DNA of 42,549 bases from Bacteroidota bacterium (GTDB lineage: Bacteria > Bacteroidota > Ignavibacteria > UBA10030). Location: NCBI GenBank assembly GCA_015661185.1, contig JACVXU010000027.1:1-42549 (forward strand). The letters are read 5' to 3'. The translations under genes and the position numbers were made by a program. This document shows, in pieces, positions 1 through 42,549 of this stretch (positions are counted from its first letter, which is position 1; each line of letters opens with the position of its first letter). The notes beneath the pieces were generated by a model. That model searched no databases, was not told where the DNA came from, and saw nothing but the letters and a program-made list of their open reading frames with translations.

Positions 1-70
1 TTTCCTGCGCTGTAGCTGACATGGTGAGGAATACGACCTGGAAGAACAACAGCCGGATGTTTTTGTTCAT
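1..70 (-). CDS. N-terminus of a secreted protein (partial, runs off window)
   Basis: Reverse strand from ATG at 70 reads MNKNIRLLFFQVVFLTMSATAQE, a signal-peptide-like start, with GGAGAG upstream. Not in the ORF track because it is truncated. Confidence 0.6.
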   Translation of the reverse strand, partial: MNKNIRLLFFQVVFLTMSATAQE

Positions 71-146
71 TGCTTGGCTCTCCACCTTATTGGAAGTGAT
101 TACTGTATGTGAAACTCTTAGACATAGACGAAAACCCCACGTCGCG

Positions 147-195
147 GTGTCAGGACTTGTTCATCCGCCATGCTCTTTGGCGGATGTCCTGACAC
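147..195. repeat. Long intergenic palindrome (REP-like)
   Basis: GTGTCAGGAC(ttgttc)ATCCGCCA-tgctctt-TGGCGGATGTCCTGACAC: 10-bp outer arms and 8-bp inner arms, all perfect. Confidence 0.75.
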
Positions 196-332
196 TTTCT
201 GGCAGAAGGGGTGTGTGTTTTGCTTTTGCCGGAGATTGTACAAAAAGTCAAATGCTACGAACGTTGTGACCCGTCTTGCGACAGACAAATTTCACCCGCA
301 AGATCTTCTCAAAGTACATGCGAGACGCGACG

Positions 333-2756
333 CTAGTACACCCTATTGAAGTCAATATCCTCCAGGGGGAGAACCATCATGACCTGACCGTTGTGTCTCA
401 GCCGGAAGAGAAGGTGCTCCATCAAAGGGTCTTGTTGTTTGGTTTCGAGCCCGACAAGCTTGGGGATGAACTGATTGAAATTGATGAACCCGGGACGCGG
501 CAACTGAAGGATATTTATTTCATCGGTGCTTGGAATGCCCGCCCTCTTCTTTGCAATATCGATCGCAATCTCGAGGCCGCCAAGTACATCGACAAGGCCG
601 TTTGCAAGACCGTCGTATCCTGACCAGACGCGCCCCTGGGCGATGGACGCGATGTGGTCTTCACTTCTGTTGCGACCCGTGGCAACGCGCTGAACGAAGT
701 CCTTGTACATCGACCGTATCGTGTATTCCATACGTGAACGTTCTGCCTCATTCATATTCCGGTCCGGCAATCCCAGTCCGACAAAAGGAAGCGTAAAGCC
801 GAAGCCAAGGTCAGCATGGTCACCGGTTTTCACAAGGTCGGTGGACATCCCCAGGGTTTCCTTGATCCCTTTGTTGTACAGCCAGCCGCCAATAACTCCG
901 ATGGAGCCGGTAATCGTCGTCGGTGCCGCAACGATAGTGTCTGCATACATCGAAAGCCAGTATCCTCCTGAGGCAGCAACAGCCCCTTGAGAGACGATAA
1001 TTGGCTTCTTTCCCCTCACTTTTCTCAGAGCTTCAGCGATGTAATCCGAAGCCATCGGGTCACCGCCCGGGGAATCGACTCGAAGGACGATGGCTTTCAC
1101 GTTGCGGTTATTGACAGCAAATTCGACATCGTTTACAAGCCGCCGGGCGGTGATTCCTTCGTCCATTGCACAAGCGCCGAGTGCGTAGAGAACGGCAATC
1201 GTCGGCGGCTCGCTCCAGCGATGATCAGTCGGGCGAACAAACCGCTCAAGAGATGAGGCGCCAACATAGCGCTTTGGTGCTCCCTCAAGTAGTTTAATGA
1301 CTTGCTCCACAGTCTCCCACCGGCCCAGCGTATCGACCAGTCCCTTACCAACAGCATCATGCGGCATGTAAGCAACTTCGCTGTTGATCATCGTGTCGAA
1401 TTGTTCCGATAGAAAACCACGGCTGGCACAGATGTCTGTCTTCGCGAGCTTATAGTTATCATCAACAAGCTGCTGTCTCTGCTCACGATCCGCATCGGAC
1501 ATCTTGTCCCGCGACAAGCTCTCATTCGCAGATTTGTACTTGAAGAATCTCCACTCATCAAATCCGATGCCAATCTTCTCAAGGGTGCCCTTCAGGAATG
1601 TGCGCCCCATGGCGAATCCGTTGAGTTGAATCAACCCCTGCGGGTCCATCACAATCTTGTCGGCAACCGACGCGAAGTGGTACTTGTTCATGTCAGCCTG
1701 GTCGATGAAGATGACAACGCGTTTGCCCGTGCTCTTGAAGTCCTTGAGTTTCTCTCTCACTTCCCAGAGAAGTTCCTTATCCCCAACCATGCCCGACGTG
1801 TTGATGGCAATGCCGGCAACAGACGGGTCGTCTTTCGCCGCGCCGACCGCGTCGAGAAGATCGATGAGCGAATGACCATTGTCGAGGAATTGGAATCGCT
1901 GGTACTTCAGGGGGCCAAGCAAATTGAAGTTGAGGTAGCTGCTCTTGCGAGTCGTGAACAAGGTGCGGTCAAATGCGCCAATCCTCAGGCCGTAGGTATT
2001 GTAGCGGTGGTTCCGATGTGCGTCATAATGGACTTGCGAGGTGATGCCGATTCGACCGAGGCTCAGCTGAATACCGACCGTGAACCCTTTGCTATCGAAG
2101 TAGCGACCGGTAAGGCAAATGCCAGGGAGGATTTCGAATGCGCCGCCGGTGCTCCAATGTCCGTCGGCAAGTGCCTGTCCGGTTTGAAGTGCGTAGTCGC
2201 CGAAGAGAGTAAGCAATTCACTGCCAAAGGGACGGATAGCAACATCAACAGCGGCTTCGTTTGATCCCCCGGTTTGAGTGGAGAGCGTGCCGATAAATCC
2301 AGCCGAGACGAAGCGTGTCGGGCGATACAAGCTTCCTATGGTCACAAGACTCGAACGATTGAAGAGCTTTGTGTAACCATTCGACCAGGCGTACGCTATG
2401 CCCGAACTGAGGGTCCGGTTGCCCATGGAGAGAGAGACTCGATAGTCTGTAACGTAGCGTGCCCCGGCTTTTTCATGAACCAGTCCAAACCCGATTCCCG
2501 GCGCCGCGGCAAAAACTCCCCACCGGTTGAAATCACTCCACTTCCCGTTCTGGTCCGACCAGAGCAACGAGAAATCCGGTTCGCGAAGAAGGGATGTGAG
2601 CGCCGGGTTATCGTACCCGTAAAGTCCAAACTTGAAAGCCCCGGGAGACGCGAGCAGGAAGTCATTCTGTTTAAAGTAGGATGGATATGCTGATTGACCG
2701 ACGACAATGGTCGTGGCAAGAAAGAGGAAAAAGACAAGAGCGAGTGTCAGTCTCAT
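333..2756 (-). CDS. sppA: Signal peptide peptidase SppA, 67K-type double domain, with N-terminal beta-barrel-like extension
   Basis: FKYKSANESLSRDKMS (Lys-dyad region) and GAVAASGGYW (Ser region) match long SppA. Start re-set to ATG 2756 (MRLTLALVFFLFLATTIVVGQ signal peptide) instead of ORF start 3047, which overlaps pdxJ. Confidence 0.9.
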   Translation of the reverse strand: MRLTLALVFFLFLATTIVVGQSAYPSYFKQNDFLLASPGAFKFGLYGYDNPALTSLLREPDFSLLWSDQNGKWSDFNRWGVFAAAPGIGFGLVHEKAGARYVTDYRVSLSMGNRTLSSGIAYAWSNGYTKLFNRSSLVTIGSLYRPTRFVSAGFIGTLSTQTGGSNEAAVDVAIRPFGSELLTLFGDYALQTGQALADGHWSTGGAFEILPGICLTGRYFDSKGFTVGIQLSLGRIGITSQVHYDAHRNHRYNTYGLRIGAFDRTLFTTRKSSYLNFNLLGPLKYQRFQFLDNGHSLIDLLDAVGAAKDDPSVAGIAINTSGMVGDKELLWEVREKLKDFKSTGKRVVIFIDQADMNKYHFASVADKIVMDPQGLIQLNGFAMGRTFLKGTLEKIGIGFDEWRFFKYKSANESLSRDKMSDADREQRQQLVDDNYKLAKTDICASRGFLSEQFDTMINSEVAYMPHDAVGKGLVDTLGRWETVEQVIKLLEGAPKRYVGASSLERFVRPTDHRWSEPPTIAVLYALGACAMDEGITARRLVNDVEFAVNNRNVKAIVLRVDSPGGDPMASDYIAEALRKVRGKKPIIVSQGAVAASGGYWLSMYADTIVAAPTTITGSIGVIGGWLYNKGIKETLGMSTDLVKTGDHADLGFGFTLPFVGLGLPDRNMNEAERSRMEYTIRSMYKDFVQRVATGRNRSEDHIASIAQGRVWSGYDGLANGLVDVLGGLEIAIDIAKKRAGIPSTDEINILQLPRPGFINFNQFIPKLVGLETKQQDPLMEHLLFRLRHNGQVMMVLPLEDIDFNRVY

Positions 2757-2796
2757 GGGTCCTCCGCGAGTATGATCTGGGGGGTGTCGTGCTGTG

Positions 2797-3513
2797 CTAC
2801 TCTTGATGGACGAGTGAGCGCATTTCTTTGACCGCGCACTCCAATCCGACAAACATTGAACGAGCCACAATTGAGTAGCCAATGCTGAGCTCGTCAATAG
2901 CCCGGATCGCGGCGATCGCACCGGCATTTGAATAGTTGAGTCCATGTCCCGCGTGGACACCCAGGCCAAGCGACTTGGCAAGTGCTGCAGCCTGTGCGAC
3001 CTGGGCGAGCAGTTCCTGCTGATGAAGTGAGTTGCGTGCTTCAGCATATTCTCCGGTGTGAATCTCGATCATGTCCGTCTCTATCTCGTGCGCCGCCTCA
3101 ATTTGCTCTCTGATTGGATTCACGAAAAGGCTTACCGCGATCCTGTGCTGGTGGAAGGTTTTGATCACTTCCTTGAGATGGAGCTTGTTGGCCCTGACAT
3201 CGAGCCCGTCTTCCGTTGTCAATTCCCGGCGGCGTTCAGGGACCAGCGTCACAAAATCGGGAACAACTTCCAACGCGACCTGGATTATCTCATCGATTGC
3301 GGCCATCTCAAGGTCGAGTTTGGTTGTGATCGTCTTCCGGAGCTCACGGACGTCGGTATCGCGAATGTGGCGTCGATCCTCGCGGAGATGGCAAACGATG
3401 CCGTGAGCGCCTGCCGCTTCACAAATCCTGGTTGCCTCAACGAGGCTGGGCTCGTGGCCGCCCCGGGCATTGCGGAGAGTGGCAATATGGTCAATATTGA
3501 TGGTCAAACGCAT
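2797..3513 (-). CDS. pdxJ: Pyridoxine 5'-phosphate synthase
   Basis: MRLTINIDHIATLRNARGGHEPS...GAHGIVCHLREDRRHIRD...LGVHAGHGLNYSNAGAIA is typical PdxJ. Start ATG 3513. Confidence 0.95.
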   Translation of the reverse strand: MRLTINIDHIATLRNARGGHEPSLVEATRICEAAGAHGIVCHLREDRRHIRDTDVRELRKTITTKLDLEMAAIDEIIQVALEVVPDFVTLVPERRRELTTEDGLDVRANKLHLKEVIKTFHQHRIAVSLFVNPIREQIEAAHEIETDMIEIHTGEYAEARNSLHQQELLAQVAQAAALAKSLGLGVHAGHGLNYSNAGAIAAIRAIDELSIGYSIVARSMFVGLECAVKEMRSLVHQE

Positions 3514-3704
3514 ATGCGCCTCATATATGAGATCAATTTCCGTTATCAATATACGAAAATTCGCCCTCTTTAGAAATTTTGTCAGATTCGACCAAACCCG
3601 TACCTACCAGGCAGGAGTTGGCTCATGTAAGATCCCTTGCGCAACTTTTCCAGCAAAATCAGCGTAGGTTTAGATAATCTATCCACATTCCCCGAGGCGA
3701 CGTC

Positions 3705-5399
3705 ATGACTCTCTTCTCCAGAATCTCAATGATGCTTCTGTGCACCGTTTTCATGCTGGCGATGGCTGAAGCACAATCTGCAAAGAAAGAAACCGCTGAG
3801 AACGACAAGCATGAAAACCTTGGCCAGCGCATTGGGTCGATTGTCGAGGATGTGATCGATAGACTTGAAAGGGAGTTTTCAGGTCGCAGCGAGCAGCCCC
3901 CTTTGAAGAAGAATGTGTTCAAGCAGGTGCAATCGCAAGAGCCGTCAGGCGATATCGTGACATCCGTCGCGGAAGACAGTAACTTGACATACCAGGGTAA
4001 CACCGTCATCCAGAAGGGTGACACCGTCAACACGAACCTGGTTGTCAAAGGAGGTGACCTGACCGTATACGGGCGTATCAACGGTGATGTGCTCGTCGTT
4101 GGCGGGGATATCTATATAAGAGACGGAGCGTACATCGGCGGAAACATCAAAGTTATCAATGGAGAAGTAAACAAAGATGATGATGCCGTTGTCGTGGGAT
4201 ATATCGACAGGGGTAGCTCGAAGAAGGGAAAAACCTACAGGGAAGAAGAGAAGAACTTCCGCCGTTCTTCGACAAAACTGAATGCGAACTGGGTCAACGA
4301 AACGACAAATCTTGACAACTTCATCTTTCGGTACAATCGGGTTGAAGGTCTTTTCCTCGGCGCCGGATCGGAAAAGCGATACTATTGGGACGATCAGCGA
4401 TCGTACAGCCTGTATGGATCTGTCGGGTACGGATTCAAGTCGCGACACTGGCGTGGCAACCTGGGCCTGAGCAGACAATTCGCGTTTGACGATGGACAAC
4501 TTTTCGAGATTGAGGTAGAAGGACACAGCCTGACCGATACAAAAGACGACTGGCTTATCGGCGTCCACGAAAACACGGCAGCGGCTATCCTCATTCACGA
4601 AGACTATCGCGACTATTTCCGTCGCGATGGATTTGGTGTGAATGTTGGATATGCCACGCAGCGGGACTATCTCACCGGTCAAGTGAAGGCGGGATATCTC
4701 TCCGACGAATACTGGTCGATGGAGAACCAGACAGAGTGGTCAATCTTCGGAGGAAACAAGCGATTTCGTCCGAATCCGGCGATTGACAATGGTCGAATGC
4801 GAAGCATTGTTTCGTCCGCCGGCCTGAGCACAGTGACGACAACAATCTACGGTCCCGAAGGGTGGAGCATGCTGGCGACGGCGGAGGTTGCAGACAAAGA
4901 TTTCGGAGGGGACTTCGCCTTCAACCGATATGTTGTCGATATTCGTCGCTATCAGCCATTGGGTCGGTATGATAACGTGAATATTCGCTTCCGGGTTGGC
5001 ACCTCTGAAGGAGACCTGCCTTTTCAAAAGACGTATGAGATTGGCGGCCTCGGAACGCTTCAGGGGTACCCGTTCAAAGGTGAAATGGGAAACAGGATGC
5101 TCTTGATGAATGCAGAGCTCATCGTCAATGGCGACTTTCTCGGCGATCTCAGTTTCTGGCCAAGCTGGTTGATGCGTGGATTCAATCTCCTCGTGCTGAC
5201 GGATGCCGGCATTGTGCGCAACGTGGACGCCAACGCTTTGTGGACGAGCGGTTTCAGCGACATGAAGGTCTCTGATTTCAGGCACGATGTTGGAGCAGGA
5301 ATTGCATCGCGAAACGGCTCGTTCCGGCTAGCGCTGGTATGGCGCACGGATCGAAGGGATACCGCACACTTCATCTTCCGCTTCTCTCGCCCCTTCTGA
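3705..5399 (+). CDS. Outer-membrane protein: N-terminal polymer-forming (bactofilin-like) segment plus C-terminal surface-antigen/Omp85-like barrel
   Basis: Signal peptide; repetitive TNLVVKGGDLTVYGRINGDVLVVGGDIYIRDGAYIGGNIKVINGEV; C-terminal barrel with GGLGTLQGYPFKGEMGNRMLLMNAELIVN and terminal FRFSRPF. Confidence 0.75.
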   Translation: MTLFSRISMMLLCTVFMLAMAEAQSAKKETAENDKHENLGQRIGSIVEDVIDRLEREFSGRSEQPPLKKNVFKQVQSQEPSGDIVTSVAEDSNLTYQGNTVIQKGDTVNTNLVVKGGDLTVYGRINGDVLVVGGDIYIRDGAYIGGNIKVINGEVNKDDDAVVVGYIDRGSSKKGKTYREEEKNFRRSSTKLNANWVNETTNLDNFIFRYNRVEGLFLGAGSEKRYYWDDQRSYSLYGSVGYGFKSRHWRGNLGLSRQFAFDDGQLFEIEVEGHSLTDTKDDWLIGVHENTAAAILIHEDYRDYFRRDGFGVNVGYATQRDYLTGQVKAGYLSDEYWSMENQTEWSIFGGNKRFRPNPAIDNGRMRSIVSSAGLSTVTTTIYGPEGWSMLATAEVADKDFGGDFAFNRYVVDIRRYQPLGRYDNVNIRFRVGTSEGDLPFQKTYEIGGLGTLQGYPFKGEMGNRMLLMNAELIVNGDFLGDLSFWPSWLMRGFNLLVLTDAGIVRNVDANALWTSGFSDMKVSDFRHDVGAGIASRNGSFRLALVWRTDRRDTAHFIFRFSRPF

Positions 5400-5425
5400 A
5401 GAATGCGGTTTTGTGATTGTTGTTT

Positions 5426-5459
5426 AAAAGGTTGGATGGTGAATCCGACCTTTTTTTTT
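5426..5459 (+). terminator. Rho-independent terminator
   Basis: AAAAGGTTGGAT-ggtga-ATCCGACCTTTTTTTTT: stem with T-tract, 27 bp after the stop of the 3705..5399 gene. Confidence 0.85.
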
Positions 5460-5682
5460 GGTGCGCCCCGCAGGGCGAGTGTTTGCAATCCGCGCTGCCC
5501 TTGGGGATCGGGCCTTTCGGGTCCCGGACGAGTACATTTGGTAAACAGGTGTAATTTTGATGATTTCCACCTATCTTGAAAACGCACCTGCAAACCGTCT
5601 CAATCTACTACGGGAGTCTATTGTTGCTTGACCACCACTCCCGTGTGATCGCCAAACCAAATCAATCCTTCAAGTCGCACTT

Positions 5683-6888
5683 ATGAGCAGTTCTTTCTCG
5701 TCTGCCGAGGGTCAACAACGGTTTGTTGTTGCCAGGGAACTTTTTGAAACTTATGCAACCTATCGAATGACGGAGATTGTCTCACGTCGGTTCACTCAGG
5801 CGGATATGCTCCGTTGGCTGGAGTCATTCAGGTCAATGAATCTCCTTACAACGATTCCCCTGGGGCAATCAGCAGAGGGGCGGACAATTTCTCTGTTGAG
5901 GCTTGGGACAGGCAGTGTCAAAGTTTTTCTCTGGTCCCAGATGCATGGCGATGAGCCGACGGCAACGATGGCGTTACTGGACATGCTCAATTTCTTCGCG
6001 CGCGCGCGGGACCATGTCGTGAGCCGGACGATTCTCGATGCTCTGAGCCTTCTGATTATCCCGATGGTAAATCCAGATGGCGCCGAACGATTTCAACGGC
6101 GCACTGCACAATCCATTGACATGAATCGTGACGCGTTGACGTTGGGGACACCGGAGGCGCACATCCTGAAAGAAACACGGGACACGTACCAGCCTCACTT
6201 CGGATTCAATCTCCACGATCAGGACCCGCGGTACACGGTGGGGAATTCAAAAAATGTCTGCGCCGTCGCCTTGCTTGCCCCCGCCTTTGATGAATCGCGA
6301 AGCGACAATGATATCCGTGTAGCGGCGAAGGAAGTTGCTTCGACATTTGCCTCCGTCTTGCAGGAGTTCATTCCGGGGCATGTCTCTAAGTACGATGAGA
6401 CGTTCGAGCCGCGCGCGTTCGGAGACAATGTCCAGAAATGGGGAACGAGCACAGTCCTGGTAGAATCCGGCGGTTGGCCGGGTGACCGGGAGAAGATGTT
6501 CGTTCGAAAGCTCAACTATGTCGGGCTCCTGACAAGCCTGCATGCGATCGCGACCGGAACGTACCAACAAGCCGACCTCGCCGCGTACGAAGGACTCCCG
6601 TTGAGCACCAAGTACCTCTATGATGTGATTTTGCGGAACGCGCAGTTGAAGGCGAACGACCAGGTATCCGCGGTGAGGGTTGATATTGGAATCAATCTGG
6701 ACGAAGAGTTGAACATGCAAAACGGCCGCGTCGAGCTAGTTGGGAAAATTGTCGACATCGGCGATCTGAGTATCTTTGGTGCATTCCAGGAGGTCGATGT
6801 CCGGGATGCTCTGCTGAGCGGTTCCGAGATCAAGATGGATCAACGGATCACAGCGGAGCGTGTTCAGGCACTGCTCATCAAGCCTTAA
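5683..6888 (+). CDS. M14-family zinc carboxypeptidase-like protein
   Basis: LGQSAEGRTISLLRLGTG...QMHGDEPTATMALLDML (HxxE) ...IPMVNPDGAERFQRRTAQSIDMNRD...FNLHDQ. Confidence 0.85.
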   Translation: MSSSFSSAEGQQRFVVARELFETYATYRMTEIVSRRFTQADMLRWLESFRSMNLLTTIPLGQSAEGRTISLLRLGTGSVKVFLWSQMHGDEPTATMALLDMLNFFARARDHVVSRTILDALSLLIIPMVNPDGAERFQRRTAQSIDMNRDALTLGTPEAHILKETRDTYQPHFGFNLHDQDPRYTVGNSKNVCAVALLAPAFDESRSDNDIRVAAKEVASTFASVLQEFIPGHVSKYDETFEPRAFGDNVQKWGTSTVLVESGGWPGDREKMFVRKLNYVGLLTSLHAIATGTYQQADLAAYEGLPLSTKYLYDVILRNAQLKANDQVSAVRVDIGINLDEELNMQNGRVELVGKIVDIGDLSIFGAFQEVDVRDALLSGSEIKMDQRITAERVQALLIKP

Positions 6889-7118
6889 GTGTTCATGCCT
6901 TATTTGCAGTATTGCACTCGCGGAGGGATTTTGCTATTTTGAGACACGTTCAGTTCCAAATCGTATCGCCCCGTCGGTTCAGGGAAGGTTGTTTGCCGGA
7001 GATCTTCAGGTTCAGAACTCACTGCAATACTCTCTTGTTCGCACTCCAGGTCGCCACTGATTCCCCGCGATCGATGGGTCAATTCATAGTTCGATCCGGG
7101 GTTTAGTCAAGGCGATCC

Positions 7119-7712
7119 ATGACTCCTGTCGTTCAGCCTGTTGTTTCTCGAAGTACGAAGAAGAAGCACACCGAATTTGAGGCAGAAGCCCTGCCTCATA
7201 TGGATGTGCTGTACAATTTCGCTCTCCGGACAACAGGAAACCAAGACGACGCACACGATCTGCTGCAGGAGACCTATCTCAAAGCGTATCGCTTCTGGGA
7301 TAAGTACGAGAAGGGAACGAATATCCGTGCGTGGTTGTTCAGGATCATGAAGAATTCGTATATCAACCGGTACCGGAAAGAGACAAAAGAACCGGATAAG
7401 GTCGATTACGAAGACATCGAGAACTTCTACAATACGATCCGTGCCGAATCAACGGATCCAAACGATCTCCAGAAACAGCTGTACGGCAACCTGCTTGGTG
7501 ATGAGGTCACGAAGGCGTTGCAAGGTCTGCCGGACGATTTCAGAACCGTCGTCATCCTCTGCGATATCGAGGGATTGACGTACGAAGAGATTGCAGAGTT
7601 TGTTGAATGCCCTATCGGAACCGTCCGGTCGCGTCTGCATCGGGGACGAAAGCTGCTGCAGGCCGAGCTTATTGAATATGCAAAACAGCAGGGCATGATT
7701 AAGGATGATTAG
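7119..7712 (+). CDS. ECF-family RNA polymerase sigma factor
   Basis: Region 2 DDAHDLLQETYLKAYRFWDKYEKGTNIRAWLFRIMKNSYINRYRK and region 4 LTYEEIAEFVECPIGTVRSRLHRGRKLLQ. Confidence 0.95.
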   Translation: MTPVVQPVVSRSTKKKHTEFEAEALPHMDVLYNFALRTTGNQDDAHDLLQETYLKAYRFWDKYEKGTNIRAWLFRIMKNSYINRYRKETKEPDKVDYEDIENFYNTIRAESTDPNDLQKQLYGNLLGDEVTKALQGLPDDFRTVVILCDIEGLTYEEIAEFVECPIGTVRSRLHRGRKLLQAELIEYAKQQGMIKDD

Positions 7713-7758
7713 GGAGGATGACAAAGTACATTGTTATCTTGTCTCGTGAGGTGGTATT

Positions 7759-8592
7759 GTGGATTGTAAAGAAGCCCAGCAGTTTGCTGGTGACGCAATT
7801 GACGGGTCGCTTCCCAACGGTCTAGAAGAAGAGTTACAGGCTCATCTCGACAAGTGCAAGCCGTGCCGCGGAGAAGTTGTGCTGGAAAAACTGTCGAAGG
7901 ACATGGTTCGACAGAACGTGAAGCAGATTCCAACCCCCCGCAACATCCGATCTTCTATTCTCAAGTCCCTTCGACTGGAATTCGAACAGCTTGAGCCGGA
8001 TCAAGAATCCTGGCTGGCCAGCTTGTTTCCCCTGCGGGTCGTCACTCCTGCGTTGGCAGCAGGAATTGTGACCACGCTGTTCTTTCTGATGGTCAGTACT
8101 CGGGTGGATCCGTTATATCAAATGACTGCACACTCCTCGTCGAACGATATCATTCATCAATCCTTCGCGAATTTTGCGCTCCTGCAGGCCGGAATAATGC
8201 TGCCCGCAATGGTGACGACCGTTCCTGAGAGCATGGGCGACTTCTTTCGGAAGAGCGATCTCCAGTTTGGCGTTGACATCCCCAAGTTGCGCAACTGCGA
8301 TTGGAGTGGAGGTTCCGCCTCTGAATGCAGTGGGGTGAAAAGGGCACATCTGTTCTTTAAGATAGGAAGCGAGTCGGTGTACGTCTTTGAGGTAAGCGAT
8401 GACGATGCCCTGTACGGGACGCAGATCTCACTGCCCCTCGCTGCAAAAAGAGCTCTGGCACAATCGGGGTGGTATACAGACCCCAGTCACCCGGACTGCA
8501 ACGTAATACTGTGGAAAACAGAGGAGGCCGTGTGTGTTGCGGTTTCGACGATGAAGAAAGAACAACTCCTCGCTTTGCTTCCTACGCGATAA
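7759..8592 (+). CDS. Zinc-binding anti-sigma factor (ZAS-like) with a membrane segment
   Basis: GTG start; HLDKCKPC (Hx3Cx2C) near the N-terminus; hydrophobic VVTPALAAGIVTTLFFLMVS; directly downstream of the ECF sigma gene. Confidence 0.8.
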   Translation: MDCKEAQQFAGDAIDGSLPNGLEEELQAHLDKCKPCRGEVVLEKLSKDMVRQNVKQIPTPRNIRSSILKSLRLEFEQLEPDQESWLASLFPLRVVTPALAAGIVTTLFFLMVSTRVDPLYQMTAHSSSNDIIHQSFANFALLQAGIMLPAMVTTVPESMGDFFRKSDLQFGVDIPKLRNCDWSGGSASECSGVKRAHLFFKIGSESVYVFEVSDDDALYGTQISLPLAAKRALAQSGWYTDPSHPDCNVILWKTEEAVCVAVSTMKKEQLLALLPTR

Positions 8593-8621
8593 GCCTTATC
8601 CCTCAACTTCAACAGCAGTTC

Positions 8622-9323
8622 TTACATGCCATGGTAGAGCCGTTCGGCAAGCGTGCGCGGCAATCCGGCTTTTCGAATCTTCTCCGCCGCAGTGTCAATG
8701 TCGTAGCCGATGCGCACATTCTGGTAAGACCATAACTCGGTATCGAAAATTCCGAAACTGAGGTTCGGATTTCCATCGCGTGGTTGACCTATGCTACCAA
8801 CGTTGACAATGAACCGGCCCGTCTCGGAAACGGTCGCTGCTTTCCCGCGCTCCGAGAAGATGACGGGGATGTGCGAATGGCCGATGAAGCAAATCCTCTC
8901 GGTAAAAGCACGGAACGCTTCGCGGGTGTCGTATTCACTGATGACATAATGCCATTCCTTGGGCTCAAAAGGGGATGCGTGGGAAAGCAGCACATCGCCG
9001 AGGGTTTTGTCCTGTGGAAGATCTTTCAGGAAGGCTTTGTTTTCGTCGAGGAGGATGCCGAATGTCCAGATTGCGGAAAGTTGGGCGTTCAGCGTGAACT
9101 GATTCGCAAAAGAGAGATCGAGGGCAGCAGCATCGTGATTGCCGAGCAGGATTGTCGAACAACGTGATCGCACAAGACTGAGGCACTCATTTGGGTTTGC
9201 GCCATACCCGACTATGTCGCCGAGGCACACGATCGTATCGACGTGCTCGGCATCAATGGCAGCGAAGGCGCTGGTGAGCGCTTCAAGGTTGGAGTGAATG
9301 TCGGAAATGATTGCAATTCGCAC
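8622..9323 (-). CDS. Calcineurin-like metallophosphoesterase (YfcE/MJ0936-like)
   Basis: Probable GTG start at 9323: VRIAIISDIHSNLEAL...CLGDIVGYGANPNEC...LLGNHDAA...FIGHSHIPVIF...INVGSIGQPRDGNP (read as NVGSIGQPRDGNP). Confidence 0.9.
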   Translation of the reverse strand: MRIAIISDIHSNLEALTSAFAAIDAEHVDTIVCLGDIVGYGANPNECLSLVRSRCSTILLGNHDAAALDLSFANQFTLNAQLSAIWTFGILLDENKAFLKDLPQDKTLGDVLLSHASPFEPKEWHYVISEYDTREAFRAFTERICFIGHSHIPVIFSERGKAATVSETGRFIVNVGSIGQPRDGNPNLSFGIFDTELWSYQNVRIGYDIDTAAEKIRKAGLPRTLAERLYHGM

Positions 9324-9439
9324 GCTGAGTTTCGCAATTATGGATGCGGCTTCGCTATTGTAGTGTCTGATTCCCGTCTGCCAAAAGGTAGGCAAAAGTC
9401 ACTCGAAATCCCAATGGTCTCTCCTTACAACGTGTTCCG

Positions 9440-9907
9440 TCAGACTCCCACGTCCTTCAGCGGATGTTCAGTGAGTATCTGCTGGAGGTGGTGCTTCACA
9501 TGATCCACATAGCCGCTAAACAAGAATTCAAGCGTCACGGGTTCATTCTCTCCAATGAAGCACAGACTGTTTGCTTTGTCGACTGGGATTTTCGCAGCCA
9601 CGTGAAGCAGGTGAAGGTTGAACGACTTCCAGAGCTCCACAATATTTTCCCACGATTCGGTTTCGTACGATTGCGCACGGACCCAGCGCTCCTGCTCGTA
9701 TTCGGGAAGCCTGATTTCGCTGCTGAGCTGCGCCCGCACGAATCTCTGGTGGTTATTGCTAGCCGAATCGATGAGGTGGCCGAGGATTTCTTTCTTTGAC
9801 CATTTGTCCGATGCGGGACGAATCGAGCTCTCAGATTCAGAGATTGACTGGAGTAATGGAAGGGCCATCGACAGAAGTGATTCGAATTCCTTAAGAGAGT
9901 TCTGCAT
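9440..9907 (-). CDS. DinB-family protein (start uncertain; an in-frame extension to 10081 would add a TM segment)
   Basis: MQNSLKEFESLL...WSKKEILGHLIDSASNNHQRFVRAQ...YVDHVKHHLQQIL. The N-terminal extension contains LTLLLLLVAVLVSVWLLSVL. Confidence 0.75.
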   Translation of the reverse strand: MQNSLKEFESLLSMALPLLQSISESESSIRPASDKWSKKEILGHLIDSASNNHQRFVRAQLSSEIRLPEYEQERWVRAQSYETESWENIVELWKSFNLHLLHVAAKIPVDKANSLCFIGENEPVTLEFLFSGYVDHVKHHLQQILTEHPLKDVGV

Positions 9908-10242
9908 TCTCGCTTTTCCTTTCCAGACTTTTTCAGTGACCCATTTTGAAAGCACGGACAGCAACCACACGGACACAAGAACCGCAACCAGCAACAAAAG
10001 GAGGGTTAAAACATTTCCTGCGGGGGGACCGAGGAGAAGAGGCCGCATAGTCGAGTATGATGCCATGACGGGATGTGACAAAAGAGTTCAACAAAAGGTA
10101 GAAATATTCAGCGGCGTAATCAATGGCAGTTGCCAATGACGGGGAATCTCTTACATTATAGAGAGGACACAGAAAGACGGAATAAACGCGAACCCGTCGT
10201 AGTATACCTACAGACAGCGAAGTTCACTCACCAGGGGAAGGG

Positions 10243-11460
<1,218 letters not shown>

Positions 11461-11471
11461 CAACAAAAGGA

Positions 11472-11497
11472 GAGGGCGCCCATTGTTGAGCGCCCTC
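11472..11497. terminator. Hairpin in the gap between convergent genes
   Basis: GAGGGCGC-ccattgttga-GCGCCCTC, 8-bp perfect stem, 12 bp after the 10243..11460 stop. Confidence 0.6.
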
Positions 11498-11508
11498 GCA
11501 TTTCGCCT

Positions 11509-11528
11509 CCCACGATTACAATCGTGGG
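11509..11528. repeat. REP-like hairpin adjoining the stop of the 11529..12851 gene
   Basis: CCCACGATT-ac-AATCGTGGG followed by CTATTTTTC. Confidence 0.6.
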
Positions 11529-12851
11529 CTATTTTTCATTCACCTGTCCGTATTTCTGTTTGTACTTCTCGTAGAGCTGCTTATGCTTGTCTGTCATGTT
11601 GATCTTCTTGCCCTGGATGAACATCTGTTCGGTCACGGTCGGAGGTTCGAGGGGGTCACCCGTCGTGACGATGAGCGTCGCGTCCTTGCCTATCTCCAGC
11701 GATCCGACCTTGTCGGCAATACCCAGGATCTGCGCGGCGTACAGCGTAATGGACTTGAGCGCTTCATCTTTCGGCAATCCGTATGCGGCGGCGTTGGCAG
11801 CGTGATAGGGCGTGTTGCGCGAATTCGACGCACTTCCATCGCCTGTGATGCAGAAGCGGATGCCCGCATCATGCAATCTCATCGGCAGAGTAAAGACCTC
11901 GCTGTATCCCTGCCATCGGCGTGAGGGTGCGGCCTGGATATCAGTGACAATGACAGGTATGTCCTTGGCCTTGAGCTGATCCCGGACAAGCCAGGCATCT
12001 TTGCCTCCAACGATGACGAGTCTTACACTTTCCGCCTCGGCCCAGGTTATGGCGGCCTGAATCTGGCTGAGCTCATTCGCCACGACGAAGACGGGAATCT
12101 TCCCTTCGAGAACAGGAATCATCGATTGCCATCGAGAGTCGGTCTCGTGGTACCGCACGCCTTTTTGTTTCTCTGCTGTTTTCGCCGTCATATATGCCCG
12201 TGCACTAGCAAATGCCTCACGGAGCGCCTTGAGCTGGTCATCGCGCTGCTTCTGCCACTCTTCTTTTGTAGTTCGAGCGCGGGGAGAAGGTGTGTACACC
12301 ATCGCCGGCCAATTAACGACGAGCGCAAGACCACTCTTGAGCGTCAGGTCTTCCCACGTCCAACCATCGAGCATCAGGGCTGCACCGAGGCCGGAGATGA
12401 GCCCTCCGCCGGGGACCGTGGCAACGATCGCAACCCCGAGAGAGCGCGCAACCGGTATCAATTCACTCTCCGGATTCACGGCTACTTCTGCCCGAATGCC
12501 TGGATTAATCGTTCCTGTCTCTGCAAAGTCGATGGTTCCCCGAACGGAGCCGATTTCCGTCAGCCCCATGTTTGTATAGGAATCGATGATGCCGGGGTAC
12601 AGATGTTTCCCGCTCACGTCGATGCGTTCAGCATCGGCAGGAATCGCGATATTCATCCCTAACGCGGTAATCTTCCCCTTTTCAAAAAGAATTGTTGCGT
12701 TCTCAAGCACACCGCCGCTCACAGTGTGAATGGTGCCGCCAACGAGCGCAATCGGTTTCTTCTGTTTTGCCGCCGGCACGGCGTCGGATGCAAACGCTCC
12801 AGCAGAACACAAGAGAAGGGCGACGAACAGAACAAAGTTAGTTCGTTTCAT
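11529..12851 (-). CDS. Amidohydrolase-fold protein, likely lacking catalytic metal ligands
   Basis: Signal peptide; IALVGGTIHTVSGGVLENATILFEKGKITALG...DVSGKHLYPGIIDSYTNMGLTEIGSVRGTIDFAETG...VGSLEIGKDATLIVTTGDPLE. Confidence 0.85.
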   Translation of the reverse strand: MKRTNFVLFVALLLCSAGAFASDAVPAAKQKKPIALVGGTIHTVSGGVLENATILFEKGKITALGMNIAIPADAERIDVSGKHLYPGIIDSYTNMGLTEIGSVRGTIDFAETGTINPGIRAEVAVNPESELIPVARSLGVAIVATVPGGGLISGLGAALMLDGWTWEDLTLKSGLALVVNWPAMVYTPSPRARTTKEEWQKQRDDQLKALREAFASARAYMTAKTAEKQKGVRYHETDSRWQSMIPVLEGKIPVFVVANELSQIQAAITWAEAESVRLVIVGGKDAWLVRDQLKAKDIPVIVTDIQAAPSRRWQGYSEVFTLPMRLHDAGIRFCITGDGSASNSRNTPYHAANAAAYGLPKDEALKSITLYAAQILGIADKVGSLEIGKDATLIVTTGDPLEPPTVTEQMFIQGKKINMTDKHKQLYEKYKQKYGQVNEK

Positions 12852-15800
12852 GGCTCAGGCCCTCCTTTGATGATTGCTGACCGTCTTCGTTCGGTCGGCG
12901 GAACCGCGCAGGCGGACCACCGGTCGCAGGCGGAGTTGTTTTCTTGCTGGCAAGAATCTTCTGAATCAGTGCGGCCCGTTCTTTCGTTATCTGCTCCTGC
13001 ATGAGCTTGTCTTCCTGAATATCGAAGTATTTCTTTCCGTCGATCCAGGTTTGTTCGCACCTGGTATACGTTGAGAGGGGGTTGCCATTCCAGATCACGA
13101 AGTCGGCATCTTTCCCCAGTTCGAGTGAGCCAACCCATTTGTCGATCTTCAACTGCTTCGCGGGATTGATAGTCACAAACTTGAATGCTTCCTCTTCCGA
13201 CAATCCGTATTTGACAGCCTTTGCCGCTTCCCAATTAAGCCGGGTGGAAAGCTGGTCATTGTCGGAGTTGTACGAAACGACAACACCCTGATCATGCATC
13301 AACGGGCCGTTGCCCGGAATCGCATCCCACGCCTCGATTTTATAGGCCCACCAGTCGCTGAATGTAGAACCTCCGACCCCGTGTTTGGCCATCACATCAG
13401 CCACTTTGTAGCCTTCGAGCACATGCTGGAATGTCGCAACCCGAATGCCATAGTCCTCAGCGATACGCATCAACAGAAGGAGTTCATCCTGCCTGTAGCC
13501 GTGAGCGTGGATTTCACGCTTCCCTTTCACGATTTCGAGGAGACAATCGAGTTCCAGGTCTTTGAGGGGCGGAATTTTCGTTTTGTCTTTTGTCCATTCA
13601 TTCCACGCTTTTTCATAGTCAAGCGCCGCGCTGAACCGGTCACGAATCAATTGGTCCACGCCCATTCGGGTTTGAGGGTAACGCGCAGCCCGACCTTGCA
13701 CAGAGAAATTGCTCTGCTTGACGTTTTCACCCAGAGCGAACTTGACGCCCGGCGGTGCGCCGGCCATTAGCAAGTCTTCTGTGAGTCCCCCCCATCGCCA
13801 TTTGACGATCGAGTTCTGTCCGCCAATCGGATTTGCCGAGCCATGAAGAACGTTTGCCATCGTCGTTCCGCCGGCAAGTTGACGGTAGATCCAGATCTCG
13901 TTCGGGTCAAGAACATCCTCAATGCGCGTTTCACAGGTAATTGCCTGTCCGCCTTCGTTGATGCTGGCGGCTGCTGTATGAGAGTGGCAATCAATGATGC
14001 CCGGACTAATGTGTTTGTTGGTTGCATCGACGACCAAAGCGCCCGTTGGCGCTGCGAGGTTTGAGCCTATTTTCGTGATCTTTCCTTTGGTCATGAGAAT
14101 GTCTGCGGTCAGGAGTTTTCCCTGCGGGCCTTGAGTCCAGACGGTTCCATTCTTGACTAGAACGTATTCGGATTGCTCCGGAAGTTTCACTCTGCCGTAG
14201 TCTGTCGGTGGAAACGTAGCAGGAGAGGTTGCCATCTCGGACTTTTTGGGCTTGGCTGTGTCGGGCTCGTCACGTGGTGGTTCTTTTCTCGTTCCGCTCC
14301 AATTGAATACGGTACCGTCAGGAGCTTCAAGAATTCCGAACATCTCCTTGTCGTTGACGGTCGCCGACATCCGTACGGTGCCAATGGTGCCGCTGGAGTC
14401 TCCAGCGAACGAGATCGCAATCCGGCCTCCGCCGAGAGTCACTGAACCGAGACGCAAGTCTTTGCCCTTGACGCGCAATGTGCCGGAAGGTTTGTCAATC
14501 TCACCTCGGAGGGACAACGTACCGGTTTCAAAATTGCTTCGGGTATCCCAGACACCACGGACATCCGCGAACGGAATCGCTTTGACTTCGTACCTGTTTC
14601 CGTCTATCCAGACATCCTGGATTTTCGTCTTTTCCCCAAACAAATCACCATCGGTTACAACCAGGTTTGCCGCCTTACCAGGTTCCAGCGTTCCGCAGCG
14701 GTTCTCCACTCCGAGCCATTTCGCCGGCGTTGTGGTCAGCGCCGCAAGAGCAGCATCGGCATTCAGTCCACGCTCAATTGCTTTGCGAGCCTGTGCTAAA
14801 AATGTTCCCGGATCCTTCAGCTGTGAGGATGTCAAAGCGATCGGGATGCCTGCGCCGAGCAATCGGCCAGCGTTTTCCGGCGCAGCGTCAAAATGACGAA
14901 GCTCTTCAAGAGTCACATTCATTGCCTCTTCGGGTGCATCGACCGAGGGGGCTTCGGGGTAATTCAGGGAAACGATGACCGGGATCTTCGTGGCTTTGAC
15001 AGCATCGATGCGCCGATATTCCTGACCGCTTCCGAGGATCCAGAGGTTAAGAGCGAATTCCTTTCCGATCTTGGCCGCCCGAAGGAAATTGAGGTCACTG
15101 TTGACGTCAACGACTACTGGCATCCGGATTTGCGCAGCCTCTGCTAGTGCGGCAAGAGCAGTGTTTACCTCGGGACGTCTCTGTCCGGCCGGGTTCTTGG
15201 CGTAAGAGTCCTGAGCCTTACGGTACCAATCGGCATCGAGATACGATTGCCGGATAAAGGCAATAATTCCCATCAGCGAATTCGGATATCCGCCGGTGAA
15301 ACCGCCAGACTGTTCAAAGCTCACGTTTTGTGCAACCTTGGGTTTGGCGATGAGGTCCGATGCCGCACCGTCACCCAGGTTGACGAGTGCGCTGGTGCCG
15401 CGGAAAATTCCGCGTTGCGGAGTTGCAAGAGCAAGGGTAAATCCTTGCGAACGGAGTTTCTCTGCCGCTTTCGAGTCAGGAACGAATTCCTGGTCGGCGC
15501 TGAACTCGGCGTGCATCTTCGCATTCCAGTGTGCCGCCCCTTTCGGTCTCTCGGGTTGTTGCTGCTGTTGAGCGGCGGAGACGTCGAACGGATTTCCCGA
15601 TGGAGCTTGCGGTGGTTTCGGCATACCGATGTCAGACGATATCTCAATGAGGCCAGGATAGAGTGTTCGCCCTTTCATATCCCAGATGCGCGCATCTGCC
15701 GGTGGAACAACCTTTTCACCGACAGCTTCAATGACACCGTTGCGGATCACGAGTGTTCCCAGTGGAATGATTTTGCCCGGGGCGACAACAATCCGCGCAT

Positions 15801-15921
15801 TGATAAACGAGTGAACGGTGGGCGTATTCTCCCGCAGCCCAACGGTGGGGGCCGTTTGGGCGGACGTCCATTGCGCTGTTATCGCGAGCAGGAGAAAAAG
15901 AATACAACATCGCTGAATCAT
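12838..15921 (-). CDS. Double-domain amidohydrolase (N-terminal domain degenerate, C-terminal domain with HxH)
   Basis: Start re-set to ATG 15921 (MIQRCCILFLLLAITAQWTSAQ; GGAGGATTT upstream). N-domain LYPGLIEISSDIGMP; C-domain ISPGIIDCHSHTAAA...EIHAHGYRQDELL...FQHVLEGYK...NSDND. Overlaps the next gene by 14 nt. Confidence 0.9.
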   Translation of the reverse strand: MIQRCCILFLLLAITAQWTSAQTAPTVGLRENTPTVHSFINARIVVAPGKIIPLGTLVIRNGVIEAVGEKVVPPADARIWDMKGRTLYPGLIEISSDIGMPKPPQAPSGNPFDVSAAQQQQQPERPKGAAHWNAKMHAEFSADQEFVPDSKAAEKLRSQGFTLALATPQRGIFRGTSALVNLGDGAASDLIAKPKVAQNVSFEQSGGFTGGYPNSLMGIIAFIRQSYLDADWYRKAQDSYAKNPAGQRRPEVNTALAALAEAAQIRMPVVVDVNSDLNFLRAAKIGKEFALNLWILGSGQEYRRIDAVKATKIPVIVSLNYPEAPSVDAPEEAMNVTLEELRHFDAAPENAGRLLGAGIPIALTSSQLKDPGTFLAQARKAIERGLNADAALAALTTTPAKWLGVENRCGTLEPGKAANLVVTDGDLFGEKTKIQDVWIDGNRYEVKAIPFADVRGVWDTRSNFETGTLSLRGEIDKPSGTLRVKGKDLRLGSVTLGGGRIAISFAGDSSGTIGTVRMSATVNDKEMFGILEAPDGTVFNWSGTRKEPPRDEPDTAKPKKSEMATSPATFPPTDYGRVKLPEQSEYVLVKNGTVWTQGPQGKLLTADILMTKGKITKIGSNLAAPTGALVVDATNKHISPGIIDCHSHTAAASINEGGQAITCETRIEDVLDPNEIWIYRQLAGGTTMANVLHGSANPIGGQNSIVKWRWGGLTEDLLMAGAPPGVKFALGENVKQSNFSVQGRAARYPQTRMGVDQLIRDRFSAALDYEKAWNEWTKDKTKIPPLKDLELDCLLEIVKGKREIHAHGYRQDELLLLMRIAEDYGIRVATFQHVLEGYKVADVMAKHGVGGSTFSDWWAYKIEAWDAIPGNGPLMHDQGVVVSYNSDNDQLSTRLNWEAAKAVKYGLSEEEAFKFVTINPAKQLKIDKWVGSLELGKDADFVIWNGNPLSTYTRCEQTWIDGKKYFDIQEDKLMQEQITKERAALIQKILASKKTTPPATGGPPARFRRPNEDGQQSSKEGLSHETN

Positions 15922-16192
15922 AAATCCTCCCGAATGAAGGTGAGTTGAGACATCGTTGTAGAAGAAGGAGCAGCTGACGAATTGAAATCTCTTACAAGCG
16001 CTGAAATACAAGCACTTGCCAGGCCATGGTTGACCGATCGTCTACCAACCTGAACCCCTGCGGGAGAAGAATGCATTGGTTCCACAACATGCACCTCCCG
16101 GTGTGCAGCAAGAGCTCATTCGTCTGAATTGTTGGTGGTTGAAAATGACTTGGATGGGTACAATATCCAACCTCTCCAAGGCAATTCCGGCA

Positions 16193-16207
16193 AGAGGTCG
16201 GACTTCT
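16193..16207. repeat. Short palindromic repeat, copy A
   Basis: AGAGGTCGGACTTCT; one of three related copies in this window. Confidence 0.6.
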
Positions 16208-16221
16208 ACAGGTTCACATTG

Positions 16222-16680
16222 CTACGATACGAAATCTACCTCGTACATTCTATAGTAGGATTGTTTCATGCCGAGGCGCTCGTACGTTTGGCGGGCGCGG
16301 GCGTTGTTCTCTTCGACATAGAGCCTGAGTCCGCACACATCCGTCCGACTTCTGGCGAGAGCATGAATATATTCGTAGAGGGACTTAAAAACGCCCCTCC
16401 CCCGTCCTTCCTGGGCAACGTACACACTCTGGATCCACCAAAACGTTCCGTTGCGCCAGTCGCTCCATTCATAGGTGATCATTGTCTGGCCGACGACGAT
16501 GCCGTCATCTTCGGCGAGGAAATAGAGCCCTTTTGACGGATCGCTGAGAATAGTCTCGACGCCTTTCTGAAGCAACGCCTGGTCAAGCGTTTTGTTTTCG
16601 GTTTCTGCCGCCAGCAGCGAGTTAAAGCGGACGATGACCGGAGCATCGGCGATTGTTGCTTGTCGGATGGTGATCTTCAT
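16222..16680 (-). CDS. GNAT-family N-acetyltransferase
   Basis: MKITIRQATIADAPVIVRFN...VYVAQEGRGRGVFKSLYEYIHALAR...LRLYVEENNARARQTYERLGMKQSYYRMYEVDF. Confidence 0.95.
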   Translation of the reverse strand: MKITIRQATIADAPVIVRFNSLLAAETENKTLDQALLQKGVETILSDPSKGLYFLAEDDGIVVGQTMITYEWSDWRNGTFWWIQSVYVAQEGRGRGVFKSLYEYIHALARSRTDVCGLRLYVEENNARARQTYERLGMKQSYYRMYEVDFVS

Positions 16681-16697
16681 GGCTCGTGTGGGAGAAG

Positions 16698-16726
16698 CCC
16701 CGAGAGAAGCAGAACTTCTCTCGGGG
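16698..16726. repeat. Perfect 12-bp-stem hairpin between two minus-strand genes
   Basis: CCCCGAGAGAAG-cagaa-CTTCTCTCGGGG. Confidence 0.85.
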
Positions 16727-16738
16727 TGTATTCCTGGA

Positions 16739-16753
16739 AGAAGTTGGACTTCT
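16739..16753. repeat. Short palindromic repeat, copy B
   Basis: AGAAGTTGGACTTCT; overlaps the TAG stop of the 16752..17276 gene. Confidence 0.65.
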
Positions 16754-17276
16754 ACCAGCTCATGCGCTCGCGCAAAGTAGTGATGTGGGCAACGTGATGT
16801 CTTCCGTGCCAGGCGTAGAGCTGCAGAAGCCGGTCAAGGTTCATAATTCCATTTTGAGGGTGATTGATCGTTTTGGCGAAATCGGCTGCAGTCAACGCAT
16901 GAAGAAATATGACCCAACGATGATGGAGAGATTCCAGCAATATCAACGAGGGTTCAATTGGTGACGATTTTGCATCGACAAGTTCTGCCCACAATTGCTC
17001 TTCATATGGCTTAATGGTGGGTTGATTCTCGGTAACCGCCAGCTTGAACCGTACATAGGAATTAAGATGGCTGTCCGGTATATGATGAACAACCTGGCAG
17101 ACCGTCCACCCGCCCGGGCGGTACGGTGTATCAAGCTGCTCCTGCGACAGATTGCGGACGGCTTCCCGCAGGTTTGCCGGCGTTTCAGCGATTTCTTGTA
17201 TCAACGCATTGCGTTCAGAATCTGAGAGTGTTGGCTTTGGCGCGAATTTGCCAACAGGGAAACGTAAGTCTGTCAT
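16752..17276 (-). CDS. DinB/YfiT-family putative metal-dependent hydrolase (bacillithiol S-transferase-like)
   Basis: MTDLRFPVGKF...PYRPGGWTVCQVVHHIPDSHLNSYVRFKLA...LQLYAWHGRHHVAHITTLRERM. Start re-set to ATG 17276. Confidence 0.9.
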   Translation of the reverse strand: MTDLRFPVGKFAPKPTLSDSERNALIQEIAETPANLREAVRNLSQEQLDTPYRPGGWTVCQVVHHIPDSHLNSYVRFKLAVTENQPTIKPYEEQLWAELVDAKSSPIEPSLILLESLHHRWVIFLHALTAADFAKTINHPQNGIMNLDRLLQLYAWHGRHHVAHITTLRERMSW

Positions 17277-17295
17277 GCGAAATTCTCCTTTTAGA

Positions 17296-17537
17296 GTCAT
17301 TGCGAGCGTAGCCCCGACCTGTCCGCCGGCTTGCCCGCCGAAACGTAGTGCAGGCGGGAGTCGTGACGAAGGCAGAAGGGGCGAAGCGAAGCCTGCCCGC
17401 CTCCCCGAATCCAAGAGGGCAGGCGGGCAATCTCACATAAGTCCCAAGGCAGTATCGAGATTGTCCCGCATTTCAGGATTCCGCCAATGAGCGGGATTCA
17501 AAGAGCGGAACTTCGGCAGACAACGCCTCGCAATGAC
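17296..17537. mobile_element. Candidate MITE-like/dispersed element bounded by 11-bp inverted repeats
   Basis: GTCATTGCGAG at 17296-17306 and its exact reverse complement CTCGCAATGAC at 17527-17537; nested GC-rich palindromes inside; no ORF of its own. Confidence 0.6.
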
Positions 17538-17563
17538 GATGTCCGCTGTTCTTGAGATGGCTT

Positions 17564-17980
17564 CTACTTGATCATGCGCGCATAGATGAAACCGGCACAC
17601 AACAATTGAATAAGTGAACTCAGAAGCCAGGTGAGCGACATTGCCAAAGAGATCGGAAAACTACTGTAGCTCATAAGGATGCCCGGAATGGTTGAGACGA
17701 TCCAGAACGAACGGGCGAACCGGCTTCCCCGGATCCATATACTTCCCTCTCCGAGCACATCCTTTGTTTTGTTCCAAACCCAGGCGAGCGCAATGCCAAG
17801 AAAGAAGGGGTAGACGAAGTAAAGAGACATGATCGGATCGGTCCAGGGGCGGAAGAGGTTTGAGTTTTCGTACTCTTTTGCAACCGACGGTAGTGCTGCG
17901 TTTGTCAGTATGACAACAGCCATCGCGAGAACGAGCATGGCGAATCCCGCGACGAGACCCGCAACGATGATGTTCTTCAT
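17564..17980 (-). CDS. Small multi-pass membrane protein
   Basis: 138 aa with about four hydrophobic segments (IIVAGLVAGFAMLVLAMAVVIL, FFLGIALAWVW, WIVSTIPGILM, SSLIQLLCAGFIY). Confidence 0.7.
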   Translation of the reverse strand: MKNIIVAGLVAGFAMLVLAMAVVILTNAALPSVAKEYENSNLFRPWTDPIMSLYFVYPFFLGIALAWVWNKTKDVLGEGSIWIRGSRFARSFWIVSTIPGILMSYSSFPISLAMSLTWLLSSLIQLLCAGFIYARMIK

Positions 17981-18007
17981 GGGTATTCCTCCTTATTGAG
18001 AAGTGAA

Positions 18008-19861
18008 TTATTTCGCCTCGAGGCAGATGATTGTTCCGTCCAAATCGCTTGCGATCACGCGATGGGCGTTCAGTGGAACCAGCGTATGTACTATGGTCCC
18101 CCCCATGCGGTGCTTCCAGAGAATAGTTCCTGTCGTTCCGTTCAGCGCGTGGATGACTCCGTTTTTTGTCCCGAAGAACACAACACCGTCTTTCTCGATG
18201 GGCATCGAAGGATCAATGTCGTAGCCGTAACCGCAATTGACGACCCAGAGCGGATCGAAAGAACTTGATGTCGGGGAGAACGCAATCACGGTATCGGTCA
18301 TGCACCGAGCGTAGATCCGGCTGGCGTCACCGGAAATTCCGACCGTTTCCCGGACCTGAAATCGCTTCGTGCGCCAGATGGTCGCTCCCGTCGACGCATC
18401 GATGGCTGTAAGATAGCGATCCGGTGCCACAACAAACACTTTTCCATCCGCAGCGACCGGCCAGCAGGCAGCGGGAGATAACAGAACGCCCGCATTTCCG
18501 TTTGACCATTTCCAGGCCAAAGAACCGGTTTCCGCATCGAGAGCGTAGAGGTACGTGTCCCAGGCGCCAAAAATCACTTTTCCTTGGTACAGGAGCCCCC
18601 GCGTTTCCACAAACCCATGTACGCCACGGTATTCCCATTTCAACGTACCGGTCTTCAAGTCAATTGCACGAAACAGACTATCGCTTCCGCCGATGTAGAC
18701 TGTCCCTCTGTAGATCGTCGGCGCGGCGACGACCGGAGCCCCGGTTCGAACTTTCCATCTGGTCTTTCCCGTTCGAATATCGAAACAGTAAATGAACTTG
18801 TCGGAAGAACCAATGACAACCTTCCCATCAGCCGCATCGGGCGATGAATAGACCGTGGCGCCGGTCTTATGGTTCCAGAGGAGTTTACCGTTTTTCAACG
18901 AGTAGCACGAGACGATGCCGGCACTGTTTCCAACCACCACGTACTCTTTCCACACAGCAGGAGTCGAAGCAATCGTCGAACCTGCTCGCACTGTCCATTG
19001 CGCTTTCACGTTCTTGAATTGCTTGTTCACTGCGAAATCCGGCCGCGGATATTTCGTGGTGTCCGCTGAATAGTCCTTCCTGCCGAGGGGAAGCTTGTGC
19101 CAGGACTTCTTCAGGTCAGCCCCTGGGCCTCGCTCCGAAAAGTACACTGTGTCAGGTTTCACGTCGACGATAGTGTAGCCACCCAAAGGTTTTCCTGCGC
19201 GCAAGTTTGACCGGCCCATCACTCCCGGAAGGCCCTCAAAGTTCATCATCCTGTTGCTGTGGCCATGGCCTACAAGAACGACCTGAACGTTTGTTTTCTT
19301 CAGACGCTCTGTCACTTCGTACCAATTGTCAATGCCGGGATCGAGCGGGTAATGAGTGATGAAGAAAAGAGGTTGGGATTTCATGTTTCTGGACCTGAGT
19401 GTGACGTCGAGCCAGCGGAGATCCTCGGCAGGGAAGTGGCCGTCTCCCATTTTCATGATCGGACCCTGGTGCATTCCGATGAATTGATAGCCCTTGTGCT
19501 CGAAGGAAAACCTGTCATTGCCCCAGAGTGCGGAGAATTTTGTACATCCTGAGCCGGACCATTTCGTGTCGTGGTTTCCCGGTACGATGTAGTACGGTTT
19601 CTTCAGGCTATCGAGGATTGCTTTGGCAAGTTCCAATTGTCCGTCGGAGCCCATCTCCGTGATATCGCCGGAGAGGATCACGAAATCGACATCGGTCATT
19701 GTGTTCAGATCGCGGACGGAGAGACCAAGATCGGTCGAGCCCGTCGTCCCGCCGACGTGCGTGTCACTCAGCCATGCAAAGCGGAACGGTGTAGTCTGTG
19801 CGCTTGCGCTTCCGAGGAAGAAAACGAAGAGAAGGAATAAAGAGCGAACGAAATTTTTCAT
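18008..19861 (-). CDS. Secreted metallophosphoesterase fused to a PQQ-like beta-propeller
   Basis: Signal peptide; RFAWLSDTHVGG...ILSGDITEMG...VPGNHDTKW...VLVGHGHSNRM; then repeated GKLLWNHKTGATVYSSPDAADGKVVIGSSDKFIYCFDIRTGKTRWKVRTG blades. Confidence 0.9.
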   Translation of the reverse strand: MKNFVRSLFLLFVFFLGSASAQTTPFRFAWLSDTHVGGTTGSTDLGLSVRDLNTMTDVDFVILSGDITEMGSDGQLELAKAILDSLKKPYYIVPGNHDTKWSGSGCTKFSALWGNDRFSFEHKGYQFIGMHQGPIMKMGDGHFPAEDLRWLDVTLRSRNMKSQPLFFITHYPLDPGIDNWYEVTERLKKTNVQVVLVGHGHSNRMMNFEGLPGVMGRSNLRAGKPLGGYTIVDVKPDTVYFSERGPGADLKKSWHKLPLGRKDYSADTTKYPRPDFAVNKQFKNVKAQWTVRAGSTIASTPAVWKEYVVVGNSAGIVSCYSLKNGKLLWNHKTGATVYSSPDAADGKVVIGSSDKFIYCFDIRTGKTRWKVRTGAPVVAAPTIYRGTVYIGGSDSLFRAIDLKTGTLKWEYRGVHGFVETRGLLYQGKVIFGAWDTYLYALDAETGSLAWKWSNGNAGVLLSPAACWPVAADGKVFVVAPDRYLTAIDASTGATIWRTKRFQVRETVGISGDASRIYARCMTDTVIAFSPTSSSFDPLWVVNCGYGYDIDPSMPIEKDGVVFFGTKNGVIHALNGTTGTILWKHRMGGTIVHTLVPLNAHRVIASDLDGTIICLEAK

Positions 19862-19877
19862 GATGGTGTGGATTGTT

Positions 19878-19892
19878 AGAAGTCGGACTTCT
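19878..19892. repeat. Short palindromic repeat, copy C
   Basis: AGAAGTCGGACTTCT; overlaps the TAG stop of the RidA-like gene. Confidence 0.65.
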
Positions 19893-20280
19893 ACCGGCTA
19901 ATGATGGCATCGACCTCGATTTCAACCAACATATCGGGATCGACGAGCGCTGAGACACCGACCATCGTTGAGGCCGGTCTTATTTCCCGGAAAAACTCAC
20001 CGTGAGCTTTTCCGACTGCTTGCCAGTCAGTGATGTTGGTGAGATAGGTCCGCGTCCGGACGACATCTTTGAGAGTTGCACCAGCCTCGGCAAGTGCGGC
20101 TTCGATGATCTTCAATGCCTGCACGGCTTGTGTGTAGGCATTTCCTCGTTCCACAACCTTTCCATTTGAGCCAATTCCCGTGGTGCCGGCCACATGAACA
20201 TAAGGTCCAACGCGGACTGCGCGTGAGTATCCGACGATTGGCTCCCACGGTGCACCGCTTGAAACAAGTTGTCGATCCAT
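19891..20280 (-). CDS. RidA/YjgF-family protein
   Basis: [35 protein letters not shown]...[61 protein letters not shown]. Start re-set to ATG 20280. Confidence 0.95.
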
Positions 20281-20371
20281 CACGCAAGCCCCCACAGGAT
20301 GCTGGAAAGTTTGAAAATGAGATCCGGGTTTTCCGAACGATAATCTGTCGAAGAACAGATGGAACAATTGA

Positions 20372-21034
20372 CTAGGAAGACTGAGAACGCGCTCTGCGCC
20401 GTTTCAGCTGCAATCTTACGACCTCAACGACACTCGGTATTCCTGGAATCAGCACAAGAGCAATGATGACAAGGCTGAAGTTGTTCTTGACGAAGGGGAC
20501 GCTTCCGAAGAAGTACCCGGCAGGTACAAACAAGAGAACCCACAGCGCACCACCAACGACGTTGAACGTAAGAAACCGCTTGTATGTCATGCTGCCGATG
20601 CCGGCAACGAACGGCGCAAAGGTCCTGATGATGGGGAGGAAGCGTGCGATGATGATCGTCTTACCGCCATGCTTCTCGTAGAACTGATGCGTGCGTACCA
20701 GGTACTCTTTGTTCAGAAAACGGCTGTTTTCCTGGTGAAAGACTTTTGGTCCAACATAATCGCCGATCCAGTAGTTCACCGTATCGCCAAGGATAGCCGC
20801 GGTGATAAGCAAAACGATCGAAAGTGTCAGATCGAGGGCATTAATGGCTGCGAGCGAACCGACCGCGAACAGCAGAGAGTCGCCGGGGAGAAACGGGGTG
20901 ACCACGAGGCCCGTTTCGCAGAAGACGATGACAAAAAGGATTGCGTAGACCCACGCACCGTACTGGGTGCACAGATCGAAAAGGTGTTTATCAAGATGAA
21001 GGATGATTTCAAGAAAATCCTGGAGGAAATCCAT
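20372..21034 (-). CDS. DedA-family membrane protein
   Basis: [26 protein letters not shown]...[12 protein letters not shown]...[49 protein letters not shown]. Confidence 0.95.
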
Positions 21035-21100
21035 GCAGTACTCCTGTGTGAGCGATCAGTGAGCGCGTGTGCGATGCGCGCGTCGGATTGGCAGAAGGTA

Positions 21101-22157
21101 TCACTTGTAGCCAGCTTTCTCAAGATCTGAGAGGGAATCGAACGGGCGCGGCGGCTTGAGATATCCGGCGAGAAACTTATAGATTTTCAGCCTAATTTCC
21201 TTGGCCTTTTTTGTATCTATGCGATCGAAACTATGCCCGCCCGGAATGTCTTTGAAGATTTCATATTCAAATTTCTTTCCGGCAGCTTTCAATGCCTCGA
21301 TCAGGTGCTCAACTTCTAGGACATTGACATCATCGTCGTTCGTGTTGGTATGTACCAGGAGCGGTATCTGGAGTTTCTGGACGTGGTTCACGGGGGACCT
21401 GCGGCGGTATTCCTGCACATCCTCGTTGGCAGTTTTGCCGATATGATAGGGGGCGGAGAACATCGCGCGGTATTCGTCGGTATAGTAACCCATACGTTGC
21501 ACGAGATCGCTCACGGGAACTCCTGCGAACGCAACTTTGTAGTCGTTCGGATGCTCGAAGATGTCCATAAGTGCGATGAGCCCGCCGTGGCTCCAACCCA
21601 TGACCCCGACGCGATCGGCATCGACGATATCATAGTTTTCAACCATGTGGTCACGGGCAGCCGTGGTTGTCCTGGATCTCGAGGCCGCCGTAGTCGATTT
21701 GTTCATAGAAAGCTCTGCCATATCCTGTGCTGCCGCGATACTCAGGGGCGACTACAATGTATCCCTGCGCCATCAGCTCACGGATAATGTGTGTATAGTA
21801 TGTTGTGAAGTCGGCATGCACGCCGCCATGAGGAAACACGAGCAGCGGGTACTTCTTGCTCCGGTCGAGTTTCTGTGGAATGAAGACATACGACCAGAAC
21901 TTTACAGGATTCTTGGCCCCCATTGCAGTTGGGTTCTTCACCTTCGCCGGCGGCGGACCTACGATGTAGACCTTGTCGATGTTTGCGACATCGCTGATCC
22001 TGTCATACCAGAGCACATCGTCGATCGTTTTGGCGAGCTGGTCGAGACGGTGATTCAGCGCTTCGAATTTGCTGTCGATGAGTTTCGCATCGACGGGCTT
22101 TTCCTGTGCCAGAGACACAGCGATGAATGCAGTGAGGAGGACGAATAGTTTTTTCAT
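21101..22157 (-). pseudogene. S9-family (prolyl oligopeptidase-like) peptidase split by an apparent 1-nt frameshift near 21661
   Basis: Upstream frame MKKLFVLLTAF...YPLLVFPHGGVHADF...VVAPEYRGSTGYGRAFYEQIDYGGLEIQDNH; downstream frame AARDHMVENYDIVDADRVGVMGWSHGGLIALM...TNTNDDDVN...GGHSFDRI. Confidence 0.85.
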
Positions 22158-22198
22158 AGTAGTTACCTCCGACTCTGTGTGTTGTCCCGAGGATTTGA

Positions 22199-22234
22199 CC
22201 ACAGATGACACGGATGGCACTGATGTCCACGGAT
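22199..22234. repeat. 9-nt-period degenerate tandem repeat
   Basis: CCACAGATG|ACACGGATG|GCACTGATG|TCCACGGAT. Confidence 0.75.
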
Positions 22235-22251
22235 TGGTTGATCAGCTGCTC

Positions 22252-24396
22252 TTAGAGTCCAAGTTCTTTCAGAATGTGCGTCGCGCCGCCAACTTTCTCC
22301 GTTACCCAAAGTACGTACCGGATGTCCACCGCGATCGATCGGCTGTACGATTCGCTCCATGCATAGTCGTTAATCGTCGCTTCATAAGCGCGGTCGAAGT
22401 TCACGCCGACCAATTCTCCCTTGGCATTCATCACCGGGCTGCCGGAATTGCCCCCCGTCGTATCCATATCATAGAGAATTGCCACGGGAACGTCTTTCAA
22501 CTTCGCGTTCTTGTATTTGCCGAAATCCTTTGCCTTGTACAGATCCAGCACCTTCTGAGGCGTTGCATAAGGGTCTTTGCCTGTCGTCTTTTCGATGACG
22601 CCGGCGAGCGTTGTGATCGGCTTGTAGTACGTCGCATCGACGGGAGAGTATCCCTTGATGCGTCCGAACGTGAGCCGGAGCGTACTATTTGCATCGGGAA
22701 TGAAATTCGTTTTCTCGTATCGCTGTTTCACGTCAACCAGGAGAGCCGACAGCTTTGAGAGCGCACCTTCGCGTCGCTGGCGAACCTCCTGCAATTTTTG
22801 GTACGACGGATACATCATTTTTGCAGCGCGTACGAATGGATCCTCGATCTGGTCAATCTCTCCAACGGGCTTGCCAAAGGCAGCAACCAGAGCCTCGGGG
22901 TCGGCCAGTTTCGTCTGGGCGAATGCGCTGTTAATCGTCTGATCGGTCTCTTGTTCACTGCGGCCTCTGAACTGCTTGTCGATGGCATCGATCCGCTGGT
23001 TCTCGGGCAGTGCAAGCGCCTGCATCAGGATATGCTTGACGAACGCCTTGTCCGTCGGTTCATAATAGTTTCTCAGCCCTTGCCGCAAGCCCTGTTTTGT
23101 ATTCGCTAGGTTGCGCTCCATGTATGCCGGCAATCGATCAAGGTCGGGCTTTTGCAGCTCGAGTGACGATTCGTAGATGGTGAATCCCAGGCCGAGGAGA
23201 GTAGGGGTTGATCGGAGGTTGTCAAGAACGAGCTCCGAAGCGGCGTGATCTGACATTTCCTGATACACCTTTCCAATTTCCTCAAGCACTGTTCCATACA
23301 GAGCCTTTCGCTGCGGGTCCGAATCGATGAAATGCTGGAGCAATTGTTCTTCGCTCTGCTTGTTGGCCACCAGATGCATTCGTTTCATGCCGAGCAATTT
23401 GCCCCGGTAGTTCTTCATCGTGTTCGCCAGTCCCTTGATGCGGGTATCATGTTTCAAGGCAATCGCACGATCGTTCTTTCCCATCGCCTCCATTGTGGAG
23501 ATCTGCCAGTCGAAAAGATCAGCAACATACGGCATGCGTTTGTTTTCTTCGTAGGCGAGGTAGTGGGAAGTTCTGTGCCGAAACGTTCTGCCTGGGTAAC
23601 CGAGGATAAATGTAAAATCGCCTTCATCGACGCCGGCGGGGTTCACCTTCAGAAATTTCTTCGGGTGATAAGGGATGTTGTTCGTTGAATATTCGGCGGG
23701 GGATCCGTCCGGTGCAGCGTACGCGCGCAGGAATGAAAAATCACCGGTATGTCTTGGCCAGACCCAATTGTCATTCTCACCGCCAAACTCGCCGATCGAG
23801 CGCGGTGGGACGTACACGAGCCTGACGTCGCGAAGCATTGTCGACAGAAAAAGAACATATGTTTTCCCGGCGAACATCTCGGAGACTTCTGCCCGTTTAC
23901 CGGGATACTTCTTTTCGGTCTCTGCCACGATTTCTTTTATCTTCTTGTCGATGGCCTTTGTCCGATCGCCAAGTTCCATCTTGTCGTTCACGACGCTCAT
24001 GACGTCTTTCGATACATCGCGATACGATTCTAAAATCCGGGCAGAGATACCCCTGGCCTGAATCTCTTCCTGTCGCGTTTGCGCAAGAAATCCGTTTGTG
24101 ACGAAGTCATTTTCCTTTGTGCTTGCAGCCTGCACGGCGCCGAAGGCACAGTGATGATTTGTCAGGATAAGGCCATCGCTGGAGATGAATGAGCCGGTGC
24201 AGCCGCTCAACTGAACAATGGCGTCGATTAAGCCAATGCCGTTCGGGTTGTAGATAGCCTTTGGATCAATTCTGAGTCCCTTTGCCCGGAGATTGAGCTT
24301 GTGAATCTCGCTGATTGGATACATTCCCTCGTCGGCGAGTCCGAGTTGCAGCAATAGCAAAAGGGAGAGTATAAGAAGAAAACAACGTTTGATCAT
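22252..24396 (-). CDS. S46-family dipeptidyl-peptidase (DPP7/DPP11-type)
   Basis: DEGMYPISEIHKLNLRAKGLRI...SGCTGSFISSDGLILTNHHCAFGAVQ...NDNWVWPRHTGDFSFLRAY...GGNSGSPVMNAKGELVGVNFDRAYEATINDYAW. Start ATG 24396. Confidence 0.95.
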   Translation of the reverse strand: MIKRCFLLILSLLLLLQLGLADEGMYPISEIHKLNLRAKGLRIDPKAIYNPNGIGLIDAIVQLSGCTGSFISSDGLILTNHHCAFGAVQAASTKENDFVTNGFLAQTRQEEIQARGISARILESYRDVSKDVMSVVNDKMELGDRTKAIDKKIKEIVAETEKKYPGKRAEVSEMFAGKTYVLFLSTMLRDVRLVYVPPRSIGEFGGENDNWVWPRHTGDFSFLRAYAAPDGSPAEYSTNNIPYHPKKFLKVNPAGVDEGDFTFILGYPGRTFRHRTSHYLAYEENKRMPYVADLFDWQISTMEAMGKNDRAIALKHDTRIKGLANTMKNYRGKLLGMKRMHLVANKQSEEQLLQHFIDSDPQRKALYGTVLEEIGKVYQEMSDHAASELVLDNLRSTPTLLGLGFTIYESSLELQKPDLDRLPAYMERNLANTKQGLRQGLRNYYEPTDKAFVKHILMQALALPENQRIDAIDKQFRGRSEQETDQTINSAFAQTKLADPEALVAAFGKPVGEIDQIEDPFVRAAKMMYPSYQKLQEVRQRREGALSKLSALLVDVKQRYEKTNFIPDANSTLRLTFGRIKGYSPVDATYYKPITTLAGVIEKTTGKDPYATPQKVLDLYKAKDFGKYKNAKLKDVPVAILYDMDTTGGNSGSPVMNAKGELVGVNFDRAYEATINDYAWSESYSRSIAVDIRYVLWVTEKVGGATHILKELGL

Positions 24397-24488
24397 GGTG
24401 TGAACCTCCATTGGTGAAATGCACATTAATAGAGTTTATCCAAATTTTGGGGAAAAGCCAATGGGAGAAAACAGGTTGAAGCCAGGGG

Positions 24489-24518
24489 GTGAATAGTGAA
24501 AAGCAAACAGTGAACAGT
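24489..24518. repeat. 7-nt-period degenerate repeat
   Basis: GTGAATA|GTGAAAA|GCAAACA|GTGAACA|GT. Confidence 0.65.
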
Positions 24519-24646
24519 CCGTCTACGCGCTTCGTCCTGCGGCGAATAGACCGCGAACTCACGGTAATGAGCGGTTGGCAAGTAGCTGTTGGCCTGAGGA
24601 ATTGGCATTCACAAACTCAAAACTTTAGACTCACAAAACTCGAAAC

Positions 24647-26950
24647 TCAGAGCTCTTTCAAAAACACCCTCACATCTCCGAACTTCATATCGAGTTGATG
24701 GTCGCGCGATGCCGCCCCTCCTTCTGACGCTGCCAGCGGCTGAGGGAAACGAACAATCCGTTCTCCGTCGCTCGAAGCGATGATGGCTGCCGCGTCGCGG
24801 GTCGCTCGGACACAATCTGGCTTCGAACTCCAGAGTCGTACTCCAGCACTTGCCGCAAGCCAACGCAAGATCTCGACGGGAACCGGCCCGCTTCCGACAT
24901 AGACCGACTCGAAACCGTCGTACATTTTGGAGGCAAAAGCCGTTTCCTCGGAATCCGTCCACTTACCCAGAACATTGACTGAGGCATCCCCGGCTTCAAC
25001 AGCAAAGCGTGGCGTGTGTTCCTTTGTTACGCCGAATTTCTGACTAATGGTCGTCCCTTCGTGCACGAAGTCAGATTGGATCATCATCGGTCCGGCCTGG
25101 TCCATTCTCTTGAACCGGAACCCGGTCAGATCCTCCATGTGAGACGGAGTCAGCCCGGAGGGCGAAACGTACCCCGGGGCGTAGTACCAGAGAACGGTCG
25201 CCTTGCTGCCCTTGAGTATGCTCTTGAGCTGCTGCACTTCTTCTTTGGTAAGATAGAAGAGGTTGGGCATGAAAAAGAGCTTGTATCGCCTTGCATCTTC
25301 CTTCTTCAAATCGAAGCGATAGAGAAAATCGATAGGTGCGCCAATTCTGTTGAGCGTCCGCGCCTGGGTATTCACGAGCCAATGGTTGAAGAAATCGGTG
25401 ATGGCGATTCCGAACCCCGTCCAAGGCTCTTCCGCTTTCCAGTGTTGAGTGACGAGGAAGCTTTTGACGTCGTACACAGCTGCGATCTCGGCAACGGAAC
25501 GCGTGTCGAGCCGCGTGCGCGCTTTCTGACCTAGGTCGGCCCATGTCCGGATCTCCTGGATCATTGGTGCGTCGTCATACCAGCCTTTCTTTGCCTTGAA
25601 GGTGGGAACGTGGCCGAATTCAAAAAGCCATCCACCGTTTCCCTGAGCAAAGACCTGGGTTAGATCGCGACGCAAAATGTGCAGTGTGCCATCAACCGTA
25701 TCGAAACCTGAGCCTCCCTCTGTGGTTTTCTCCGGTTCGAGATAGGTGCTCGGATCCATCTCCGCGATGTACAGCTTCTTGTGTCGGCGCATGGATTCAA
25801 GGAGCACCCTGTATCCTCCGTCGCCACCGACTCCTCTGGCTCTGCCCAGCCAGTTGCCCGCGTCATCAACAATGTCGCTTTCCCATCGCTGTTTGCCGGG
25901 AACGTTCCCGTGCTCGTAGGTGTACGGGGAAGCAATGTAATCGATGTCGTTCGACTCCAGGATCTTTTCCGGAGCCAGATGCCCGGCCTCCTGGATGCAC
26001 ACGTTTTCCATAACATAGCAAAAGAACACACCCGTGATAAGCTTGCGCCGGGTTTCTTCTTTCGTGATGCGCGCAAAGTGAAGGACCGTATCTGAAGTGT
26101 TCTCGTGGAACTTCCTGTAGAATTCTATGACGTCTCGCTCTGCCACCGGATCGCGAAACAAACCGTTTGTCGTGCGCATTCGCGCTTCTGCCGAAGGGAC
26201 AGGTCCGGCGATGCGCTGCATCGGATTGCTGTAGTCCGGCAGGTAGCGGGAGCCTGTATGGTGCCACTCGGCCGTCATTGCTCCGGAAAGATGATAGCCG
26301 ATGATTCTGCTTCGCAGCGGGGACAGTTCCATGTGGCGCAGGAAATCTTGTAGTGTGTTGCCCATCTCCTTTTTCCATACGTCGGAAGCGAGTGAAGCAG
26401 CGTAGACGTCGAAGACGCAATTCCAATCGAACCCGCTGTCGATCTCTGTTTTGCCCATCTTGAACTGGGTTCTGTCGATGGGGAGCCCGTATTGAGCCAG
26501 CTCGTCCGGGTGAGCATCCTTCCACCAGAGCGGGGCGTAGAGGTGAAGTCTGGGAAGGAAGAACGCGTCAGGGTCGAGCGAAAGGAGTTTCGCGAAATAC
26601 TGCTCAACAGGATCCCAGTTGTACTTGTCAGGAGCAACCCAGCCGTTCTCCAAGCTGATCAACGGGTGGAAGTATTTGATGCCCGAGGCCTTGAAGCTCT
26701 TGATAGTATGGATCAGGCCTGAACTTCCTGCGAAGAGAGGGTATTCTTCTTTGCCGTTGATATAGAGCCGCGGTCCTCCGCGTTCGAAACGAATGGCAGA
26801 TGTCGCCGCGTTCTCACCTTCGAGTTGCCGAAAGTTCTCCAGAACCGAGGGATTGTTCGGCAAATCGAGGTATTCAAATCGCGGCAGACGGGGAATGGTG
26901 GCCGAGCCAAGAGCAAGGCCAAGGAACTTCACAGTTTCGCGTCGGTTCAT
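24647..26950 (-). CDS. Secreted glycoside-hydrolase-like protein (GH42/beta-galactosidase-like architecture)
   Basis: Tat-like leader MNRRETVKFLGLALGSATI; barrel-like FHPLISLENGWVAPDKYNWDPVEQYFAKLL...KKLYIAEMDPSTYLE; trimerisation-domain-like KKEDARRYKLFFMPNLFYLTKEEVQQLKSILKGSKATVLWYYAPG. Confidence 0.7.
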   Translation of the reverse strand: MNRRETVKFLGLALGSATIPRLPRFEYLDLPNNPSVLENFRQLEGENAATSAIRFERGGPRLYINGKEEYPLFAGSSGLIHTIKSFKASGIKYFHPLISLENGWVAPDKYNWDPVEQYFAKLLSLDPDAFFLPRLHLYAPLWWKDAHPDELAQYGLPIDRTQFKMGKTEIDSGFDWNCVFDVYAASLASDVWKKEMGNTLQDFLRHMELSPLRSRIIGYHLSGAMTAEWHHTGSRYLPDYSNPMQRIAGPVPSAEARMRTTNGLFRDPVAERDVIEFYRKFHENTSDTVLHFARITKEETRRKLITGVFFCYVMENVCIQEAGHLAPEKILESNDIDYIASPYTYEHGNVPGKQRWESDIVDDAGNWLGRARGVGGDGGYRVLLESMRRHKKLYIAEMDPSTYLEPEKTTEGGSGFDTVDGTLHILRRDLTQVFAQGNGGWLFEFGHVPTFKAKKGWYDDAPMIQEIRTWADLGQKARTRLDTRSVAEIAAVYDVKSFLVTQHWKAEEPWTGFGIAITDFFNHWLVNTQARTLNRIGAPIDFLYRFDLKKEDARRYKLFFMPNLFYLTKEEVQQLKSILKGSKATVLWYYAPGYVSPSGLTPSHMEDLTGFRFKRMDQAGPMMIQSDFVHEGTTISQKFGVTKEHTPRFAVEAGDASVNVLGKWTDSEETAFASKMYDGFESVYVGSGPVPVEILRWLAASAGVRLWSSKPDCVRATRDAAAIIASSDGERIVRFPQPLAASEGGAASRDHQLDMKFGDVRVFLKEL

Positions 26951-27082
26951 ATGTTGTCAGTGTTTGAGTAAGATGGTATGGATGATCTTCAGTTGCGAGC
27001 GTCGATTGCTGAATGAATCGTTCTTCAGGTCGACCGAAGCCTTTACGGGTTCTTGGTAGCATTCGTCAAGGAACGGGCAATG

Positions 27083-28111
27083 TCATGGCACGATAACAGT
27101 CCTCACTCCGCCGCCGAATTGCTCAAGCGCATCAAGAGCAGCGTTGATTGCGTCCGCATCGAGAGGGATCGTGCGCGAGACGACGAGCGAAGTATCGAGC
27201 ACCTGGCGCCGGGCCATTTCCACCAGAAGCGGGAGCTCCTGAAGCAGATGGTCATTCGAACCGATGATTTCGGCTTCGTTCCCTAGTAACTCATGATATG
27301 TGTCAATTTCGAGCGGCTTGTTGCTGAGGCCTGCAATGACAACTCTTCCCATAACACCGAGGCATTGAACGGCTTGCCTCATTGTTTGCGGGAGTCCGAT
27401 CAATTCCAGGGAGACATCCACACCGTTGCCCTTTGTCAGTCTCTTGATTTCTGCGACCGGATCGACCTGTCTGGCATTCACGGGAAGGGCGCCAAAGGAT
27501 GTGGCGAGTTTCAATTTGTCCTCGTTGATGTCGACAGCATACACGTCCAACGCGCCGAACGCCCGAGCGAGCTGAACAGCAGACATCCCAAGTCCGCCGA
27601 CTCCGAAGACTGCAACGGTTTCTCCCGCTTTGAGTCGGGACTTACGCAACGCGTGAAACACTGTGGCGGAAGCGCACATCAACGTCGCACCCTGCTCGAA
27701 GGGGATTTCTTCCGGAAGCAGAATAGCGTTGCGCTCCGGGACGACGATGTATTCGGCATAACCGCCGTTCGTATAGTGACCGAGCATAAGGCAGTGGGGG
27801 CAAAACTGATCATTTCCCGTGCTGCAATGATAACAGTCGCCACAGGTGATGTTGTAATGCAGACAGACTCGATCGCCAACCTTGTTCTTTGTTACACGGC
27901 TTCCCGTTTGTTCAACGATGCCTGCAACCTCATGGCCCAGGGTCATTGGCAAGGGTCGCACCGGAGCGGTGCCGGCCCGATAGTGGGCATCGGAGTGGCA
28001 AATACCGGCCGCGCGAACTCGTACGAGAATGTCGTTGTCTCCGGGGGATGGTCTGGGATACTCCTGCATCTGCAGAGGCTTTCCCACTTCAACAAGGCGG
28101 ACGGCTTTCAT
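27083..28111 (-). CDS. Zinc-dependent alcohol dehydrogenase (MDR family)
   Basis: GICHSDAHYR...LGHEVAGIVEQTGS...GDRVCLHYNITCGDCYHCSTGNDQFC...GETVAVFGVGGLGMSAVQLARAFGA. Confidence 0.95.
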   Translation of the reverse strand: MKAVRLVEVGKPLQMQEYPRPSPGDNDILVRVRAAGICHSDAHYRAGTAPVRPLPMTLGHEVAGIVEQTGSRVTKNKVGDRVCLHYNITCGDCYHCSTGNDQFCPHCLMLGHYTNGGYAEYIVVPERNAILLPEEIPFEQGATLMCASATVFHALRKSRLKAGETVAVFGVGGLGMSAVQLARAFGALDVYAVDINEDKLKLATSFGALPVNARQVDPVAEIKRLTKGNGVDVSLELIGLPQTMRQAVQCLGVMGRVVIAGLSNKPLEIDTYHELLGNEAEIIGSNDHLLQELPLLVEMARRQVLDTSLVVSRTIPLDADAINAALDALEQFGGGVRTVIVP

Positions 28112-28183
28112 TCAGCTATCTCCAGGCCATATCTCAAGAATCTCCCACGAGAAAGGAGAATCTTGTGAAAGATGGAAGAATAG

Positions 28184-28221
28184 CACACGGATAACACTGA
28201 TGATACGAGATCTTCACGGAT
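28184..28221. repeat. 9-nt-period degenerate repeat, second CACNGAT copy
   Basis: CACACGGAT|AACACTGAT|gatacgaga|tcttCACGGAT, with an inverted ATCTGTGAT at 28228. Confidence 0.6.
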
Positions 28222-28290
28222 TAGAACATCTGTGATCGTCTCGTGCCTCTTCTGTGTCATCGGCGTGCCAACCAAAGAACCAACATTTCA

Positions 28291-29361
28291 TTATTGAGCG
28301 AGCACGAGGTCGGCGATTTTCCGTGCGAGCTCGATCGGCTCCCCCTCGTTGCGGTTTGTCAGAATGATAACCGTTAAATGCTGATCGGGTAAACGGAAGA
28401 TCGCATTCCGAAATCCCCTGGTAGAGCCGGTATGATACATGGACGGGATATTTTTGTAAGGCTCGATGTTCCAGCCGAAGCCGTACTTCGTGTGCGTTCC
28501 ATCATTCAGTATGCCGGGTGTGAATGACTGCTGACGGAGCGAAGCGCTCACCAACTGATTGGCATAGAGCTCCTGATCCCATTTGAAAAGATCTTCCACC
28601 GACGAGTAGATGCCGCCGTCCCCAAGAACAGCGCTCGTCACGCTCTGGTCGGTGCGGACAAATCCTGTGTCTGTGTGTGAATGCCCGAACGCGCGATTGC
28701 CCACCGTGGAAATCCCCTGTTGATAGGCAACGGTACGTTTCATGCCAAGGGGATCGAAGATGTTCTTCTTAAGAAACCGTGCAAACGGTTCCCCAGACAT
28801 GGCTTCAACGACAAGAGCAAGAAGCGCATAGCCGGAGTTGCTGTACTGATATTTTGAACCGACCGGAAAATACATCGTGTCGACTTTATTCAGGAGAGCG
28901 AGTACGTCTGCGTCGAGCACCTGGACTGTCTGACTATCCGGTATCAAATCCTCGTAGTCGACAAATCCCGAAGTGTGGTTAAGCAGGTGCCGGATTCTGA
29001 CGTCGTGTGCGTATTTCGGGGTCCCTGGAAGTACTTCAGCGAGGTGTGTGTCGAGAGAGAGCTTTCCCCGGTCAACCATCATGATCGCCGCGGTCGCGGT
29101 GAACTGTTTTGTGACGGAGGCGAGACGGTAGTTTGTGCTTGTGGCTGCAGGGACGTGATGTTCTACGTCAGCCAGGCCGTATGCTTTGCTGAGCAGGGCG
29201 TTGCCGTCTTTCACAATCGAGATGGATGCGCCGGGGGAGTTCGACTTGTCGTTGTCGGCGAAGAGTGTATCGATCGCGTCCGCGATTGAGCTCTTCATTG
29301 CGTACGGTGCGCATGAAGAAAGAGATATCGCGGCAAGGAGAGCCAAAGTTGTTTTTTTCAT
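28291..29361 (-). CDS. Serine hydrolase, class C beta-lactamase-like lipoprotein
   Basis: Lipobox-like LLAAISLSSC; NYRLASVTKQFTATAAIMM (SxxK); YSNSGYALL (YxN); HTGSTRGFRNAIFRLP. Confidence 0.9.
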   Translation of the reverse strand: MKKTTLALLAAISLSSCAPYAMKSSIADAIDTLFADNDKSNSPGASISIVKDGNALLSKAYGLADVEHHVPAATSTNYRLASVTKQFTATAAIMMVDRGKLSLDTHLAEVLPGTPKYAHDVRIRHLLNHTSGFVDYEDLIPDSQTVQVLDADVLALLNKVDTMYFPVGSKYQYSNSGYALLALVVEAMSGEPFARFLKKNIFDPLGMKRTVAYQQGISTVGNRAFGHSHTDTGFVRTDQSVTSAVLGDGGIYSSVEDLFKWDQELYANQLVSASLRQQSFTPGILNDGTHTKYGFGWNIEPYKNIPSMYHTGSTRGFRNAIFRLPDQHLTVIILTNRNEGEPIELARKIADLVLAQ

Positions 29362-29440
29362 CGGTGCGTAAGGGTTGAGCCGTAAGACATTCCGAAGGAT
29401 AAAAGCGAATCCCCGCTGTCCGTCGAAACGTGCGAAGAAC

Positions 29441-30823
29441 CTACAGTCCTTCCTGCGCCATGACGTACGTCAAAATTGCCATTGCCGCGGCCCCAAGTGC
29501 CAACTCCCGCTCGTTCACCGCAGTGAGATTGTCATTCTCTGAGTGGTGAGAATCAAAGTACCGGTGCGTATCGACAATGAGCGACATGAGCGGAATGCCC
29601 TTCGGTCCCATCGGGCTGATGTCCGCCCCTCCGCCGCCGTACCGTATAAGGTCGGCTCCGAATGAAGCAAAGAGCGGTGCCCACGGGGCGATCTTCCTGA
29701 ATGCCGCGGAATCGGCAATGCCAAACCCGCGGGGCATGAATCCACCTTCATCAGACTCGATGGCTGCGATGTGCTTCTCGCCCGGACGGTCCTTTGCCGC
29801 GTACCCAATCCCGCCGCGCAAACCGTTCTCTTCATTCATAAACATGACGGCCCGAATGGTCCGCTTGGGCTTCAGACCGAGCTTCTTGAGTATTCGCAGC
29901 ACCTCAATCGATTGGACGCAGCCCGCACCGTCGTCGTGTGCGCCCTGACCAATATCCCAGCTGTCGAGATGCCCGCCGATGACTATCACCTCTTTGGGCT
30001 TTTCCGTCCCGGTCAATTCGCCGACCACATTGAATGATTCCACATCAGGCTGTGTCTGCGCTGAGAGCTTGAAGTGAATCTTCAATTGCTCTCCCTGCGC
30101 GAGCAGCTTGCTGATCCTTTCAGCCTGAAGGGTGCTGATGGCAATGCCCGGCACCTTCTTGACGGTATCGACATATCCCATACCGCCTGTGTGCGGAAAG
30201 TCGTCAATCCTCGTTGTCATCGATCTCACGAGGGCTGCCACGCCGCCCGCTCGGGCAGCCATGATCGCACCGCCGCCGCGTTGATCGACTGCGCCTCCAT
30301 AAGCCGCGAATGTGGATATCTGCTTCCGATCCATCGGCCTGTTGAAGAACACGATTTTTCCCTTCGCCTTTTCTCCAAGGCGGTTGAGTTCATCAAAGGA
30401 TTTCACCTCGACGATCTCCGCGGTGATTCCTTCGGGGGGAGTGCCAACGCTGCCGCCGAGCGTCGTGATCTTCAGACTTTCACGCCTTCCCGATGAATAC
30501 ATGAGGTATGCTTCTTCCACAGTCCCACGCACCCACCGCGGGACCATCACAGGCTCGAGGTGAACGTTGTCAAACCCGTATTCTTCCATCTTCTTCTTTG
30601 CCCACTCAACTGCCTGTGCCGCCTGAGGTGAACCGCTGATACGATGGCCAATGGTTGTGCAAAGAGAGTGCAGATTATCAAAGGATGTGTTCGAGCTAAG
30701 TGCCTCTCTGACAATTTTGTTCGTGACCGAATCGTAGCGTTGTACAACAACCGGCTGTGCGGCGAGTGACGAAGTGAAGAGAATCAGGTACAGAGGGAAG
30801 TGGAAATATCTCAGTCTTTGCAT
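29441..30823 (-). CDS. M28-family aminopeptidase/carboxypeptidase Q-like
   Basis: Signal peptide; VIVIGGHLDSWDIGQGAHDDGAGCVQSIEVLRILKKLGLKPKRTIRAVMFMNEENGLRGG; ESDEGGFMPRGFG; DTHRYFDSHHSENDNL. Confidence 0.92.
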   Translation of the reverse strand: MQRLRYFHFPLYLILFTSSLAAQPVVVQRYDSVTNKIVREALSSNTSFDNLHSLCTTIGHRISGSPQAAQAVEWAKKKMEEYGFDNVHLEPVMVPRWVRGTVEEAYLMYSSGRRESLKITTLGGSVGTPPEGITAEIVEVKSFDELNRLGEKAKGKIVFFNRPMDRKQISTFAAYGGAVDQRGGGAIMAARAGGVAALVRSMTTRIDDFPHTGGMGYVDTVKKVPGIAISTLQAERISKLLAQGEQLKIHFKLSAQTQPDVESFNVVGELTGTEKPKEVIVIGGHLDSWDIGQGAHDDGAGCVQSIEVLRILKKLGLKPKRTIRAVMFMNEENGLRGGIGYAAKDRPGEKHIAAIESDEGGFMPRGFGIADSAAFRKIAPWAPLFASFGADLIRYGGGGADISPMGPKGIPLMSLIVDTHRYFDSHHSENDNLTAVNERELALGAAAMAILTYVMAQEGL

Positions 30824-30872
30824 GGGTATTGTTTCTCCGGCCGTGGAAAGTGAAGGAGCGTTGTCATCTAGA

Positions 30873-30942
30873 AAATCCTAAATCCTAATATCGAAATGCG
30901 AGACAAATCTGAAATGTTAAATTTGAAATACAAACAAATTCG
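30873..30942. repeat. 7-nt-period AAATNNN degenerate repeat
   Basis: AAATCCT|AAATCCT|AATATCG|AAATGCG|agac|AAATCTG|AAATGTT|AAATTTG|AAATACA|aac|AAATTCG. Confidence 0.75.
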
Positions 30943-30978
30943 TACTGTATTAGCTAAGGAGGTTTTGAGCTTCGGATT

Positions 30979-31125
30979 TCACACCCTGCCCGCCAACGCG
31001 AAAGAAAGAGACTTCCTCACCAAAACAGTCACCTGGGTGTATGCATCGTCGCCAAGCAGGAGCTGCAGAAGGTGTCCGCCAACGAGGCCGTTGGCACCGA
31101 CAAGAAGAGCTGATCGTGGTTGCAC
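30979..31125 (-). pseudogene. N-terminal remnant of a Rossmann-fold NAD(P)-binding protein
   Basis: GTG 31125 to TGA 30979 reads VQPRSALLVGANGLVGGHLLQLLLGDDAYTQVTVLVRKSLSFALAGRV*: GxxGxxG nucleotide-binding turn, then loss of the rest of the fold. Confidence 0.65.
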
Positions 31126-31298
31126 TGTCAATGTTGGAAAGTGGGGGAATTCGCCATCTCTGATGAATACTACCGAATTTTGTGCTGTCGGTCAATCAAG
31201 ACCATAAACAAACTTGCGGGAGAGCAGGCGATATTGTACATTTTCTCCGGGCATCGACCTGACCGCAGAATCACGATGCGTCCGATGAGGCATACCGC

Positions 31299-31691
31299 AT
31301 GATGAAAAAACTGACGCTTCACCTGCTTGGCGAGACATTCACGATCAACAAGCTCCCCCAGTTCGCGGAAATCCCTTCGATTTTAAGCCAGGGTGATATG
31401 TGTTTCATGTTGCGGACAGATGAAGAACTCTGCATCGTCTGCCCGGACTACATGGCGCCGAACAACGTTCAACAGGAACTTGGATGGCGGTGTCTGAAGG
31501 TGGATGGAGAGATGAAACTGCAGGAGGTTGGCGTCCTCGCCTCAATGACCCAGCCGCTCGCAGAGGCGAACATTCCGCTGTTCGCGATCAGCACATTCAA
31601 CACGGACTATGTGTTTGTTATGGAAGAGCACCTCGTGAACGCCGTGCAGGCACTGCAGAAGGCCGGTCATGAATTCGTCCATAAAGAGTAA
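31299..31691 (+). CDS. ACT-domain protein
   Basis: LTLHLLGETFTINKLPQFAEIPSILSQGDMCFMLRTDEELCIVCP...GVLASMTQPLAEANIPLFAISTFNTDYVFVMEEHLVNAVQALQKAGHEF. Confidence 0.9.
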   Translation: MMKKLTLHLLGETFTINKLPQFAEIPSILSQGDMCFMLRTDEELCIVCPDYMAPNNVQQELGWRCLKVDGEMKLQEVGVLASMTQPLAEANIPLFAISTFNTDYVFVMEEHLVNAVQALQKAGHEFVHKE

Positions 31692-31703
31692 TAGGATGTT
31701 GAG

Positions 31704-31804
31704 CCACCCAAGACACGAAAATCACAAGAAAGATTTCTTGGATTGTGATGGTAGGAACAGCTTCGTCATCATCTTCGAGTTCTTTGCGTCTTTGTGGTTT
31801 TCGC
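31704..31804. repeat. Imperfect inverted 9-nt-period repeats (CACAAAGA type)
   Basis: CCACCCAAG|ACACGAAAA|TCACAAGAA at 31704-31730; reverse-oriented ttcgagttctttgcgtctttgtggttttcgc at 31774-31804. Confidence 0.6.
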
Positions 31805-31826
31805 TTTCAACAACTGGATAAAGCTC

Positions 31827-32471
31827 TCACCCAGCCGCAGCGACTTCACCGCTTCCTGTACGGCCGGGTTTTGTCATTCTCTTTTTCAATGCCGCTGTCA
31901 CGTCTGAAAGACTTAATCCCTGATCTTGGAGCAACACGAGAAGATGGTACAACAGGTCCGCCGACTCCTCTTTGAGTGAGTCTTGATCGTGTTGCAGTGC
32001 CGCAATTACAATTTCCACCGCTTCCTCGCCAACCTTCTGTGCTATTCGGGGAGTGCCCAGCCCGAAGAGTTTTGACGTGTACGATTCCGCCGGCATCTGC
32101 TGCCGCCGCTCCCGAATGATCGTCTCCAGTCCCTCAAGCACCGATTCTGCATCTAATGTCTTCGCCTCGGCGAAGCAGGTATAGGATCCGGTATGACACA
32201 CGGGGCCGGTCGGGATTGCGCGGACCAGCAGAGCGTCTCCGTCGCAATCGGTCTGCATGGAAGAAACTTCAAGTGTGTTGCCCGACGTCTCTCCTTTCTG
32301 CCAGAGTCGTCCTTTGGTCCTGCTCCAAAACGTGACCCTTCGATCCTGAATGGTTTTCTCCACGGCCTCGCGATTCATAAACCCGACCATCAACACCTGG
32401 TTCGTTGTCGTGTCCTGAATGATTGCGGGAATCAAGCCGTTCAGCTTGGTAAAGTTGAGTTTGTCGATCAT
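31827..32471 (-). CDS. hisIE: Bifunctional phosphoribosyl-AMP cyclohydrolase/phosphoribosyl-ATP diphosphatase
   Basis: [23 protein letters not shown]...[19 protein letters not shown]...DCDGDALLV plus C-terminal [34 protein letters not shown]. Confidence 0.97.
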
Positions 32472-33223
32472 ATCCGGACCGGTATGTTATTCTTCTGGAG
32501 ATACTCCTTGATTTCCGACAGCGAGATCTGTTGATAGTGGAAAATACTCGCGGCAAGGACTGCATCTGCTTTGCCAAGCGTGATCGCATCCCTGACATGT
32601 TCTTTGGTTCCGGCACCGCCGGAGGCAATCAGAGGTACACGCGTGCATTCTGAAATGGTTCGCAGCAGTTCGAGATCGTATCCTTCTTTCGTACCGTCAG
32701 TATCCATCGACGTCACCAGAAGCTCCCCCGCACCAAGTCGAACCGTCTCCCGGGCCCACGCAATCGCGTCAAGCGACGTCTCTTCTAATCCCCCCTTTAT
32801 CCAAACCCCCCAGCCGTTCGAGCTCCGTTTCGCATCGATGGCAGCTACGATGGATTGTGAGCCAACGGCCGTCGATGCTTCCAGGAGGAAATCCGGTCGC
32901 AGGACAATCGCAGTGTTCAGAGAAACCTTGTCGGCTCCTGCGTCAAGAGCATGCATGACGTCGTCCACCGTGCTGATACCCCCTCCAACCGTAAAGGGAA
33001 TTTGAATAGCTCTGGCGATGCGCTCGACGAGCGATAGAAATGTTTTGCGGGCCTCCTGCGAGGCGCTGATATCGAGGAACACCAATTCGTCTGCCCCCTC
33101 GTCCGAGTATCGCGCCGCGAGCTCAACAGGATCGCCTGCATCGCGGAGATCGACAAACTTTGTCCCTTTTACGGTTCGTCCGTCCTTGACGTCGAGACAT
33201 GGAATGATGCGCTTTGTCAGCAT
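32468..33223 (-). CDS. hisF: Imidazole glycerol phosphate synthase cyclase subunit
   Basis: [39 protein letters not shown]...[20 protein letters not shown]. Confidence 0.98.
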
Positions 33224-33230
33224 ACGTCGT

Positions 33231-33953
33231 TCAGGCCCCCGATAGATTGGCCAGGTCGGATGGTCTCAGGCGTCCCTCGTACAGGGCCTTGCCGACGACG
33301 GCACCCGAGCATCCGGCAACCTCAAGGTCCTGGATGTCGGACAGTTGCGAAATGCCGCCGGATGCAATGATGTGCAGGGAGGGGAATTCCTTCTTTAGCG
33401 TGGTGTACAGCTCCGGATTGGGGCCAGCCAGCATCCCATCACGATCGATATCGGTGCAGAGAAAATGAGTCGCACCGAAGCGGGCCATTGAATCGATGAA
33501 GGTAGAAGGGGTCAGGTTTGCCCGCTGAAGCCATCCTGAATGTGCCACGGCTCCTTTTCGTACATCGACGGCGATGACAAATCGTTCACTCCGAAACTCG
33601 CTCAGCCAGTCTTGCACAACGTGCGGCGATTTGACGGCGACGCTGCCGACAACCACCCGGGTTGCACCGGCGATGAATAGATATGAGATATCCTCGCGGG
33701 TCCTGATGCCGCCTCCGACATGGGCGTTAATTCCCGGAATGCGAAGGATCGCTTCTATTGACTGCCGGTTCACAATCCGCCCTTCTTTGGCCCCTTCAAG
33801 ATCGACGATATGAAGGAATGACAATCCCTCGTCGAGGAACGATCGGGCAACATCGACAGGCGATTCGGAATACACCTTCTGCTCGGCAAAATCGCCTTGC
33901 CTCAGACGGATGCACTTTCCTTGAAAGATATCTATAGCCGGATAGATCAGCAT
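33231..33953 (-). CDS. hisA: ProFAR isomerase
   Basis: [32 protein letters not shown]...[16 protein letters not shown]...[12 protein letters not shown]. Confidence 0.97.
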
Positions 33954-34534
33954 AATTCCACGAAATTCCTTAAAAGGTGAAGTCCGGCGTTCCCCGATTT
34001 TTCCGCGTGAAATTGCACGCCGTAGAAGTTCTCATGCTGGACGGCCGATGAGAATTGCTGCCCGTATTCCGTCGCTCCGATTGTGTCAGGAACGAGCGGC
34101 GCACCGAACGAGTGAACGAAGTAAAAAAACTCGCCATCCCGAATTCCCTCGAACAGAGCGCTCTGTGCCTTGAGGTTCACGCGGTTCCAGCCCATGTGTG
34201 GTACTTTCAGCTTCGTATCGTCGAATCGCGCCACGCGTCCCGGAACAATTCCCAGGCATGCCGTATCCCGCTCATCCGAATGTTCAAAGAGTATCTGCAT
34301 GCCAATGCAGATGCCGAGAAATGGGACGCGAACCGTCGTGAGCCATTGAAGCAATCCAACGCGGTCCAGTGATTCGATGGCACTGCGTGCCTCGCCAACG
34401 CCGGGCAGAATCAATTTGTCCGCCCGCTGAAGTTCGTTGACATCCTGCGAAACGAAGAACGGCTTTCCGAGTCGTTCCAGGGCATTGCCCAGTGATCGGA
34501 TATTACCGGCTCCATAATCAATAATGCCGATCAC
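33947..34534 (-). CDS. hisH: Imidazole glycerol phosphate synthase glutamine amidotransferase subunit
   Basis: MIGIIDYGAGNIRSLGNALERLG...LILPGVGEARSAI...PFLGICIGMQILFEHSDE...VQFHAEKSGNAGLHLLRNF. Confidence 0.97.
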   Translation of the reverse strand: MIGIIDYGAGNIRSLGNALERLGKPFFVSQDVNELQRADKLILPGVGEARSAIESLDRVGLLQWLTTVRVPFLGICIGMQILFEHSDERDTACLGIVPGRVARFDDTKLKVPHMGWNRVNLKAQSALFEGIRDGEFFYFVHSFGAPLVPDTIGATEYGQQFSSAVQHENFYGVQFHAEKSGNAGLHLLRNFVELC

Positions 34535-35622
34535 AGCGTCCCTTTCGTCGATGGAAGCGTTGCGGGTGATCGCTGGTCGATGGCAACAGCTTGTTTCAGC
34601 GCCCGTGCGACAGACTTGAATATCGCTTCGATCTTGTGGTGATCGTTTCGGCCCTGTACCGTGATGTGCAGATTGGCGCGAAGTCCGTCTGCAAGTGCCC
34701 GGAAAAAGTCCTCCACGAGTTCCGTCGGAAACTCTCCAACCTTCTCACGCTCGAACGTACCGTTGAAAACAAAGTACGGCCGGTCGCTGAGGTCAAGAGC
34801 AACCTGTGCTGACGACTCGTCCATCGGGAGAAGAAAACCGTATCGTTCAATCCCGCGTTTGTCGCCAAGTGCCCGTCGAACCGTCTCTCCGATTGCCAAT
34901 CCCGTATCCTCCACCGAATGGTGCTCATCGACGTGCACATCTCCCCTGGTGTTCACCGCAATGTCAATCAATGAATGCTTGGACAATTGAGCGAGCATAT
35001 GATCGAAGAAACCGATGCCCGTATTGATTGTGTACGTGCCCGTCCCGTCGAGCCTGACGTCGACCGAGATCAATGTCTCAGCTGTGCTTCGCTCCCCGTG
35101 AGCCGAACGGCCACTCCGAACGATGAAACGGCACGCTTCCAGGAAACTTGTCGTCACGAAATCAGCATCACTCTGATGGTCTGAAGCGAGCCGGACCGTC
35201 TTGCAGCCGATGTTTTTTCCGAACTGAACATCGGTTTCCCGATCTCCAATCATGAATGTGCGGCTGAGATCGGGCTGATGGTCTTTCAGGTATTCATTGA
35301 CGAGCCCGGTTCCGGGCTTGCGGCAGTCGCACCGATCTGCCGGAGTGTGGGGACAAATGAAGATGCGCGAGAACTCAATGCCTTCCCCAAGCAAAATCCT
35401 CAGGAGCTTCTTCTGTGGCTGTTCGAATGATGAGAGAGGATGGCGGTCGGTTCCGAGCGAATCCTGGTTTGTGACCATCACCAGCTCGAACCCGCGGTCG
35501 CGGAGGAGGCGCAATCCTTCGATGATGCCGGGAATCAGCTCGAGCTTTTCCAGTGAATCGATCTGTTCATCAGGCGGTTCGACGACAATCGTTCCGTCGC
35601 GGTCGAGAAAAACCACATTCAT
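34531..35622 (-). CDS. hisB: Bifunctional histidinol-phosphatase/imidazoleglycerol-phosphate dehydratase
   Basis: N-terminal HAD FLDRDGTIVVEPPDEQIDSLEKLELIPG; C-terminal IGPD GIGFFDHMLAQLSKHSLID...VDEHHSVEDTGLAIGE...HKIEAIFKSVARALKQA. Confidence 0.97.
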   Translation of the reverse strand: MNVVFLDRDGTIVVEPPDEQIDSLEKLELIPGIIEGLRLLRDRGFELVMVTNQDSLGTDRHPLSSFEQPQKKLLRILLGEGIEFSRIFICPHTPADRCDCRKPGTGLVNEYLKDHQPDLSRTFMIGDRETDVQFGKNIGCKTVRLASDHQSDADFVTTSFLEACRFIVRSGRSAHGERSTAETLISVDVRLDGTGTYTINTGIGFFDHMLAQLSKHSLIDIAVNTRGDVHVDEHHSVEDTGLAIGETVRRALGDKRGIERYGFLLPMDESSAQVALDLSDRPYFVFNGTFEREKVGEFPTELVEDFFRALADGLRANLHITVQGRNDHHKIEAIFKSVARALKQAVAIDQRSPATLPSTKGTL

Positions 35623-36668
35623 TTGTCAAACTCCTTTAGTGCCGTGAGCAGAGTGTCGTTTTGGCCGGGTGTCCCCACTGAGATGCGGATGCAGTTGGCC
35701 AGCTTTGGCTCGGAGCTCCGGTCGCGCACGATAACGCCGCGTTGAGCCAATCGCTGATGCAGCGCGCGTGCGTCGGTGACATGAACAAGTAGGAAATTCG
35801 CGTCAGATGGGAAGACTCTCTGCACACATGCGACCCGTTCAAGCTCCCTGAAAAGACGCTTTCGCTCGGCAATGGTCGAAGCGACGCTTTGTTGCACATG
35901 ATCTGCCCGTTCCAACGCCTTGAGCGCTTCCATGCTCGTCAGAGCGTTGATGTTATAAGGGGCTTTGGCTTTCATCAGGTAGGAAACGATCAGCGGATGA
36001 GCGAGAGCATACCCGAGCCGGATCGCAGCCAGTCCCCAGGCTTTGGACAACGTTCGCAGAACGACGAGATTGGGAAACTGACTGAGAGCGCCAATCAGCG
36101 ACTCGGTCTGGGCGAAATCGACGTACGCTTCATCGACGACAACAATCGCCTGCGTTACCGCGCACAGATCGAGGATATCCTGGCGTCGTAGCAGGTTACC
36201 CGTCGGATTGTTGGGGGAGCAGCAGAAAATCAACTTTGTGTTTGCATCGGACGTTCGCTGTACATCGTCAGGATCAATCTGAAATTCATCAGTCAGGAGG
36301 GAGGAGTTCACGGTGATATCGTTCACATCAGCCGCCACCCGGTACACGCCGTACGTCGGTTCCAGTATCACAACGGAGTCCAACCGGGGCTCGCAAAAGA
36401 TACGAATGAGCAGGTCGATGACTTCGTCCGATCCGACGCCGACAAAGATGTTCTCGGGCTGAACATTGTGGAGCTGCGCTATCCTGGACCGAAGCTGTTT
36501 TTGCGACGGGTCAGGATAGCGATTCAATTCCAGTCCGTCGAACATGACGGCGCTTCCGAAGGCGTTCTCATTTGCATCGAGGAGGATTCCAGAGGTGTAA
36601 TCCTGTCGAGCACTTCGGTACGGCTTCAGTCTGCGAATATTAGGGCGTATAAGGGCTTCGATGTCCAT
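35619..36668 (-). CDS. hisC: Histidinol-phosphate aminotransferase
   Basis: ILLDANENAFGSAV...LNRYPDPSQKQLRSRIAQL...FCCSPNNPTGNLL...VVDEAYVDFA...RTLSKAWGLAAIRLGYALA. Confidence 0.97.
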   Translation of the reverse strand: MDIEALIRPNIRRLKPYRSARQDYTSGILLDANENAFGSAVMFDGLELNRYPDPSQKQLRSRIAQLHNVQPENIFVGVGSDEVIDLLIRIFCEPRLDSVVILEPTYGVYRVAADVNDITVNSSLLTDEFQIDPDDVQRTSDANTKLIFCCSPNNPTGNLLRRQDILDLCAVTQAIVVVDEAYVDFAQTESLIGALSQFPNLVVLRTLSKAWGLAAIRLGYALAHPLIVSYLMKAKAPYNINALTSMEALKALERADHVQQSVASTIAERKRLFRELERVACVQRVFPSDANFLLVHVTDARALHQRLAQRGVIVRDRSSEPKLANCIRISVGTPGQNDTLLTALKEFDK

Positions 36669-36679
36669 GGTGAGCGTGT

Positions 36680-37969
36680 TCAGCTTTCAAATCGAATCGT
36701 TACTGCGCGGGCGTGCGCCTCAAGTCTTTCGACTCCGGCCAGTGTCGTCAATGCCGGTGCGAGCCTCTTCAATCCGTCGCGGGTAATGCTCTGGAACGTG
36801 ATCGATCTTTGGAAACTTTCCAGCGACACGCCACTGAACCAGCGCGCTGTCCCTCCCGTCGGCAGCGTATGGTTGGTCCCCGAAGCGTAATCGCCGGCCG
36901 TGACCGGGGCAAACGATCCAAGAAAGACCGAGCCGGCATTCTGAATCAGCGGGAGGATGCTTTCGGGCTGACGGATGTTGATCAGGAGATGCTCCGGCGC
37001 ATAGATGTTGGAAAACGCTGCTGCTTCCTGCATGGAGCCAACAATCATCGCGAAGCTGCTTTCGAGTGATTTTGATGCAATCGTATTGCGAGGCAGAGAC
37101 TGCAGTTGTTTGGAGAGCTGTTCCAGCGCCGCTGTTGCCAGAGACTCGCTCGTGGTAACAAGGACAACCTGAGATGTGGAGTCATGCTCTGCCTGCGAGA
37201 GAAGATCGGCCGCAACAATTCGTGGGTCAGCACTCTCGTCTGCTATGATGAGCAACTCGGAAGGTCCCGCGAGCAAGTCGATTGAAGCACCGTCAGGATC
37301 TGATGAAACAAAGCGTTTCGCTTCGGTGACGTATTGATTTCCGGGTCCAAAAATCTTATCGACCTTTGGAACCGACCCTGTTCCATATGCCATCGCGGCA
37401 ATTGCCTGAGCGCCTCCTACCTTGTACATCTCCCGGATTCCGATATGCGCAGCGGCTGCAAGGACGACGGGATCAGGAACTCCATTTGATTTCGGTGGTG
37501 AACAGAGGACGATACGCGGACAACCCGCAAGCAGGGCCGGAATGCCGAGCATGAGCACCGTTGACGGCAGCGGAGCGGATCCTGCCGGAACGTACAGTCC
37601 AACAATCTCGATCGCCCGTTGTTCGCGCCAGCAAAGGACGCCAGGCTCAGTTTCGATCCTGCCTTCCTTCTTCGACTGGGCAGAGTGAAACGTCCGGATG
37701 TTGCGGGAAGCGTGGTCGATCGCTGCAAGAACTTTGGCAGGAACAGCTGCACGAGCAGTTTCAATCTCTCCGGGACTCACATTCACATCAGATACTTTGG
37801 CTGAATCGAATCGCTTGCTGTATTCCCTAAGCGCAACATCTCCGCGTCGCTTTACATCAAGGCAGATGCATTCGACAGCGTTCTTCGCGGACCTGTCCTC
37901 GGTCCATGGACGCACGCACAAGGCGCGTTGTTGTTCAGGTGTCAGCTGTCTGGATTGATAGATCTTCAT
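36680..37969 (-). CDS. hisD: Histidinol dehydrogenase
   Basis: GLYVPAGSAPLPSTVLMLGIPALLAGC...VGGAQAIAAMAYGTGSVPKVDKIFGPGNQYVTEAKR...DLLAGPSELLIIADESADP. Confidence 0.98.
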   Translation of the reverse strand: MKIYQSRQLTPEQQRALCVRPWTEDRSAKNAVECICLDVKRRGDVALREYSKRFDSAKVSDVNVSPGEIETARAAVPAKVLAAIDHASRNIRTFHSAQSKKEGRIETEPGVLCWREQRAIEIVGLYVPAGSAPLPSTVLMLGIPALLAGCPRIVLCSPPKSNGVPDPVVLAAAAHIGIREMYKVGGAQAIAAMAYGTGSVPKVDKIFGPGNQYVTEAKRFVSSDPDGASIDLLAGPSELLIIADESADPRIVAADLLSQAEHDSTSQVVLVTTSESLATAALEQLSKQLQSLPRNTIASKSLESSFAMIVGSMQEAAAFSNIYAPEHLLINIRQPESILPLIQNAGSVFLGSFAPVTAGDYASGTNHTLPTGGTARWFSGVSLESFQRSITFQSITRDGLKRLAPALTTLAGVERLEAHARAVTIRFES

Positions 37970-38841
37970 GTGATGATTGTCTCAATTGGTACGACGATAA
38001 TGTCGCTTGCGCCCGCCTTCTTGAGCCTTTCCATCACATCCCAGAACACGTCCTCAGCGACGACGGAGTGCAACGCCACCATCCCTTCTTCGGCCAGGGG
38101 GACAACCGTGGGGCTTTTCAAGCTTGGGATTATGCGTTTAAGACGCGGGACCGCCGTCAAGGGAGCATTCATCATCATATAGCGCTTACCGCGGGCCTGC
38201 AAACTTCCGGAGATGCGAATCGCGAGCCGCTCGATAAGCAATTTCTTGGCAGATTTTTTCAGAGTCTGCCGATTAGCGATGAGCACGGCTTCAGACGAGA
38301 GCACGACGTGCAGAGGGCGCAGCCCGTTCACGCGCGAGGTGGTGCCTGTCGATACAATATCACAGATTGCGTCTGCAACATCGAGCGTCGGGGCAAGCTC
38401 GACGGATCCGCTCAACTCGATCACCTCTGCCTTCAGCCGGCGGGCCCGAAGGAATTGCTTCAGGGTTGATGGATATGTTGTGGCGATTCGCTTTCGGTTG
38501 AGCTGGCTCACGGACCTGATCGTTGACCGCTGCGGGACGCTGATGGTGAGGCGGCAGTGGCCGTAGCCGAGCTTTGTGACTATTTCGACCTGTGCCCGTT
38601 TCTCGCGAACGATATTTTCGCCCACAATGCCGAGATCTGCAACGGCGTCCTGAACGTACTCGGGGATGTCGTCGTCGCGCAGGGCAAGGACATCGAGGTC
38701 AAAATTCCGGCACGGAGAGTACAGGCTCTGTTTCTGAAATTCGAATTCCAATCCGCACGCACGGAGCAGGGAAATGGAATCCTCCGTGAGGCGTCCGCTT
38801 TTCTGTATTGCGATCTTGAGTCGACCGTTGTTGGCAATCAT
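37966..38841 (-). CDS. hisG: ATP phosphoribosyltransferase (long form)
   Basis: LKIAIQKSGRLTEDSISLLRACGLEF...DIPEYVQDAVADLGIVGENIV...DAICDIVSTGTTSRVNGL; C-terminal regulatory-like region. Confidence 0.97.
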   Translation of the reverse strand: MIANNGRLKIAIQKSGRLTEDSISLLRACGLEFEFQKQSLYSPCRNFDLDVLALRDDDIPEYVQDAVADLGIVGENIVREKRAQVEIVTKLGYGHCRLTISVPQRSTIRSVSQLNRKRIATTYPSTLKQFLRARRLKAEVIELSGSVELAPTLDVADAICDIVSTGTTSRVNGLRPLHVVLSSEAVLIANRQTLKKSAKKLLIERLAIRISGSLQARGKRYMMMNAPLTAVPRLKRIIPSLKSPTVVPLAEEGMVALHSVVAEDVFWDVMERLKKAGASDIIVVPIETIIT

Positions 38842-38842
38842 G

Positions 38843-38858
38843 CTTTACCTTGATAAAG
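38843..38858. promoter_or_regulatory. Candidate operator palindrome 2, one base upstream of hisG ATG
   Basis: CTTTAC-CTTG-ATAAAG; 13 of 16 positions match operator 1. Confidence 0.6.
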
Positions 38859-38876
38859 TGATCTGGGCAAAAAAAA

Positions 38877-39176
38877 TTACTGTGAGTCTTTCAGCACAAC
38901 GAGACGCCGGAGCATCATGATGTATCCGCCCTTTCCCTGCTTGAGCCACTTATGGACACGTGCGATGGTTCGTGAGCTCATGCCGGTTTCCTGTTCGATG
39001 GTGGTGTAGGGGGCTCCCTGCCAGAGCATGCGCGCGACCTTCCAGCGCTCGGCACATTCGCGGATCTCCGTCTCGGTCAAAAGATCGCGGAAAAACTTGC
39101 GGCATTCCTCCAGGTTTTCAAGCCGGGTGATGGCCGCATAGAGATCGTCGATATCTCGTTGCTTTAAGTGTTTCAT
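38877..39176 (-). CDS. TrpR-superfamily regulator, YerC/YecD type
   Basis: MKHLKQRDIDDLYAAITRLENLEECRKFFRDLLTETEIRECAERWKVARMLWQGAPYTTIEQETGMSSRTIARVHKWLKQGKGGYIMMLRRL. Confidence 0.92.
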   Translation of the reverse strand: MKHLKQRDIDDLYAAITRLENLEECRKFFRDLLTETEIRECAERWKVARMLWQGAPYTTIEQETGMSSRTIARVHKWLKQGKGGYIMMLRRLVVLKDSQ

Positions 39177-39177
39177 G

Positions 39178-39193
39178 CTTTACTTAGGTAAAG
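39178..39193. promoter_or_regulatory. Candidate operator palindrome 1, one base upstream of the yerC-like ATG
   Basis: CTTTAC-TTAG-GTAAAG, perfect 6-bp arms. Confidence 0.65.
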
Positions 39194-39220
39194 TATACTC
39201 AATCGTCGCGAAAGATGCAA
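39192..39220 (-). promoter_or_regulatory. Putative sigma70-like promoter for the yerC-his operon
   Basis: Minus strand TTGCAT (39220-39215), 17 nt, TATACT (39197-39192); the -10 box touches operator 1. Confidence 0.45.
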
Positions 39221-39281
39221 GAGGTCGTAGGAAGAAATTTCACTTGTCAATCAGGGCCATTTTCTCTACCTTTTTCAGCAC

Positions 39282-40229
39282 ATGATAACATTTCACGATA
39301 TCGAGGACGCTTACAGGATTGTGAAGCCGGTGGTTCACAAAACGCCGCTGCTTGGGTCCCGCACGCTCGATGAGCGGGTAGGAAACGAGGTCCTCTTTAA
39401 AGCAGAAAACCTGCAAAGGATCGGCGCCTTCAAGATCCGGGGCGCGTATTACAAGATTGCGTCGCTGTCGGAGGAAGAACGGAAACGGGGAATTGTCGCA
39501 CACTCGTCCGGCAACCATGCCCAGGGTGTCGCCCTTGCAGCAAAGCTGCTCGGCACGAAAGCCGTAGTCGTCATGCCGAAAAGTTCTCCGCCGAATAAAG
39601 TTGCCGGCACACAGGGATACGGCGCGGAAGTCGTGTTCTGCGAAGATTCATCCGACGACCGGGAACGGGTAGCAAAAGAACTGCAAGAGCGTCATGGATA
39701 TGTGCCTGTTCCTCCATTCGATGACGACAAGATCATTGCCGGGCAGGGAACCGCGACCGTGGAGATTGCACAGGATATTCGTGAACTCGACTATCTCTTT
39801 GTTCCTGTCGGCGGCGGCGGCCTCATTGCGGGAAATGCGGTGGCGGCAAAACACCTGTTCCCAAACATCAAAGTCATCGGGGTCGAGACGGAGCCGGCGA
39901 ACGATTGCCAGCAGTCGTTCCGGAAGAAGGAGATCGTGCGAATCAACCCGCCGAACACCATCGCTGATGGCATGCGCACGCAAGCTGTGGGGAAGAGAAA
40001 CTTCGAGATTATTCTGCAATATGTGGACGATATGATCACGGTGACTGATGACCAGGTGATTGAGATGATGCGGTTTTTTCTGGAGCGGATGAAGATTGTG
40101 GTCGAGCCAACGGGGGCCGTGGCGCCTGCGGCCATCTATCACAATGTGCTCGGCCTCTCAGGCAAGAAACTCTGTGCCATCATCAGCGGGGGAAACGTAG
40201 ACCCGGCGCTCCTGAAAAAGATTCTGTAA
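39282..40229 (+). CDS. Threonine/serine ammonia-lyase (PLP-dependent)
   Basis: HKTPLLGSRTLDERVGNEVLFKAENLQRIGAFKIRGAYYKI...HSSGNHAQGVALAAKLLG...VPVGGGGLIAGNAVAAK. Confidence 0.95.
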   Translation: MITFHDIEDAYRIVKPVVHKTPLLGSRTLDERVGNEVLFKAENLQRIGAFKIRGAYYKIASLSEEERKRGIVAHSSGNHAQGVALAAKLLGTKAVVVMPKSSPPNKVAGTQGYGAEVVFCEDSSDDRERVAKELQERHGYVPVPPFDDDKIIAGQGTATVEIAQDIRELDYLFVPVGGGGLIAGNAVAAKHLFPNIKVIGVETEPANDCQQSFRKKEIVRINPPNTIADGMRTQAVGKRNFEIILQYVDDMITVTDDQVIEMMRFFLERMKIVVEPTGAVAPAAIYHNVLGLSGKKLCAIISGGNVDPALLKKIL

Positions 40230-40346
40230 CATGGGCAATCATGAATCGGTTGTGAGGACTTGCCGCTCAAAGAATTCCTTTATATCATAGACCTCGCCGT
40301 TCAGGGGTAAACACCGTTCAACCATATTCACACTATTACGCTTCCT

Positions 40347-41093
40347 ATGAAACTCGCAGTCTGCATCAATCACGTTCCTGACACCGCAACGAAGATCAAC
40401 ATCGCGGCCGATGGAAAAGCCATCGACAGAACGGGCGTCACATACATCATAGGTCCCTATGACGAGTTCGCCCTTGAAGAATGCCTTCGGCTGAAAGAGA
40501 AAAATGGTGGCGACGTCACCGCCATTTCTCTCGGTGGAGACACCCACAAGGAGACACTTCGGAAAGCGCTTGCCATGGGAGCCGACAAGGCTGTCCTTCT
40601 GAAGGATGACAGCGCGCGCGACTCTTTTGCTGTGGCGCGGGCCCTCGCCGACTATCTCAAAGAAATTTCTCCCGACGTGGTGTTCTTCGGGAAACAATCA
40701 GTCGACTATGACGACGGAGCCGTCGGCGTGATGGTGGCGGAGATGCTTGGTCTGCCGTCGGTCAGCGTTTGTGTGAAACTCGAGATCGCCAACGGCAAGG
40801 CGACGGCAGAGAGAGAGATCGAAGGAGGACGTGAGGTTGTCGAGACGACGCTGCCGGCAGTGTTTACAGCACAAAAGGGGTTGAACGAGCCCCGCTATCC
40901 TTCGCTAAAAGGAATCATGGGGGCGAAAAGCAAGCCGATCGAAGAACGTCCGGCTTCTATTGTCGCAGGAAAGACGGAATTGATCAAAATGGAGAAGCCC
41001 CCGGCGAAACCGGGAGGGAAAATCGTCGGCACGGATGCAGGTGCGGTTCCCGAACTGGTGCGGCTGCTCCACGAAGAAGCCAAAGTGATTTGA
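40347..41093 (+). CDS. etfB: Electron transfer flavoprotein beta subunit
   Basis: MKLAVCINHVPDTATKINI...NPYDEFALEE-like GPYDEFALEECLRLKEKNGGDVTAISLG...LPAVFTAQKGLNEPRYPSLKGIMGAKSKPIE. Confidence 0.97.
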   Translation: MKLAVCINHVPDTATKINIAADGKAIDRTGVTYIIGPYDEFALEECLRLKEKNGGDVTAISLGGDTHKETLRKALAMGADKAVLLKDDSARDSFAVARALADYLKEISPDVVFFGKQSVDYDDGAVGVMVAEMLGLPSVSVCVKLEIANGKATAEREIEGGREVVETTLPAVFTAQKGLNEPRYPSLKGIMGAKSKPIEERPASIVAGKTELIKMEKPPAKPGGKIVGTDAGAVPELVRLLHEEAKVI

Positions 41094-41094
41094 A

Positions 41095-41136
41095 ATTGCC
41101 GATCGGCGATTGGCATTCACCACTCACCAATTAACT
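41095..41136. repeat. 7-nt-period degenerate repeat between etfB and etfA
   Basis: ATTGCCG|ATCGGCG|ATTGGCA|TTCACCA|CTCACCA|ATTAACT. Confidence 0.55.
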
Positions 41137-41152
41137 TTCTTCTGGTTTCGGC

Positions 41153-42118
41153 ATGAAAATCCTTGTCTTTGCGGAGCAACGAGAGAACAAGTTCAAAAAA
41201 CCGGCATTCGAAGCAGTCAAGACAGCGCGGTCGATCGCCGATCAGCTCAACGCAGAGGTGATTGCCCTCGTCGTCGGAGGAGATGTTCAATCGATCGCGC
41301 CGAGCCTGGGCGGGTACGGAGCTCAGAAGGTCCTTATCGCCGAAGACCGAAGACTCGCTCACTATGCATCAAGAGCATATGCAAGGCTTGTGGCTGATGC
41401 GGCTCAAGCACATCATGCGACCATCGTGTTGATTCCTGCGACCGCAATGGGGAAAGACCTCGCTCCAAGGGTCGCGGTGAAGTTAGATGCGGGCCTCGCA
41501 TCGGATTGTACAGCTTTGAATGTCGAAGGGAGCGAAATTGTTGCGACGCGGCCAATCTATGCCGGCAAGGCACTCACGAAACTGAAGGTCAATTCGGCTG
41601 CCAAAGTCTTCACGTTGCGTCCCAATGTGTTTGCCGCGGGTGAATCAAACGGTGCTGCCGCGCCGGTAGAAAAAATATCTGCGGATTTGACGGAACAGGA
41701 CCTCTCTTGTGTCGCAACAGAGATCAAACAATCGTCCGCCAGGCTTGATGTCTCCGAAGCTGATATTATTGTGACCGGAGGACGGGGCTTGAAGGGACCG
41801 GAAAACTTTGCCATGATTGAACAACTGGCTGAGGCTCTTGGTGCTGCCGTCGGCGCGTCGCGGGCAGTGGTGGATGCAGGTTGGCGTCCGCATGATGAAC
41901 AGGTTGGGCAAACTGGAAAAACGGTTTCGCCGTCCCTGTATGTTGCTGTCGCAGTCTCCGGGGCGATCCAGCATCTTGCGGGAATGTCGTCTTCAAAGTA
42001 TATTGTAGCTATCAACAAGGACAAGGACGCGCCAATCTTCCAGGTTGCCAACTACGGCATCGTGGGCGATGCATTTGAAATCATCCCCGCCTTGACGGCG
42101 GAAGTACGGCGGAAGTAA
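41153..42118 (+). CDS. etfA: Electron transfer flavoprotein alpha subunit
   Basis: MKILVFAEQRENKFKKPAFEAV...DIIVTGGRGLKGPENFAMIEQLAEALGAAVGASRAVVDAGWRPHDEQVGQTGKTVSPSLYVAVAVSGAIQHLAGMSSSKYIVAINKDKDAPIF. Confidence 0.98.
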   Translation: MKILVFAEQRENKFKKPAFEAVKTARSIADQLNAEVIALVVGGDVQSIAPSLGGYGAQKVLIAEDRRLAHYASRAYARLVADAAQAHHATIVLIPATAMGKDLAPRVAVKLDAGLASDCTALNVEGSEIVATRPIYAGKALTKLKVNSAAKVFTLRPNVFAAGESNGAAAPVEKISADLTEQDLSCVATEIKQSSARLDVSEADIIVTGGRGLKGPENFAMIEQLAEALGAAVGASRAVVDAGWRPHDEQVGQTGKTVSPSLYVAVAVSGAIQHLAGMSSSKYIVAINKDKDAPIFQVANYGIVGDAFEIIPALTAEVRRK

Positions 42119-42156
42119 AGAAGTTGCTCGGAAAGAACTAGCAGCCAGTGAAAATG

Positions 42157-42237
42157 CTCACGCAAAGTCAAACTAATGAGATGTTCTGACAGGCTTTGAT
42201 TACCCCGACGTTTTTTGTCGGGGCGCCTTTGCGTGAG
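42157..42237. repeat. Nested inverted-repeat structure between etfA and the BFN gene
   Basis: CTCACGCAAAG (42157-42167) and CTTTGCGTGAG (42227-42237) enclose CCCCGAC-gtttttt-GTCGGGG (42203-42223). Confidence 0.75.
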
Positions 42238-42284
42238 ATAGTAGATTAGAAGCGCACGCGGCGAGCAATAAAGGAGAAGTATTT

Positions 42285-42549
42285 GTGGAGAGGATTCAGG
42301 TCGACATATTGGGACTTTCGACGAGCCCGTCAAGCGGGGGCGCGTATGCCCTTATCCTGAAAGAAGTGAATGGACTCCGTCGCCTGCCGATCATCATCGG
42401 AGCGTTCGAAGCACAGTCGATAGCACTCGAAATGGAAGGGATTAAACCTCCTCGTCCCCTGACGCACGACCTGTTGAAGAACGTAATGGACTCGCTCGGA
42501 GCAAGCCTGAACGATGTCTTCATCAATGAACTGAAAGACGGAACCTTCT
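42285..42549 (+). CDS. Bifunctional nuclease (BFN/DUF151) domain protein, partial at window end
   Basis: GTG start after AAGGAG: VERIQVDILGLSTSPSSGGAYALILKEVNGLRRLPIIIGAFEAQSIALEMEGIKPPRPLTHDLLKNVMDSLG. Absent from the ORF track because it has no in-window stop. Confidence 0.9.
   Translation, partial: MERIQVDILGLSTSPSSGGAYALILKEVNGLRRLPIIIGAFEAQSIALEMEGIKPPRPLTHDLLKNVMDSLGASLNDVFINELKDGTF

Follow-up and report, generated by a model that had tools for sequence, protein, structure and literature searches.

The yerC product of Bacillus subtilis, HisR, is a published histidine repressor (PMC9413887, Ashniev et al. 2022). According to the available part of that paper, HisR operators in Firmicutes, Actinobacteria and Synergistetes follow the consensus cacTTTAnnnnnnTAAAgtg, and the HisR homologue of Ruminococcus gnavus binds its own site with histidine, but not without it. 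A second kind of precedent comes from roadblocks. LacI, PurR, CcpA and CodY can roadblock bacterial polymerase, and release at the LacI roadblock in E. coli is described, in the available parts of the same sources, as mostly Mfd-dependent (PMC4132739, PMC10310618). RNA polymerase I terminators have a T-rich element about 15 bp before a roadblock protein (Reb1/Nsi1 or TTF1), and according to what is available of PMC12366685, the roadblock and T-rich element gave no RNA release without a hairpin.

The window (the whole stretch of DNA that was analyzed, 42,549 nucleotides) contains a his operon that shares with the HisR (YerC) regulons of PMC9413887, as far as that text is available, a TrpR-type repressor of the YerC family, the cacTTTAnnnnnnTAAAgtg operator and the his operon as target, and with those of Proteobacteria and Elusimicrobium the position of hisR at the head of the operon and of a site upstream of hisR. 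It differs from the published regulons in that the available main text does not list Ignavibacteria among its phyla, and in that the same text makes no mention of an operator between hisR and hisG or of a T-run 9-10 nt ahead of it. Like the operators of LacI, PurR, CcpA and CodY roadblocks, this second operator lies downstream of a (predicted) promoter, in the path of elongating polymerase. Unlike the bacterial roadblocks described in the available parts of PMC4132739 and PMC10310618, it has a conserved T-run beside it, and the roadblock itself is here a predicted one. A T-rich stretch just upstream of a DNA-bound protein, here the predicted HisR, also recalls Pol I terminators, by analogy only: these have a spacing of about 15 bp and need a hairpin in the available account (PMC12366685), whereas here the spacing is 9-10 nt, no hairpin is found and the protein would be a metabolite-sensing repressor.

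The hisR-his operon and its two palindromes

The features that matter for the argument are these:

39191-39219, minus strand: predicted promoter of the hisR-his operon, TTGCAT (39214-39219), 17-nt spacer, TATACT (39191-39196); from sequence
39178-39193, minus strand: site 1, predicted HisR operator CTTTACCTAAGTAAAG (coding strand), overlapping the -10 hexamer and likely start point; from sequence and recurrence
38877-39176, minus strand: hisR (yerC), 99 aa, TrpR-family histidine repressor by family; TIGR02531 and PF01371
38869-38876, minus strand: T8 run immediately downstream of the hisR stop, ending 10 nt ahead of site 2; from sequence
38843-38858, minus strand: site 2, predicted HisR operator CTTTATCAAGGTAAAG (coding strand), 1 nt before the hisG ATG; from sequence and recurrence
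37966-38841, minus strand: hisG, ATP phosphoribosyltransferase, long form, 291 aa; TIGR00070 (192 bits) and TIGR03455
31827-37969, minus strand: remaining operon, hisD, hisC, hisB, hisH, hisA, hisF and hisIE; Pfam and reading of open reading frames

The operon thus has the order hisR-hisGDCBHAF-IE, with hisR first. In profile searches, the 99-aa open reading frame scores 88.3 bits against TIGR02531 (yecD_yerC, cut-off 42.2), which places it in the YerC/YecD TrpR-related family, and 78.4 bits against PF01371; the family profile matches PDB entries 3kor, 3frw and 3g1c. Together with the TIGR00070 score of hisG, this bears out an earlier note on this DNA, which had recognized a TrpR/YerC-like regulator and hisG from the letters. 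Pfam names hisD, hisC, hisB and hisH, with hisC as a class I/II aminotransferase (the hisC name comes from context), hisH as a class-I glutamine amidotransferase, and hisB with a HAD phosphatase domain at its N-terminus, whereas hisA, hisF and hisIE are named from the reading frames and not from a profile search. On the other strand, a PLP-dependent dehydratase gene (39282-40229, plus strand) adjoins hisR divergently; its top NCBIfam match, threo-3-hydroxyaspartate ammonia-lyase, is under the cut-off, and such a gene also lies beside hisR in many relatives.

The two palindromes, CTTTACTTAGGTAAAG at 39178-39193 and CTTTACCTTGATAAAG at 38843-38858, differ at 3 of 16 positions. A single base (39177 and 38842, respectively) parts each of them from a minus-strand ATG, at 39176 for hisR and 38841 for hisG, and the coding strand accordingly reads CTTTACCTAAGTAAAG-C-ATG and CTTTATCAAGGTAAAG-C-ATG. 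Direct reading therefore confirms what the earlier note had observed: the positions of the pair, its 13/16 match and the one-base distance to the start codons are exact. A pattern search finds CTTTAYNNNNRTAAAG in two places in the 4.33-Mb genome, site 1 and site 2, both at the yerC-his locus and with no crowd of random matches; the same pattern read backwards, which served as control, has one match. The TTTAN6TAAA core is present in both sites, and the genome has no other CTTTAYN4RTAAAG sites. When up to 3 mismatches are allowed, CTTTACYWWGRTAAAG has 12 strand-wise matches in the window, compared to 1.25 expected.

Among 61 genomes, that of the window and those of near relatives, we located hisR in 28, most of which belong to the window's own family. 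Of these 28 loci, 24 have a perfect CTTTAN6TAAAG in the 60 nt ahead of hisR, 23 have one between hisR and hisG, and 20, the window included, have both; as the loci are related by descent, these counts are not independent trials. The spacing recurs as well, with site 1 exactly 1 nt from the hisR ATG in 21/24 loci and site 2 exactly 1 nt from the hisG ATG in 17 of the 22 loci with a recognized hisG. HisG was also searched in 30 genomes, chosen mostly because hisR had not been found there, and 14 gave a match. One of these, at a contig end (L151), retains operator and T-run; the other 13 are order relatives for which no hisR came up, and their hisG genes lack an operator within 70 nt. A separate observation concerns genome G008 (L012 / L095), where a hisG-like start comes after hisR, T-run and site 2, but no HisG match is found in the genome and site 1 is degenerate; the locus may have decayed, or the assembly may have a gap there.

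The palindrome motif equals the published HisR operator cacTTTAnnnnnnTAAAgtg (PMC9413887). Because the genome has only two such sites, because they recur in relatives and because of this identity, it is a sound reading that the palindromes are operators of a histidine-sensing TrpR-family repressor, HisR, a system known in kind. The proposal of the earlier note that the regulator represses its own gene and has a second operator at hisG is, as a prediction from these data, well supported. We infer histidine sensing and repression in this organism; histidine-dependent binding is known from one homologue elsewhere. The second operator between hisR and hisG, with its T-run, is a variant of this known system for which our searches of open-access papers gave no description.

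Predicted promoter at site 1 and T-run before site 2

The two sites differ in the signals around them, neither of which was in the earlier note. Site 1 appears to cover a sigma70-type promoter, with its -10 hexamer and likely start point. The last two bases of TATACT lie within the palindrome, so that operator and promoter are fused, and in most relatives TTGACA or TTGCAT is followed after about 17 nt by a TATACT-like hexamer at the same place. At site 2, the hexamer at the -10 place is mostly NNCACT in the relatives, and there is no -35 hexamer conserved among them. A consensus scan lists no minus-strand promoter; as it also misses the promoter at site 1, where TTGCAT matches only 3/6 positions, its silence at site 2 is weak evidence. 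Site 2 sits inside the predicted transcribed region, without conserved promoter elements.

What site 2 has is a run of T. We examined 31 loci with a perfect site 2 (the 23 of 28 mentioned above and eight from the named collection) for a stretch of at least six consecutive T in the 30 nt upstream of the site. Such a run occurs in 26 of them, where 0.78 would be expected given how often such windows occur in these loci, and in all 26 the run (T7-T9) ends 9 or 10 nt before the CTTTA of site 2. Its end keeps its distance to the operator (sd 0.49 nt) far better than to the hisG ATG (sd 2.7) or to the hisR stop codon (sd 5.5). When each lineage contributes a single row (n=20), T has a share of 0.80-1.00 at positions -17 to -11, and its share in the rest of the 40 nt upstream does not exceed 0.45. 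Comparable runs are found at site 1 in only 4/33 loci. None of the four loci lacking site 2 (L015, L024, L096, L122) has even a run of five T in the hisR-hisG spacer, and three loci with one mismatch in site 2 (L017, L018, L028) retain T6-T8, T6 being that of L018, ending 10-11 nt ahead. Five loci have a perfect site 2 without a T-run in the usual place (L025, L027, L099, L102, L142), of which L099 and L102 have T6 runs farther upstream. By eye, L102 also shows a CCCCG...CGGGG inverted repeat followed by T5 ahead of site 2 (L102:1900-1960).

Two conventional explanations of the run were considered and rejected. An intrinsic terminator would have a GC-rich hairpin before the run, and the 45 nt upstream fold no better than shuffled sequences (mean z -0.07, 26 loci); a scan of window positions 38700-39350 listed no terminator-like site. 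A U-rich translational enhancer would be tied to the start codon, but the distance to the ATG varies from 26 to 39 nt, while that to the operator is 9-10.

A predicted roadblock at site 2 and its alternatives

We propose, with confidence and doubt in roughly equal measure, that HisR with histidine keeps polymerase from initiating at site 1 and is a roadblock to elongation at site 2, the T-run leaving a weak hybrid. On site 1, histidine-bound HisR would cover the -10 hexamer and start of the only recognizable promoter, which would reduce initiation for hisR and the his genes alike. Because there is no recognizable promoter at site 2, HisR bound there, between hisR and hisG, would act as a roadblock on elongating polymerase. 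With the T-run ending 9-10 nt ahead, the blocked polymerase would halt on a mostly rU:dA hybrid and for that reason may backtrack or fall off more readily. The outcome would be a repressor-dependent terminator without a hairpin, and any transcript that escapes the block at site 1 would code for HisR and not for the enzymes. We infer both the roadblock and the role of the T-run in release, and are more tentative about the full claim, a histidine-gated terminator in which the T-run releases the transcript and hisR is expressed without the enzyme genes, for which we see a chance somewhat below even. No measured stall distance for a bacterial repressor was found in the available literature on such roadblocks, so that the fit of 9-10 nt, which would bring the U-run into the hybrid, or close to it, when HisR stops the polymerase, is a geometric argument. 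As Pol I needs a hairpin and release at LacI is mostly Mfd-dependent, the T-run alone may not suffice. The five loci with a perfect site 2 and no run in the usual place also count against the proposal.

Of the other explanations, all of them possible, the likeliest is that site 2 is a secondary operator or a simple roadblock, and that the T-run is an A-tract that bends the DNA for binding and has no part in release. Such a binding aid would draw on the same operator evidence from genomic sites and relatives, would also be expected to keep a fixed distance from the operator, and accords with the loci that retain the operator without the run. The run is one-sided and missing at most site 1 copies, which speaks against it, although promoter elements fill the space there; on balance we consider this reading rather unlikely. 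Next comes an internal hisG promoter under the control of site 2, with the T-run as promoter element or not. Operators usually lie at promoters, and in one relative (L014) site 2 is preceded by TATACT, as site 1 is; given the missing -35/-10 pair, the prevailing NNCACT and, for what it is worth, the empty scan, such a promoter seems improbable.

Both palindromes adjoin an ATG, and the earlier note, which placed them in the ribosome-binding region, left DNA-level and RNA-level readings open. The placement holds by position, though the signals at the two sites differ as described, and the DNA-level reading is the most likely for both. An RNA-level role, whether of the palindromes as mRNA hairpins that cover the start codons or of the U-run in RNA processing or translation, appears very improbable to us. 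Folded as RNA, the 16-nt palindromes give weak hairpins (mean -1.2 kcal/mol at site 2 and -2.3 at site 1), which C-A and C-C mismatches of the inner pairs interrupt in some loci, so that the hairpin reading is disfavoured; the T-run tracks the operator and not the ATG; and the HisR family binds DNA. Set against this are traits of site 2, where T..G inner pairs, with wobble allowed, exceed C..A pairs by 14 to 2, and where the spacer contains a weak Shine-Dalgarno-like AAGG with a mean anti-SD duplex energy of -2.4 kcal/mol on the coding strand versus -1.3 on the reverse. Least credible of all is a DNA loop that HisR closes between the two sites. Their distance of 320-375 bp within one operon would suit it, but TrpR-family proteins are known as dimers and the helical phasing is weak (R 0.28-0.35 for periods of 10-11 bp, n=27). 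The interpretation given by the earlier note is thus supported in part.

Spread and meaning of the arrangement

Operator and T-run are found together beyond the close relatives, in three patescibacterial loci (L112, L118, L147), in a Blastocatellia-labelled MAG (L117) and in a Bacteroidetes MAG (L111). In L118 and L147, the gene after the site encodes a SLOG cluster4 protein (Pfam PF18306) and not HisG, and by eye the downstream product of L112 starts like those two. Patescibacterial HisR-like genes adjoin SLOG cluster4 genes in L118 and L147 and, by eye, in L112, L127 and L137; HisR-type operators lie before hisR and, in L112, L118 and L147, also before the SLOG gene. Patescibacterial HisR has possibly been retargeted to SLOG genes. 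Paired HisR-type palindromes, 18 or 23 bp apart, lie upstream of patescibacterial hisR in seven further loci (L119, L124, L125, L130, L131, L134, L140).

In a tree of 61 HisR rows, T-run loci occur on either side of the midpoint root. This tree is based on few columns, its root is arbitrary and many of its forks are weak, and transfer is possible. The idea of a widely spread module was discarded, since T6-N-operator patterns have scattered matches at about the rate of the reversed pattern in 399 genomes of the window's phylum, 293 of one patescibacterial class and 300 of Bacillota, and in the latter two sets do not clearly exceed that control; among the matches listed in these searches, the hisR loci of G000, G008, G013 and G482 were recognized. 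In the helix-turn-helix of HisR, SSTTVARV replaces SSRTIARV in L028, L029 and L030, and several operators of these loci, and of L117, have the 3' arm CTAAAG instead of RTAAAG. A change of specificity is possible; the loci are few and from one clade, and SSTTVARV is based on L028-L030 and not on L117.

Our findings place the HisR operator system in Ignavibacteria. They also describe an arrangement, conserved in nature, by which transcription may be ended jointly by a simple repressor and a bare T-run. If the release step is true, the arrangement would be a compact bacterial counterpart of termination by roadblock and T-rich element, controlled by an amino acid, and release of polymerase at a repressor would become directly testable.
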